Shown: piece after piece, positions 1 to 52,358 of the stretch | Layout of the letters: each line of letters starts with the position of its first letter | Position numbering within the stretch: the stretch's first letter is position 1 | From: a virus | Direction: 5' to 3' (one strand) | Virus record (IMG/VR): IMGVR_UViG_3300025276_000044 | Coordinates: 1 to 52,358 of that record | DNA: 52,358 nt | The notes under the pieces: model-generated | What the model was told of the DNA's origin: nothing | Database searches by the model: none | What the model saw: the letters and a program-made list of their open reading frames with translations, nothing else | Program-made: the position numbers and the translations under genes

Positions 1-1
1 C

Positions 2-130
2 TATTCTGAAAACAATATAGCTATAAAAGGAATGTTAGGAATGGTTAAACCAAGCCAATGTATTTACGTCCACCAACTACAAAACCTTTACTTTGCATTG
101 ACAAATGAAGAATTAATAACAAAAGAGTAA
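2..130 (+). CDS. C-terminal fragment of an unknown protein (cut by window edge)
   Basis: An open frame enters from the left edge and ends at a TAA at 128-130, giving the last 42 residues of a protein that ends in LTNEELITKE. No family is recognisable. No start codon is visible, so the gene begins upstream of the window. It is co-directional with everything downstream. The reading could be a chance open frame, because only 126 coding bases are seen. Confidence 0.5.
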   Translation, partial: YSENNIAIKGMLGMVKPSQCIYVHQLQNLYFALTNEELITKE

Positions 131-202
131 AGCCCCTCTCACTAATATGAAAGGTTAAAAAATAAAAAACTAACAGATGTGTGACAAAATACAAAAATAG
201 AT

Positions 203-559
203 ATGAAAGCAAAACAATTTTTAAAAGATAGGAAATTAGATAAGGGTAGATTAACTATGCACTTAAATGGTGCTGATTACTCTGTAGATTTACAGAACTT
301 ATTAGAGGAATACGCTAACCAAAGAGTAATTGATGAATTAGAAGAAAAGTGGGAAACTAAGGGTGTAAAATTAGAACCAAAAACAATAGATGAAATATTA
401 GATTTATATGGCTTTAATAGTGACTCTCTAAAAGCAAGTATTGAGTGGTTAATAAATCAAAGAGTTATTGATGAGTTGGAAACATTTATTGACCATTCAG
501 GTAAGTATTATGGTGTGGATTATGCTATAAAAGATAGAATTAAAGAACTAAAACAATAG
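203..559 (+). CDS. hypothetical protein with internal duplication
   Basis: This encodes a 118-residue charged, soluble protein with no recognised domain. The nonapeptide NQRVIDELE occurs twice, at residues 39-47 and 85-93, in similar helical surroundings. The two DNA copies differ at synonymous positions, so the repeat is kept at protein level and is not a recent duplication. Two similar helical units are likely. The ATG lies in an A-rich context after a 72-base gap. It is followed after 2 bases by the next small gene. Function unknown. Confidence 0.75.
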   Translation: MKAKQFLKDRKLDKGRLTMHLNGADYSVDLQNLLEEYANQRVIDELEEKWETKGVKLEPKTIDEILDLYGFNSDSLKASIEWLINQRVIDELETFIDHSGKYYGVDYAIKDRIKELKQ

Positions 560-561
560 GT

Positions 562-699
562 ATGAGTGATTACAAAGTAAGATTCTACCAAGACAATATA
601 TACGAAGTAATAGATACAGATGGTGACTCACAGTATCAAGGAAGCTTATCAGATTGCAACGCTTGGTTACAATTGAATGACAGAGGGTACTTCAACTAA
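562..699 (+). CDS. small hypothetical protein (45 aa)
   Basis: This is a 45-residue frame from ATG 562 to TAA 697, starting 2 bases after the preceding stop. The product begins MSDYKVRFYQDNIYEVIDTD and ends in a compact hydrophilic tail. Its alternating polar and aromatic residues suggest a small beta-rich fold. The tight spacing with the upstream gene supports co-transcription. No family is recognised. Confidence 0.6.
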   Translation: MSDYKVRFYQDNIYEVIDTDGDSQYQGSLSDCNAWLQLNDRGYFN

Positions 700-717
700 A
701 AATAACCGCATAAAGGC

Positions 718-748
718 TTGGAGAAGCCAAAAAAATTACGTATATTTA
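718..748 (+). promoter_or_regulatory. early-type promoter P1 with leader hairpin
   Basis: TTG at 718-720 and TATATTTA at 741-748 are separated by 20 bases, the Bacteroidota -33/-7 arrangement. The spacer carries the inverted repeat TTGG-AGAAG-CCAA (718-730). The leader reads GGTAAATAAGG and then a small hairpin GGC-GCGAT-GCC at 760-770. It drives the gene at 798. Confidence 0.85.
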
Positions 749-797
749 CGGGTAAATAAGGCGCGATGCCGGACAACAAATTCAAAAAATAAAGGTT

Positions 798-1019
798 ATG
801 AATGAGTATTTATATGAAGAGCAGTTGAAGAATGAAAGATTCGAAGAGTTAGTTAACACTAAAATGATATTAACCAAAGAAGAGGTTGATTTTGTTATTA
901 GTTGGGATCCAACCGAAAAAGAAAACATGTTTTACTTAAATGAAAATGAATTTTTAAATTTAAACATTTACAGTGAGCATGATCATGAGAAACGTCAATA
1001 TGAATTTTCTGTTAATTAA
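798..1019 (+). CDS. hypothetical early protein
   Basis: This encodes a 73-residue acidic soluble protein of unknown function, with no membrane segment and no recognised motif. The ATG is preceded by the conserved early context AATAAAGGTT and lies 50 bases after the -7 box of promoter P1. It is a single-gene unit, because a second near-identical promoter begins 19 bases after its stop. It is most likely an early host-takeover or accessory protein, by position only. Confidence 0.75.
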   Translation: MNEYLYEEQLKNERFEELVNTKMILTKEEVDFVISWDPTEKENMFYLNENEFLNLNIYSEHDHEKRQYEFSVN

Positions 1020-1037
1020 AGACTCCCACACAAAGGC

Positions 1038-1068
1038 TTGGAGAAGCCAAAAATTGTTCGTATATTTA
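1038..1068 (+). promoter_or_regulatory. early-type promoter P2 with leader hairpin
   Basis: TTG 1038-1040, 20 bases, TATATTTA 1061-1068. The TTGG-AGAAG-CCAA repeat (1038-1050) is identical to that of P1. The leader hairpin AGGC-GCGAA-GCCT lies at 1080-1092. It drives the gene at 1123. Confidence 0.87.
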
Positions 1069-1122
1069 CGGGGTAAATAAGGCGCGAAGCCTATAAAAAT
1101 TAAAAATTAAAAAATAAAAGTT

Positions 1123-1308
1123 ATGTCAAAAAAAGTAAATTTAAATCCAACAAATTCAAAAGTTATTAATGGTGCAGTATTTGTAAGTGCCTTAAAAGTT
1201 ATTGCAATGAGTAAAACATTAAAAGATTTTGTCGAGTATGGTAATAACATTACTCATCCAACGTTAGGTCTTATGTATCAATATGATGGTCCTTACTCAC
1301 GCGCTTAA
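1123..1308 (+). CDS. hypothetical early protein
   Basis: This encodes a 61-residue protein beginning MSKKVNLNPTNSKVINGAVF. It has a short hydrophobic central stretch, too short for a confident membrane helix. The start is fixed by the context AAATAAAAGTTATG and by promoter P2 55 bases upstream. It is followed at once by promoter P3. Function unknown. Confidence 0.7.
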   Translation: MSKKVNLNPTNSKVINGAVFVSALKVIAMSKTLKDFVEYGNNITHPTLGLMYQYDGPYSRA

Positions 1309-1309
1309 T

Positions 1310-1340
1310 TTGGTTTCTGTAAAAATTGTTTGTATATTTA
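1310..1340 (+). promoter_or_regulatory. early-type promoter P3
   Basis: TTG 1310-1312, 20 bases, TATATTTA 1333-1340. It overlaps the end of the preceding gene. The leader lacks the GGC/GCC hairpin. The ATG at 1348 sits only 7 bases after the box and is probably not used. The start at 1372 has the standard early context. Confidence 0.8.
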
Positions 1341-1371
1341 AGTATAAATGTTAATTAAAATAATAAAGGTT

Positions 1372-1554
1372 ATGTTAAATAAAATAGATTTCAGATTTCT
1401 AGCAGGTGCGTTAATTTCATTAATAATCTCCCTACTTACAATAGCTGGAATAACCCAACAACTAATCCATTTCGCAGATCCAATAAATGAATTTGCATTT
1501 ACGGTAATGGCTCTTATGTTAAGTATAACGTTCCTATTTGGAATAAAAAAATAA
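1372..1554 (+). CDS. small membrane protein, two TM segments
   Basis: This encodes a 60-residue protein with two hydrophobic helices, about residues 8-27 and 38-57, ending in GIKK, so it is probably an inner-membrane hairpin. An in-frame ATG at 1348 would add eight residues but lies at the expected transcription start. The ATG at 1372 is preceded by AATAAAGGTT as in other early genes and is preferred. It starts a run of closely spaced genes to 2651. A holin or host-membrane effector is possible but unproven. Confidence 0.7.
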   Translation: MLNKIDFRFLAGALISLIISLLTIAGITQQLIHFADPINEFAFTVMALMLSITFLFGIKK

Positions 1555-1559
1555 AAATT

Positions 1560-1748
1560 ATGTTTAAAGATAAAATATTTTGGAAGGAAGGATTTGAAGG
1601 TAAATGTGTAGGTGGATTAATGTTTAGATCATTTGATTTAAATGAATTCATTGAAAAAGTTGAAGAAGAAGAAGGTCATGAAGTAGTGGCTGTCAAATTT
1701 GAAGGAAATAATATAGAATTAATAATTAACGGAGAAAAAAACCAATAA
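1560..1748 (+). CDS. hypothetical acidic protein
   Basis: This encodes a 62-residue protein rich in Glu and Lys, with an EKVEEEEGHE stretch and a beta-like C-terminus. It starts 5 bases after the preceding stop in the context AAAAATTATG, so it is likely translated from the P3 transcript. No family recognised. Confidence 0.65.
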   Translation: MFKDKIFWKEGFEGKCVGGLMFRSFDLNEFIEKVEEEEGHEVVAVKFEGNNIELIINGEKNQ

Positions 1749-1753
1749 AAGTT

Positions 1754-2155
1754 ATGGCTAAAAAAGTAAAAGTAAAAAAATCGTTTCTAACACCTAAATG
1801 GGTTAAAGTTAAAGAGATGTATGAAAAGGGAACTAATGGTTCTGATAAGTATGGTAAAAATTTCAAAATTGGTGGAGAGTTAGATATGCTAGCAACTGAG
1901 TTTGTTGATATTCTAGGTGAATTAACTCGTCAATTTGGTGGGTATTCTGTAATTGAAGATGTTAAAATGGATTTATGGAAAGAACGTATTTGGTCTTTAA
2001 TTGAGAATGCTGGATTATTACCTGAAATAGCATGGAGAGATGATTTAGAAGCAGATGCAATTAAAAAAGCAGAGCAAGATAGATGGGATGCTCTTGATGA
2101 GGATGATTATGAAGTTGATTTAGAAGATAAAGTAAAAGAAGTTTACGGATTTTAA
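1754..2155 (+). CDS. hypothetical protein, basic N-terminus and acidic C-terminus
   Basis: This encodes a 133-residue protein. The first 20 residues are strongly basic (KKVKVKKSF) and the last 30 strongly acidic (DEDDYEVDLEDK), with a helical middle containing two Trp residues. Such charge polarity can suit nucleic-acid or nucleoprotein binding, but no domain is recognised. The start has the early context AATAAAAGTTATG, 5 bases after the preceding stop. Confidence 0.72.
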   Translation: MAKKVKVKKSFLTPKWVKVKEMYEKGTNGSDKYGKNFKIGGELDMLATEFVDILGELTRQFGGYSVIEDVKMDLWKERIWSLIENAGLLPEIAWRDDLEADAIKKAEQDRWDALDEDDYEVDLEDKVKEVYGF

Positions 2156-2165
2156 ATAAATAAAA

Positions 2166-2297
2166 ATGGATAAAAATACAAAAGAACGATTATATCAAAA
2201 GTTAATGTTAATCCTTCAATTAGTGGAAAATCACGATAGAGAAGCAATACAACATTTAGAAGAATTAATTCATAGGATTCAATTCGATCAAGTTTAG
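2166..2297 (+). CDS. small helical hypothetical protein (43 aa)
   Basis: This is a 43-residue frame from ATG 2166 to TAG 2295, lying 10 bases after one gene and 3 bases before the next. The product is almost wholly amphipathic helix (leucines at regular spacing, LMLILQLVENHDRE). It may be a small coiled-coil or adaptor peptide. The lack of gaps on either side supports a real gene. Confidence 0.55.
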   Translation: MDKNTKERLYQKLMLILQLVENHDREAIQHLEELIHRIQFDQV

Positions 2298-2300
2298 TAT

Positions 2301-2651
2301 ATGTTATATAAAGACTTACTTATAGGAGCCGGAGCTTTTGTTGTAGCTCATATTTTAACATTCTTTCAACTAAATGGTCAATTCTTAAAAATTGATTGGT
2401 TTAGGAAAAATGAAATATGGGTTGCAGCAGCAGGAGTAATACTATCATTTTTTTATATGTGGGGAACTAAATATGCTGTAAGTGGAATGGGTGGTTTATT
2501 ATGGCCCGCTAGATTTATTGGATTTGGTGTTGGAATGATTATTTACGCAATTGGTGTTTGGTATTTCTTTAGTGAAGGTATCAATCTAAAAACAACAGTA
2601 AGCTTAGCATTATGTTTATTATTGCTTATAATCCAAGTGGTATGGAAATAG
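2301..2651 (+). CDS. integral membrane protein, four TM segments
   Basis: This encodes a 116-residue hydrophobic protein with about four transmembrane helices (roughly 5-24, 40-58, 65-90 and 96-114) and glycine-rich packing faces. It lies at the end of the P3-driven run, 3 bases after the upstream gene. No transporter motif is visible. It could modify the host membrane or act in superinfection exclusion. This is inferred from topology only. Confidence 0.7.
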   Translation: MLYKDLLIGAGAFVVAHILTFFQLNGQFLKIDWFRKNEIWVAAAGVILSFFYMWGTKYAVSGMGGLLWPARFIGFGVGMIIYAIGVWYFFSEGINLKTTVSLALCLLLLIIQVVWK

Positions 2652-2715
2652 ACAAAAATAAATTAAAATCGAAAGCTTCTTTCTACAAAACACTCCCAGT
2701 TAATACGTATATACA

Positions 2716-2943
2716 ATGATTACCGACTACCTTAAATATGTGAGCGACGATGCTTACGTTGTTAAACGTGAGATAAAAATCGATAGTTTTTTAATAAAAG
2801 GCCAAAACCGCTTGAATATGGAGTGGGTTAAGGCTTGGAGAGATTGGTTGATGTGCGATCACGTCTTGAAGACTCAAACCCATTTTATTTTCTGTCAACG
2901 AATTGAAGAGGCTCAAATAATTGAAGGAAATGTCGAAGTATAA
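2716..2943 (+). CDS. hypothetical protein
   Basis: This encodes a 75-residue protein containing a Trp-rich stretch (MEWVKAWRDWLMCDH) and two Cys-His neighbourhoods. It overlaps the next gene by 14 bases, suggesting translational coupling. The DNA here is less AT-rich than its neighbours, with more C- and G-ending codons, which hints at a different recent origin for this two-gene unit. No family recognised. Confidence 0.65.
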   Translation: MITDYLKYVSDDAYVVKREIKIDSFLIKGQNRLNMEWVKAWRDWLMCDHVLKTQTHFIFCQRIEEAQIIEGNVEV

Positions 2944-3130
2944 TTACGATAGTGAAAGGGATGATGAGCGCTTTCCACCATGTAAATCTTGCGGTGGAGA
3001 GGAAGTTACTTTAAACGCGCTAACCGACTTGTTATCTTGTGCTACGTGCGGTGGAACCCTTCGTGAGGTAGTAAAGCATGCGAAGAAAGAAAAGGCGGTT
3101 GGAAAAAAAGTTCGCTTGAACTGGAAGTAA
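2930..3130 (+). CDS. small zinc-ribbon protein
   Basis: This encodes a 66-residue protein with two CxxC knuckles, CKSC near residue 20 and CATC near residue 40, each followed by GG. That is a classic four-cysteine zinc ribbon, followed by a basic tail (KHAKKEKAVGKK) suited to nucleic-acid contact. The ATG at 2930 follows AAGGAA and is preferred over an upstream TTG at 2921. It overlaps the previous gene by 14 bases. A transcription or translation modulator is plausible. Confidence 0.65.
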   Translation: MSKYNYDSERDDERFPPCKSCGGEEVTLNALTDLLSCATCGGTLREVVKHAKKEKAVGKKVRLNWK

Positions 3131-3145
3131 GTTTAGTGGGCTCAA

Positions 3146-3154
3146 TATTTATAA
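3146..3154 (+). promoter_or_regulatory. late-type promoter motif L1
   Basis: TATTTATAA lies 12 bases before the ATG of the LamG-like gene, with no TTG at -33. The same nonamer precedes eight late-type transcription units in the window. Confidence 0.55.
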
Positions 3155-3166
3155 TAAAATAAGAAT

Positions 3167-4297
3167 ATGGATTTATGGGATGGAAGTAATGTATGCGGAG
3201 TAGTTCAAGCGAGAAATGCTGCTACGGGAATGAGGTGTTTGGTTCAAGGAACCAATCCTATATTTCTTTCAACTGCTCGTTGGAGTAGGGATTTATTAAC
3301 ACAGCCTGATTTTCATTCAGCTTACGCTGGTGGGCAGGCTATGAGAAGTGATGTGGGGGCAACTGCAGTTGGAAATGATGAAGTAATTTGGGTGGGAAAT
3401 GCAAGGTTTCATGCTGGAAATGGAAGCTCTTCAAATTTAAATACTACAATATTTTTCGGTCCTGTAGTGCATGAAGACACGCAGGAATACTGTGACTTTC
3501 TTCTAGCACTTCCAATTTTTAAAGAAGTTGGGATTACTCCGGCTTCAACTACTGAATTTCTTAGACTAACCCAACAGCTATATGAATTAGGGATGTGGGG
3601 TTGGACTGAAGGAGGTTATCCTCCTATAGGTGCTAAACCTATTTTTAATTTTGTAATGCATATGGATGAATGTTGGGATGGAAATACAATTGCAAGTTAT
3701 GTAGGAACAGCAGCAAACAACTTTTCAGCAGCTTCTTTTGTTTCTGCAACTCCATCTACTTACAGTAATTGGTCTGCACCGTGGGCTGGTGTTATGAATT
3801 TTAATAATACTTTAGGAATTAGTTGCGATAGTGATCCTGCTATAACAGGTGAGGTAACTATTGAAAGTTTATTTGAGAAAGATAATGATACAAGTGGAGA
3901 GTATTTGTGGGATGGAAGAGCTGATGGAGGGACATGGATGTTGATGAAGAATAATAGTTTTGACATTAATTGGAATAATCAAAATAGATTTAACTTAACA
4001 GATGGTATGAGTATAGGGGCTAAATATCATATAGTAGCTACAGCTAAATCATCAACTAATACTAGTAAGATTTATTTAGGTGATCCTTTTGGTAGTGTAC
4101 TAACAAATATTGGAACAGCAAACCAATCATTAACTAGTGTTGGTCTGGATTGGAAGATTGGTGTAAGATATACTAATGTCTCACATTTCGATGGAGAAAT
4201 GGCTATGCACAGGGTTTGGGATTTCACCATGGATGACACACAGGCTAATATTTTATATCTACATGAATTGGGGCAAATGAATACTGGAGAATTTTAA
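3167..4297 (+). CDS. LamG/concanavalin-like structural or adhesion protein
   Basis: This encodes a 376-residue protein with no signal peptide. The last ~150 residues fit a concanavalin A-like (LamG) jelly roll: a beta-rich stretch, IVATAKSS, then FDGEMAMHRVWDFTMDDTQANILY. This is the usual ending of such domains, in which the displaced object is measured against a moving edge. The N-terminal half is Gly, Ser and Trp-rich and not recognised. A late-type motif just upstream suggests expression with virion genes. A tail-fibre-like or capsid-decorating role is inferred. It is isolated among early genes. Confidence 0.7.
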   Translation: MDLWDGSNVCGVVQARNAATGMRCLVQGTNPIFLSTARWSRDLLTQPDFHSAYAGGQAMRSDVGATAVGNDEVIWVGNARFHAGNGSSSNLNTTIFFGPVVHEDTQEYCDFLLALPIFKEVGITPASTTEFLRLTQQLYELGMWGWTEGGYPPIGAKPIFNFVMHMDECWDGNTIASYVGTAANNFSAASFVSATPSTYSNWSAPWAGVMNFNNTLGISCDSDPAITGEVTIESLFEKDNDTSGEYLWDGRADGGTWMLMKNNSFDINWNNQNRFNLTDGMSIGAKYHIVATAKSSTNTSKIYLGDPFGSVLTNIGTANQSLTSVGLDWKIGVRYTNVSHFDGEMAMHRVWDFTMDDTQANILYLHELGQMNTGEF

Positions 4298-4300
4298 ATT

Positions 4301-4678
4301 ATGGAATTGAAAAAAAATCAAACACTACACGCCTTCGGCATTTTAACTGAATATAGACCTTGGGGTAAGTATGAAGTATTGCTTAATAGCAATGATGTTA
4401 AAGTAAAACGTATTACTGTTAATCCTAATAGTAGATTATCATACCAATACCATGAAAAAAGGAGAGAACAATGGATGGTAGTAAGTGGTTCCTTAACTAT
4501 TATTTTAGATGATGAGAAGGTATTTAGAGAACCTGGAGAAACAATTCATATACCTTTGGGTGCTAAACATAGAGCGTGGAATGAAACTGACGATCCAGTT
4601 GTATTTATAGAAGTTCAAACTGGAGATTATTTTGGTGAAGATGATATTATTAGATTAGAAGATGATTATAATAGATAA
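4301..4678 (+). CDS. mannose-6-phosphate isomerase type II-like cupin
   Basis: This is a 125-residue single-domain cupin matching the C-terminal isomerase domain of ManC/AlgA-type enzymes. RPWGKYEVL at 19-27 is the family entry motif. The metal site is QYHEKRREQW (49-58, with His51 and Glu56) plus GETIHIPLGAKHR (79-91, with His90). Known family members interconvert fructose-6-phosphate and mannose-6-phosphate for surface polysaccharide synthesis. It starts 3 bases after the LamG gene. It may act on host capsule precursors, or be a repurposed sugar-binding cupin. Motifs are intact. Confidence 0.8.
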   Translation: MELKKNQTLHAFGILTEYRPWGKYEVLLNSNDVKVKRITVNPNSRLSYQYHEKRREQWMVVSGSLTIILDDEKVFREPGETIHIPLGAKHRAWNETDDPVVFIEVQTGDYFGEDDIIRLEDDYNR

Positions 4679-4683
4679 ACGAT

Positions 4684-4998
4684 ATGCCGACAAAGAAAAT
4701 TAGAGCAGAATTTAAAGAAGCAAATCCTAGTGAAATACGATATGCTATACTAGAAAACTACTTCTTTGGATTAAGTGGAGCTGTAATAGTTCCATTTATT
4801 GCATTAAGAATGGATATAGCAGTACTAATAGGATATATGATACATTATTTTTACATTAGTAAAGTAATTAATAGACCAAAATATACAACCAGTTTAGCTA
4901 AGTTTATATTGTTTCCAATTCCAACAGCATTAGGTGGATTTACTGGATATAAGATAGCTTATTTTTTATCACAATATTTAACACAGTATATAAATTAA
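4684..4998 (+). CDS. membrane protein
   Basis: This encodes a 104-residue protein with a basic, hydrophilic first 20 residues, then three hydrophobic segments (about 26-42, 45-60 and 72-96). The charged start suggests the N-terminus stays in the cytoplasm. It is packed 5 bases after the cupin gene. No family assigned. Confidence 0.7.
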   Translation: MPTKKIRAEFKEANPSEIRYAILENYFFGLSGAVIVPFIALRMDIAVLIGYMIHYFYISKVINRPKYTTSLAKFILFPIPTALGGFTGYKIAYFLSQYLTQYIN

Positions 4999-5007
4999 AA
5001 ATATTAA

Positions 5008-5253
5008 ATGGAAGAACAAGATATAGTAGAATTGTTAAAAAGAGGTTGGTGGGTGTCAGTATCACCTGTTAATAGTGGGGGTGAATGGAAATTTACTTGT
5101 GGAGTTTACAAGAAGTTTAAAAAGTCTGGTAACTGGATTACAGATAACTGTAAAACATTTTCAACCCCTCAACAATGTTATAGTTGGGCTAAAAGTATAT
5201 TAGAGAAAAAAATGATGAAAAATGTATATGACAAAAAAATGAATAAATTATAA
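5008..5253 (+). CDS. hypothetical protein
   Basis: This encodes an 81-residue soluble protein. A Trp-rich beta-like N-terminal half (RGWWVSVSPVNSGGEWKF) is followed by a lysine-rich helix. Three cysteines are present without a CxxC arrangement. It sits between a membrane-protein gene and an exported-protein gene in a compact run. No family recognised. Confidence 0.65.
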   Translation: MEEQDIVELLKRGWWVSVSPVNSGGEWKFTCGVYKKFKKSGNWITDNCKTFSTPQQCYSWAKSILEKKMMKNVYDKKMNKL

Positions 5254-5268
5254 TTAAAACAAAAAAAA

Positions 5269-5817
5269 ATGAAAACAAGAATAGGCTATATAATAGTAGC
5301 AGCGTTTTGGATAGTAGTAATGCTGCTAGTATCAACAAAAACACAAGCACAACAACCTAATATGTGTGATTCACTATCGTATTCAACTGTAGTAGACAGT
5401 ACAACTTGGAATACATTAATGGTAACTGGAAGTAATAGTGGTAATTGGTTTTTTGTGGATTCTATAGATTGGAATTTTACAGCATGTAATGCAGTAGCAT
5501 GTTATGTACCACAAGGTAACGATCCATATTATTTTCCATTAATACAACCAACAGACACAGTTAAATTATGTTATGATGCTTTTGTATATTCTATGGGGGC
5601 AATGACAGTATGCAATCACTGTGATTCATTAATATACGACTTTATGTCTGATACATGGATAACATATAACTCACAAGGTAATACTACAGGAATAGAAGAG
5701 TTAATTAAAAACGAAGGTATGTATAACATGATATATGATCTACAAGGTAGAGAGCTTAAACAAGCTCCCAAAGGTAAAATGTACATAAGAAATAGAAAAC
5801 TAACAATAACTAAATAA
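5269..5817 (+). CDS. secreted protein with T9SS-like C-terminal sorting domain
   Basis: This encodes a 182-residue protein. Residues 1-27 form a Sec signal peptide (hydrophobic core at 7-22, likely cleavage after Ala27 in KTQAQ). The mature part carries paired cysteines, including CNHCDS. The last ~35 residues (YDLQGRELKQ, then KMYIRNRKLTITK) resemble the short T9SS type A sorting domains of Bacteroidota, with the typical D-L-x-G-R turn and final basic strand. The tail is closely similar to that of the next gene, so the two probably share one export route to the host surface. Body unknown. Confidence 0.75.
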   Translation: MKTRIGYIIVAAFWIVVMLLVSTKTQAQQPNMCDSLSYSTVVDSTTWNTLMVTGSNSGNWFFVDSIDWNFTACNAVACYVPQGNDPYYFPLIQPTDTVKLCYDAFVYSMGAMTVCNHCDSLIYDFMSDTWITYNSQGNTTGIEELIKNEGMYNMIYDLQGRELKQAPKGKMYIRNRKLTITK

Positions 5818-5827
5818 AATTAAAACA

Positions 5828-7609
5828 ATGAAAAAAACACTAATACTACTAATACTAACAATTTTAGTAGCGTGCACAACAACAAAAGAATGTTGCTCAC
5901 AAACATTTGTAAGCACAACCCCTGAAAATAAAAATATTGTACTTGAAGAATTTACAGGTATACACTGTACATTCTGTCCTGATGGGCATGTAATAGCTCA
6001 AAACTTATATAATAGCAATTCCGGAAATGTTACTTTAATAAATATTCATGTAGGTAGTTATGCTTCACCTTACCCAGGTGAACCAGATTTTAGAACAAAT
6101 TTCGGTTCAGCAATTGATGCTCAAGCTCAAGTAGCAGGTTATCCTGCAGGAACTGTAAATAGACACCAATTTGCAATGTCGCAAGGTGGAGGTACAGCAA
6201 TGAGTAGAAGTGATTGGGCAACAGCTGGTAGTTATATGTTAGCAGATAATTCTCCAGTTAATATTGGAATAATGTCAAATGTAGACATTGTAGCAAACAC
6301 ACTTAATGTTGATGTTGAAGTATATTATACAGACTCAACAGTAGTATTAAATAATTATTTAAACGTATTCGTATTACAAAATAATGTAGCAGGTCCACAA
6401 GTTGGGGCTCAATCATTTAATCCAGGTGCAATTATTTCTGGACCTTGGAACCCAACATATAATCACAACCATATGTTTCGCCATTCATTAACAGGGCAAT
6501 GGGGAGATATGATATCAAACCCACTACCAGGTTCATTTTACACATTTACTTATACTTGGATTCTACCAACAGATATTAATGGTGTTAGTTTAGATATAAC
6601 TAATTTAGAAATTGCAGCGTTTATTGCAGAGGGTAATCAAGAAATTATTACAGGAGAAGTAAATACTCCATCATTATTATTTTTAAATTCATATGATGCT
6701 AATGTAACTACATCTACAGCTAAAGATGTTATTTGTGCTAGTGAAACTGATATTGAAATTACATTTAGAAATTATGGAAATCAAGCATTAACATCATTAG
6801 ACTTAACATATGATATTAATGGTGGGGCATCTGTTATACATAATTGGGTTGGTAATTTAGCTCCAGGTGCTCAAGAAATAGTAACTATTACTAATGTTCC
6901 TTTTGCTCCTCTAGCTAATAATACAGTTACATGGTTAGCTACTAATCCTAATGGACAAGTAGATCAAAATACAAATAATAATTCTAATATTTCAATATTT
7001 AAACATTTGAACTTATCTGGTGATGTAATACCTGGGATTACTGCAGGTACAATTGATGTATCTATATTTACTGATGGATATGGATCTGAAACAACATGGG
7101 AAATTGTTGATGAAAGTGGAAATGTATATGGTTCTGGAGGGCCATATTCTAATAATACTCAATATAATGAAACAGCATATACAGCAGTATTTCCTAATTG
7201 TTTTGATTTCAAATTATATGACTCATATGGTGATGGAATGATGGATAATGGTATTGGATCAGTATTAGTAACAGATCAAAATAATAATATTATATTTGAA
7301 GGGGATGCAAATAATTTAATAAATTTTACAGAATTAGATACTTATTTTCAATCAACGGGTGGAACTCTTAATTCATGGGAATGTACACCATTTGGATGTG
7401 TTGACTTAGGTATTGGTTTTGGAGCGTATATGACGCAATTAGAATGTGAATCTGACACTATTACTGGGTGTTATATTATAAGCAGTATAAACGAAATTGA
7501 AAATTCTGATATTTATGGTAAGATGTATGACTTATTAGGTAGAGAAGTAACTAATATTAGATTAAATACAATGTACATTAGAAATCAAAAATTATATATA
7601 AATAAATAA
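5828..7609 (+). CDS. Omp28/thioredoxin-like exported protein with T9SS-like tail
   Basis: This encodes a 593-residue protein. A signal sequence (1-25) contains LVAC at 13-16, a possible lipobox. A thioredoxin-like Omp28-type domain follows: LEEFTGIHCTFCPDGH, with the redox pair Cys47 and Cys50, then an AGYPAGTVNRH stretch. The middle is beta-sandwich-like (DLTYDINGG, CARDB-like). The last 42 residues (MYDLLGREV, then MYIRNQKLYINK) mirror the sorting tail of the preceding gene. Family knowledge places Omp28 proteins at the outer membrane. A surface thiol or adhesion role in the infected host is inferred. Whether lipidated or T9SS-anchored is open. Confidence 0.8.
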   Translation: MKKTLILLILTILVACTTTKECCSQTFVSTTPENKNIVLEEFTGIHCTFCPDGHVIAQNLYNSNSGNVTLINIHVGSYASPYPGEPDFRTNFGSAIDAQAQVAGYPAGTVNRHQFAMSQGGGTAMSRSDWATAGSYMLADNSPVNIGIMSNVDIVANTLNVDVEVYYTDSTVVLNNYLNVFVLQNNVAGPQVGAQSFNPGAIISGPWNPTYNHNHMFRHSLTGQWGDMISNPLPGSFYTFTYTWILPTDINGVSLDITNLEIAAFIAEGNQEIITGEVNTPSLLFLNSYDANVTTSTAKDVICASETDIEITFRNYGNQALTSLDLTYDINGGASVIHNWVGNLAPGAQEIVTITNVPFAPLANNTVTWLATNPNGQVDQNTNNNSNISIFKHLNLSGDVIPGITAGTIDVSIFTDGYGSETTWEIVDESGNVYGSGGPYSNNTQYNETAYTAVFPNCFDFKLYDSYGDGMMDNGIGSVLVTDQNNNIIFEGDANNLINFTELDTYFQSTGGTLNSWECTPFGCVDLGIGFGAYMTQLECESDTITGCYIISSINEIENSDIYGKMYDLLGREVTNIRLNTMYIRNQKLYINK

Positions 7610-7610
7610 T

Positions 7611-8681
7611 ATGAACATGACTAAACACATCAATCAACCATTTATTACTATTTTGACTTGGGTATTATTATCAACAACTATACTTATAGCTGTTAATAAG
7701 GTTTGGTCTAATAATACAATACATTTTAAGGAGGTAAATAATAAATTAATCAATGTTTTATGGCAAGATGCTTCGAGATGGGATGCAAATACTGCTAAAA
7801 GGGTTGCTGAAATTAATCCCGATAAATTTATTATAAACATTGATGGGCCTTATTCACTATCAACATCAACAACTGGTCCTCATCCTATGCAATTGAAAGA
7901 ATTTATTGATACATTAGTAAATGTTTATGGTTGGAGTGGAGTATTAGTAATGCATCCTGATTGTAATAAATTAGAATTTAAACATGATTGGAGTAATGGA
8001 TTAATGTGGTTTAACGATGGTTGGAAGTTATATGCAGATTATATGAAAGTATTAAATAATACATTAAAATCGCATAAACTACCGTTATTTACGGAGTTAT
8101 TAATTGAAACTGAAGGATCTGGTATGACTAGTAAAGCTAATGTGCAGAGTAAGATATTTGATAATTTTAGAAGTTATATAAATGATTCATCTATTAAACT
8201 ATCAGCAACATCTGATTGGAATAAAAAATCATTTCCTGCTTCTGCTGATTATTATTATGCACAAATGTATGATGTATGTTATAGTAAAAAAGATGGTGGA
8301 ATTCCATCATTATGTGGGATTAATAATCCTAATGTAAAAGATAGAGTAAATACACTTGTAACAAATATGGTTAGTAGTATTACTTTAAATAGGTTAGAAG
8401 ATGTTACCTTTATATTTACATATGCTCCATATGCTAAATGTCCTTCAATTACAGAAAAAAATACAACAAACACATCAACATTACCTTCTTTAATTTGTAA
8501 ATGTCCTCATTTTGGTAAACCTTACTGTCCTACATTAGATTCTCCAATGTTTGGGGGTGATTCAGTGGATTATTGGAATAAATCCCAATTTAGTGCCTTT
8601 TCTAAAGAATTTAAGAATTCAATTAATAATGCAAGTGTAGGTATATGGCATTGTGAAAGTCCAATAAAAAATTGGAAATGA
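7611..8681 (+). CDS. membrane-anchored extracytoplasmic protein, TIM-barrel-like
   Basis: This encodes a 356-residue protein with a single hydrophobic N-terminal segment (about 11-29) and no clear cleavage site, so probably an anchor with the rest outside the cytoplasm. Strand-like segments KFIINIDGPY, GVLVMHP, FTELLIET, YYYAQMYDV and VTFIFTYAP occur in the order expected for a glycosidase-type barrel, but no catalytic pair can be assigned. A cysteine cluster (ICKCPHFGKPYC) near residue 300 suggests disulfides. It starts 1 base after the Omp28-like gene, in the same apparent export-related operon. Function unknown. Confidence 0.7.
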   Translation: MNMTKHINQPFITILTWVLLSTTILIAVNKVWSNNTIHFKEVNNKLINVLWQDASRWDANTAKRVAEINPDKFIINIDGPYSLSTSTTGPHPMQLKEFIDTLVNVYGWSGVLVMHPDCNKLEFKHDWSNGLMWFNDGWKLYADYMKVLNNTLKSHKLPLFTELLIETEGSGMTSKANVQSKIFDNFRSYINDSSIKLSATSDWNKKSFPASADYYYAQMYDVCYSKKDGGIPSLCGINNPNVKDRVNTLVTNMVSSITLNRLEDVTFIFTYAPYAKCPSITEKNTTNTSTLPSLICKCPHFGKPYCPTLDSPMFGGDSVDYWNKSQFSAFSKEFKNSINNASVGIWHCESPIKNWK

Positions 8682-8899
8682 AAAAAATAGGAAATTTTAT
8701 AATAATGTTATTATGTGTGACTATGGTTTGGATAATCATTAAGCATAATAATAGTAAAGAAAGAAATATTAGAAGTATTATAAAAACACACAATGAAATA
8801 AATAATACTAATGCTAAGTTTCCGGTTATATCAAAACCATCATCAAGTAGTTCAACAGTATTTGCGGGTGATAGTATAAGAATTATGCCCATAGAGTAA
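8678..8899 (+). CDS. small bitopic membrane protein
   Basis: This encodes a 73-residue protein with one N-terminal hydrophobic helix (about 4-22) and a Ser-rich tail (KPSSSSSTVFAGD). The ATG overlaps the upstream stop as ATGA, which fixes the start over an earlier TTG and implies coupling. It may be an accessory subunit of the upstream anchored protein, by arrangement only. It is the last gene before promoter P4. Confidence 0.65.
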   Translation: MKKIGNFIIMLLCVTMVWIIIKHNNSKERNIRSIIKTHNEINNTNAKFPVISKPSSSSSTVFAGDSIRIMPIE

Positions 8900-8917
8900 A
8901 GATTTACCATAAAAGAT

Positions 8918-8948
8918 TTGGTTATTAGATTATTTGTTCGTATATTTA
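8918..8948 (+). promoter_or_regulatory. early-type promoter P4 with leader hairpin
   Basis: TTG 8918-8920, 20 bases, TATATTTA 8941-8948. The leader hairpin GGC-GCGA-GCC (8960-8969) has a true GNRA tetraloop. It drives the esterase gene at 8984. Confidence 0.87.
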
Positions 8949-8983
8949 CGTATAAATAAGGCGCGAGCCCATTAAAGACAGTT

Positions 8984-9472
8984 ATGAAAAGAGTATTATA
9001 TTTACACGGGTTAGAAAGCAAACAGGGGGGTGAAAAAGTTGAGTTTTTATCGTCTAAGTGTTTAGTACATGCCCCTGAAATGGATTATACAAGAAGTGAT
9101 ATTTTTTCTTACCTCCACCAAATAGTTGATGAATTTAGACCTGATGTAATTATAGGTTCTAGTATGGGTGGGTATGCTGCTTACATTTTAGGAAGTATTA
9201 CCAAAACAAAAGTAATTTTATTCAATCCTGCTTTACATTCTAGAGTATTTCACCCCAATATGCCTGAGTGGGTGAAATTTCACTGCCCTCATGAAATGGT
9301 TGTTATATTGGGTGAAAAAGACACCGTTATTGATTGTAACACGACGTTAGAATGGATTAAAGATCATACTGCGGATAAGCATGTGAATACAACCGTTCAA
9401 CGTTTAAATACAATGGGACATAGGGTTACGTTTTCGGCTTTTACTGATATGTATAATCAATATATTAAATAA
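8984..9472 (+). CDS. alpha/beta-hydrolase, YqiA-like esterase
   Basis: This encodes a 162-residue protein of the compact YqiA (UPF0227) esterase type. LYLHGLESKQGG at 5-16 forms the oxyanion region. The nucleophile elbow is GSSMGG with Ser60. The acid is in LGEKDTVID (Asp113 or Asp117), and His146 in MGHRV completes the triad. The length is short but normal for this family. It is expressed from P4 and followed by two genes with capsid-targeting-like N-termini. The ester substrate is unknown. Confidence 0.85.
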   Translation: MKRVLYLHGLESKQGGEKVEFLSSKCLVHAPEMDYTRSDIFSYLHQIVDEFRPDVIIGSSMGGYAAYILGSITKTKVILFNPALHSRVFHPNMPEWVKFHCPHEMVVILGEKDTVIDCNTTLEWIKDHTADKHVNTTVQRLNTMGHRVTFSAFTDMYNQYIK

Positions 9473-9485
9473 TATACAAAATAAA

Positions 9486-9698
9486 ATGGAAAATTTCGAT
9501 TTAAAAAAATATTTAGCTGAAGGTAAGCTAAAAGAAAATGATAAAAATGATTATGCTAACAGTGAAGAAGATTACACTGATAGTATGGTTATAGAAAAAA
9601 TAAAAGATATAATAAGATATCACGAACTTGACCCATCAGATGTAATGGAAGAAGTAGGCCAAGAGTTTAATATTGCTTTCGAATTTGGAAGGCTTTAA
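9486..9698 (+). CDS. small putative internal head protein with capsid-targeting-like N-terminus
   Basis: This encodes a 70-residue acidic protein starting MENFDLKKYLAEG. The first 12 residues resemble the T4 capsid-targeting peptide and end in LAE followed by Gly, the preferred cleavage pattern of the T4-type prohead protease (gp21). The same 12-residue plan starts the kinase at 47074. After cleavage, about 58 acidic residues would remain. It follows the esterase gene and precedes another protein of this type. Packaging into the head is inferred. No protease gene is visible in the window. Confidence 0.7.
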   Translation: MENFDLKKYLAEGKLKENDKNDYANSEEDYTDSMVIEKIKDIIRYHELDPSDVMEEVGQEFNIAFEFGRL

Positions 9699-9707
9699 TA
9701 AAAATAA

Positions 9708-10277
9708 ATGGGTAATTTTAATATAACAAAATTTTTTAGAGATCAATATTTAGCTGAAGGGGATTGGGAAAATATTCCAAAATCTGATTTAGATAAAGTA
9801 GATGATGATTTAATTAAGCTTATTAATACTGCTTATGATTCTATTGGTGGTCATGCTAATTTTTCAACAGCTAGTGATATAAGTAAAGAATCAAATAGAG
9901 GAGCTGATTATGAAGTAATTGATTTAGATGATGATGGTGATTTTGATGCTGTAAACGTTTCAAAATCAAAACCTGTAGGAACTAAATTTGTAGCAACAGG
10001 ACATGATGGATCTTCACAAGCAAAACGAGCAGTTATTACACATAAAATAGAAAGACTTAAAAAACCTGGATTTTACGTAGAAGTATCAGGAAAAATACAA
10101 GATATATTAATGAAGGCAGGTGTTCCTCAAGTAACTGATGAGAATACAATTGAAACTGCTCTTTTAGGAAAAGATATTAAAATGAACGCAGATGGTTCAT
10201 ATAGAAGAAAAATTGGTGGGACTTGGCATGAAAAAATTATGTTAGGTTCTCCACTTGTGAAAACTCCTACATCTTAG
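9708..10277 (+). CDS. putative internal head protein with capsid-targeting-like N-terminus
   Basis: This encodes a 189-residue protein starting MGNFNITKFFRDQYLAEG. The plan F-N-I-T, nine residues, L-A-E then G/A is shared with the protein at 50415, and Glu17-Gly18 is the predicted prohead-protease cut. The mature part has an Asp-rich loop, DLDDDGDFD near residue 77, resembling a calcium-binding turn, and a lysine-rich C-terminal half. Function after injection is unknown. It ends this run; the next gene follows a 134-base gap. Confidence 0.7.
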   Translation: MGNFNITKFFRDQYLAEGDWENIPKSDLDKVDDDLIKLINTAYDSIGGHANFSTASDISKESNRGADYEVIDLDDDGDFDAVNVSKSKPVGTKFVATGHDGSSQAKRAVITHKIERLKKPGFYVEVSGKIQDILMKAGVPQVTDENTIETALLGKDIKMNADGSYRRKIGGTWHEKIMLGSPLVKTPTS

Positions 10278-10411
10278 GTAGGTTGTTATAGCTAAGCTTA
10301 TTATATTATGTCTCAACATTGTTTAAAAGTGTAGAGAGGTAGTTATAAGTTATCTAAAGTAGTTGGCCACTACGTTTTTAAACAAACTTTTTATTAACCA
10401 AAATCAAAAAA
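10278..10411. other. intergenic gap with weak terminator-like hairpin
   Basis: There is no gene in these 134 bases. A 5-bp hairpin GTAGT-TGGCC-ACTAC at 10359-10373 is followed by G and five T, so it may be a weak terminator for the P4 unit. No early- or late-type promoter is visible in front of the beta-barrel gene, whose expression signal is therefore unidentified. Confidence 0.4.
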
Positions 10412-10837
10412 ATGAAAAAAATGATTTTAACATTAGCTTTAGGACTGCTTGTTGTAGCCTCAACTAATGCGCAAAACACGAAGGGAGACTGGTACGTAGG
10501 TACAGGAGATGTCTCAAACGTTGCTTGGACTGATTGGTCTATAGCTCCATCACTAGGATATGGTGTAACGGATAAACTTATGGTAGGGTTCAACCTATCT
10601 CAAGTAGATTCTACAGCAGACTTGATGATAGATTTACATGCTAGATACTTTATGACATTAGGTGGTCATGATGTTTATGCATATGCTTCTACTGAAGGTT
10701 TGAACACTGATAATCTTAGTTTAGGATTAGGTAAAATGTTTACCGTACACAAAGGTGTATATTTAGATCCTAAAATTGTGTATAATTTAGCAGATAAAAC
10801 TACTAACATGATGTTAGGGTTTGGTCTTAAGTTTTAA
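10412..10837 (+). CDS. outer-membrane beta-barrel protein
   Basis: This encodes a 141-residue protein. Residues 1-20 are a signal peptide (KKMILTLALGLLVVASTNA, cut before Gln). About eight alternating amphipathic strands follow: WYVGTGDV, SIAPSLGYGV, KLMVGFNLSQV, LMIDLHARYF, VYAYASTEG, LSLGLGKMF, YLDPKIVYNL and MMLGFGLKF. The final residue is Phe, the usual signal for barrel assembly. The size fits a small eight-stranded OmpX/OmpW-like barrel. A phage-encoded outer-membrane protein could mask or replace a receptor, or change permeability. This is an inference. Confidence 0.8.
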   Translation: MKKMILTLALGLLVVASTNAQNTKGDWYVGTGDVSNVAWTDWSIAPSLGYGVTDKLMVGFNLSQVDSTADLMIDLHARYFMTLGGHDVYAYASTEGLNTDNLSLGLGKMFTVHKGVYLDPKIVYNLADKTTNMMLGFGLKF

Positions 10838-10858
10838 TAATTTTAAAAATTTTAAAAA

Positions 10859-11086
10859 ATGGAAAAAGTATTCAACACTGTAAAAGGTTTTTTAGCAGGA
10901 TTAGGTAGTTTAATGATGGCTGTATTACCATTAACTATTTTATGGCAAGTACTTTCTGGATCTACAGTATTCGGAATGGATGTCATTGCAAATTTAACAA
11001 GTTTAGTAACCGCTATTGGTGAAGGAGGATTTGTTGGATTAATTGTATTAATTCTAGTAGTTTCTTTCTTTACAGATAAGAAATAA
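10859..11086 (+). CDS. small membrane protein with two glycine-rich helices
   Basis: This encodes a 75-residue protein with two hydrophobic helices (about 9-32 and 52-71), a short outside loop and a terminal KK, consistent with both ends in the cytoplasm. It resembles class II holins in size and topology, but no endolysin lies next to it. It is co-directional with the beta-barrel gene 21 bases upstream and is followed by a strong terminator, so the pair is probably a well-expressed unit. Confidence 0.7.
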   Translation: MEKVFNTVKGFLAGLGSLMMAVLPLTILWQVLSGSTVFGMDVIANLTSLVTAIGEGGFVGLIVLILVVSFFTDKK

Positions 11087-11112
11087 TATAATTTAATTAT
11101 ATTTTATTAAGG

Positions 11113-11140
11113 AAGGCGTCGAGAAATCGACGCCTTTTTT
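11113..11140 (+). terminator. intrinsic terminator
   Basis: A perfect 8-bp stem GGCGTCGA/TCGACGCC (11115-11122 and 11127-11134) is closed by a GAAA tetraloop and followed by six T; two flanking A residues can extend it. It ends the beta-barrel/membrane-protein unit just before promoter P5 and is the clearest intrinsic terminator in the window. Confidence 0.93.
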
Positions 11141-11152
11141 ATGTGAAAGGAT

Positions 11153-11183
11153 TTGGTTACCTGAAATAGTTTTCGTATATTTA
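11153..11183 (+). promoter_or_regulatory. early-type promoter P5, leaderless gene
   Basis: TTG 11153-11155, 20 bases, TATATTTA 11176-11183. The ATG of the next gene is at 11187, where transcription should begin, so there is no leader and no hairpin. A GGTTACC palindrome follows the TTG. Confidence 0.8.
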
Positions 11184-11186
11184 CGT

Positions 11187-11585
11187 ATGTTAAAAAGCGA
11201 GATACAAGCAATTATTAATGATGTTTACCCAAAAATTGAAAAATATTATGGATTTTCTAAATATTTTAATTGTACACCGTTTATAGAACTTCACCATAAT
11301 ATATATGAGAGAGCATCAGGTGAAGAGTATCCAGTAGAAATTATTGATGAATTAGAATGCAGCCCAGATGCTGAATTTGAAAGAATTCAAAATACAATTG
11401 TTATTTATTATCCAAAAATGGTGAGTAAACAATTAATAATTGAAACTTTAATTCATGAATATCAACATTATTTACAATCCCCAACATGGTTTACTAGATA
11501 TTATGATATGGGTTATGAATATAATAATCATCCCTATGAATTAGCTGCAACTAAAGCTGAAGATAATTGGAAGACGTTTGCATAA
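11187..11585 (+). CDS. HExxH metallopeptidase-like protein
   Basis: This encodes a 132-residue single-domain protein with HEYQH at 90-94 and, about 25 residues on, YELAATKAE (Glu118), the arrangement of zinc ligands in gluzincin-type peptidases. There is no signal peptide, so it would act in the cytoplasm. The ATG is only 3 bases beyond the -7 box of P5 and no later in-frame ATG precedes the conserved part by a useful distance, so the mRNA is predicted to be leaderless. The peptide substrate is unknown. Most phage proteins of this type are uncharacterised. Confidence 0.7.
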   Translation: MLKSEIQAIINDVYPKIEKYYGFSKYFNCTPFIELHHNIYERASGEEYPVEIIDELECSPDAEFERIQNTIVIYYPKMVSKQLIIETLIHEYQHYLQSPTWFTRYYDMGYEYNNHPYELAATKAEDNWKTFA

Positions 11586-11589
11586 GGAT

Positions 11590-11620
11590 TTGGTTACCGT
11601 AGAAAGAGTTCGTATATTTA
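11590..11620 (+). promoter_or_regulatory. early-type promoter P6 with leader hairpin
   Basis: TTG 11590-11592, 20 bases, TATATTTA 11613-11620. The leader hairpin GGC-GCGAA-GCC is at 11632-11642, and a GGTTACC element is in the spacer. It drives the TTG-initiated gene at 11670 and the run behind it. Confidence 0.87.
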
Positions 11621-11669
11621 CACATAAATGAGGCGCGAAGCCAAGCATTTATAATTAAAAATAAAGGTT

Positions 11670-11987
11670 TTGAAAAATAAAGAAAGAGTTAGTTTAGCAA
11701 ACAGTTATATTGTAGGATATGCAAAAGATTTTATCACTGATGAGGAGTGTAATGAAATGATTGATTTAGCATTAAATAAAATATCAATTATTAATGGTGA
11801 TGGGATTATTTGGCAAGATGCATATGATGAGGAAGAATTTCACACACAATTTAGTAAAAGTGTGACAGAAAAAGAAGATTGGTGTCATTACTCAGGTATG
11901 CCATCACCAGAAGCTTACACTAATGATGATGTTAAAGTTGAATGTTCATTAGAATTAGATAATGAGTGGGCTAACGAATCTATATAA
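11670..11987 (+). CDS. hypothetical protein with TTG start
   Basis: This encodes a 105-residue acidic protein. The usual early context AAAATAAAGGTT is followed by TTG instead of ATG, at exactly the normal distance, which makes TTG the probable start and may lower expression. The N-terminal FITDEECNEMIDLA segment resembles the entry helix of 2OG-Fe(II) prolyl-hydroxylase-like proteins, but the HxD/H iron site is not evident, so no enzyme is claimed. It lies behind P6. Confidence 0.65.
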   Translation: MKNKERVSLANSYIVGYAKDFITDEECNEMIDLALNKISIINGDGIIWQDAYDEEEFHTQFSKSVTEKEDWCHYSGMPSPEAYTNDDVKVECSLELDNEWANESI

Positions 11988-11989
11988 TT

Positions 11990-12166
11990 ATGAAATATTG
12001 GAGTAAATATAAAGTACCATTTTTCTTAGGATCTGTATTTATAAAAATACAAACAAATAGAGGATTAAAAGTTACTAAAACTGGGTGGGATGGGTTATTT
12101 ATTAAATATAGATGTTCTACTCGTAATTTATGGTTAGCAAAATCATGTTTAAAATCACTAGTTTAG
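11990..12166 (+). CDS. small basic hypothetical protein (58 aa)
   Basis: This is a 58-residue frame from ATG 11990 to TAG 12164, starting 2 bases after the previous stop. The product is basic and aromatic-rich (MKYWSKYKVPFFLGSVFIKI) and of unknown function. Tight packing on both sides supports it. Confidence 0.55.
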   Translation: MKYWSKYKVPFFLGSVFIKIQTNRGLKVTKTGWDGLFIKYRCSTRNLWLAKSCLKSLV

Positions 12167-12281
12167 TATTATGGAAGCAATTGATATAATGCTTGATAGA
12201 TGGATTTTTAATAGTATAATCAGAGCTGAAATTAGGGTGCTAATAGTAAAAGAAATAAATAAAATTAAAGAAATAAAAGTT

Positions 12282-12575
12282 ATGAAAACATTTGAAAATA
12301 TAGAGTGGAAAAAACATCAATTAGGCCCTGGATTTATTCAAGGATTATTAATGCTAGATAGTGGTATTGAGTTATCTGTAGTAGCAGGTAGTGGGATGTA
12401 CTGTAGCTCTAAAGCTGGTACTTGTAAGCCAGTTGACATTATGAAAATTGATGAAATATTATCATTTGAGGTTGCTATATTTAATGATGGTAGTTTTTTG
12501 GAGGAAATGGATGATCAAGTACTAGGATGGCAATCGAGAGAAGATATTAATGAATTAATTAAAAAACACTCATAA
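12282..12575 (+). CDS. hypothetical protein
   Basis: This encodes a 97-residue protein. The frame is open from an ATG at 12171, which would add 37 residues, but the ATG at 12282 has the early context AAATAAAAGTT directly in front and is preferred. The product has a beta-rich centre (IELSVVAGSGMYCSSKAGTC) and an acidic helical C-terminus. No family recognised. The next gene follows after 1 base. Confidence 0.65.
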   Translation: MKTFENIEWKKHQLGPGFIQGLLMLDSGIELSVVAGSGMYCSSKAGTCKPVDIMKIDEILSFEVAIFNDGSFLEEMDDQVLGWQSREDINELIKKHS

Positions 12576-12576
12576 T

Positions 12577-12804
12577 ATGAATAATTATAGTGGAAGTTTA
12601 GATAGCTTAATAGCTAATTTTGAAACAAAAAATGAACATGGTTTTACAATACCTGAGGTAGATCATATGTTACAAAAATTTCCAAATATTGATACTGTGA
12701 AATTTGATAAGGTATTAGAATTTGTTGATTGTATGGTTGTAGGTGATGATTTTTTGTATTATCATAGTGATGTACTTAAGGCATTAAAAAGTGGAGTTGA
12801 ATAA
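12577..12804 (+). CDS. hypothetical protein
   Basis: This encodes a 75-residue acidic helical protein (IPEVDHMLQKFPNIDTVKFD). It starts 1 base after the preceding stop and is likely part of the P6 polycistron. No motif recognised. Confidence 0.65.
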   Translation: MNNYSGSLDSLIANFETKNEHGFTIPEVDHMLQKFPNIDTVKFDKVLEFVDCMVVGDDFLYYHSDVLKALKSGVE

Positions 12805-12820
12805 AATTAAAATAAATAAT

Positions 12821-13036
12821 ATGAAAATAACTGAATTAAGAAGTATGATGAAAGGTTACATACAAGACGCTACTCAATCAGAGGTACCTAATATAACTCT
12901 ACTAGATAGAATGATGGAGGATATTGAAGCATATACTGAACAAAAGATATTGGACAGTACTAACGTACGTACTAGTAAGAGCTGTTCTGATATACTAGCT
13001 GGTCCTTACTGGGAAAGACGCAAACAATTAGTATAA
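12821..13036 (+). CDS. hypothetical protein
   Basis: This encodes a 71-residue helical protein with a Met-rich N-terminus (MKITELRSMMKGYIQDATQ) and a basic end (YWERRKQLV). The ATG at 12821 lies in an A-rich context 16 bases after the previous gene. An upstream GTG at 12791 would overlap that gene and is not chosen. No family recognised. Confidence 0.62.
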   Translation: MKITELRSMMKGYIQDATQSEVPNITLLDRMMEDIEAYTEQKILDSTNVRTSKSCSDILAGPYWERRKQLV

Positions 13037-13037
13037 T

Positions 13038-13163
13038 ATGAGAAAATATTGGGGTTGTGAAATGGATAGTCCAATTTATAGACAAGTTGCAAAAGAAATG
13101 GCTAAGGCTAAAATTAAAGTAAAAACTAATGTCAAAAAACGAGGAAAAAACAAAGTTGCCTAA
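13038..13163 (+). CDS. very small basic protein (41 aa)
   Basis: This is a 41-residue frame from ATG 13038 to TAA 13161. The product has 13 Lys or Arg residues and a strongly basic tail (KKRGKNKVA). It starts 1 base after the preceding stop and overlaps the next gene by 35 bases in another frame. The overlap lowers confidence, but the placement immediately after a stop supports translation. Confidence 0.45.
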   Translation: MRKYWGCEMDSPIYRQVAKEMAKAKIKVKTNVKKRGKNKVA

Positions 13164-13392
13164 GTGGTTTACAGGTGAAAAGTATAGTGATGGTGGTCTT
13201 GTACAGAATAGATTTTCAGGTGATGAATTTGAATTAACGGCTGAGGAATTATCAATGTATGATTTTATAATGGGTGCAACTATGATGGTGGAAATGGGAA
13301 TGATGAATGATGATATGACTGCTGACCTTAAAAAGGGTTTGGATTGGTTTAGGCAAAATAATGCTAAGGCTTATATGGTATTATTGGATTAA
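13129..13392 (+). CDS. conserved phage protein of unknown function
   Basis: This encodes an 87-residue protein of a kind common in marine T4-like phages: LPKWFTGEKYSDGG, an N-R-F-S-G-D-E-F-E-L segment, then LSMYDFIMGA, a Met-rich helix and a final WFRQNNAKAYMVLLD. No biochemical function is known to me for this family. It ends the P6 run and is followed by a 200-base gap holding promoter P7. Confidence 0.75.
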   Translation: MSKNEEKTKLPKWFTGEKYSDGGLVQNRFSGDEFELTAEELSMYDFIMGATMMVEMGMMNDDMTADLKKGLDWFRQNNAKAYMVLLD

Positions 13393-13516
13393 ATGCATTA
13401 ATACGCGTGTTAAATCGTATAAATTACATTAACTATATATAATCATGGGGTAATATAGTTTGAATGGTTTATTAATTAAATACAATAAATAAAATTAAAG
13501 ACTTCCACGTAAAGAT

Positions 13517-13547
13517 TTGGTTCCCCGAGGAATTGTTCGTATATTTA
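13517..13547 (+). promoter_or_regulatory. early-type promoter P7 with covarying leader hairpin
   Basis: TTG 13517-13519, 20 bases, TATATTTA 13540-13547. The leader hairpin is GCG-GGAA-CGC at 13561-13570: the stem is shifted and rebuilt and the loop is still GNRA. It drives the RadA-like gene. The preceding 120 bases (13393-13510) hold no gene that I can see. Confidence 0.87.
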
Positions 13548-13595
13548 CAGGGTAAATGAGGCGGGAACGCAATTAATAATTAAAAAATAAAGGTT

Positions 13596-14393
13596 ATGTT
13601 AAAAGAAGTTAAAAGAGGTCGTCCAAGTAAAACAGTTAAAGCACCAACTATGAAGTTAAATGTGAAAACTGTTAAAATGAATGATTTAGAATTTGATAAG
13701 AAATTATTTGAACCAATGGTTACTGGAACTAAAGTTGATAGTTTTTTTAGTGCTGAAGGTGGTGTTATGCCTGGAACAAATGTTGTAGTTACTGGTGATC
13801 CAGGTGTTGGGAAAACAACAGTATTATTAGATATATTAGGTGATTTACAAATAAAAGGTAAAAAATGTTTATTTATAAGTGGGGAAATGAATGCTATTGA
13901 TATGGTAGGTTATGTTCGTAGATTTCCTAAATTTGGTGATGTAGATATATTATTTATGGGTGATTATGCTGATGTAAATCCTGATGTAGTATTAAGAACG
14001 GCACTTAAAGAAGGTTATGATTGTGTATTAATAGATTCATTAGCAGAAATAAGTGATAACTATGTTGATCATTTTGGAGGTTCAGTTAAATCAAATACTA
14101 ATAGAATACTTCAATTATTAGATGAGCATAATCAAGCAAATAATGATGCTAAAATAAATTCTACATTTTTAATAATACAACAAGTTACTAAAGGTGGTAC
14201 ATTTGTTGGGTCAAATAAAATAAAACACATGACAACAGCAATGGGTCATTTAAAATTTGATAGTGATGGTGGTAGATTTTTTCATTTTAGTAAAAATCGT
14301 AGAGGTGGTAATGGTAATAAATTATTTTTTAATTTAAATAGTAAGAATAAAGTTAACTGGTTATATGATGAGCCAATAAATATGGGAATATAA
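13596..14393 (+). CDS. RadA/Sms-like RecA-family ATPase
   Basis: This encodes a 265-residue protein corresponding to the RecA core of RadA. Walker A is GDPGVGKTT (67-75), followed by LFISGEM (like the YVSGEES of RadA) and Walker B CVLIDS (143-148). VTKGGTFVGSNKIKHM (197-212) matches the RadA VTKEG/GP/LEHM segment, and KNRRG (233-237) matches the RadA-specific KNRFG motif. The N-terminal zinc finger and C-terminal Lon-like domain are missing. RadA drives branch migration in recombination. A role in phage recombination-dependent replication is inferred. Confidence 0.82.
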   Translation: MLKEVKRGRPSKTVKAPTMKLNVKTVKMNDLEFDKKLFEPMVTGTKVDSFFSAEGGVMPGTNVVVTGDPGVGKTTVLLDILGDLQIKGKKCLFISGEMNAIDMVGYVRRFPKFGDVDILFMGDYADVNPDVVLRTALKEGYDCVLIDSLAEISDNYVDHFGGSVKSNTNRILQLLDEHNQANNDAKINSTFLIIQQVTKGGTFVGSNKIKHMTTAMGHLKFDSDGGRFFHFSKNRRGGNGNKLFFNLNSKNKVNWLYDEPINMGI

Positions 14394-14563
14394 TGATAAA
14401 TTACTTAATAATAGGGTTAGTTTATACATTTTTAATGGAAATACTTTTAATTCATGATAAGAATCCAATGAATTATGGAGAGAGAATAATTAGTTTGTTA
14501 CTTTGGCCTGTATTTTTGTTATTGTGGTTAAAAAATATGTTTAATACTTTTAATAAAAAATAA
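14393..14563 (+). CDS. small membrane protein (56 aa)
   Basis: This is a 56-residue frame whose ATG overlaps the stop of the RadA-like gene (TAATG), indicating coupling. It has two hydrophobic segments (about 3-20 and 32-46) and a basic end. Function unknown. Confidence 0.6.
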   Translation: MINYLIIGLVYTFLMEILLIHDKNPMNYGERIISLLLWPVFLLLWLKNMFNTFNKK

Positions 14564-14564
14564 A

Positions 14565-14807
14565 ATGAAAAATAAATTAAATAGATACGTTGTAACAATG
14601 GAAATGTATGTTTATGCTGATAATGATTATATGGCTAGAAAGCGTGCTCATACATTAGCTAAATCAATAGATCAAAAGGCAGACAATTCACGTGTTGCTG
14701 TTACAGAATTAGGTGAGCAACCATTTGCATCATTAGATTATAGAAAAATAGATGATCATTCAGAGCCAGTCAGTAGCAAATATGTTGATGAAGATTTAGC
14801 ATTTTAG
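14565..14807 (+). CDS. hypothetical protein
   Basis: This encodes an 80-residue protein. The N-terminal part (RYVVTMEMYVYADNDYMARKRAHTLAKSID) looks like a beta-alpha unit seen in small phage proteins, with an acidic tail. It starts 1 base after the previous stop and ends the P7 unit. No family assigned. Confidence 0.68.
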   Translation: MKNKLNRYVVTMEMYVYADNDYMARKRAHTLAKSIDQKADNSRVAVTELGEQPFASLDYRKIDDHSEPVSSKYVDEDLAF

Positions 14808-14817
14808 TTAAAAACGC

Positions 14818-14848
14818 TTGGCTTAGCCAAATATTGTTCGTATATTTA
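14818..14848 (+). promoter_or_regulatory. early-type promoter P8 with covarying leader hairpin
   Basis: TTG 14818-14820, 20 bases, TATATTTA 14841-14848. The spacer holds a perfect inverted repeat TTGGCT-T-AGCCAA (14818-14830). The leader hairpin is GGGT-GAGA-ACCC (14859-14870), so both stem sides differ from the usual GGC/GCC yet still pair. Confidence 0.88.
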
Positions 14849-14886
14849 AGTATAAATAGGGTGAGAACCCAATAAAAATTAAGGTT

Positions 14887-15099
14887 ATGATTAGAGAAAA
14901 ACAAAATAATGAAGGTCCTACAATTATTGATTTAACAGGTCCAGATGGTAATGCTTTTGCATTAATGGCTTATGCCAAAAAGTTTGCTAAAGAATTAGGC
15001 ATTGATAGTCCTATAGATGAAATGATGCAGGGTGATTATGAGCATTTATTACTTACATTTGATAAGTATTTTGGTGATTTCGTAATACTAGAAAGATAG
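14887..15099 (+). CDS. hypothetical protein
   Basis: This encodes a 70-residue acidic protein (TIIDLTGPDGNAFALMAYAKKF) with a start context of ATTAAGGTTATG. Similar short proteins with a DLTGPDGNAF-like opening are common in phages, without known function. It precedes the phosphoesterase gene by 7 bases. Confidence 0.7.
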   Translation: MIREKQNNEGPTIIDLTGPDGNAFALMAYAKKFAKELGIDSPIDEMMQGDYEHLLLTFDKYFGDFVILER

Positions 15100-15106
15100 T
15101 AATCTG

Positions 15107-15793
15107 ATGAAGATAACATTAATATCAGACACTCACACTTTTCATTCTCAAATAACTGATGATTTACCTGGAGGTGATTTACTAATTCATGCTGGTGATT
15201 GTATGAATACAGGTAATCGTCAAAGTGAATTGGTTGATTTTTTAGATTGGATGGAGCATGATGTTAAAGGTTATAAACATAAATTATTTATTGCTGGTAA
15301 CCATGATTGGATATTTGAAAAATATCCTGATGTTTGTGAGAATTTGCTTTTAGAATATTCTCCAAGTGTTGAGTATTTACAAGATGAACTATCGTGTAAT
15401 GAAGATATTAAAATATATGGTTCACCTTGGCAACCTGAGTTTTGTGATTGGGCATTTAATTTACCACGTAAAGGGGATGAATTATTTGAGAAATGGAATA
15501 ATATTCCAGATGAGACTGATATTTTAGTTACACATGGTCCTCGTTATGGTTATTTAGATTATACAACTGCTGGTAGTGGTGGTAATGTTGGTTGTGAGGC
15601 GTTAGATAGTGTTATATTAATAAATCCACCTAAAATTCATGTATTTGGTCATGTTCATAGTAGCTATGGTTATAAATGGGATGGTGTAACACATCATATT
15701 AATGCTTCTGTATTAAATGATAACTACAAATACACAAACCAACCAATTAATATTGAGTGGGATAAGGAAACTAATGAAATTGAATTTATATGA
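15107..15793 (+). CDS. calcineurin-like metallophosphoesterase
   Basis: This encodes a 228-residue protein with the full metal-site set in order: SDTHTFH (Asp8, His10), HAGDCM (Asp31), GNHDWIF (64-70), LVTHGP, and GHVHSSYG near residue 185. The arrangement matches the MPPED (239FB-like) branch of the family, which hydrolyses cyclic nucleotides or related phosphodiesters. In a phage it could destroy a cyclic-nucleotide defence signal or process nucleic acid ends. The substrate cannot be read from sequence. It overlaps the next gene by 4 bases. Confidence 0.87.
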   Translation: MKITLISDTHTFHSQITDDLPGGDLLIHAGDCMNTGNRQSELVDFLDWMEHDVKGYKHKLFIAGNHDWIFEKYPDVCENLLLEYSPSVEYLQDELSCNEDIKIYGSPWQPEFCDWAFNLPRKGDELFEKWNNIPDETDILVTHGPRYGYLDYTTAGSGGNVGCEALDSVILINPPKIHVFGHVHSSYGYKWDGVTHHINASVLNDNYKYTNQPINIEWDKETNEIEFI

Positions 15794-16014
15794 AAGCAAC
15801 TTTAGAATTTGATTTTGAGAATGAAGATGATCAAGCTGAACATCTGAGATGTGTTAAATCTTCTGATATGGCTTGTTTCATTTGGGAACTTAAACATAAC
15901 TTCTGGCGTAAGTGGAAACATGATGAAACGGATTTCAATTTAGATAACTATAAAGAAGCATTAAGTGAACTTTTAGAATCCTATAATATTAATATTGATG
16001 AATTAATAAAGTGA
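15790..16014 (+). CDS. hypothetical protein
   Basis: This encodes a 74-residue acidic protein with a Trp-containing helix (FIWELKHNFWRKWKHDE). The ATG overlaps the phosphoesterase stop (ATGA), so translation is probably coupled. Similar proteins occur in phages with the same helix, but their function is not known to me. Confidence 0.7.
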   Translation: MKATLEFDFENEDDQAEHLRCVKSSDMACFIWELKHNFWRKWKHDETDFNLDNYKEALSELLESYNINIDELIK

Positions 16015-16024
16015 ATAAAATAAT

Positions 16025-16309
16025 ATGAGTGATAATAACAAAATGACAGGACGTAGAATCGATCGTGATAGATGGGATTGGATGGATGAAGGTGATGTTA
16101 ATACTAATAACCCCCAGTTAATTAAATTTATTAAAGATATGGAAGCAGCGGAAGAGGAAAGGATTTTACAGAAATTAAATAGTACTAATCAAGGAAAAAG
16201 CAAAAAAAGTAGAGATGATACTACGGCTATTGTTGGTTGGACTATAATGATTGGAGTTGTTTTAATTTTAGGAATGGCAATATTAACAGCTATAAAATCA
16301 ATAATATGA
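16025..16309 (+). CDS. C-terminally anchored membrane protein
   Basis: This encodes a 94-residue protein with a charged cytoplasmic part (MTGRRIDRDRWDWMDEGDVN) and one C-terminal hydrophobic helix (about 69-91, VGWTIMIGVVLILGMAIL). This tail-anchored topology suggests peripheral action at the inner membrane. It overlaps the next gene by 4 bases. Confidence 0.68.
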   Translation: MSDNNKMTGRRIDRDRWDWMDEGDVNTNNPQLIKFIKDMEAAEEERILQKLNSTNQGKSKKSRDDTTAIVGWTIMIGVVLILGMAILTAIKSII

Positions 16310-16590
16310 AAGATAAAGGAAACAGAGAGCACGAGGGGAATTTAAATATACTACATGAGTATGTAAAGAATATGTCGCCGGAAGATAGAGCACAATATTT
16401 TGCTGACTTAGATAAGATACGTCATGATATTGAGAATGCAAAGGAAGACAATAGAAAGCATAAACCCCAAACCGAGGAAGATTGGGGAGATGGAGAAGAT
16501 GACGATGATTGGGATTCCAGTAACGATGATCGATACGGACGAGATTACGGTGATGAAGACGACGGTGGAGATGATTCAAACGAATATTAA
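16306..16590 (+). CDS. hypothetical protein with highly acidic tail
   Basis: This encodes a 94-residue protein whose last 35 residues are mostly Asp, Glu and Gly (GDGEDDDDWDSS onward), possibly a DNA mimic. The start ATG overlaps the previous stop as ATGA and is preferred to an upstream in-frame ATG at 16237. The coding DNA for the tail includes CGACGGTGGAGATGAT (16560-16575), whose exact reverse complement recurs at 17026-17041. Confidence 0.65.
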   Translation: MKDKGNREHEGNLNILHEYVKNMSPEDRAQYFADLDKIRHDIENAKEDNRKHKPQTEEDWGDGEDDDDWDSSNDDRYGRDYGDEDDGGDDSNEY

Positions 16591-16609
16591 TTATTAATAC
16601 ATTTAAGTT

Positions 16610-16771
16610 ATGACAGATGGTGAGTGGGGTTTAGCAGGTGTGGTTGTGCTATTTACGTTTGTGTTTGTATGGTGTTACTTAGAGGATAAGTATACACGGA
16701 GGAGACAACGCAAGTATGACGAGCGAATGGCCAAGTATGACACGTGGAGGCAAATCAATCGAGGTGTGTGA
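16610..16771 (+). CDS. small bitopic membrane protein (53 aa)
   Basis: This is a 53-residue frame from ATG 16610 to TGA 16769. It has an N-terminal hydrophobic helix (about 6-24) and a strongly basic cytoplasmic tail (YTRRRQRKYDERMAKYD). Codon use is richer in G and C than most of the window. No family recognised. Confidence 0.55.
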   Translation: MTDGEWGLAGVVVLFTFVFVWCYLEDKYTRRRQRKYDERMAKYDTWRQINRGV

Positions 16772-17079
16772 CAAATCGATGGTGGGGAATATGATATAGG
16801 AGGTAAGCGCCATTAACCCATTGCTAGCGCAAGCCCAACCCTTACCGTAGGTACAAAGTATATACTTGTACAACTGTGGTGTTCGCAAGTAATCGCAAGT
16901 AATCGCAACTCCCCGTCATTTATAACGGGGATGGATGATGATCCACCGTCATATGGAATGATGATGGATGAGGTGGCTCAACCGGCGCTGGGTTGAGTGG
17001 AATTATCTCCACCGTCGTATTATTTATCATCTCCACCGTCGCACACCAAACGATAACTGTAAGACTCATGCGGAAGAAT
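16772..17079. repeat. gene-free, GC-richer region with repeats and hairpins
   Basis: There is no convincing gene in these 308 bases. Features seen: a direct repeat of CGCAAGTAAT (from 16884); hairpin CCCCGT/ACGGGG (16911-16916 with 16925-16930); hairpin CTCAACC/GGTTGAG (16977-16983 with 16991-16997); CCACCGTC three times (16943, 17009, 17033); and ATCTCCACCGTCG twice (17005-17017, 17029-17041), inverted relative to 16560-16575. It could be a replication or packaging-related site, a non-coding RNA, or decayed sequence. Confidence 0.6.
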
Positions 17080-17110
17080 TTGGCTACCGCAGATCTTGTT
17101 CGTATATTTA
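17080..17110 (+). promoter_or_regulatory. early-type promoter P9 with leader hairpin
   Basis: TTG 17080-17082, 20 bases, TATATTTA 17103-17110. The leader hairpin GGC-GCGA-GCC (17123-17132) has a GNRA loop. It drives the cysteine-protease-like gene. Confidence 0.87.
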
Positions 17111-17157
17111 CAGGGTAAATGAGGCGCGAGCCCAAGTGTTAATTAAAAATAAAGGTT

Positions 17158-17658
17158 ATGTTAAAAAATTTCAAAAGTGGATATGCGGTTAGTGGAAGTG
17201 ATGCAACGGCGAAGGTAGAAAAAAATGATTGTGTGGTGAGAGCCATTGCAAATGCATGTGCAGTAAATTATTCCCAGGCACATCAATATTGTGCTAGCAC
17301 ATTCGATCGTAAGAAAGGTGGTGGTGTTAAATATTTTCAAACCATAATGGACAAAACCAACATGATGCGCTTTGAAGAAGCGGGTCAACTGGATATGTTT
17401 AATGAGGGTGATGTACGGTCAATTAAATCCCTAGGTAAAATGCCTAAATTCGGTGGTGAGCTAGCAAATCCTAAATATAAGCATAAAAAAGTAGCATATA
17501 CGGTGAAGGCATTTGCCCAAAAGTTTTCAAGCGGTAGATACATTGTGGCTGTTGATAAACATGCGCTGGCTATTGTGAATGGCGTGGTGATGGATAATGA
17601 CAATTACCAGTATGGTGGTTATAGGCGTGTGGTGGAGGGTGCATACCAAGTACAGTAG
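17158..17658 (+). CDS. papain-like cysteine protease-like protein
   Basis: This encodes a 166-residue protein with the arrangement of small papain-fold peptidases. KNDCVVRAIANA holds the candidate nucleophile Cys25 at the start of a helix. GRYIVAVDKHALAIVNGVVMDN holds the candidate His135 and the following Asp146/Asn147. No signal peptide. Similar phage proteins are usually annotated only as hypothetical. Flanking DNA and codon use are GC-richer than the window average, which suggests separate acquisition. It could process phage or host proteins early in infection. Confidence 0.68.
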   Translation: MLKNFKSGYAVSGSDATAKVEKNDCVVRAIANACAVNYSQAHQYCASTFDRKKGGGVKYFQTIMDKTNMMRFEEAGQLDMFNEGDVRSIKSLGKMPKFGGELANPKYKHKKVAYTVKAFAQKFSSGRYIVAVDKHALAIVNGVVMDNDNYQYGGYRRVVEGAYQVQ

Positions 17659-18024
17659 TTCACCGTACCGAATTATAATAGCGCTTGCTCTATCGACGGT
17701 GAGCATTGGTACCCCTACGGTTGGTAGGTGGTACCTTATTATATAATATGGCTCTGGTATATAGTATGTAGGCATATGGGTTGGCGGGCGGCGTACCGCG
17801 TATATACATTATAAATACCCACGATGCGCCGCCGTCCATCGCGCGTGGATATGCGTAAAGAAAAGCGTGGCTGGCTTTATGAATCGAGTACAACTTTAAC
17901 CCATCGATTGTATATACAAATATATATTAAGAGCTATATAGGATAAAGTGCTTAAAAATCCGAAAACCCAAATTCTTTTTTTTAAAAAAATCTCGCCATT
18001 CGACAAAAGTATATACGAAAAGAT
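17659..18024. other. gene-free structured region
   Basis: There is no gene in about 366 bases. The first half is GC-richer. It has CACCGT/ACGGTG (17661-17666 with 17696-17701), the strong hairpin at 17708-17735, and GGCGGCG/CGCCGCC (17787-17793 with 17827-17833, 33-base loop). The second half (from about 17900) is very AT-rich with several TATATAC-like words. GC-rich hairpins next to an AT-rich stretch would suit a replication origin or a structured RNA. No direct proof. Confidence 0.45.
17708..17735 (+). terminator. strong hairpin after protease-like gene, possible terminator
   Basis: An 11-bp stem is formed by GGTACC-CCTAC pairing with GTAGG-T-GGTACC (one bulged T), with loop GGTTG, 50 bases after the stop at 17658. 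It is followed by TTATTATAT, not a clean T run, so termination is plausible but an RNA-stabilising or processing role is equally possible. Confidence 0.4.
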
Positions 18025-18055
18025 GTGGTTACCCGGAGAAGCTTTCGTATATTTA
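18025..18055 (+). promoter_or_regulatory. early-type promoter P10 with leader hairpin
   Basis: GTG replaces TTG at 18025-18027; 20 bases later comes TATATTTA 18048-18055. A GGTTACC element is in the spacer, and leader hairpin GGC-GCGAA-GCC is at 18068-18078. The weakened -33 may make it less active. Confidence 0.82.
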
Positions 18056-18106
18056 CAGGGTAAATGAGGCGCGAAGCCAATAGAACAAAAACAAAAAATA
18101 AGAGTT

Positions 18107-18439
18107 ATGTTAAATAAACAAAAAGTACAAGAATTTAGAACGGAATTTGAAAAAGCAGTTAAACAATTAGAGGAAGATTTTGGTGTAGCTATTTCATTAG
18201 GTACAATTTCATTTAATGCCGATGAATTAAGAACTAAAATGACAGCTAGAGTAGGAAAAACGCAACCTCGATTATCAGCGGCAGATTTTTCAGTTGGTGA
18301 TGTAGTATTTATTAATCATAAAAAAATTGCTAATACTAGAACATTTGAAATCTTAAAGATTAATAATAAAAATGTTAAGGTTAGAGATAGAAATGATAAT
18401 TCATTACTTACAGTTTCACCTTCATTATTAAGTAAATAA
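18107..18439 (+). CDS. hypothetical protein with SH3-like beta domain
   Basis: This encodes a 110-residue protein. An N-terminal helix (1-25) precedes a middle segment, and residues 65-105 (FSVGDVVFINHKKIANTRTFEILKINNKNVKVRD) have the strand pattern and VGD turn of an SH3/KOW-type small barrel that often contacts RNA or ribosomes. Similar short proteins occur in T4-like phages. No function established. It is a single-gene unit between P10 and P11. Confidence 0.7.
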   Translation: MLNKQKVQEFRTEFEKAVKQLEEDFGVAISLGTISFNADELRTKMTARVGKTQPRLSAADFSVGDVVFINHKKIANTRTFEILKINNKNVKVRDRNDNSLLTVSPSLLSK

Positions 18440-18459
18440 AAAGGCTTCCGGTAAATCGC

Positions 18460-18490
18460 TTGGAGGAGCCAAGAAGCATTCGTATATTGA
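18460..18490 (+). promoter_or_regulatory. early-type promoter P11
   Basis: TTG 18460-18462, 20 bases, TATATTGA 18483-18490. The spacer carries the repeat CTTGG-AGGAG-CCAAG (18459-18473). No leader hairpin. It drives the DUF932-like gene. Confidence 0.82.
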
Positions 18491-18533
18491 CGGTGCAATA
18501 AGAAAGTAATATTAATTAAAATAAATAAAAGTT

Positions 18534-19367
18534 ATGAGTCAAGATTTAATAGTAAACCCGTTAGAATTATCGCAAACAGCAAAATATCTAACAAAAGAAA
18601 TGATTAGGAATATGGCACCATCAGTATTTGCAATGAAGCCTTCAAGTGAAGTTTCAGAAAAATACACACACATTCCAACAGAAAGAGTAATTGATGATAT
18701 GGAGTTATTAGGTTGGAAGCCAATTGAAGCTAAGCAGGTTCAAGCTCGTAAAGACTCTACAAAAGGATTTCAAAAACATTTACTAGTATTCAGAAATAAT
18801 GATGTTGTTATTAATGGTGAAGATGGTGATGTAGTTTACCCACAAATTATGCTTACAAATTCTCATGATGGGAAGAATTCATTTCAATTTCAAGCAGGAT
18901 TATATAGAATGATTTGCTCTAATGGATTAGTTATTGCAGATGAGTGCTTTGAAGATGTTAAAATGCGCCATATGGGTTATACATTTGAAGATTTACAAAT
19001 ATTAATTAAAGATATGGTTGAAAAGCTACCACTAACGGTTGAATCTATGAATAAGATGAAAGCTATGGAGATGGAGCAAGAGCAAATATTATCATTTGCT
19101 AAAGCAGCATTAAATACAAGATTTACGAAGAAGGAAATGAAGCGCATTGAGGTGGATTTAGATGAGTTAGTTTCTCCGGTTAGAAAAGAAGACACAGGAA
19201 AAGATCTTTGGTCGGTGTTTAATGTAGTTCAAGAAAAACTAATTGAAGGTGATTTTCAATATAGAGCAGGTGGAAAAGTTAGACAAGCTCGTGTTATAAA
19301 AAACTTCAAGCAAGATATGATTATCAATAAAAAATTGTTTAATGTAGCTTTGGAATATGCCTCATAA
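18534..19367 (+). CDS. DUF932-like phage/plasmid protein
   Basis: This encodes a 277-residue protein matching the DUF932 pattern found in phages and plasmids: an N-terminal set-up region, HLLVFRNNDVV, then the signature PQIMLTNSHDGKNSFQFQ, LYRMICSNGLVI and a helical C-terminus with a basic end. The family has no established biochemical role, though it is often near replication or anti-restriction genes. Length is typical. It overlaps the next gene by 11 bases. Confidence 0.8.
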   Translation: MSQDLIVNPLELSQTAKYLTKEMIRNMAPSVFAMKPSSEVSEKYTHIPTERVIDDMELLGWKPIEAKQVQARKDSTKGFQKHLLVFRNNDVVINGEDGDVVYPQIMLTNSHDGKNSFQFQAGLYRMICSNGLVIADECFEDVKMRHMGYTFEDLQILIKDMVEKLPLTVESMNKMKAMEMEQEQILSFAKAALNTRFTKKEMKRIEVDLDELVSPVRKEDTGKDLWSVFNVVQEKLIEGDFQYRAGGKVRQARVIKNFKQDMIINKKLFNVALEYAS

Positions 19368-19758
19368 AAATATAGTTTGGATGAATGGATCGTTTGATGT
19401 GCTTCATATTGGGCACATCAAACTTCTTCAAAGAGCAAGACAGATGGGCTTGCCGGTAATGATTGGAATTGGAACGGATGATTACTATCAGTCGGGTGAG
19501 AATGCTAATTCTAATCCACCCATAACTCCCCTAAAGGACAGGATTGAATTCCTAAAGTCAATTAAATATGTTGATGCAGTAGCAGCTTACGCTACGGATG
19601 ATGAGCTACTTACCGTAATTGCTGCTCACTCTCCTCGATATATGATGATTGCAGATGATTTGGGTGTTGGCTTTGAAGGACTTAAGGATGAAATAATTGC
19701 TTCAAAAGGAGTTAAGGAAATAATTTATACTAAAGTTAATGGAACCCACAAAACGTGA
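19357..19758 (+). CDS. cytidylyltransferase-like nucleotidyltransferase
   Basis: This is a 133-residue single-domain enzyme of the HIGH-type nucleotidyltransferase superfamily: MNGSFDVLHIGHIKLL (the GxFDxxHxGH site), DRIEFLKSIKYVD and a C-terminal GVKEIIYTK. The size and motifs fit glycerol-3-phosphate cytidylyltransferase or the adenylyl-transferring domain of HldE-type enzymes, which activate a phosphorylated sugar or polyol. The ATG lies inside the end of the DUF932 gene. Together with the ManC-like cupin it suggests phage influence on host surface sugar precursors. Confidence 0.82.
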   Translation: MPHKNIVWMNGSFDVLHIGHIKLLQRARQMGLPVMIGIGTDDYYQSGENANSNPPITPLKDRIEFLKSIKYVDAVAAYATDDELLTVIAAHSPRYMMIADDLGVGFEGLKDEIIASKGVKEIIYTKVNGTHKT

Positions 19759-19767
19759 TATTTATAA
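19759..19767 (+). promoter_or_regulatory. late-type promoter motif L2
   Basis: TATTTATAA overlaps the stop region of the cytidylyltransferase gene and lies 15 bases before the ATG at 19783. No TTG at -33. Confidence 0.55.
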
Positions 19768-19782
19768 CTAAATCATAATACA

Positions 19783-20148
19783 ATGCCAACATATCCCAGC
19801 TCATCATTAAATGGAAGTGGATCCATAGGTACGTCAGCAATGACGGCCGGAGTAACCTACACGTTTGAATTAGAAAATACACCGACGACAATTGGCTCGG
19901 TTGCTTACTTCACACTGGAGGCTAACTCAACTGCAAATCAAAATCTCACCGTACAAACCCCAATTGAGGGTGCCTTTGGCTCATTTCCTTCTTTCATTCG
20001 ACCACATTCATTGGTAACTTCTTCATTTAATTTTTCCCTTTCTGTTAGTGAAACGGGAGGTGCATTTGAATTTACCCCAACAACAACAATTCCGGCAAAT
20101 ACTTACTATATTAAAACAACTGGGCGAATAGGATTGCAACTGTCATAA
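19783..20148 (+). CDS. putative virion beta-sandwich protein
   Basis: This encodes a 121-residue Thr/Ser/Asn-rich protein without signal peptide or cysteines, predicted to be all beta strands (TYTFELEN, YFTLEAN, FNFSLSVSE, YYIKTTGRIGLQL). The composition, together with a late-type motif just upstream, fits a capsid-decorating or tail-associated protein. It lies alone among early genes, like the LamG protein at 3167. A 70-base gap without features follows. Confidence 0.6.
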   Translation: MPTYPSSSLNGSGSIGTSAMTAGVTYTFELENTPTTIGSVAYFTLEANSTANQNLTVQTPIEGAFGSFPSFIRPHSLVTSSFNFSLSVSETGGAFEFTPTTTIPANTYYIKTTGRIGLQLS

Positions 20149-20218
20149 TATATACGTATGTATAGATGCTATAATGTTAAAAGGAGAAGTTTCGAGATCC
20201 CTCTATTAAATAAAAATT

Positions 20219-20638
20219 ATGAAATACTTTAAAAAAATACAAGAAACTCTACTATATTATGATTTTCAACCTCTGTTGTTTTTTTGGATTTTTAGTGATA
20301 TTTTAAATAATCAAGTTCTATGGACTAGTTTATCTTATTGGGAAGTTGCGGGTCAACCTTATACTTATTGGTTGTATTTTACTTATCTTATTGTTAGTAT
20401 ATCTATGATGGTATTTATACATAACATTAAATGGTTATCACGATTTGTTTCCGTTTATCTTACGCTTTATTTATTTTCAACAATAAGGTATTTAGTAAAC
20501 ATTTTTAATAATGATGAAATTTTTGATGTTACGGATTTTAAAAACATTTTAATAACTTGTTTTTATGCTTTTATGTGGGGTTGGATACTATTTAAGCTTA
20601 AAAAAGAATTATTACATAAGACATTAAACAATGAATGA
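20219..20638 (+). CDS. integral membrane protein, about four TM segments
   Basis: This encodes a 139-residue protein with hydrophobic aromatic-rich helices at about 17-33, 50-68, 76-98 and 110-128 and a basic end. No known transporter signature. It overlaps the next gene by 8 bases, so the pair is likely coupled. Function unknown. Confidence 0.7.
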   Translation: MKYFKKIQETLLYYDFQPLLFFWIFSDILNNQVLWTSLSYWEVAGQPYTYWLYFTYLIVSISMMVFIHNIKWLSRFVSVYLTLYLFSTIRYLVNIFNNDEIFDVTDFKNILITCFYAFMWGWILFKLKKELLHKTLNNE

Positions 20639-20939
20639 AAACTTAACAACTATAATAATTACCTTTTTAACAGTTGTCACAGGAGCAGGTGCTTGGAAGT
20701 TTTATGAATTTATGGTACGTAATAGACGTGAAAAAGAAAAAGAAGTATTAACAGAGCAAACCGTCTATAGAGATGATCTTAAAAAAAGAGTTGAAATACT
20801 AGAAAGGGATAAAGATGATTATCAAAGAACAATATTAGACATGAGTACCCAGCTAGCAGCAATTAATGTTAAAGTTGAGTTTTTACAAAAAGAAAATGAA
20901 CGTTTGAATTGGACTGTTAAAAACGGAAAAGGTTACTAA
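20631..20939 (+). CDS. membrane-anchored coiled-coil protein
   Basis: This encodes a 102-residue protein with one N-terminal hydrophobic helix (about 6-25), a basic stop-transfer segment (RNRREKEKEV) and a long coiled coil (45-95). The topology is like that of an inner-membrane spanin (Rz) or a small phage membrane adaptor. There is no adjacent outer-membrane spanin lipoprotein, so spanin is only a possibility. It overlaps the upstream membrane-protein gene by 8 bases. Confidence 0.68.
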   Translation: MNENLTTIIITFLTVVTGAGAWKFYEFMVRNRREKEKEVLTEQTVYRDDLKKRVEILERDKDDYQRTILDMSTQLAAINVKVEFLQKENERLNWTVKNGKGY

Positions 20940-20940
20940 T

Positions 20941-21132
20941 ATGGGACATAAGGTATTTATTCGTCACACATATATTTATAAATGCTCAGATAAAAAATGT
21001 GAGGGAGAATGGAAAATAAATGAAGCCGATAAGATTGAAAAATTAAGATGTCCACACTGTGGAAAACAAGATGTTGTAGAATATGTTTTTGTTGATCAGA
21101 GAGAAAAGTACATTAAAAAATGGGGTAATTAA
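20941..21132 (+). CDS. small zinc-ribbon protein
   Basis: This encodes a 63-residue protein with CSDKKC and CPHCGKQD pairs, forming a four-cysteine zinc site, within a basic context. It starts 1 base after the coiled-coil gene. Such proteins commonly bind nucleic acid or RNA polymerase. The target is unknown. Confidence 0.68.
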   Translation: MGHKVFIRHTYIYKCSDKKCEGEWKINEADKIEKLRCPHCGKQDVVEYVFVDQREKYIKKWGN

Positions 21133-21150
21133 AAATACCCACAAAAATGG

Positions 21151-21181
21151 TTGGTTTCCCAAATAATTATTCGTATATTTA
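21151..21181 (+). promoter_or_regulatory. early-type promoter P12
   Basis: TTG 21151-21153, 20 bases, TATATTTA 21174-21181. The spacer begins TTGG-TTTC-CCAA (21151-21162). The leader is short and lacks the GGC/GCC hairpin. It drives the UV endonuclease gene. Confidence 0.83.
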
Positions 21182-21219
21182 TCGAGTAAATAAGATTGTT
21201 TAATTAAAAAATAAAGGTT

Positions 21220-22116
21220 ATGAATTTAGGATACGCTTGCATCAACACTGCACTAAGTGCCAACAAAATTATGACAAATCGTACAATGCGTCGAAAAACA
21301 TTCGATGCCCAAGGTATTGATTATGTCTCGGATCTAGCATTACTTAATGTTAAAGATCTTAAAACTATTGTTCAATGGAACAATGAAATGAAAATTAAAT
21401 TATTTAGATTATCTAGTCAAATATTTCCATGGTCTGATGAGTATGATGTTAAAACTCTTAAAGATTATAAGGAAATATCTAAAATAATGTTAGAGGTAGG
21501 TAGAATTGCTAAAGATGGAGGTCAACGTCTTACCATGCACCCAGGTCCTTATAATTGCTTAGCATCACCAACACAGAAGGTAGTCGATAAAACTGTTCGT
21601 GAATTAAATTTCCATAGCGAACAATTCAATATGATGGGATATGATCCTTCCCCTTACAATAAAATTAACATTCATGTTGGAGGCGCATATGGTGATAAAA
21701 AATTAACATTGGCGCGTTTTGTGCGGAATTTTAGTTTATTGAGTAACGACGCTAAAAAACGCTTAGTTATTGAAAATGATGACAGTCCCAACGAATATTC
21801 TGTTAAAGATTTATTTGATGGTATTTTCCAAAATATAGGTATTCCAATTACATTTGATTATTTCCACCATAAATTTAATACTGGTGATCTTACTGAAGAG
21901 CAAGCTTTAAAAATGGCATCTATTACATGGCCTGAGGGAATTGCTCAATGTTGTCATTATTCTGAAAGTAGAAGGAAAGAAATGTTAGATGAATCCATAA
22001 GACCTCAAGCCCACTCAGATTTAATTTATGAAAAGATTCAAACTTATGGACTTGAACCTGATATTGTTATTGAAGCTAAAATGAAAGAACAAGCAATTTT
22101 CAAAAGACCAATATAA
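21220..22116 (+). CDS. uvdE: UV damage endonuclease (UVDE family)
   Basis: This encodes a 298-residue TIM-barrel endonuclease of the UVDE/UvsE family: LGYACIN at 3-9, FRLSSQIFPW near 67, LTMHPGPYN (metal-site His), INIHVGGAYGDK, LVIENDD (Glu), ITFDYFHHKF (Asp-His) and CCHYSESR. The enzyme nicks DNA 5' of UV photoproducts and other lesions. Length is full for the family. It is driven by P12 alone and followed by P13. It gives the phage its own light-damage repair, sensible for a surface-water virus. Confidence 0.92.
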   Translation: MNLGYACINTALSANKIMTNRTMRRKTFDAQGIDYVSDLALLNVKDLKTIVQWNNEMKIKLFRLSSQIFPWSDEYDVKTLKDYKEISKIMLEVGRIAKDGGQRLTMHPGPYNCLASPTQKVVDKTVRELNFHSEQFNMMGYDPSPYNKINIHVGGAYGDKKLTLARFVRNFSLLSNDAKKRLVIENDDSPNEYSVKDLFDGIFQNIGIPITFDYFHHKFNTGDLTEEQALKMASITWPEGIAQCCHYSESRRKEMLDESIRPQAHSDLIYEKIQTYGLEPDIVIEAKMKEQAIFKRPI

Positions 22117-22117
22117 T

Positions 22118-22148
22118 TTGGATTTCTAATAATCTATTCGTATATTAT
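22118..22148 (+). promoter_or_regulatory. early-type promoter P13
   Basis: TTG 22118-22120, 20 bases, TATATTAT 22141-22148. Box weaker than consensus; no leader hairpin. It drives the two small genes before the tRNAs and possibly the tRNAs themselves. Confidence 0.75.
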
Positions 22149-22166
22149 AGTAAATAAATAAAAGTT

Positions 22167-22364
22167 ATGAACACAGTTAAAAATGAATTCCTATTAAACG
22201 CAACAACTAACGATATGTTAGAGTTTGCCCAATTAGTTGGGAAAGTTGAAAATTCAGGGTTATTAGTAGAAATAATCCATACATCCTTAAAAGAAATTAA
22301 AAACAACCCAAAGACCTCTCCTTTACTTGCTTTACAAATTGCAGTTGAGGATTGGGATTTATAA
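22167..22364 (+). CDS. hypothetical protein
   Basis: This encodes a 65-residue acidic helical protein (NATTNDMLEFAQLVGKVE) with the start context AAATAAAAGTTATG 18 bases after the box of P13. No domain recognised. The next gene starts 10 bases on. Confidence 0.68.
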   Translation: MNTVKNEFLLNATTNDMLEFAQLVGKVENSGLLVEIIHTSLKEIKNNPKTSPLLALQIAVEDWDL

Positions 22365-22374
22365 AAAAAAAGTT

Positions 22375-22548
22375 ATGAATATTACAAAAGAACAAGAAGA
22401 ATCAAGTACACCCATTACTCAAGAAGAAATGACTGCTAATTATGATGGATGGTGGAATAGTTTAACAGATAAAGACAAAGAAAAATTATTTGAAGAACAA
22501 GAACAAGCAGAAAAACACTTTAACAATCTTCCTACCTCTAAAAAATAA
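22375..22548 (+). CDS. small Glu/Gln-rich hypothetical protein
   Basis: This encodes a 57-residue, very acidic and Gln-rich protein (KEQEESSTPITQEEMTANYD). The ATG at 22375 has AAAAAAAGTT in front and is chosen over a frame extension from an ATG at 22327 that overlaps the upstream gene. It ends 6 bases before tRNA-Leu. Function unknown. Confidence 0.6.
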   Translation: MNITKEQEESSTPITQEEMTANYDGWWNSLTDKDKEKLFEEQEQAEKHFNNLPTSKK

Positions 22549-22554
22549 ACTAAT

Positions 22555-22643
22555 GCCGCTGTGGTGGAATTGGTAGACACGAGGGACTTAAAATCCCTTG
22601 GACAGATATGTCCGTGACGGTTCGAGCCCGTCCAGCGGTACCA
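22555..22643 (+). tRNA. tRNA-Leu: tRNA-Leu (anticodon UAA)
   Basis: This is an 89-nt class II tRNA. The acceptor GCCGCTG pairs with CAGCGGT (one G-U), discriminator A and encoded CCA at 22641-22643. The D arm contains GGAATTGGTAGAC, the anticodon arm GGGACTTAAAATCCC, with a long variable arm and T arm GACGGTTCGAGCCCGTC. It reads UUA, the favoured Leu codon of this AT-rich genome. Confidence 0.95.
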
Positions 22644-22668
22644 ACCCCCAAAATGTTGTTTGACTTAC

Positions 22669-22742
22669 GGACCAATAGCTCAGATGGATAGAGCATCGCC
22701 CTTCTAAGGCGACGGTCAAAGGTTCGAGTCCTTTTTGGTTCA
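22669..22742 (+). tRNA. tRNA-Arg: tRNA-Arg (anticodon UCU)
   Basis: This is a 74-nt cloverleaf. Acceptor GGACCAA/TTGGTTC, D arm AGCTCAGATGGATAGAGC, anticodon arm TCGCCCTTCTAAGGCGA, T arm with GGTTCGAGTCC. CCA is not encoded (CTA follows). It reads AGA, the dominant Arg codon in the phage genes, so it probably supports phage codon use. Confidence 0.93.
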
Positions 22743-22748
22743 CTACAC

Positions 22749-22825
22749 AGGTATGTATCTCCTCAAGCTTATATCTTGTAGAAAGAGTAATTGGTTACAT
22801 AAGAGTTCGAGTCTCTTCTTACCTA
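22749..22825 (+). tRNA. degenerate tRNA-like element
   Basis: The 77-nt span has an acceptor-like pairing AGGTATG/CTTACCT (one mismatch) and an excellent T arm AAGAG-TTCGAGT-CTCTT. The D arm lacks the invariant GG, and no canonical anticodon stem forms. A short hairpin GTAA-TTGG-TTAC occupies the variable-arm position. It is probably a decayed tRNA or a tRNA-like RNA. Confidence 0.35.
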
Positions 22826-22840
22826 CATCTACACACTACA

Positions 22841-22875
22841 TGCGTTTTAAGCGCAATTTTATGCGTTTTAACGCA
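22841..22875 (+). repeat. tandem small hairpins after tRNA cluster
   Basis: TGCG-TTTTAAG-CGCA (22841-22855) and TGCGTT-TT-AACGCA (22862-22875) share the word ATGCGTTTTA. The first is followed by ATTTTA. They may mark 3' processing or weak termination of the tRNA transcript. From here to 23013 no gene is seen. Confidence 0.45.
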
Positions 22876-22966
22876 CCAACCCCCCACGATCACCACAATC
22901 ATCCACTATAGTATTTAACAATATTGTACGTGGATTTTTTTATTTATAGATTATTTGGATTATTAG

Positions 22967-22975
22967 TATTTATAA
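22967..22975 (+). promoter_or_regulatory. late-type promoter motif L3
   Basis: TATTTATAA lies 38 bases before the ATG at 23014. It has the same nonamer as the other late-type sites but a longer leader. It may open the unit leading to the HD hydrolase and sigma-factor genes. Confidence 0.4.
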
Positions 22976-23013
22976 CATATATTACATGGTTTAAACAATT
23001 AATTTTATAATAA

Positions 23014-23196
23014 ATGGGACACTACGAAGATGTTATTTATTTTGTATATGAAGAAGTTGAAAGGTTAGGATTAAAAGATGAATTTTCTAAAGAAATGAAG
23101 AAGATGAATAATCAAACCAAACATAAATATAAAAGCATGAATGAAAAGTATGAGTATGCTCTTCATAAAATTAAATATGGGGAGAAATATAAATAA
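23014..23196 (+). CDS. hypothetical protein
   Basis: This encodes a 60-residue charged helical protein (VYEEVERLGLKDEFSKEMKK) with many Lys and Tyr residues. Its stop overlaps the next start (TAATG), so the two are coupled. Function unknown. Confidence 0.68.
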   Translation: MGHYEDVIYFVYEEVERLGLKDEFSKEMKKMNNQTKHKYKSMNEKYEYALHKIKYGEKYK

Positions 23197-23624
23197 TGAT
23201 TGATGTTAATGACATATTTAGCTTATTCCCTAATAGTGGGAGTAAAAAAGAAGAAGTAATTGAGGATATTGTTGAAATAACATCCTCCCCAAAATACTGG
23301 TTAGGTATGCATAAAAAACTAGTACTTAATCATATCAATTTTAAAAAGAAGGCACTTAAATTTTTTAAAGAATCTAATCATGAATTAGATATTGAAGATG
23401 TTAAAAAAGCTGGAGAGTTTGTTGCTTATAACAAAGCTTGGTATTACATTAAAAAAATTGATATGAGTAATGAAAATCATATTTTAAATATAATTGAATA
23501 TGGTGATGATATTCTAGAAACTTCTTTAGAACTATCAATCAAATACTTCCAGGACATTGAGGAGTATGAAAAGTGCGCCCATTTATTAAAAATACTAAAA
23601 AAATCTCAAGAATTCCACCTCTAA
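23196..23624 (+). CDS. hypothetical helical protein
   Basis: This encodes a 142-residue all-helical, charged protein containing AGEFVAYNKAWYYIKKID and, near the end, YFQDIEEYEKCAHLLKI. Similar late-region proteins occur in marine T4-like phages with no known role. It is coupled to the upstream gene by a TAATG overlap. A 152-base gap follows, holding the hairpin GTACCT-TGG-AGGTAC at 23649-23663. Confidence 0.7.
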   Translation: MIDVNDIFSLFPNSGSKKEEVIEDIVEITSSPKYWLGMHKKLVLNHINFKKKALKFFKESNHELDIEDVKKAGEFVAYNKAWYYIKKIDMSNENHILNIIEYGDDILETSLELSIKYFQDIEEYEKCAHLLKILKKSQEFHL

Positions 23625-23776
23625 ACTTGGATATTAAAAAAACTTTGGGTACCTTGGAGGTACAGGTTTTAAAGATATTTAGGAAAATATGAGGATTAAG
23701 AGATTATGATGATAGGTAGGATGGGTGGTGGAGTTATTGTATATTGGGGTAATATATAAAATAAATACAAAACATT

Positions 23777-23971
23777 ATGGCATTTAGAAACAAAGAATTG
23801 GTTGACAGAGGATTTACAAACATTAAATCCCAGGTTAAAACTCTAGATCTTACAGTAGCTCGTGGAGGGGGAAGTATAGAGGATTTTAGAAAAGAGATAA
23901 AAAGATTATATAATAAAATTGAAGATTTAGAAACTCTAGTTGAAAGAGAATCATCACATATTAACGGATAA
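23777..23971 (+). CDS. small coiled-coil protein
   Basis: This encodes a 64-residue protein: a basic N-terminal half, a GGGS hinge near residue 32, and a C-terminal coiled coil (FRKEIKRLYNKIEDLETLVE). No promoter of either class is evident in front. It precedes the HD hydrolase gene by 15 bases. Function unknown. Confidence 0.62.
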   Translation: MAFRNKELVDRGFTNIKSQVKTLDLTVARGGGSIEDFRKEIKRLYNKIEDLETLVERESSHING

Positions 23972-23986
23972 TACAAAATAAAAGTT

Positions 23987-24760
23987 ATGAAGCTAACAGC
24001 AGAACAAATCCAAATGAATTGGGTAGAATTTCTATCTAATATTGAAACTTATATAACAGGTAAGCGTAAAAAACAATTACTTGATTTTTATAACAAGTAT
24101 GGAGAGAGAATTATGATGATGCCCGCATCTCATAAAAAAGAATACCATTCTGCATTCCCAGGTGGTTATGTAGATCATGTTAATAGAGTTGTTAAAGCAT
24201 CTTTATCTATGTCAGGTCTTTGGGAAGGTTTTGGTTGTGATATGACTACATTTACTACTGAAGAGTTAGTATTTTCAGCAATCAATCATGATTTAGGTAA
24301 AATCGGTGATAATGAACATGAAGCTTATATACCCCAAACAGATAAATGGAGAAAGGATAAGTTAGGTGAAGATTATACATTTAATAAAAAATTAGCTTTC
24401 GCATCAGTTCCAGATCGTGGTTTATTTCTTCTTCAAGAACATGGCATATCATATACATTTAATGAGATGATTGGTATCCAAACACATGATGGTTTGTACG
24501 ACTCAGCAAATGATAAATATTTAAAAGGGTGGATGCCAGAGCAAAAACCACGTACTTCTCTTCCATTTATTTTACATCAGGCCGATATGTTAGCAGCTAG
24601 GATTGAATTTGAGGTTGAATGGTTACCTAAATTTAAAAATAATGTGGATACCTCAAACTCAAATTTTACATTGAATAATAATAAAAAATCATCAGTTAAA
24701 AATAAAGCATTAAGTTCTATTCAAAGTGAAGGTTTAAAAAATATATTTGATAAATTATGA
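23987..24760 (+). CDS. HD-domain phosphohydrolase
   Basis: This encodes a 257-residue protein with an HD metal site: His54 in YHSAFPGGYVDH, His64, and His101-Asp102 in INHDLGKIG, then a THDGLYD segment and a late QADMLAARIEFE helix. Family members hydrolyse nucleotides or phosphodiesters. The PGGYVDHVNRV pattern is shared with HD proteins of T4-like phages. The substrate is unknown; nucleotide-pool or signal-nucleotide control is plausible. Start context AAATAAAAGTTATG. It overlaps the next gene by 4 bases. Confidence 0.83.
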   Translation: MKLTAEQIQMNWVEFLSNIETYITGKRKKQLLDFYNKYGERIMMMPASHKKEYHSAFPGGYVDHVNRVVKASLSMSGLWEGFGCDMTTFTTEELVFSAINHDLGKIGDNEHEAYIPQTDKWRKDKLGEDYTFNKKLAFASVPDRGLFLLQEHGISYTFNEMIGIQTHDGLYDSANDKYLKGWMPEQKPRTSLPFILHQADMLAARIEFEVEWLPKFKNNVDTSNSNFTLNNNKKSSVKNKALSSIQSEGLKNIFDKL

Positions 24761-25044
24761 TTTCATCAACTACAATAGTTATAACATTACTAGTAATAGC
24801 AGTTTTAATATTATTATTCACTACTTGGAATTTACTTAGAAAAAATGAATCTTCCGAAGATATAGTTGTTGGGTATCTTCAGTATTTAGATCAAATTTCA
24901 AGAGTAATAGAAGCATCAGATGAAAAATTAAAAAAAATAGATATTAAAGGTTCATTTTCATCAGATGATGAGGTAGGTTTTTTCTTTAAGCAAATCAAAC
25001 AAATCCAAGATATTCTTAATGAATTTAAATTAAAAAAATTATAG
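24757..25044 (+). CDS. membrane-anchored small protein
   Basis: This encodes a 95-residue protein with an N-terminal hydrophobic helix (about 4-25) and a helical cytoplasmic part. It overlaps the HD gene (ATGA) and lies 6 bases before the sigma-factor gene. In T4 the late co-activator gp33 works with gp55, but the transmembrane helix here argues against that role. Function unknown. Confidence 0.7.
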   Translation: MISSTTIVITLLVIAVLILLFTTWNLLRKNESSEDIVVGYLQYLDQISRVIEASDEKLKKIDIKGSFSSDDEVGFFFKQIKQIQDILNEFKLKKL

Positions 25045-25050
25045 AAATTT

Positions 25051-25863
25051 ATGGATGACATAATAAGAAGGCATAAAGCCCAACCCCAAAAGAAAGTATA
25101 CTTTTCAAAAGATACAGAAAATGCGATTGTTAGATACAATCGCTCTTCTGATCCCGAAGAAAGAAGTGACTTATATTCTGAATGGATACACTGGCCTTTT
25201 TACAAATTAACAGAAAATATTATCCATACTTTTAAATTTTACCATACTGATGGAGTTGATAATTTAGAAGATTTACAACATGAAATAATAACATTTCTAC
25301 TATCAAAAATTCATTTATTTAATCCTGAGAATGGAGCTAAAGCATACTCATATTTTGGCACTATAGTTAAACGTTGGCTTATTGTATATAATCAGAAAAA
25401 CTATGGCAATAAAATAAAAAATATATCAATATCAGATCTAAACCATTATTCTCAATTAGATACAACTGATCCATCATTTATTTTATCATCATCAAGAATG
25501 GAAGATGTTAATAAAATTGAAGAAGAGGAAGAATTTAGTAATAGAGGACTTACAGAAAATAAACATCACAAATATGAGGATCGTTTATCATTATTTATTG
25601 ATCAATATGTTGAGTATTGTACAGATAGAATTTATACCCTCTTTCCAAAAGGTAACGATGCTTCTATTGCAGATGCAATTTTAGAATTATTTAGAAAAAG
25701 AGATAATATTGATGTTTTTAATAAAAAGGCACTTTATATTTACATTCGTGAGATGGTTGATGTTAAAACACCTAAAATTACTAAAATAGCAAATAAGTTA
25801 TATGGCATATTTAAAGAAAAATACTTATTTTATTTAGAACACGGTTATTTTCCTCCAAAATAG
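25051..25863 (+). CDS. gp55: gp55-like late-transcription sigma factor
   Basis: This encodes a 270-residue protein. Residues 71-112 (NLEDLQHEIITFLLSKIHLF, then FNPENGAKAYSYFGTIVKR) match the sigma region 2-like core of T4-type gp55, in which an acidic helix precedes F-x-P-x-x-G-x-x-A-x-x-Y-F. The N-terminus is basic and the rest is helical and charged. gp55 binds host RNA polymerase and recognises a short -10-type element for late genes. It is longer than T4 gp55 (185 residues). A repeated element TATTTATAA in front of late genes is its likely target. Confidence 0.78.
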   Translation: MDDIIRRHKAQPQKKVYFSKDTENAIVRYNRSSDPEERSDLYSEWIHWPFYKLTENIIHTFKFYHTDGVDNLEDLQHEIITFLLSKIHLFNPENGAKAYSYFGTIVKRWLIVYNQKNYGNKIKNISISDLNHYSQLDTTDPSFILSSSRMEDVNKIEEEEEFSNRGLTENKHHKYEDRLSLFIDQYVEYCTDRIYTLFPKGNDASIADAILELFRKRDNIDVFNKKALYIYIREMVDVKTPKITKIANKLYGIFKEKYLFYLEHGYFPPK

Positions 25864-25876
25864 TTTTAAATTCACA

Positions 25877-25885
25877 TATTTATAA
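25877..25885 (+). promoter_or_regulatory. late-type promoter motif L4
   Basis: TATTTATAA directly after the sigma-factor gene, 11 bases before the ATG at 25897. It opens the virion module. Confidence 0.6.
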
Positions 25886-25896
25886 TCAAAAACAAC

Positions 25897-26235
25897 ATGG
25901 GACAATTAGAATCATACGTTTTTGGTGATAAAAAATTTTCGGATTTACTTGAGGAAATTTATAATAACCAAAAAAGACGAGACGCTCAAGTAGTAGCACT
26001 TATATCAGAATTAAAACCTTTAGTTCAAGAAATAGGAGATGCTACTCTTATAGTACCACTTATTAAAGAATATATGGAGATTGGTGTTAAGAATGATGAT
26101 GCTTTAATTAAAATGGCTACAATAGTTCAGAGAGCACTTCAAAACGCAAGTGAGGATGGAGGGCTTGGAATTTCAGATGAAGAAAAAGAACAACTTCTAG
26201 CAGAAATGGAAAAACTCCAAATAAAGGAAAAATAA
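25897..26235 (+). CDS. conserved late protein, unknown role
   Basis: This encodes a 112-residue acidic helical protein (FSDLLEEIYNNQKRRDAQVVAL; SDEEKEQLLAEMEKLQ). Its place behind a late-type motif and 1 base before the spike gene suggests a virion or assembly role, perhaps a chaperone. No family function is known to me. Confidence 0.7.
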   Translation: MGQLESYVFGDKKFSDLLEEIYNNQKRRDAQVVALISELKPLVQEIGDATLIVPLIKEYMEIGVKNDDALIKMATIVQRALQNASEDGGLGISDEEKEQLLAEMEKLQIKEK

Positions 26236-26236
26236 T

Positions 26237-27475
26237 ATGCCAATCAAACAGAGTGTAGATTCTAAAACTAGCAGTAGTGGAGATATTAGTATATTTGGTG
26301 CTAGGGTAATATCAATTATACTTGAAGATAAATCCTACCCTCAAGAATTTAAAAAAAATGGAAAGTGGAGTGCTGTAGGTAGTGTTTTTTTCTCTAAATT
26401 AAATGAATCAAATGCTAGTAAATCTGCATTATCTAATAATATTGCAAAACCTTTATTTCCAAATTCTTCAGTAATTCCTTTAAAGAATGAAGTAATTTAT
26501 ATTATACCCTTACCTAATAATAATGTTCAATCTGATGTAAATGATGTATCTTATTATTATTTTCAACCTATAAACATATGGAATAGCGTACATCATAATG
26601 CTATACCAGATCCAGTACATGGCCCATCAACCGTTCCTGCATCACAAACCCAAAATAATCAACAAACTGCTGCAGGGAATCCTCGAGTAGTTAATGATTC
26701 AAATATTAATATAGATTTAGGTCATACATTTAATGAAAAAATAGAAGGATCAGATTCAATTAGAAATTTACAACCCTATGCTGGGGATGTAATACATCAA
26801 GGGAGATGGGGACAATCACTTAGGTTTGGATCAACTGTTAAAAATTCAAACCCACCAAACCCTTGGTCTAAAGATGGAGAAGATGGTGATCCTATAACTA
26901 TTATTAAAAATGGTCAATATGAAGAAAGTAATGATCCTTGGATTCCACAAGTAGAAGACATAAATCTTGATCCTTCAAGTGTATATTTAACAACTACCCA
27001 AAAAATACCAATTGAAGTAGCAAGTAAAAGTTATAAATCATACCAAAGTGCTCCTGAGTCTACTAATTTATATGTAGGTGATCAAATAATTTTAAATTCT
27101 GGCCGTTTACTATTTAATTCAAAAGTAGATTCAATATTATTAAGTGCTAATACCACTATTAATTTAAATTCAGTTGATAGTGTTAACATAGATTCACCAT
27201 TAACAGTAATCCAATCCCCTGAAATATATTTAGGTGATAAAAATGCAACTGAACCCGTAATATTAGGTGATATATTTTTAACGGATTTTAGTAAATTAGC
27301 ACAAAATCTTGTTAGTTTAGCTACGGGTTTAGTAACGGGTTTAGGTGGAAATATAGGAGGAACATTAGGACCTAATGGAGCAGTATTAGCGGCTGCATCA
27401 CAATTACAAGTTAATGCTAATCAAATGGTAACTAAGATTGAAAAATATAAATCAAAAGTAAGCAAGTCTAAATAA
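26237..27475 (+). CDS. gp5: gp5-like baseplate central spike protein
   Basis: This encodes a 412-residue protein. The N-terminal part (about 17-120: FGARVISIILED, GSVFFSKLN, FPNSSVIPLKNEVIYIIPLP) fits the OB-fold of T4 gp5/VgrG-type spikes. After a Gly/Pro/Asn-rich middle with GRWGQSLRFGS, residues 270-345 are short repeating strands (QIILNSGRLLFNSK, TTINLNSVDSVNIDSP) typical of the triple beta-helix needle. The lysozyme domain of T4 gp5 is absent, as in other marine relatives. It is the tip that pierces the outer membrane. It overlaps the next gene by 1 base. Confidence 0.75.
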   Translation: MPIKQSVDSKTSSSGDISIFGARVISIILEDKSYPQEFKKNGKWSAVGSVFFSKLNESNASKSALSNNIAKPLFPNSSVIPLKNEVIYIIPLPNNNVQSDVNDVSYYYFQPINIWNSVHHNAIPDPVHGPSTVPASQTQNNQQTAAGNPRVVNDSNINIDLGHTFNEKIEGSDSIRNLQPYAGDVIHQGRWGQSLRFGSTVKNSNPPNPWSKDGEDGDPITIIKNGQYEESNDPWIPQVEDINLDPSSVYLTTTQKIPIEVASKSYKSYQSAPESTNLYVGDQIILNSGRLLFNSKVDSILLSANTTINLNSVDSVNIDSPLTVIQSPEIYLGDKNATEPVILGDIFLTDFSKLAQNLVSLATGLVTGLGGNIGGTLGPNGAVLAAASQLQVNANQMVTKIEKYKSKVSKSK

Positions 27476-29139
27476 TGCAATTTCTAAATAAATTAATAGG
27501 CAAAGCAGTATATAAAGTAATATCTAATGTTACTAAGATGGATATTGTAATTGATTTTTTAAAAGATAAATTTAAAGATCAATGTCCTCCTAGAGCAGAA
27601 TTACTTGCTATTGTTAAGCAAAAAAACCAAATCCAATCAGGGTTAGAAGCTTGTTTAGTAGTTTTTAATCCTATTAATACAGCAGCAGCAACCGTTGATG
27701 GTATAGTAACAACTGTAGGTATAGCAGTAAAAATAATTAAACTAATTCCAATTCCAACTTCATTCCCCCCTGGTGTTGGTATTCCTATTAATGTTATAAC
27801 AATTTTATCAGATTCCTTAGATCAACTAGATAAATTATTAACATCAGCTAAAATAACAGTATCAATAGTAGCTCCATTATCAAAAATTATATCGGATGCA
27901 ATTACTAAAACAATTGCAAGACTCCAAGAATTAGATATTCTTTTTAATGAGTGTATGGGAGAAATAGTTAAGGGTACTAATGAAGGTGGTACTGGTGTTC
28001 CTTTAACACCCCAAGAACAAGACGAATTAGCTTTAGAAATAGTTAACATTGCAGCTACCTCCGGAGACTTTGATAATCCTGCGTTAAATGCAAATACTGA
28101 TGCTGATCTTTTAGATAGATTATCCCCAAATTCAGCAAATCCACTTGCATATAAAGGTTTTGTATTTATGGTTGAATATGAAACTGTAGAAGTAATTTCT
28201 GATACAGGAGTTATTACTCAAGAACAAGAATATTCTTTCCCTTCAAGAAGAATTAAAGCAACAAATAAAGATACATCTGCGGGTAATGTATATTTAGGTT
28301 TAGAAGTTTATAATTTAGTGGGTGGTAGATATTCATTTAGTGCATCCACCCAAGTCTTAATAAATGAAGCAAAGTTTAGAATTGATAATTTAAACTATAC
28401 AAAATATTGGAAGGAATGGATAAAATCTAATAATACACAAACATTAGCACCAGGTAAAATTACAATAGCAGGCCCTGTTAATAATAATACAATAGGTCCT
28501 AATCCCCTACCACCAAGCAATACAGGAGGATCATTTCCATCACCAATTGAAGTAATACAGGAAAGTTGGACAAATTGGAATCAATTAAGTGGAATGAAAT
28601 CAAATATGCAGCAGCAAATGTACGGTTCAAACCCATATAAAAATATTCCATATAGTATTGATATTGGCCAATCATTATTTTTAAATTCTACTAGAAATTC
28701 TAGTGGTACTTTAACATCAGCAACTAAAGGTTTACCTACAAAAAGTGCTATAAGGTTAAAAGCAAAAGTTAATTCACCAGGTGCTAAAATAACATTTACA
28801 GTTGATACTGGAGGGTTTACACCACAATCCCCTTGGGGTTATGGTAACCCAGGTGTTGGAAATTATAATGATGGAGTTAAACAACCTTATAGAAGAGGAG
28901 AGGTGGAAATTAAAATTAATGCTGCTTCTGGATCTCAATATCAAAATATAAAACTTCTTAAAGTAAATAAAGGAGTAGGGATTTATACCTTTACTTATCC
29001 TAAAATAGGTACATATTATATTGAGGCTATAATTTGGAATGGGGGACGATATGGTACAAATTTTAATAATCAAACAGCTGAATATATTAATTCCAACCAA
29101 TCATCATCTTTAATCGTAACATATGATTCTCAACAATAA
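27475..29139 (+). CDS. putative baseplate/tail structural protein
   Basis: This encodes a 554-residue protein. The first ~170 residues are long helices with a Pro-rich hydrophobic stretch (LIPIPTSFPPGVGIPINVI). The rest is beta- and Asn/Ser-rich with a C-terminal immunoglobulin-like section (GAKITFTVDTGGF, GIYTFTYPKIGTYYIEAI). It lies between the spike and gp25 genes, so a baseplate hub or wedge part is likely. Not assigned to a T4 protein. Confidence 0.72.
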   Translation: MQFLNKLIGKAVYKVISNVTKMDIVIDFLKDKFKDQCPPRAELLAIVKQKNQIQSGLEACLVVFNPINTAAATVDGIVTTVGIAVKIIKLIPIPTSFPPGVGIPINVITILSDSLDQLDKLLTSAKITVSIVAPLSKIISDAITKTIARLQELDILFNECMGEIVKGTNEGGTGVPLTPQEQDELALEIVNIAATSGDFDNPALNANTDADLLDRLSPNSANPLAYKGFVFMVEYETVEVISDTGVITQEQEYSFPSRRIKATNKDTSAGNVYLGLEVYNLVGGRYSFSASTQVLINEAKFRIDNLNYTKYWKEWIKSNNTQTLAPGKITIAGPVNNNTIGPNPLPPSNTGGSFPSPIEVIQESWTNWNQLSGMKSNMQQQMYGSNPYKNIPYSIDIGQSLFLNSTRNSSGTLTSATKGLPTKSAIRLKAKVNSPGAKITFTVDTGGFTPQSPWGYGNPGVGNYNDGVKQPYRRGEVEIKINAASGSQYQNIKLLKVNKGVGIYTFTYPKIGTYYIEAIIWNGGRYGTNFNNQTAEYINSNQSSSLIVTYDSQQ

Positions 29140-29180
29140 ACATAATGAAAAATAAACATGCAAAAAATTAACTAACTTAA

Positions 29181-29189
29181 TATTTATAA
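29181..29189 (+). promoter_or_regulatory. late-type promoter motif L5
   Basis: TATTTATAA ends only 5 bases before the ATG at 29195. If this is the -10 element, the transcript would be nearly or fully leaderless. Confidence 0.55.
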
Positions 29190-29194
29190 TAAAA

Positions 29195-29557
29195 ATGAAG
29201 TCATCAGAATTAAAAAACCTAATAAAAACAGCAGTAAGAGAAGCAATTCAAGAAGAATTAAAAGATATCTTATTGGAAGCTGTTAAGACTCCTACAGTTA
29301 TCGCACAACAACCACAAACTTATTCTCCTCCAGCAATTGTAGAGAACCAAAATTCTCTCCCACCTCAACAGCCTATGATGTCTGCTGAGGATAAAAGAGC
29401 AGCATATAAAAATATTTTAGGAGATACAGCCTCAACATTAACATCAAATAATGTTCCTCAAACTTTCAACCCTCAACAAGGATTTGATTCATCAAATGGA
29501 ACTTTACCACAAGGTGAAGTAGATATGTCTCAAATATCAGGATTAATGAATCGTTAA
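29195..29557 (+). CDS. small structural or chaperone-like protein
   Basis: This encodes a 120-residue protein with an amphipathic helical N-terminus (LIKTAVREAIQEELKDILLE) followed by a Pro/Gln-rich, probably unfolded stretch. The L-L-E-A at residues 27-30 resembles a prohead-protease site but lies at a helix end and may be coincidence. It starts the gp25-gp6 operon. Role unknown. Confidence 0.68.
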   Translation: MKSSELKNLIKTAVREAIQEELKDILLEAVKTPTVIAQQPQTYSPPAIVENQNSLPPQQPMMSAEDKRAAYKNILGDTASTLTSNNVPQTFNPQQGFDSSNGTLPQGEVDMSQISGLMNR

Positions 29558-29558
29558 A

Positions 29559-29966
29559 ATGGCAAGAATAATAAATAATAGATTTCCAATTGACTCAGTT
29601 GCTCGAAAGGCAGTTGGGTTTGGTTTTCCTATAAACGGTCCTGCTGTTTTTGTACCAACTTATACAGTTCGGGAACAAACAAAGGCAAATTTAATTAATT
29701 ATTTATTAACCAATAAAGGTGAAAGAGTATTTAATCCTATGTTTGGGGCTGATTTAAGAAGTTTATTATTTGAAAATGTTTTAGATCGTACAACAGATGA
29801 ACTACAATCGATAATACAAAATGATATTAATATTTATTTCCCACAAGTTGATATTAAAGAAGTAAAATTTATAAACACACCAGACAACAACACAATCAAT
29901 TTTTCCTTAACATATACAATAGCTAATTTTGGAATAACAGATGATTTAACTATATTACTACAATAA
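29559..29966 (+). CDS. gp25: baseplate wedge protein gp25
   Basis: This is a 135-residue protein of the gp25 family (T4 gp25 has 132): REQTKANLINYLLTNKGERVFNPMFGADLRSLLFE is the family core, including the GERV/NP/FG/L pattern, followed by IQNDINIYFPQVDI. gp25 initiates sheath contraction at the baseplate rim by linking gp6 and the sheath. It abuts gp6 with a 1-base overlap, the same order as in contractile-tail systems generally. Confidence 0.93.
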   Translation: MARIINNRFPIDSVARKAVGFGFPINGPAVFVPTYTVREQTKANLINYLLTNKGERVFNPMFGADLRSLLFENVLDRTTDELQSIIQNDINIYFPQVDIKEVKFINTPDNNTINFSLTYTIANFGITDDLTILLQ

Positions 29967-31828
29967 TGGCAGATTTAAAAAGAGACATAAGATATGTTGA
30001 TAAGGATTTTAATCAGTTTAGAAATTCCTTAATACAATATTCTAAAACATATTTTCCAGATACCTATAATGATTTTACAGATACATCTACAGGTATGTTA
30101 TTTATGGAGATGGCATCCTATGTGGGTGATGTTTTATCATTTTATTTAGATAACCAAATTCAAGAAACCTTTATACAAAAGGCAAGACAACAGGAAAATT
30201 TATATCAGATGGCCTATTTATTAGGTTATGAGCCAAAAGTAACAACAGCAGCTTCTGTAAATATTGATTTTTACCAACAACTACCTGCATCCCAATCAGC
30301 AGGAGAATATTTTCCAGATTTTGATTATGCTATGATAATTCCTGAAAATACACAAATAGTATCGGATAATGATGCTTCTCAAAAATTTATAATTGAAGAT
30401 ATAATTGATTTTTCAGCTTCAGGTTCATTAGATCCTACAGAAGTTACAGTTTACCAAATATCAAATGATAACCCAACATATTATTTAATTAAAAAAACAA
30501 GAAAAGCAATATCAGCTGCAATTAACTCTACTCAATTTACTTTTACAACATCAAAAAAATATGATGTAAGAACTATTTCTACTCCTAATATTATAGGCGT
30601 ATTAGACGTAGTAGATAGCGATGGCAATACTTGGTATGAAGTCCCAAACATGGCGCAGGAAAACGTATTTGATACGATTAGAAACACAAATCAAAACGAC
30701 CCAACATACAACCAAGAAGTTGATGCCCCATATTTATTAAAATTAAAACAAGTACAAAGAAGATTTGTAACTAGATTTATAAATTCAGGATCATTAGAAT
30801 TCCAATTTGGAGCCGGTTCAACAAGAAGTAATGATGAAGAAATTGTCCCAAATCCAGATAATGTAGGTTTAGGTTTACCATTTGAAAGAGATCAATTAAC
30901 GACAGCATTTTCACCTTTAAATTTTGTATATACTAATACTTATGGTATTGCTCCCTATAATACAACTTTAACCGTAAGATATTTAACAGGAGGTGGAGTT
31001 GCATCTAATGTTGAAGCAAATACCTTAACAGTACTAAATGATAGTAATTTTACATTTATTAACCCAAATCTAGCTGATACAGCTTTAGCAAATCAAATAT
31101 TCTCTTCAGTATCATCAATTAACCCATTAGCAGCTGATGGTGGTCAAGATGGAGATACTACAGAAGAATTAAGATTAAATGCTGTAGGTAACTTTCAAAA
31201 TCAGCTACGTACAGTAACAAAAGAAGATTATTTAATTAGAGCATTATCTATGCCTTCTAATTTAGGTACTATAGCAAAAGCATACGCTTCACCCACTAAG
31301 ATAGATGGTTATAATCCTGGTGAATTACCTACAATTTTAGATTTATTTGTTTTAACATATAATTCTACTGGTAAATTACGAACTGCATCATCTTTAATGA
31401 AAGCTAATCTAACAACATATTTAGCAGAATATAGAATGATAAATGATTCTGTTAAAATTAAAGATGCTTTTATTATTAATATAGAAGTAATATTTGATAT
31501 AATAGTCCTACCTAATTATAATAATAATAAAACAATTACTGATTGTATTACATCCTTATCCAGTTTCTTTGATATAGATAAATGGCAGATAAACCAACCA
31601 ATTTTATTAAGTGATTTATTTATTCTTTTAGATAAAGTAGAAGGTGTTCAAACTGTTAAAAATGTAAATATTAATAATTTAGTAGGAGAAGCTTTAGGTT
31701 ATAGTGATTATGCTTATGATATACAAGGAGCAACAATAAATCAAGTAGTTTACCCATCAATTGATCCTATGATTTTTGAAGTAAAAAATCCTAATGTAGA
31801 TATTAAAGGTAGAGTAGTACCTTTATAA
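29966..31828 (+). CDS. gp6: baseplate wedge protein gp6 (baseplate J-like)
   Basis: This encodes a 620-residue protein (T4 gp6 has 660). N-terminal DFNQFRNSLIQYSKTYFPDT and MLFMEMASYVGDVLSFYLDN are the gp6/J-family signature. RTVTKEDYLIRALSMP and a C-terminal domain with VEGVQTVKNVNI complete it. gp6 dimers knit the wedges into the baseplate inner ring. It follows gp25 directly. Confidence 0.9.
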   Translation: MADLKRDIRYVDKDFNQFRNSLIQYSKTYFPDTYNDFTDTSTGMLFMEMASYVGDVLSFYLDNQIQETFIQKARQQENLYQMAYLLGYEPKVTTAASVNIDFYQQLPASQSAGEYFPDFDYAMIIPENTQIVSDNDASQKFIIEDIIDFSASGSLDPTEVTVYQISNDNPTYYLIKKTRKAISAAINSTQFTFTTSKKYDVRTISTPNIIGVLDVVDSDGNTWYEVPNMAQENVFDTIRNTNQNDPTYNQEVDAPYLLKLKQVQRRFVTRFINSGSLEFQFGAGSTRSNDEEIVPNPDNVGLGLPFERDQLTTAFSPLNFVYTNTYGIAPYNTTLTVRYLTGGGVASNVEANTLTVLNDSNFTFINPNLADTALANQIFSSVSSINPLAADGGQDGDTTEELRLNAVGNFQNQLRTVTKEDYLIRALSMPSNLGTIAKAYASPTKIDGYNPGELPTILDLFVLTYNSTGKLRTASSLMKANLTTYLAEYRMINDSVKIKDAFIINIEVIFDIIVLPNYNNNKTITDCITSLSSFFDIDKWQINQPILLSDLFILLDKVEGVQTVKNVNINNLVGEALGYSDYAYDIQGATINQVVYPSIDPMIFEVKNPNVDIKGRVVPL

Positions 31829-31840
31829 AAATAAAATAAT

Positions 31841-32293
31841 ATGGCAGATTCAATAATAGATAGTTTAGGAAAAACAAATTTAGATACTACAGATAAAGCA
31901 CCATTAGGGGGACCTATAAATGCTCCACAGTATAATTTTGAAACTAAATACTCATCAACAGATCCATATTTTATACCAGGTACACAGTTACAAGAAACAA
32001 GACTAAGCCAATCATTAACGATTACAGCTTTAGATGTTGAAAGTGATGAAGCTGGTGTAGCTCAAGGAGTAACTGGAGGACCTAATAGAACAAACTCAAC
32101 AAATATACCAAGTGGTCAATATAAAGCACTTGGCTCATCACCTCTCCCATTAACACCAACACCAGGAGGACCAGCTTTAAAAACTAGAGAAGGTAAAGAT
32201 AAAGAATTTACATTAAATGCTTATACTCCCCAAAGCACCTATATGGAGGCAATGGTTAAATTTAGAGATGATGCAAAAAACGACTTAATATAA
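31841..32293 (+). CDS. putative virion protein
   Basis: This encodes a 150-residue Thr/Ser/Gly/Pro-rich protein with little predicted order, apart from a C-terminal helix (TYMEAMVKFRDDAKND). Located between gp6 and a beta-rich baseplate protein, it is probably a baseplate connector. No family recognised. Confidence 0.68.
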   Translation: MADSIIDSLGKTNLDTTDKAPLGGPINAPQYNFETKYSSTDPYFIPGTQLQETRLSQSLTITALDVESDEAGVAQGVTGGPNRTNSTNIPSGQYKALGSSPLPLTPTPGGPALKTREGKDKEFTLNAYTPQSTYMEAMVKFRDDAKNDLI

Positions 32294-32299
32294 TAAACA

Positions 32300-33448
32300 A
32301 TGGCTATATATAAAATATTTCCTGAAAAAGATGCTACACTCTATACTGAATTTCCTTCCCAAAATACAGGATTAGATCAGATTATAGAATCATCTATGTA
32401 TCTTGCTAATTCTGTACCACAAGTTAGTAGATATTTAATTAAATTTCCTACATCTCAAATTACAGAAATGTATGAAAATAAAATTACAAATGGAGAATAT
32501 GCCGTTTACTTAAGAAACTTCAATGCTGTTGTAACAGGTTTAAATGCAGATCAAAAACTAGAATTTTATCCAACATGGGGTAATTGGGATATGGGTACTG
32601 GTAGATTTAATGATTTACCTATAGTAACAAATGGTACAAGTTGGACATACTTAAAATACTCAGGATCTACATCCTGGGAAGAAAGTGGTTTTGACCCTTA
32701 TGTAACAGCATCATTTCAATCTACTCTACCAGGTGGTGGTAATTGGTATACAGGTTCAAATTTATCCTCAACTTTAGATCCGATTTCTCAATCACAAAAC
32801 TTTAACTATTCAGATACTAAGGATGTTGTAGTTGATGTAAAAAATACAGTTGAAACTTGGTATAGTTATTCATTAGATAATACTAAGGGATTTAAAAATG
32901 AAGGATTTATTGTTAAAAATCCAGATAATGTTGAGTTTATAAATAGTAAAGCTAATACTACTATATTTAGATTTTTCTCAATAGATACTAATACAATCTA
33001 CCCACCACAATTAGAATTTAGATTTAATGATTATATATTTTCTACAGGTTCATCTACAAATGTAGTTCTACCACAAGTAGAAAGTTTTATATCAGTTTAT
33101 AATAATCAAGGAACTTATTATTCACAAAGTATTCCAAGATTAAGATTTGCGGCAATGCCTAAATACCCTGATAGAACATTTCTAACATCTTCCTTATACT
33201 CAACAAATTATTACCTACCAGAATCACAATCTTTATATGCTGTAAAAGATACAGAAACTAATGAATTTGTAATTGATTTTGATAGTGAATATACAAGAAT
33301 TAGTGCTGATGATACTTCAAGTTTCTTTGATTTATATTGTAATGGTTTAGAGCCTGAAAGATATTATACAATTTTAGTAAAAACTTCAATAAATGGTGAA
33401 GTTAAAGTATTTGATGAAAATATAATGTTTAAAATAGCTAAGGGATAA
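32300..33448 (+). CDS. putative baseplate/tail protein with DNRLRE-like N-terminus
   Basis: This encodes a 382-residue beta-rich protein. The opening YKIFPEKDATLYTEFPSQNTGLDQIIE resembles the DNRLRE beta-jelly-roll seen in surface and phage proteins, and VVDVKNTVETWYS fits its later strand. The C-terminal third looks like an immunoglobulin-type domain. By position after gp6 it could occupy the role of T4 gp8 in the wedge, but sequence similarity is not evident. It overlaps the next gene by 1 base. Confidence 0.72.
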   Translation: MAIYKIFPEKDATLYTEFPSQNTGLDQIIESSMYLANSVPQVSRYLIKFPTSQITEMYENKITNGEYAVYLRNFNAVVTGLNADQKLEFYPTWGNWDMGTGRFNDLPIVTNGTSWTYLKYSGSTSWEESGFDPYVTASFQSTLPGGGNWYTGSNLSSTLDPISQSQNFNYSDTKDVVVDVKNTVETWYSYSLDNTKGFKNEGFIVKNPDNVEFINSKANTTIFRFFSIDTNTIYPPQLEFRFNDYIFSTGSSTNVVLPQVESFISVYNNQGTYYSQSIPRLRFAAMPKYPDRTFLTSSLYSTNYYLPESQSLYAVKDTETNEFVIDFDSEYTRISADDTSSFFDLYCNGLEPERYYTILVKTSINGEVKVFDENIMFKIAKG

Positions 33449-33840
33449 TGGATAATAGTAAACAAGTTCAAATAGTAAGACAAGTATTTGATAGAGAAGC
33501 TTTTAATGAAACTGTAAGTACAGAATTCACACAACTTATATCTCCATTAGATCCATCTTTCTTTGATATTAATTTGGCTACCCAAGAAGATTTTTGGATA
33601 TTATATAACAAATATTTTTATGAAATCCCAAAATATTCAAATCCGGACTCAAGCTCACCTAGTATGCAAACATCTCACCAATATTTAGTTGAAACTAGTG
33701 GAGAATTTATTGATTATGATCCAAATAGAGAAGAAATAGAGGCTTTATTACAAGAAATAGCAGATTTAAGAGCAGAAAATTTAGAAGTTAGACAAGAAAT
33801 GGTAGAAGTTATTAATAATTTTGCTGATTCACAACAATAA
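33448..33840 (+). CDS. putative baseplate-associated coiled-coil protein
   Basis: This encodes a 130-residue protein. An aromatic-rich N-terminal part (EDFWILYNKYFYEIPKYS) precedes a C-terminal coiled coil (IEALLQEIADLRAENLEVRQ). It is coupled to the upstream gene by a 1-base overlap and lies 13 bases before the giant gene, so it may be a partner or chaperone of it. Confidence 0.7.
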   Translation: MDNSKQVQIVRQVFDREAFNETVSTEFTQLISPLDPSFFDINLATQEDFWILYNKYFYEIPKYSNPDSSSPSMQTSHQYLVETSGEFIDYDPNREEIEALLQEIADLRAENLEVRQEMVEVINNFADSQQ

Positions 33841-33853
33841 TAATAGTAAATAA

Positions 33854-36800
33854 ATGGAATACGAAAATAATAATTTTCTTAGTGGTGTAGAAATTCCTAT
33901 AAGTGCGTCCATGATGCCTATAGCTCCTCGTGAATTAACTTCTGATAGTTTTATTACACCTGAGGATGAAGCTATTATTCCTAATTCAGGTTTAACATCT
34001 TCTTTTGCCCCTACAGAAAATATAGTAGAATTTTATGCTTATGATGCTCAAAAGAATATCATTAGTAGAAATTACGATTTTAAAGATTGGAAAATAACAC
34101 AAAATTCAGCAAATACTGAAGTTCCTACTGATTTTACTGATGATCAAGGTTTAGAAGTAATAGTTTCATCTACGGGTTCTATTCCTACAGATTATATTGA
34201 AGTTAACCCACCTGTTGATCTTTATAATTTAGGTTTTGATAATGGTGAAGTTTATGCTTTATATAATTTTATAAACTATGAATTAAGTTCATCAATAGAT
34301 AATACATATTATATATCAGAAATATCAGGAGATAGAACTGAGGTTAGAATTAAGTCTAATACAATATCCAATGGAGATATTAGAAGTACTTATAAGAAAT
34401 TCCGCCAACAATTTAATTCACAAGAATATTTTGATGAATTTTATCTTGGATTATTTGATAATAGATATGAAATTTGTACTAATATTTTTCTTGAACAGGA
34501 GGATGAACAAGCATCTATTCTTCTTAAACTATATAATGAATTAGATCCTTCAATATCAACAGGTTCTCAAGTTTATGTTGCTACTAAAGTAGGTGAAACT
34601 GTATCTTATAAAGTAAAATTTGAAGAAGATTTTAGATCTTTTATTGATAATGCTACTTATATTAAAGGACCTAATATTAATATTCCTCTACAGGATTTAA
34701 TTAATAACTCAACTACATTAAAAAATAAAGAAGAATTATTAAATTCTCCATCATCAGCCTCGGTTGATAGTGTATTAAATATATTAAATAAAACAGGTGT
34801 AACTCTTACACCAAATTATTCATATGATACATTTGAAGAATTCATTAATTTTTCATCTGCAAAGGAAAGACTAAATAACTTTGTTGAAAAAGTAACACAG
34901 ATTCAATCTCATGAAGCTGATATATCAGCTCTTATAGCTATAACAGGTTCAAACCCAACAGTAACACCAGTATCACAAAGTTTAGCATCAGCACAATCTT
35001 CAATAACCAATTTAGTTGAAAATTTTGACGGTTATGAAAATTATTTATATTATAATACATCATCAGCTTTTGCTTATCCAAAAACCGGTTCATATTACCC
35101 ATTCCCACTATTACCAACAACAGATCAAGAAGTAGTAGAATGGATTGGTAGTGATGTAGAAGGATCTCAATATTATGGTGGTTATTTATTATCTGCTTCT
35201 TTGTATGATGAAGATAATCAAAATTATTTATATTATACTATTCCTACTTTTATTACTGAAAATAGTAATAATGATGACTATACTACATTTTCCAATATGG
35301 TTGGTCAATCTTTTGATGAAGTTTGGATGTATACAAAAGCATTAAGTGAAAGATATAATACTACAAATGATCCCGAAAAAGGATTACCTTTAGATCTAGC
35401 AGCTGATGCCATTAAGGGTCTAGGATTTGAAACATTTGGGAATAATTATGATAATCAAGATAACTTTATAGGTTTAGCAGGTGAAAATAATGGTACATAT
35501 ACTCCCCCAACAGGTAGTGAATTAATTACTGATTATATTGCAATAAATGGTGGTAGTGTAATGCTTTATTGGGATTACGATTACTCATGGGCTGATTATG
35601 TAGAAGAATTTATAGAATATGGTTGGCCTTATGCTATTGATAAAGTAAGTAAAGAAATTTACAAACGTCTTTATCATAATATGGCTTACCTTACAAAAAA
35701 GAAAGGTACAATATCAGGTTTAAGACAACTTATCAATGTTTGGGGTATACCAAATACAATTCTTCGTATTAACGAATTTGGAGGTAAGAATAGAGACAAT
35801 ACTGATGATTATGATTTATGGTATAATAGATATAACTACACATACACACCTGTAGCAGCCCAGAATTTTATGGCAAGTTCATCCGTTAAAATACCATGGA
35901 TGCCTTTACTAAGAAATAAAATAGTTGCAGATAACCCACCAAACCCAATTATTAACCCAACTACAATTGTAAATCAAGGTTATGGTCAGTTTTTAGGTGG
36001 TAGGGTTATGTCTTATGATGGCACCCCAGGAACATCAAATCAATATGAAATAACTGGATCTGGACTTGGAGGACCCAACCTAGGTAGTGGAGGACTTTCT
36101 ACATTACGTACTATTGCTAATAATGGAGCTCCACAAGGATTAATACCTAGTAGCTCTTTAATTAATGATGTTAAAGTATTTTCTCCCGTAACTATAACAG
36201 GAGCAAACACTCAAACCAACTCAGGAGTTTTAAATGGAATAGATAGTTATTTTACAGTAACTGGTGGAGGAGTTGGTGGTGAAATTGTTGTTTACTCCGA
36301 TTTAAGTGGAGGAATAGATAGGATTTTTATAAATAGTAATGGTACTGGTCAACGGGGGGGTTTAGGATATACAACTTCTTCAATAATAACAATTACAGCA
36401 GCTCAATTAAATAGTATAAATGGTACTTTAGGTAATTCAATGTCAGGGGCAGATTACCAATATTCAGTAACTAGTGCTGATTTACAAGATGGAAGTCCAA
36501 CTCAAATAATTACAGATAATAATTGGACAGTAGGAACAACATCTTCCTTAAGTACAAGAACAGGAACAATAACTGGGGGTGGTAGTGGTTTATTTGTTAA
36601 ATTTGATATTATAGGTAATGTTCTCTATAACTTACAAGTAGCAGATTATGGGGCGGATGGTTCCACTATTCCACTTGATACCAACACATTTGCAGGTGGT
36701 TGGGATTATAATGTGGGTGATATAATTTCACTAGCCTCATCTATTAATCCATTTGGTAATCAAGATGTCCCACAATCATGGTATAGTGGTAATAATATTT

Positions 36801-39800
36801 TTAGAGCTACAGTACTTAAGGTTAGTGGTTCTAGAGTTCATGAATTAAGCATTGTTCAAGATGGATCTACAGGATGGTCAAGTGCATCTGAAATTTGGGC
36901 ATATTCACAGGCAGTTAATTCTCTTAACGATCCTACCATTGGGGTAGGATTTGCTAATCAATACCCAAACAATTCAGGTCCAACAGTATTTGATATAACT
37001 ACAGTTCCATCATTTGCAGGCTCAGGCTCATCACCTGCATATGTAGTACCTGATGGAGTTGCTCTTAGATTTAAAGCTCCAAAAGGTCCACCTTCATCAA
37101 GTTATGGTGGTTCATTTTATAGTCAATCAATAATAGTTAAAAAATCTAACGGTACTAATGACAGTCAGATGGATTGGGGTATTAGTTTATTTTATGAAGA
37201 TCAACCTACAGGCTCCTACAGTGGTTCAAGTTTTAGTGATTACTACAATTATGGTAAATTAAGATTTTATATGTCTGCCTCACAAGCAGATGGAGGTGTT
37301 CAGGTATCAGATGATATTTATTTACCCTTCTTTGATGGAGGATGGTGGAGTGTTTTACTTCAAAGAGATCAACACGTAAGTATTGCTGATGATTCTCTTC
37401 CAACTACCTACACTATGTTTGCCGCTAATAAACAAGATAATGGCTGGGATGGTAATTCTTTAGGATTTTCTGGATCTGTAAGTATGAGCTCAGCACCAAT
37501 ACCTTTTAATAGTGGTTATGGTGGAGGTTTTTATGATGAAGCTATTTATAATACTGATAGTGGTTCAATTAAAACATCACTAAATAATGCTTGGAATTCC
37601 TATGGTGTTACAAATGTTGATGGTGTTTATGTTGGTGGTTATGTATCAGGTTCAGATATAATGACTGAAATATCTAATGAAAATGGTAAAATATTCTCAG
37701 GATCTTTTCAAGAATTTAGATATTATTCAAATAATATTTCAAAAGAAGTATTCAATGATTTTGTAATGAATCCAGAATCTATTGAGGGAAATAATATTAC
37801 AGGATCAGAAAGCTCATTTGATATAGTAAATTTTAGAGCACCTTTAGGTAATGAATTAGAATATAAATTTATAGCAATTGCTGAAGTTACGGAAGCAACT
37901 AATAGTTATGGTACTGCTCTTTATGATGTAGATCCTTATGGGGGGGTAGGATTTAGCAATGAATTTACCAATAAACAAACATCAGTTCACCCTGCAATTA
38001 CAGGCTCAGCTGTTGTAGTAATTACAGGTTCTTTCTATAACCCCGCAACTGGGGGGATAACTTCAAGTTATGATTTTATAGAATATGGAAATTTAAGTGG
38101 ATCTGTATATAGTAAAACAAATGTAGAAACTTATTTCTTAGATCAACCTTCAATAGGAATTAGAAATAGAGTATCAAATAAAATACAAGTAGAAGATGGA
38201 GATGCTTATGGTAAGGTTTTATCAAAATACCAAAGTATAGATCAAAACTACTTAATTAGTCAAAGTTATACTGAAGATATTACAAGTTTAGAAGTTGGTT
38301 TTTCACCACAAGATGAAGTAAATGATGATATCATCGCTGCTTTTGGTTATGGTGCCGTTTCTTCAGTCATAGCAGATCCAAGATTCTTCTTTGATTCACA
38401 GGATGATTATTATCCTAAATTAAGACAAATATCAGAAGAATACTTTAAAAAATATACAACAGGTAATATTCAAGATTATTTAAGATTAATTAAATATTTT
38501 GACAATTCCTTATTTAAGGCAATTAAGTCATACGTACCAGCTCGTACTAGTGTGACTACCGGCGTTATAATCAAGCAAAATATGTTGGAGCGTAATCGTG
38601 TCCGACCCGTAAGAGTTAACCCAAATACTATAATAGCATACACATCAGAAACAGGATCTATAGCTGGGGATGTATCTCCAACTGAAACTGGAATGAACAG
38701 TGCAATTTCATATAGAAATATAGAAATAACAGGTAATATTAATATAGGAACATTAAGTGGTTTACATGGTAATGTTCCACCAAATTTAGAGGGTAAAGTA
38801 TCATCCAGTGGTGCTGGATTTAACATTGTTCCTGTAACACAAAGTTGGAATGGAGCTCATAAAACTCCAGCAGGATTAATTAATTTTACAGATTCATCAT
38901 CAACTGAGTTTTACAATGGTGAGTATAGTGGTAGTACAATAGTTGTTACTTCACAGTCACTACAAAATAATCCTTATACTGTAGATCCAAATTTAGATAT
39001 AAATTATACAGTAGCAATTACTTCAAGTACTGGGCAATATAGTTATACTTATCTTTCTGTAATTGATACTTATCCTTCATTTTCTATGTGTATGGAATTT
39101 TACACTAGAAACCCATCACAAAAAGGATGGAAAGATCAGTTTGATAGTTGGGCGTCATCCCAAACTACTAATGCTACAGGATCTGTGTGGTTAAATAGAG
39201 ACCCAGATATAGAAAATAGATTTTACATAGATGGAATACAATTTTCAAATGTAGCATCTACATTAGGTAGTGGTATTGGATCAAATAATTCATTTGAACC
39301 TGGAGCTGCGTTTGGTTTATCTCATACATCTAATGGAGGTTATCAAAATAATTGGCAATTGGCTCCAAGAATAGAAATCCCTCTACCCCCAAGAGAAGGA
39401 TCAGGCTTAATAGATATTGAAGCTCTACCATCATCCCCTAATTATGTAGCAACAAATACTATAGGTCCATATTTTAAAATGGATATATCAGGCTCAATTG
39501 ATAGTATAGGAGCTGCCCCAAATACTGCATTTAAAACTAATAATGGAAAAATGGGAGGTTTAGATGATAATATAATCATTTCTACTATGTTGGGTGCTAA
39601 TAATATAATTGAAAAAACAGCAGGTTATATTAATAATGCAGGTCTCACAGAAGGTCTTTGTAAATATTGGTATGCTGATGCTTATCTTCAAAATGCTAGA
39701 TATATAAGCTTAGTTGATGTTAATAGTGGTAATCCAACCCCATTTCCTGATCCCGTTGGTGTTTTTACAGGCTCAATTCAGATGGAAATAAGGATTTCAA

Positions 39801-42013
39801 ATTACGATACTTTTAATAATTTTTCATACTTTGCTTACAATACATCAACACCCCCTTCCCTCCCTGAAATAGGAAGTGCTAGTTTAAATTTAATAGGAAG
39901 TACATGGACTGGCTCCTTTAGTGATTATGGTGTTTGGTCACCCTTATCTTTAGTAGTTAATGAAAGAAGTATAGATCCAACAACAGGTTTAGAAATAGAT
40001 AATACAGATACACTACTAAATGCTCCTGATTTTGATTTTGATATTACAAATTATTCAGGAACACCAGAAAGTTTACCTATAAACTTTAAAGCAAATAATC
40101 AATCAATTAATGGAATCGTAACATATCAATCCCCCGCAGATCGAACATCAGTAGGGTTTAGATATACTCCTCTAACAAGTCAACAATTTACGGGATCATC
40201 TGGACCAAATACTGGGGGTGCTTTAAATGCTTTATTTGTTCCAACAGGATCACAATCTCCACAAACTTTATGGTTTGACCCTACATCCCCATCTCAAACA
40301 TTTTATAATTCTAATTTCAACCCATTAATTAATAATGTATCTGAAAGTATAGATAATACATACATACAAGTAGTAGAATATGCTGATGGTCCTGTTCCTT
40401 CAAACTTCGATCTTATAGTTAATAGAACAGCTAAAAAAGCACAAATACCAGATAGTTTCTATACTCAAAAGGCATCAATTCTTCCAAGATATGTAGGAAG
40501 TACTTTAGAAAGTGCTGATTATAATACTTATACACCATCAGGAAGTATTACATTTTTAAATAATATAACAGGAAGCGCAACACAAGTATCAGGATCCGGG
40601 TGGGATGGTGATGTTAGTTTTGGTAAAACTTCAGTAATTGATAAAAACCCAATTTACTTTGCTCACTATAAATCATCAAAAGAAAATTATGAATTATGGG
40701 ATACTTATACATTTAACATTGATCAGTTAATTTTATGCCCTACAGAAGCTATATTAGGATCAAAAGCACCTGAAAATCCTGTAGTTATTAAAATTGATGG
40801 GAGTAATGATAACTTATCGGAGGTCAGAAGTACTTTTGAATATGGAAGACAAATATCAGTAGCTTATAATGCAGGTAAAGTTGCAAAATCTGTATCCCAA
40901 TCTATATTTTATTCTACTTTAAAAATAGGAACTCAAGGAATATATCAAGGTGGTTTAGAGTATAATATGGTTATAGGATCTGAACCATCAAGAATAACAA
41001 ACCTAAGGGCAATAAATTTTAATGTGGCTGAGTGGAATCAATTATATTATACTGAAGACCTCGGTCAGGTAAATCGAGAGTTTGTTAATTTACAATCCGG
41101 TGCACTTCCAAATGGTGGGGTACCATCAGGTTCTAATTATGGTACAGCTAAATGTTGGATGACAACAGGATCAAATACTTTAATATTACAAGGTGGAGGT
41201 ATAGCTATATCAGCATCAACTGGGTTAGATAGAGTTTCCTATAACAACCACGTTCAAACATTATATGGTCCTGGATTAGGTGTAATCCATTCTTTTAATA
41301 AATATGCTCAACTTCGCAAAGTATTCATAGATTTTCCTCTTAATAGTACTGATTTTGGTCAACTTGGAATACCTGATGGTTTTAAAATGAATACCGGTTC
41401 TGTTGATAATTATCACACATTTAATATTTCCGAAACAGCAAATAATGTCAATAATTCAGCATCAATATTAACTCCTTCAGTACCAGGAATAGATAATTAT
41501 GAAGATTTTAACATACCCTTTCTTATTAATAAGGGAGACGAAATAAGAGTTACTTGGAATCCCAATTCAGGCTCTGGAGACCCACAATTTTTCAGAACAG
41601 AAGATTTTACAGTAATAGATACCCCAACATCTCCTATAGAAGATCAAGATTATTTTGTCCGTTTAAAGAAAACTTTATTCCAATTTGATTATTATTTTGC
41701 ACCATCATCTTCATTATATAATCAATTAACTGTTTATCCTGATCCTTCTAATTATGATATTGTAAATGGGGAAATTTATGGTTTTACAGTTAGAAGAAGA
41801 GTAAATGCTGATGATAGGGTAATAGTATATCAAACCCCACCAACAGGATCTGCAGGTATTAATACATTATCCCCATCAGGATATTTAATACCAAATGATT
41901 TTTCAGCAGTACAAAAAAGAAATGTACAAACTATAATAAATCAATTAAAAGCTAAAAATGCCTTTTCTTCAGATGAAGCAAATGATAATAGCAACAGTAA
42001 CATGCAGTCTTAA
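33854..42013 (+). CDS. giant virion structural protein (2,719 aa)
   Basis: This is one uninterrupted 8.2-kb frame. Around residues 575-640 the RLYHNMAYLTKKKGTISGLR, LINVWGIPNTILRINEFGG pattern is shared with large structural proteins of marine T4-like phages. Around 1,280-1,310, GSFQEFRYYSNNIS ends a LamG-like domain. Around 1,500-1,570, IRLIKYFDNSLF-like and KSYVPARTSVTTGVIIKQN segments form another conserved block. The remainder is Gly/Ser/Thr-rich beta structure with many TGS turns. It occupies the gp7-gp10 position and may be a fused wedge plus receptor-binding fibre protein. Confidence 0.85.
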   Translation: MEYENNNFLSGVEIPISASMMPIAPRELTSDSFITPEDEAIIPNSGLTSSFAPTENIVEFYAYDAQKNIISRNYDFKDWKITQNSANTEVPTDFTDDQGLEVIVSSTGSIPTDYIEVNPPVDLYNLGFDNGEVYALYNFINYELSSSIDNTYYISEISGDRTEVRIKSNTISNGDIRSTYKKFRQQFNSQEYFDEFYLGLFDNRYEICTNIFLEQEDEQASILLKLYNELDPSISTGSQVYVATKVGETVSYKVKFEEDFRSFIDNATYIKGPNINIPLQDLINNSTTLKNKEELLNSPSSASVDSVLNILNKTGVTLTPNYSYDTFEEFINFSSAKERLNNFVEKVTQIQSHEADISALIAITGSNPTVTPVSQSLASAQSSITNLVENFDGYENYLYYNTSSAFAYPKTGSYYPFPLLPTTDQEVVEWIGSDVEGSQYYGGYLLSASLYDEDNQNYLYYTIPTFITENSNNDDYTTFSNMVGQSFDEVWMYTKALSERYNTTNDPEKGLPLDLAADAIKGLGFETFGNNYDNQDNFIGLAGENNGTYTPPTGSELITDYIAINGGSVMLYWDYDYSWADYVEEFIEYGWPYAIDKVSKEIYKRLYHNMAYLTKKKGTISGLRQLINVWGIPNTILRINEFGGKNRDNTDDYDLWYNRYNYTYTPVAAQNFMASSSVKIPWMPLLRNKIVADNPPNPIINPTTIVNQGYGQFLGGRVMSYDGTPGTSNQYEITGSGLGGPNLGSGGLSTLRTIANNGAPQGLIPSSSLINDVKVFSPVTITGANTQTNSGVLNGIDSYFTVTGGGVGGEIVVYSDLSGGIDRIFINSNGTGQRGGLGYTTSSIITITAAQLNSINGTLGNSMSGADYQYSVTSADLQDGSPTQIITDNNWTVGTTSSLSTRTGTITGGGSGLFVKFDIIGNVLYNLQVADYGADGSTIPLDTNTFAGGWDYNVGDIISLASSINPFGNQDVPQSWYSGNNIFRATVLKVSGSRVHELSIVQDGSTGWSSASEIWAYSQAVNSLNDPTIGVGFANQYPNNSGPTVFDITTVPSFAGSGSSPAYVVPDGVALRFKAPKGPPSSSYGGSFYSQSIIVKKSNGTNDSQMDWGISLFYEDQPTGSYSGSSFSDYYNYGKLRFYMSASQADGGVQVSDDIYLPFFDGGWWSVLLQRDQHVSIADDSLPTTYTMFAANKQDNGWDGNSLGFSGSVSMSSAPIPFNSGYGGGFYDEAIYNTDSGSIKTSLNNAWNSYGVTNVDGVYVGGYVSGSDIMTEISNENGKIFSGSFQEFRYYSNNISKEVFNDFVMNPESIEGNNITGSESSFDIVNFRAPLGNELEYKFIAIAEVTEATNSYGTALYDVDPYGGVGFSNEFTNKQTSVHPAITGSAVVVITGSFYNPATGGITSSYDFIEYGNLSGSVYSKTNVETYFLDQPSIGIRNRVSNKIQVEDGDAYGKVLSKYQSIDQNYLISQSYTEDITSLEVGFSPQDEVNDDIIAAFGYGAVSSVIADPRFFFDSQDDYYPKLRQISEEYFKKYTTGNIQDYLRLIKYFDNSLFKAIKSYVPARTSVTTGVIIKQNMLERNRVRPVRVNPNTIIAYTSETGSIAGDVSPTETGMNSAISYRNIEITGNINIGTLSGLHGNVPPNLEGKVSSSGAGFNIVPVTQSWNGAHKTPAGLINFTDSSSTEFYNGEYSGSTIVVTSQSLQNNPYTVDPNLDINYTVAITSSTGQYSYTYLSVIDTYPSFSMCMEFYTRNPSQKGWKDQFDSWASSQTTNATGSVWLNRDPDIENRFYIDGIQFSNVASTLGSGIGSNNSFEPGAAFGLSHTSNGGYQNNWQLAPRIEIPLPPREGSGLIDIEALPSSPNYVATNTIGPYFKMDISGSIDSIGAAPNTAFKTNNGKMGGLDDNIIISTMLGANNIIEKTAGYINNAGLTEGLCKYWYADAYLQNARYISLVDVNSGNPTPFPDPVGVFTGSIQMEIRISNYDTFNNFSYFAYNTSTPPSLPEIGSASLNLIGSTWTGSFSDYGVWSPLSLVVNERSIDPTTGLEIDNTDTLLNAPDFDFDITNYSGTPESLPINFKANNQSINGIVTYQSPADRTSVGFRYTPLTSQQFTGSSGPNTGGALNALFVPTGSQSPQTLWFDPTSPSQTFYNSNFNPLINNVSESIDNTYIQVVEYADGPVPSNFDLIVNRTAKKAQIPDSFYTQKASILPRYVGSTLESADYNTYTPSGSITFLNNITGSATQVSGSGWDGDVSFGKTSVIDKNPIYFAHYKSSKENYELWDTYTFNIDQLILCPTEAILGSKAPENPVVIKIDGSNDNLSEVRSTFEYGRQISVAYNAGKVAKSVSQSIFYSTLKIGTQGIYQGGLEYNMVIGSEPSRITNLRAINFNVAEWNQLYYTEDLGQVNREFVNLQSGALPNGGVPSGSNYGTAKCWMTTGSNTLILQGGGIAISASTGLDRVSYNNHVQTLYGPGLGVIHSFNKYAQLRKVFIDFPLNSTDFGQLGIPDGFKMNTGSVDNYHTFNISETANNVNNSASILTPSVPGIDNYEDFNIPFLINKGDEIRVTWNPNSGSGDPQFFRTEDFTVIDTPTSPIEDQDYFVRLKKTLFQFDYYFAPSSSLYNQLTVYPDPSNYDIVNGEIYGFTVRRRVNADDRVIVYQTPPTGSAGINTLSPSGYLIPNDFSAVQKRNVQTIINQLKAKNAFSSDEANDNSNSNMQS

Positions 42014-42019
42014 TATAGC

Positions 42020-42053
42020 TTGGATTAAAAACAAAATTAACGTATATTTATAA
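42020..42053 (+). promoter_or_regulatory. hybrid early/late promoter L6
   Basis: TTG at 42020-42022, 20 bases, TATATTTA at 42043-42050, and the box continues as TATTTATAA (42045-42053). It thus satisfies both the early-type and late-type patterns. It lies 16 bases before the ATG of an apparently abundant structural protein. Confidence 0.65.
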
Positions 42054-42069
42054 TTAAAACAATATAATA

Positions 42070-42753
42070 ATGGGATATTTAAATAATCAGGTAGTAACAG
42101 TCGATGCTATCTTAACAACAAAAGGAAGAGAGCTCTTAGCTAGAGGTGATGGTTCTTTCAACATAAGAGCATTCGCTTTGTCAGATGATGAAATTGATTA
42201 TACTTTGTATAATCCAACAAACCCATCAGGCTCTGCTTATTATGGTGAAGCAATTCAAAATATGCCTCTATTAGAAGCATTTCCGGATGAAACTCAAATG
42301 ATGAAGTATAAGCTAGTAACTCTTCCAAGAGACACAGCTAAAATGCCAGTTGTTACAGCCGGTGGAGTATCAGTAGTTACTTTAAAACAAACAGGACAAA
42401 TTACAATTACACCTCAAACATTAAATTACTTAGGTAACAATTCAGTTCAAGAATCTTCAGGATATTCATTTACAGTAAGTGATGTAAGACAATTTGCTAG
42501 TCAAAATGGTGTAATGGGTCAAGGTATTACAACTGATGCTTCTGTTGCTTTAAACGCAGTATCAATGCAAACTAATGGTACTAATGTATCAAGAACAGTA
42601 ATTGGTATGCAGTGTGTATTAACAGCAACTGGTGTTAGTACATTATTTGGTGCAGCCGGTAACACAACAGCAACACTATACAGTTTACTATCAATTATAG
42701 GTTTAGACTCAGGAGCAAGAATACAAATTCCAATCCAAATCACTAGAACATAA
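42070..42753 (+). CDS. virion structural protein
   Basis: This encodes a 227-residue protein. The opening VVTVDAILTTKGRELLARGDGSFNIRAFALSDDEIDYTLYNP is a pattern repeated in structural proteins of many marine T4-like phages, often just after the giant protein. The rest is Thr/Val-rich beta. A dedicated hybrid promoter suggests high expression. Its exact place in the particle is unknown to me. Confidence 0.75.
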   Translation: MGYLNNQVVTVDAILTTKGRELLARGDGSFNIRAFALSDDEIDYTLYNPTNPSGSAYYGEAIQNMPLLEAFPDETQMMKYKLVTLPRDTAKMPVVTAGGVSVVTLKQTGQITITPQTLNYLGNNSVQESSGYSFTVSDVRQFASQNGVMGQGITTDASVALNAVSMQTNGTNVSRTVIGMQCVLTATGVSTLFGAAGNTTATLYSLLSIIGLDSGARIQIPIQITRT

Positions 42754-42765
42754 ACAAAAAAAAAT

Positions 42766-43884
42766 ATGGCAGCCCAAGACAATAAAAACCCAGCAAGACG
42801 AAATAACCAAACAGGTGAATCACCAGTTATTCCTGCTTTTTCAACTGCAGTACCTCAAAATACAATTGCAACTTTTTCAACATTTGAATCTCAAGATTTA
42901 TTAATTAGTACTGAGAATGTAACAAGTACAGTGTGGGAGGGTAACCAACCAACATTAACTAATTATTATACTTCTTCAACCCAAGTAGGTAGTTCAACAG
43001 GTCAGTTTTATTATAATGTATGGGCATCTGTAGAAGCTACAGGATCTATACAATTTGCAATGGCTTACTGTGACGCTGATGGAAGTGGAAGTTTATTATA
43101 TAACCCAAATGTTCCTCAATTATCCCCAACAAGAACTAATTATGGTCAATATAGAAATTTAGTATTAGGAGATGAAAACGCAAATTTTGTATTTGGTAAT
43201 CAATCATCATCTTACTTCTATGCTTTACCTATAGAAAGATCCGGATATAAAGAAGAATTACTTCCAGGAGTTTGGACAATGACTCTTGGTGCTTTACGTC
43301 TTACAGATGATAGTAAAGTTAACCAAGCAGCTATATTTTCAGATGCTGGTAGAGTATATAATATAGTTTCAGGATCAGCAGGTACTGTTAATACTACAGT
43401 AAATACTCAAGGTTGGTCAGAAGGTTCGGGATCGTATGGTTGGTTCTTACCGGACATTGCAACCTTACTTTTAAGTGGTGAAGCTTTAGATAGTTTAGTA
43501 GCTGATGGTGGTACAAATTTAACTACTGTTAGGGGTAGTAATACTGAAGATAATAATCCTGAATTATTATACCAAAAATTAGAAACAGGAGGACAAGCTG
43601 CTAATGGTGGGTGGACATTAAATTCATCTGAGCAACTATCATCTGATTTTATTTTCTGTAGAGCAAGAAGTCAAAACTTTAACTACTCAACCAACCCATC
43701 ATTTATTTCAGGATCAGATGGATCTGTTTTATATAATTCATTTATTAACGATCCTCAAGTATACATTACAACTGTAGGTTTATATAGTGATGATCAAGAA
43801 TTAGTAGCAGTAGCTAAACTATCAAGACCACTATTAAAGGATTTTACTAAAGAATTACTTGTAAGAATAAAATTAGACTTTTAA
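42766..43884 (+). CDS. virion structural protein, paralogue A
   Basis: This encodes a 372-residue Ser/Thr/Gly-rich protein without membrane segments. Its C-terminus (VYITTVGLYSDDQELVAVAK, then LSRPLLKDF) is closely similar to that of the next gene, indicating duplication. It lies in the structural operon 12 bases after the previous gene. It probably assembles by its conserved C-terminal domain, with the N-terminal part specialised. Confidence 0.72.
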   Translation: MAAQDNKNPARRNNQTGESPVIPAFSTAVPQNTIATFSTFESQDLLISTENVTSTVWEGNQPTLTNYYTSSTQVGSSTGQFYYNVWASVEATGSIQFAMAYCDADGSGSLLYNPNVPQLSPTRTNYGQYRNLVLGDENANFVFGNQSSSYFYALPIERSGYKEELLPGVWTMTLGALRLTDDSKVNQAAIFSDAGRVYNIVSGSAGTVNTTVNTQGWSEGSGSYGWFLPDIATLLLSGEALDSLVADGGTNLTTVRGSNTEDNNPELLYQKLETGGQAANGGWTLNSSEQLSSDFIFCRARSQNFNYSTNPSFISGSDGSVLYNSFINDPQVYITTVGLYSDDQELVAVAKLSRPLLKDFTKELLVRIKLDF

Positions 43885-43887
43885 TGA

Positions 43888-44850
43888 ATGGGTGCATGGA
43901 AACAATTCACAACTAAGGACGTTACACAAACTCCTTTTACAGCAGATAAAGGTTGGAACCTAACAGGATCAGTAATGACTGGCTCTGACTATGGTGTTAA
44001 CTTTTTTCAAGGAGAAGATGTTGATTATTTAGCTTACAATAATTATTCTACAGGATTTGTATTTACATCTTCTTACAATTCTGTTTATAATAGTGCTAAG
44101 CAATTATACTATACAAATTATAGAACTTCAAGTACTGGAGATTATCTTACCACAGCTAGTGTAATAAGAGGTGTAACAAGAGAAGACGATAGATTAACAG
44201 GTCCCATTCAATCTCCTTTATATGATAATTATTTACAATCTTCATTAACTCAACAAAGAAACCTTAGAAGTAGATGTTCAATTATTTCAATACCAACAAA
44301 ACTTTTTGGTGAAAAAATAATGCCTTATACCTTTGAACTAAACTATACAGGATCATATGGAATATCAGGAATACGACAATTAGTTGATGATGGTGAGGGT
44401 AATGTTATAGATCCAACTATAACCCCTATCCCAGGTAAAGTAACTAATATTATGGGACAAATATTTTACTCCCAAGGAATGGTAGTATTAACAGACTCAG
44501 ATTGGGATACTTTTTCAACTATTGTAGCTGAGTCTGAAAGTGGGTTTAAAGAATTAATAAATGTAGGTATTAATTTCTCCTCATCACTTACAATTCACGA
44601 AAATCAATATAAGTGTACTATATTAGAAAATGAGTTTGGGGTTTCAACTAATCCATCTCTACTTTCTTCATCATTTGAAGGTGATTTAAATTATTACTCA
44701 TGGGCAACAGCTTCATATTTTGAACCTTACGTAACTTGTGTAGGTTTATATAATGAAGCACAACAGTTAGTAGCTGTAGGAAAATTATCATTTCCACTAC
44801 CAGTATCAAAATTTACAGATACTACAGTTATTGTAAACTACGATATATGA
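43888..44850 (+). CDS. virion structural protein, paralogue B
   Basis: This encodes a 320-residue protein rich in Tyr, Ser and Thr. The C-terminal YVTCVGLYNEAQQLVAVGKL, SFPLPVSKF matches paralogue A, while the N-terminal halves are unlike. The start at 43888 (MGAWKQF) is 3 bases after the previous stop; an ATG 4 bases earlier is in another frame. It overlaps the nuclease gene by 4 bases. It is likely a tail or neck component. Confidence 0.72.
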   Translation: MGAWKQFTTKDVTQTPFTADKGWNLTGSVMTGSDYGVNFFQGEDVDYLAYNNYSTGFVFTSSYNSVYNSAKQLYYTNYRTSSTGDYLTTASVIRGVTREDDRLTGPIQSPLYDNYLQSSLTQQRNLRSRCSIISIPTKLFGEKIMPYTFELNYTGSYGISGIRQLVDDGEGNVIDPTITPIPGKVTNIMGQIFYSQGMVVLTDSDWDTFSTIVAESESGFKELINVGINFSSSLTIHENQYKCTILENEFGVSTNPSLLSSSFEGDLNYYSWATASYFEPYVTCVGLYNEAQQLVAVGKLSFPLPVSKFTDTTVIVNYDI

Positions 44851-45296
44851 TAAATTGGACATATCTTAAAGAAGAAATAACTGACATAAAACAATTAGAT
44901 AAACATATAATGGGATTTGTTTATAGAATTGATCATATTCCATCTAATAAATCTTATATTGGTAAAAAATTTCTTGTATTTACTCGTAAGCAAAAATTAG
45001 GTAAAAAAGAATTAAAAGTATTTGAAGGTCAAAAAGGTAGACCACCTAAATTTAAAATAGTATCTAAAGAATCAGATTGGAAAACATATTGGAGTTCAAA
45101 TAAACATTTAGTAAAATTAGTAAAAGGCGAACCTGAAGAAAACTTTAAACGTACTATTATTAGATTTTGTACTAGTAAAAAGGAACTAACATATTTTGAA
45201 ACTAAGTATCAATTTCTACATGAAGTTTTAGAAAATCCAAAAGAATACTTCAATGACAATATTCTCGGAAAATTCTTTACTAAAGATTTCATTTAA
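44847..45296 (+). CDS. GIY-YIG-like nuclease
   Basis: This encodes a 149-residue protein with GFVYRIDH (about 23-30) and YIGKK (about 37-41) as the two GIY-YIG strands, a W-x-x-Y-W-S-S-N-K segment and FETKYQFLHEVL supplying the metal-binding Glu. It resembles SegE-like freestanding nucleases of T4-type phages. The family cuts DNA, either for homing or for phage DNA processing. It overlaps the structural gene upstream by 4 bases (ATGA) and precedes the primase promoter, so a housekeeping function is as likely as homing. Confidence 0.72.
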   Translation: MINWTYLKEEITDIKQLDKHIMGFVYRIDHIPSNKSYIGKKFLVFTRKQKLGKKELKVFEGQKGRPPKFKIVSKESDWKTYWSSNKHLVKLVKGEPEENFKRTIIRFCTSKKELTYFETKYQFLHEVLENPKEYFNDNILGKFFTKDFI

Positions 45297-45299
45297 GCG

Positions 45300-45329
45300 T
45301 TGATGCACCAAATATGTTTCGTATATTAC
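45300..45329 (+). promoter_or_regulatory. early-type promoter P14 for primase
   Basis: TTG 45300-45302, 19 bases, TATATTAC 45322-45329. It is one base shorter in the spacer than the other thirteen. The presumed primase ATG (45335) is only 5 bases beyond the box, so the leader would be very short. Confidence 0.7.
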
Positions 45330-45334
45330 GATTC

Positions 45335-46267
45335 ATGATAAATGAACTATTAGTAAATCTAGTTAATTCTGTTATAGGAACAGGCAAGCGGACAGCTAGG
45401 GGCAATCAAGCTCACTCATGTCCCTATTGCAATCATGTAAAACCTAAATTAGAAATAAATTTTTCCGAAAATAAAAAAGGTTATAATCCTTGGCATTGTT
45501 GGGTGTGTGATAAAAAAGGAACTCGAATTACATCTTTATTTAAACAAGTAAAAGCAGCTCCCGAAAAATTTGATGAATTATTTAAATTAATTGGTAATGA
45601 ACAAGAACATAAAAAAGTTGTATCTGTTACAGATTTAAAATTACCCGAAGAATTTAAATTATTTGAAAATATTACAACCTCAAATATTGCAGGTAGGAAG
45701 GCAGTAGCATATTTAAAAAATAGAGGCATTACAAAAGATGATGTAGATAAATATAATATGGGGTATTGCACATCAGGTAGATATACTAATATGGTTATAA
45801 TTCCATCCTATGATGAAACTGGTAAATTAAACTACTTTACAGGCCGTTCATTTGAAAAAGACCCTTATATAAAATATAGAAACCCAGAAACATCTCGTGA
45901 TATTATACCATTTGAGTTGTTTATAAACTGGAAATTACCGTTAATACTGTGTGAGGGACCATTTGACGCCATAGCCATTAAAAGAAACGCAATACCGCTA
46001 TTAGGCAACAATATACAACAAAATTTAATGAAGCGAATTGTAACATCCACAGTTGAAAAAATTTACATAGCATTAGATAATGATGCTTTAAAAAAGGCAA
46101 TATATTTTGCTGAGCAGTTTATAAATGAAGGAAAAGAAGTTCATCTAATTGAACTTAAAGGGAAAGACCCTAGTGAAATGGGATTTACTCAATTTACAAA
46201 TTTAATACAAAAATCAACTCCCCTTACAGAATATAATTTAATGGAGAAAAAATTATCATTAGTATGA
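45335..46267 (+). CDS. gp61: DNA primase, gp61-like
   Basis: This encodes a 310-residue primase. An N-terminal zinc finger (SCPYCNHVKPKLEINF, then WHCWVCDKKG; Cys29, Cys32, Cys55, Cys58) precedes the Toprim core: LILCEGPFDAIA with Glu207, IALDNDALKK with Asp248 and Asp250, and GKDPSEMG. It makes RNA primers for lagging-strand synthesis with the replicative helicase (gp41 in T4, not in this window). The frame is open from 45314, but that ATG lies inside the promoter spacer, so 45335 is chosen. It overlaps the next gene by 4 bases. Confidence 0.9.
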   Translation: MINELLVNLVNSVIGTGKRTARGNQAHSCPYCNHVKPKLEINFSENKKGYNPWHCWVCDKKGTRITSLFKQVKAAPEKFDELFKLIGNEQEHKKVVSVTDLKLPEEFKLFENITTSNIAGRKAVAYLKNRGITKDDVDKYNMGYCTSGRYTNMVIIPSYDETGKLNYFTGRSFEKDPYIKYRNPETSRDIIPFELFINWKLPLILCEGPFDAIAIKRNAIPLLGNNIQQNLMKRIVTSTVEKIYIALDNDALKKAIYFAEQFINEGKEVHLIELKGKDPSEMGFTQFTNLIQKSTPLTEYNLMEKKLSLV

Positions 46268-47052
46268 AAAAGAAAACAATTAAAAAATCTTATAATAGGA
46301 TTTTAGAAATTTCGGAAGATGCAAAGCAAATTACCTTACCAGATGCACGATATTATAGAAGAAACGGTAAATATTACCCATCTATAACTTATGTATTAAG
46401 TTGTTACCCTAAAGGAAAACACTTCCAAGATTGGTTAAAAAAAGTAGGATATAGTGCTGATTGGATTGTTAAAAAAGCAGCTGAGGAAGGTACTCAAGTA
46501 CATGAAATGATTGAGGATTATCTTAATGGTAAAGAATTAAATTTCTTACAACATGGTATCCCAATGTACAATCCAGATGTTTGGCAGATGTTCCTAAAAT
46601 TTGTTGATTTTTGGGAAGAATACACCCCAACACTAATTGAAGCTGAAGTACACCTATTTTCAGATGAAATTAAGGTAGCAGGTACTTGTGATTTAGTATG
46701 TGAGATTGAAGTAGAAGGTAAGACAGAAATGTGGATTATTGATTTTAAAACATCAAATAACTTACAAGTAACTCATGATTTACAAGGGGCTATTTATGCT
46801 AAATGTTATGAAGAATGTTATGGTAAAACTGTAGATAGAGTAGGAGTATTATGGTTAAAATCAAAATCTAGGGGTAAAGATAAAGAAGGTAAACGCCTAA
46901 AAGGTAAAGGATGGGAAATGCATGAGTCAAAACGCACACAAGATGAAAATATAGATATATTTGAAACTGTAAAAAAATTATTTGATTTAGAATTTCCTAG
47001 ACATTCTCCAATATTTACTGAATTTAAAACGCAAGCTAAACGAATTTTGTGA
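46264..47052 (+). CDS. PD-(D/E)XK nuclease (RecB/Cas4-like)
   Basis: This encodes a 262-residue protein with the RecB-family nuclease pattern: GTQVHEMIEDYL (His80), GTCDLVCEIE (Asp143), WIIDFKTS (Asp160 and Lys162) and LQGAIYAKCYEE (Gln174). These form the metal and DNA site of Cas4/AddB-type exonucleases. It is coupled to the primase by an ATGA overlap. It may process DNA ends in recombination-dependent replication or degrade host DNA. No iron-sulfur cysteines are seen. Confidence 0.85.
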   Translation: MKKKTIKKSYNRILEISEDAKQITLPDARYYRRNGKYYPSITYVLSCYPKGKHFQDWLKKVGYSADWIVKKAAEEGTQVHEMIEDYLNGKELNFLQHGIPMYNPDVWQMFLKFVDFWEEYTPTLIEAEVHLFSDEIKVAGTCDLVCEIEVEGKTEMWIIDFKTSNNLQVTHDLQGAIYAKCYEECYGKTVDRVGVLWLKSKSRGKDKEGKRLKGKGWEMHESKRTQDENIDIFETVKKLFDLEFPRHSPIFTEFKTQAKRIL

Positions 47053-47061
47053 TATTTATAA
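47053..47061 (+). promoter_or_regulatory. late-type promoter motif L7
   Basis: TATTTATAA overlaps just past the nuclease stop and lies 12 bases before the ATG of the capsid-targeted kinase. It changes the expression class from early (primase, nuclease) to late. Confidence 0.6.
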
Positions 47062-47073
47062 CAAAATATTCAA

Positions 47074-47895
47074 ATGGACAATTTTAACTTAAAAAAATAT
47101 TTAACTGAAGGTAGTTTACTTAAAGAAGCTCAAGATAACCCAAAGGCAATTATATTAGCAGGAGCACCTGGAGCTGGTAAAGGTTATATCTTACGAGGTT
47201 TAGATTTAGGAGGTTTAAAGATATTAAATGTAGATGATATTTACATGGAACTTCTTAAGAAAGGAAATATTTCCCTTAATCTAAAAAAAGCAACTCCTGA
47301 AGAAAGAAGCCAACAAGCTTCTGCTATGGCAGTTGCAAATAAAGAATTTAAGGGTGATGTTGCTAACACAATTGAAGGTAAAGAATCATTTATACTAGAT
47401 GGTACAGGTGCTTCATATAACCAAGCTGTTAAATTAAAAGGTGAATTAGAAGAAGCGGGATATAGTGTATTTATGCTTTATGTTTATACTGATTTAGAAC
47501 GTGCATTATACCAGAATCAGGACAGATATGAAAAATCTGATGGTAAGGATAGAAGTTTAGCACCTGCTATAGTAATGAAAACTTGGAAAAATGTAACAAA
47601 AAATTATACACCATATCAAGAATTATTTGGTGATAATTTTATATCAGTAGCTAATACTTTAGAGGATCAAGAAATAGGTGACTTGGATAGCATTGTAAAA
47701 AAATATCTTGAGCCTTATAAGCCTGAGGGAACAATACCAAAAACACCAAAACAACAAGCTCGTAGAGATAAAGAAAAAGCACAAGATGCTGAAGAGTTAA
47801 GATCTATGCTCAATGATAAATTTGTACAAAATATTGTAGATTCATCAATATCCAAAGATGAGGCACAAACAAGATTAAAAAACTTTTTAAAATGA
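47074..47895 (+). CDS. zeta-toxin-like kinase with capsid-targeting-like N-terminus
   Basis: This encodes a 273-residue protein. Residues 1-13 (MDNFNLKKYLTEG) follow the capsid-targeting plan with a predicted prohead-protease cut after Glu12. A P-loop kinase domain follows: AIILAGAPGAGKGYIL with Walker A at 30-37, NVDDIYM, FILDGTGASYNQAVKLKGEL and a lid-like RALYQNQDRYEKSDGKDR. The fold and order match zeta-toxin/AAA_33 kinases, which phosphorylate sugar nucleotides or other small substrates. A late-type motif precedes it. It is proposed to be packaged and injected. It overlaps the next gene by 4 bases. Confidence 0.78.
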   Translation: MDNFNLKKYLTEGSLLKEAQDNPKAIILAGAPGAGKGYILRGLDLGGLKILNVDDIYMELLKKGNISLNLKKATPEERSQQASAMAVANKEFKGDVANTIEGKESFILDGTGASYNQAVKLKGELEEAGYSVFMLYVYTDLERALYQNQDRYEKSDGKDRSLAPAIVMKTWKNVTKNYTPYQELFGDNFISVANTLEDQEIGDLDSIVKKYLEPYKPEGTIPKTPKQQARRDKEKAQDAEELRSMLNDKFVQNIVDSSISKDEAQTRLKNFLK

Positions 47896-49601
47896 GTAAA
47901 ATAATAGCAGCCTATGGTGGTGGGTTTAAACCCCCAACAGCAGGCCACTTTGAAGTAGTTAAAACGGCACTAGAAAACAACCCGGAAATAGATGAATTTA
48001 TAATTTATGTTGGTAGTGGTGAACGAGATGGTATATCACAAGATGAATCAATTTTAATTTGGGATACCTTTGCTAATTATCTCCCTATGAAAGTTAAAAT
48101 TGAACCCTCAACAGCACCTATTGGTGATATTATTCGTTTAGGTAAAAATAATCCTGAAGACGAGGTTTATTTTGTAATTGGGGGTCGTGATGATAATGCA
48201 GGTGATATGAAAGATATTTCTTCTAGAACTAAAAATATTGAAGCTGCATACCCAAATATGAAAGTAAAAGTAATAATAACACCCGATAAAGGAATGAGTG
48301 GTACTAATGCTCGAAAAGCAGCTAAAAAATCCGAAGAAGAATTATCAAAATTTTTACCAAATGGTTTAACACCAGAAGAAAAATTAGAAGTGTTTAATAT
48401 TATACGTCCTGTAGTTAAAGAGCAATTAAATGAAAATGCTACATATACTAAAAAAATAAATCTTATACATAAATTAGCTACTCTAACTCAACATATGTTA
48501 GATAAAGGTATGAATATTGAACCTTTACCTAAGTTAGAATTTATAGAAGATGACAGAGAAAATGCCAGTAAATTTTTAGGTAAAACTGCGTATTATGATC
48601 CAAACACTCAAACCATAGTGCTATATACAGAAGGTAGACATCCTAAAGATATAACGCGTAGTTACGCGCATGAAATGATACACCACATACAAAATTTAGA
48701 GGGTAGATTAGGCGATATTCAAACTACAAACACTCAAGAAGATGATCATTTAAATGATATTGAAGCAGAAGCTAATTTAAAAGGTACAATGACATTCAGA
48801 AATTGGACTGATAGTTTAAATGAAGCTATTGTAGGTGATAAAATCGAATGCGATAGTTGTGATTGGAGTTGGGATATAAAAGATGGAGGAGATGATTTAT
48901 ATATTTGCCATGAATGTGGGCATGATAATACCCCATTAAATGAAGATGAAGATCCATGTTGGGATGATTATAAAATAGGAAGTCCAAAAACTAAAATATC
49001 TCCAAAAACCGGTAAACGAGTTAATAATTGTATACCTAAAAACGAGAGTCAAGATTATTTTGGTTTAACAAAAATGGTTAAAGAAATTTTGATATATGAA
49101 GAAGAGGTCGTATCTTCCCCACCTATGAAATATAAGATATACTCAGATATGGATGGTGTGTTAACAGATTTTGACAAATCATTCGAAAAATACTCAAAAG
49201 GAATACCACCTAGAGAATATGAAGAAAAATTTGGTAAGGATGGTTTTTGGAAATTAATTGATGGTGAAGGTAAAGTTGGATTTTGGGTAGGAATGCCTTG
49301 GATGGGAGATGCTAAACAGTATTGGGATTATATTAAAGACTTTGATGTAGAACTATTATCATCACCTTCTAGATCTGAAACCTCAAGATTAGGTAAAAGA
49401 TTATGGGTTAGAAATAACCTACCAGGTGTGAAATTAACACTAGCACAAGCTTTCAATAAGAAAAATTATGCTGAACCTAATCATATATTAATTGATGATA
49501 GAAAGTCAAACATAGATCAATGGGTAGCAGCTGGAGGGGTAGGTATACTACATACATCAGCAGTAGATACAATCCAACAACTTAAAAAATTAGGATTATG
49601 A
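47892..49601 (+). CDS. four-part protein: nucleotidyltransferase, HExxH metallopeptidase, zinc ribbon, HAD phosphatase
   Basis: This encodes a 569-residue protein. (1) 1-150: NMN-adenylyltransferase-like, GGGFKPPTAGHF (9-20) and MSGTNAR (135-141). (2) 190-300: HEMIH at 260-264 with a downstream EAEAN (291-295), gluzincin-like. (3) 315-345: CxxC pairs Cys320/323 and Cys339/342. (4) 410-569: HAD phosphatase, YSDMDGVLTDFD (417-428), LLSSPS, LIDDRKSNI. Linkers carry LNEN (179-182) and LNEA (309-312), the latter matching a prohead-protease site. It may be a precursor cut into separate enzymes in the head. Coupled to the kinase gene. Confidence 0.83.
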   Translation: MSKIIAAYGGGFKPPTAGHFEVVKTALENNPEIDEFIIYVGSGERDGISQDESILIWDTFANYLPMKVKIEPSTAPIGDIIRLGKNNPEDEVYFVIGGRDDNAGDMKDISSRTKNIEAAYPNMKVKVIITPDKGMSGTNARKAAKKSEEELSKFLPNGLTPEEKLEVFNIIRPVVKEQLNENATYTKKINLIHKLATLTQHMLDKGMNIEPLPKLEFIEDDRENASKFLGKTAYYDPNTQTIVLYTEGRHPKDITRSYAHEMIHHIQNLEGRLGDIQTTNTQEDDHLNDIEAEANLKGTMTFRNWTDSLNEAIVGDKIECDSCDWSWDIKDGGDDLYICHECGHDNTPLNEDEDPCWDDYKIGSPKTKISPKTGKRVNNCIPKNESQDYFGLTKMVKEILIYEEEVVSSPPMKYKIYSDMDGVLTDFDKSFEKYSKGIPPREYEEKFGKDGFWKLIDGEGKVGFWVGMPWMGDAKQYWDYIKDFDVELLSSPSRSETSRLGKRLWVRNNLPGVKLTLAQAFNKKNYAEPNHILIDDRKSNIDQWVAAGGVGILHTSAVDTIQQLKKLGL

Positions 49602-49810
49602 GTAAATTAGGTTCAATAAATGGAGGGTATGAGGGAGGATCTCCTAGAATTAAAAGTGATAATCCCTTAGTACCTTATAACGGTGCAATCCCAAAACAAG
49701 TACCACCATTAGATATAATAAATAGACTAAAAACACTTCATTCTGGTGGTAATCTATCAGATGAAGGTATAAGGATAATAATAGATCAGTTAAAACAATT
49801 AGTTTCATGA
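49598..49810 (+). CDS. small conserved protein
   Basis: This encodes a 70-residue protein with a Gly/Pro-rich, extended first half (MSKLGSINGGYEGGSPRIKS) and a helical second half. It is coupled on both sides by 4-base overlaps (ATGA). It is probably a co-packaged or assembly partner of its neighbours, by arrangement only. Confidence 0.68.
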   Translation: MSKLGSINGGYEGGSPRIKSDNPLVPYNGAIPKQVPPLDIINRLKTLHSGGNLSDEGIRIIIDQLKQLVS

Positions 49811-50385
49811 GTAAAGTCCAAGGGTTAAATAAACAATTTTCAGAAAAAGATGTAAATCGTATGCGTAACCTTATTCAAGGTAAGCATGGAGAAAAAGTAG
49901 GTCAAAGTGTAGGTTATGCTAAACATGATCAAGATTATAAAGAAGGAGATATTTGGGAGGCAGATGACCGAAAGTGGACTATCAAAGACGGAATAAAACA
50001 AAATATAACAAAATTAGATGCTGCTAAGAAAGCATATTTGCTACCTATTTTTTGTCCTAGTTGCAATTCAAAAATGCATTCTGATTTAGATAAACCATAC
50101 TATAATATTCATAAAAAATGTCTTAATTGTGTTATTGATTTTGAAGCAGATTTAAGATCAGCAGGATTATTTGAAGCCTATGAATCAAAAATAATAAATT
50201 CTGAATTAGATGGGTTTATTGAAAGTTTTAAATCTTATGTAGAGTCTGAATTATCTAATCAATCAAATCAAGGATTTATTTCAGAACAAGGTGATGTAGA
50301 AAAATGGTCAGGTTCTATAAATAAAGATAGAGTATTAGAAGGATTAGAAAAAACCATAAAACATTTAAATAAGCTTAAAAGATAA
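49807..50385 (+). CDS. conserved zinc-binding phage protein
   Basis: This encodes a 192-residue protein. KHGEKVGQSVGYAKHDQDYK, then EGDIWEADDRKWTIKDGI is a strongly patterned block seen in many marine T4-like phages. CPSC (near 79) and CLNC (near 101) form a zinc site, and a helical C-terminus follows. Function not established. It is coupled to the upstream gene, and the late-type motif L8 follows its stop. Confidence 0.74.
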   Translation: MSKVQGLNKQFSEKDVNRMRNLIQGKHGEKVGQSVGYAKHDQDYKEGDIWEADDRKWTIKDGIKQNITKLDAAKKAYLLPIFCPSCNSKMHSDLDKPYYNIHKKCLNCVIDFEADLRSAGLFEAYESKIINSELDGFIESFKSYVESELSNQSNQGFISEQGDVEKWSGSINKDRVLEGLEKTIKHLNKLKR

Positions 50386-50397
50386 CATATTTTTATA

Positions 50398-50406
50398 TAT
50401 TTATAA
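50398..50406 (+). promoter_or_regulatory. late-type promoter motif L8
   Basis: TATTTATAA lies 8 bases before the ATG at 50415, followed by the same TTAAAAC word as at L6. It opens the last unit of the window. Confidence 0.58.
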
Positions 50407-50414
50407 TTAAAACA

Positions 50415-50945
50415 ATGTCAGAATTCAACATTACAGGGTGGCTTAAAAATCATTATTTAGCAGAAGCCGGTGAACCTAGCTCTAAAGTAACATCTTTAGT
50501 CCCATTAATAGTAGATGCTATTAATCAAGTTGATGAAAACCTTTCATACAAAGACTTAGCTGAAGCTATTGGTATAATCCTTATTGAACAATATGGCTCC
50601 CATAATTTTCAACCTTTTATAGGTGTACTTCATTCTAAAATAGGAATGGATGAAAATATACTAAAAGAATCACTTGATCTTAATGACATAGCAATAACCC
50701 ACACTGCAGAGTTAGAGAAGATATTTGATAGTAGACCTTATGTTAGTATGGGTCCTTATGGAGAGGGTAGTTTAACATTTAATATAAAAGATGAATTATC
50801 TGATGAAGATTGGAAGAAAGCACTTACATGGGTTAAAGATCAGGGTTATCAAATAGAAACTCAGTCTAATTACTATGAAGTTGACATTGATGATGATAGA
50901 TCTTGGTTTCCAAAAATCAACTTTAGTTTTCCAACTCCAAATTAA
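50415..50945 (+). CDS. putative internal head protein with capsid-targeting-like N-terminus
   Basis: This encodes a 176-residue protein starting [19 protein letters not shown], the same 17-residue plan as the protein at 9708, with a predicted cut between Glu17 and Ala18. The mature part is acidic and helical ([18 protein letters not shown]), ending in a beta-rich segment ([20 protein letters not shown]). Function unknown. It lies behind a late-type motif and 10 bases before the final gene. Confidence 0.7.
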
Positions 50946-50955
50946 AAAATATATA

Positions 50956-52358
50956 ATGAAAGATATAAAAAATATACAGGAATTCTTTTCTAAAACCATA
51001 GAAGAAATGATGGATTTAAATGATCCTGTTTTAGTAAAATCAAGAGCACAAAAATCCAAACCAGAATCTTCTCGTGGGATTGATTATGATGAAGCTTTAA
51101 CTCTTAGAGGTATGAAAGCAGATATAGAAAAAAGAATTAAACAACTATATATTGATATGGAGCAAGAAGCTGAGCCAGAAGGTGGTGAAGTAGCTGATAG
51201 ATATGGTAGTGAATTAAATAAATTAGAAGATCGTTTATATAAAATTGAAAAACAATTGAGAGATTATGATATGAATGAATCATTAGAAGAAAAAGAAGGT
51301 GTAAAACATTATACAAAAGATGGTAAAGAATGGAAGGGTACAACACATAAAATGCCAAACGGTAAACTTATGACCCAAAATCCTCATAATAAAGATAGTG
51401 AAAAATTATTCCATAAAGAAGATTTAACTGAATCAATAGATGAAGTTAAAGAATATACAAGGGTATCAAAACCTAGATTTATAAAAGATAAAAGAAATCC
51501 TAACTTTTTAAATGTGTATATGGATTATGATATTGGACCTGGAGGTGCATCAATAGCATTAGGCAAAGAAACAATGACAGGTCAAATTAGAAGATTAAGC
51601 TCAGCTGAAGCTGTAAGACAAATGAATAACGTAGCTAAAAAGCTTAACGATAATTTTGATGTAGAAGATATTGAAGTAACAGATTTAGAAAATGGTAAAG
51701 TAAGAATATTCGCTGTATCTGATGATTTTATTAATATGGATCCAAACATGTTAAGTGAAATTAAAGAATCACTTAACCCAGAAGTACACAGATTAGTAAA
51801 TGGGTTTATTAGAAAAATGGCTGATAGATATGATTATTCTCTTCAAGATGCAGTTAATGCTACGATGCAAGTTTTAAGAAGTCAAAATTATGATGGTATT
51901 AATGAATTATTAAATGAATTAGATCTTCCTCAATCTTTATTAGCAAAAGCAAATAATCAGGTAAAATCTCCCTCAACTATGGCTAGTTTATTATTAAACT
52001 TATATGATGCTATTCAAGCTAAAGAACAGATTGATTATTCAAAAAATTCAAAATTTAAAAGAGCATTAGATTTATTTAAAGATTTAGCAGATGACAAAGT
52101 AGAAGGTACAAATGGTGAAGATGTAGAATCTGTTACTGAAGCAACTAATATATCAATTCAAAACCATTGGGATAAAGAAAATCAATCCGGGGGTAGTATG
52201 GATACAAGTAGAGAATTAGAAAAAAATGATGTTAAACAATTTTCTATAAATGTTGACAATAAAGTCGCATATTTAACAAAATTAAGAGATGATGGTAAGT
52301 TTAAAAGTACAAAAGTAACTGACGATAAAATAGAAAGTTGGTCAATTAAACCTAAAAT
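50956..52358 (+). CDS. large acidic helical protein, probable head-core or internal protein (runs off window)
   Basis: The frame is open from ATG 50956 to the window end, 467 codons without a stop. The product begins [20 protein letters not shown] and is charged and helical, with coiled-coil stretches. LTESI (near 156) and VTEAT (near 394) resemble prohead-protease sites. The segment [20 protein letters not shown] near 115 is a pattern common in marine phage head-region proteins. A prohead core/scaffold or injected precursor is inferred. The true C-terminus is not seen. Confidence 0.72.

Follow-up and report, generated by a model that had tools for sequence, protein, structure and literature searches.

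Short type IX secretion-type tails on exported proteins of a probable marine Bacteroidota phage and its relatives

Two adjacent genes on a viral contig encode exported proteins that end in a common short tail, which raises the question of whether the phage supplies cargo for the type IX secretion system (T9SS) of its host. We analysed the whole stretch of DNA, hereafter the window, which is an IMG/VR virus record of 52,358 bases. The two open reading frames (ORFs) lie side by side on the plus strand at 5269-5817 (gene 1) and 5828-7609 (gene 2), where the earlier note had placed them. Both products have an N-terminal export signal and a common C-terminal tail of ~42 residues. From sequence comparisons, we read the two genes as probable cargo for the host T9SS, and the window as a section of a tailed-phage genome, with a host that we infer to be a marine bacterium of the Bacteroidota; the probability of these readings, taken jointly, is roughly 0.8.

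Genes for a baseplate wedge protein, a primase and an exonuclease are present in the window and place the two genes in the context of a phage genome. Shine–Dalgarno-like sites precede only four of the 47 window genes, a scarcity expected with a Bacteroidota host, and the host order is probably Flavobacteriales. A lytic lifestyle, as the earlier note had it, could not be confirmed from a 52 kb IMG/VR virus record that is possibly a fragment. Three further genes of the window deserve mention. A phage-encoded cupin (4301-4678) matches the C-terminal domain of mannose-6-phosphate isomerase (PF01050, E 5e-32) and possibly has a role in surface sugar metabolism. The next gene downstream of gene 2 (7611-8681) encodes a 356-aa product with an export-like N-terminus, for which neither a sorting tail nor a family match was found. 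A small exported beta-barrel-like protein with a weak OMP_b-brl match is encoded at 10412-10837; its relatives are located near tail-bearing genes in contigs L021, L048, and L050.

Gene 1 encodes an exported protein of 182 aa, assigned by its ORF and an alignment of 36 members to an Ig-like family that has six cysteines and ends in a short T9SS-type tail. Its signal peptide, MKTRIGYIIVAAFWIVVMLLVSTKTQAQ (5269-5352), was recognized by a hydrophobic core, a TQAQ end, a predicted helix at residues 4-23 and a heuristic score. It is followed by a beta-sandwich core with six cysteines (5365-5688) in the conserved arrangement CDS...CY...DT.K.CYD...C..CDSL. The remainder of the protein is a putative short type A-like sorting domain (5689-5814) of 42 residues, extending from a predicted sortase site, T/GI, to the C-terminus. 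The family alignment and a feature check located motif B, YDLQGR (5734-5751), and motif D, GKMYI (5773-5787), the latter as GxxYI instead of the usual GxYI. Motif E is represented by the basic C-terminal strand NRKLTITK (5791-5814; model strands 170-174 and 177-181). The full tail reads IYDLQGRELKQAPKGKMYIRNRKLTITK, with the layout NTT/GIEEL...IYDLQGREL...GKMYIRNRK. The AlphaFold model of gene 1 had a mean pLDDT of 79.5, with most of the core above 80. A fold search of the PDB gave nothing significant, only generic Ig-like folds at E >0.05, and scans of Pfam, NCBIfam and PHROG found no family for gene 1, the 36 family members or the tails. Pairwise dN/dS within the gene 1 family, which occurs in dozens of marine phages, was 0.09-0.43. 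Judged by their sequences, both this family and the thioredoxin-fold proteins that accompany it are under purifying selection.

Gene 2 encodes a 593-aa exported protein with an Omp28-type thioredoxin fold and a tail like that of gene 1. The fold and the CTFC motif named in the earlier note were both recovered: the match to the Omp28 family PF11551 had an E of 7.7e-17 (62.1 bits against a gathering cut-off of 34.9), and CTFC, the CxxC of the thioredoxin-like domain, occupies residues 47-50 (5966-5977), with C47 and C50 invariant across seven homologues. NF033782 matched at E 1.6e-26 with 93.1 bits, which is under its 150-bit cut-off, so gene 2 was not assigned to that subfamily. The Porphyromonas gingivalis Omp28 structure 2r2c matched at E 0.012; compared with the Omp28 family, gene 2 is extended at its C-terminus by beta domains and the sorting-type tail. 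Among its top structural matches was P. gingivalis HBP35 (PDB 5y1a), a surface protein that combines a thioredoxin-fold domain with a T9SS C-terminal domain (CTD) and whose T9SS signal has been mapped to the last 22 residues (PMC11285876). The CTD of HBP35 is longer, and the two proteins have no clear sequence homology. The model of gene 2, with an overall pLDDT of 60, is of poor quality across the thioredoxin and tail regions, and fold matches, including that to 5y1a, therefore provide weak support.

The two ends of gene 2 set it apart. Its N-terminal signal, read from the sequence (5828-5875), has a terminal lipobox at residues 13-16 (LVAC) and may be of the signal peptidase II type; the product may accordingly be an outer-membrane lipoprotein in this phage. 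In the copy of phage contig L001 and in the cellular homologues, by contrast with gene 2 of the window, the signal peptide is of the ordinary kind. Residues 5-27 recur in phage contig L002, in a protein that is otherwise different (LTSCATPKECCSQTF). The common stretch, about the first 27 residues of gene 2 (window 5828-5908; L002 690-821), comprises a lipoprotein-like signal and KECCSQTF, which suggests modular exchange of export signals. The tail, MYDLLGREVTNIRLNTMYIRNQKLYINK, comprises 41 residues from a predicted S/SI site (7484-7606). A feature check found motif B as YDLLGR (7526-7543), while the motif D region, LNTMYI (7562-7579), is without the conserved glycine; the corresponding segments of its relatives are PSGKMYI in L001 and SVGTMYI in L056. 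Against L001, dN/dS was 0.68 for the tail, a value resting on 41 codons, and 0.16 for the rest of the gene. Gene 2 is rare among phages, and by its sequence the window copy is the poorest member of the tail-bearing set.

The earlier note had described the two tails correctly and likened them to short T9SS sorting domains. This likeness held on comparison with the short CTDs characterized experimentally in Prevotella intermedia, more weakly for gene 2 owing to its lipobox and missing motif D glycine. The P. intermedia short CTDs are 40-55 residues long, are preferentially cleaved at PT/GI, and have an invariant glycine in motifs B and D; motif B also contains a tyrosine and a basic residue, motif D contains Tyr-Ile, and motif E is basic. 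Both forms, short as well as long, undergo cleavage and glycosylation (PMC11969387). The phage tails resemble them in length, in a PT/GI-type site with isoleucine at +2, in the residues of motifs B and E, in the Gly and Tyr-Ile of motif D, and in belonging to proteins with a signal peptide and a C-terminal tail position. They differ in being phage-encoded, in coming from a different class of Bacteroidota, and in having mostly GxxYI in motif D.

We quantified this resemblance on 45 non-redundant tails. A recognizable cleavage-like site was present in 36, of which 28 had isoleucine at +2 and 34 had a length of 38-55 aa. Motif B contained Gly-basic in all 44 scored tails, with tyrosine in most and phenylalanine in the rest. 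Motif D was GxxYI rather than GxYI in 40 of 43 scored tails, its glycine being kept in nearly all; GxxYI was also found in a chromosomal protein, L104, on a 1.06 Mb contig that encodes PorU. A combined motif (cleavage-like site, YD..GR, G..YI and the C-terminus) was detected in 31/45 tails, in 0/599 other ORFs of the same loci and in 0/90,000 shuffled tails; this confinement indicates that the resemblance among tails exceeds chance. By a simple hydropathy and charge rule, which is not a trained predictor, 49/52 tail proteins had a signal-peptide-like N-terminus, compared to 41/475 other ORFs (Fisher p = 3e-40).

The profile search against type A sorting models that the earlier note had proposed left the tails of both proteins unmatched, an outcome that the note had listed under refutation. 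Neither TIGR04183 nor PF18962 scored above cut-off on these tails or on those of 36 family members, and PF18962 had no match anywhere in the window record. The failure of the curated models is explained if the tails are a short form of the CTD. For tails of intermediate length, including that of phage contig L053 (E 0.0087), the sole match was TIGR04183, below threshold. In the gene 1 family profile, the tail portion matched residues 640-682 of PDB 4kca at E 0.007, ending in GIYIRNGKKYV; this entry is an endo-1,5-alpha-L-arabinanase, a glycosidase and not a phage protein, with a C-terminus that resembles the tail of the gene 1 family.

Profile–profile comparison linked the phage tails to canonical CTDs in two steps. 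In hhalign, phage tails matched tails encoded on cellular contigs of >80 kb with a probability of 98.7% (E 4e-16, score 72.8, compared to a maximum of 17.5 in a column-permuted control). These chromosomal short tails in turn matched canonical CTDs with 94.9% (E 4.6e-8); since resemblance to phage tails was how they had been found, it is the match to canonical CTDs alone that counts as independent. The direct comparison of phage tails to canonical CTDs was weak (3% with -glob 0, 51% by default) and was not relied on.

Cellular homologues of gene 2 provided a further comparison. Omp28 homologues from four Flavobacteriales metagenome-assembled genomes (MAGs) align along the N-terminal half of gene 2 or more, with 36-53% identity over the alignment and 42-59% in the best segments, and have a full canonical type A CTD exactly where the phage proteins have the short tail. 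Their genomes contain 31-57 TIGR04183 domains each, plus PorU and SprA. The cellular relatives of gene 2 are CTD proteins, and their genomes are T9SS-positive.

Homologues of the gene 1 core were found in 27/296 Flavobacteriales genomes searched. On cellular contigs of genomes with a T9SS, several of these homologues terminate in a different short tail, LFYIYDDGTVEKK; this second class was counted 39 times in genome G203, which also has 52 long CTDs. It was also found at the end of an 821-aa repeat protein of phage contig L051. The consensus of this class is KxxKVxDxLGRExxxxNxxLFYIYDDGTVEKKxIxx (L113, L118, L129-L151), and in small marine Flavobacteriales each genome encodes dozens of proteins with such an end (G203, G136, G089, G050, G111). 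T9SS models did not match L118, the one member tested. Going by these sequences, the second class is probably an unannotated sorting signal. P. intermedia is the only species reported to have both long and short CTDs (PMC11969387); the Flavobacteriales genomes examined here appear to have both as well, so that short CTDs would not be confined to P. intermedia.

A scan of IMG/VR with the tail alignment yielded 52 contigs, and in every one the tail was C-terminal, 0-7 residues before the stop codon. Most carriers belong to the six-cysteine Ig-like beta-sandwich family of gene 1; others are thioredoxin-fold proteins. Among the latter are Omp28-type proteins (window, L001, L056), the AhpC/TSA-like protein of L006 and a CGPC protein of 432-434 aa (L016 and L055, contigs of 231 kb and 297 kb). 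A thioredoxin-fold gene lies immediately beside a six-cysteine gene in four contigs: the window, L001, L006 and L016. A tblastn search with both proteins and the tail against 50,697 phage records returned chance matches only, and the tail was found in no isolate phage among them. Published short CTDs, the tails of homologues, the profile chain, and the occurrence in 52 contigs are four lines of evidence that identify the tail as a candidate short type A T9SS sorting domain.

Two observations concern the contigs themselves. Phage groEL is present in 12 tail loci (L004, L007, L008, L009, L020, L028, L032, L041 and others), and groES, dnaJ or hsp20 in several tail loci, near the tail gene. Contig L056 (CAJQJC010000069.1) is filed in a Candidatus Pelagibacter MAG but is a relative of the window phage with several phage genes in common. 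We rejected it as cellular evidence on account of these genes and of a genome without T9SS, and from its sequence it looks misbinned.

The alternative that we take most seriously, while giving it somewhat less than an even chance, concerns gene 2 only: its product would be an outer-membrane lipoprotein with a decaying relic tail, and T9SS cargo would be limited to gene 1 and its relatives. The lipobox, a signal region common with the unrelated L002 protein, the lost motif D glycine and the elevated dN/dS of the tail are what this explanation would predict, and the NCBIfam family bears the name Omp28 outer membrane lipoprotein. Gene 2 nevertheless keeps MYIRN and a basic end, signals and motifs are intact in L001 and L056, and the high tail dN/dS derives from few codons. 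A different objection applies to all tails, which might be periplasmic C-terminal modules for interaction or stability with no function in secretion. The silence of the curated T9SS models and the altered motif D would fit such a module; its strictly C-terminal position, the signal peptides, the replacement of a true CTD relative to the homologues, the agreement with published short CTDs down to the cleavage motif, and the presence of similar tails in PorU- and SprA-positive genomes make it unlikely.

Two further explanations leave less room. Having clear Flavobacteriales homologues and, in the case of gene 2, few phage counterparts, the genes might have been picked up from a host by chance and without benefit to the phage. 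We find this improbable, as the gene 1 family has been retained by dozens of marine phages at the dN/dS given above and the form of the tail is peculiar to phage copies. Ig-like folds are common on virions, and the tail-bearing proteins might accordingly decorate virions rather than the cell surface; this is the explanation to which we give least credence. Nearly all members have signal peptides, the cellular homologues have T9SS-type tails, and none of the 599 other ORFs, the baseplate and tail genes of the window among them, has the tail.

Under our preferred reading, that the products of both genes are T9SS cargo, the Sec pathway would carry them to the periplasm via their N-terminal signals. 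There, the T9SS translocon and PorV would recognize the short CTD as a three-motif (B, D, E) type A form, and the PorU sortase would remove it at the T/GI-type site. The mature domain would then be displayed on the cell surface or released; in this phage, the gene 2 product might alternatively stay in the outer membrane as a lipoprotein. The earlier note had suggested superinfection exclusion, adhesion or redox change of surface proteins as candidate roles. More tentatively, a phage-made coat could alter the surface of the infected cell, for instance if it hid phage receptors exported by the T9SS or competed with them, a role that we regard as possible though rather doubtful. Flavobacterium columnare under phage attack acquires mutations in T9SS and gliding genes (PMC9233685). 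These mutations indicate that T9SS-dependent surface features matter for infection and make masking or exclusion the most economical guess.

The earlier note had considered T9SS export of proteins by a lytic phage notable; the principle of phage-encoded T9SS cargo is already known, and the tails described here are a widespread variant of it. Cryophage (2020) encodes proteins with T9SS type A sorting domains and was proposed to hijack the host system (PMC7468147), and crAss-like phages have T9SS domains near BACON proteins (PMC6949934); our literature search for earlier phage tails of this kind returned these two only. Cryophage cargo consists of endoglucanase, GH39 and PA14 proteins with recognizable type A domains in one phage group. 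In contrast, the present tails are short, belong to other cargo families and occur in about fifty contigs. What is new is the short CTD form on phage proteins at this breadth, the six-cysteine family, the thioredoxin-fold genes that recur beside it, and signs of short CTDs beyond P. intermedia.

It is an even bet, in our view, that a surface-remodelling kit under one short T9SS tag is widespread among marine Bacteroidota phages, that the kit consists of small disulfide-rich Ig-like proteins, sometimes with thioredoxin-fold partners, with which infected cells would display a phage-made coat, and that the tag class is also a major, unannotated one in Flavobacteriales. As annotation models miss this class of putative short sorting tails, T9SS cargo is probably under-listed in marine Flavobacteriales and in the phages that infect them. 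If the shared kit is real, a phage-made coat would be a direct candidate for superinfection exclusion, and surface coating through the host T9SS would be a common strategy of marine Bacteroidota phages rather than the curiosity of one phage.
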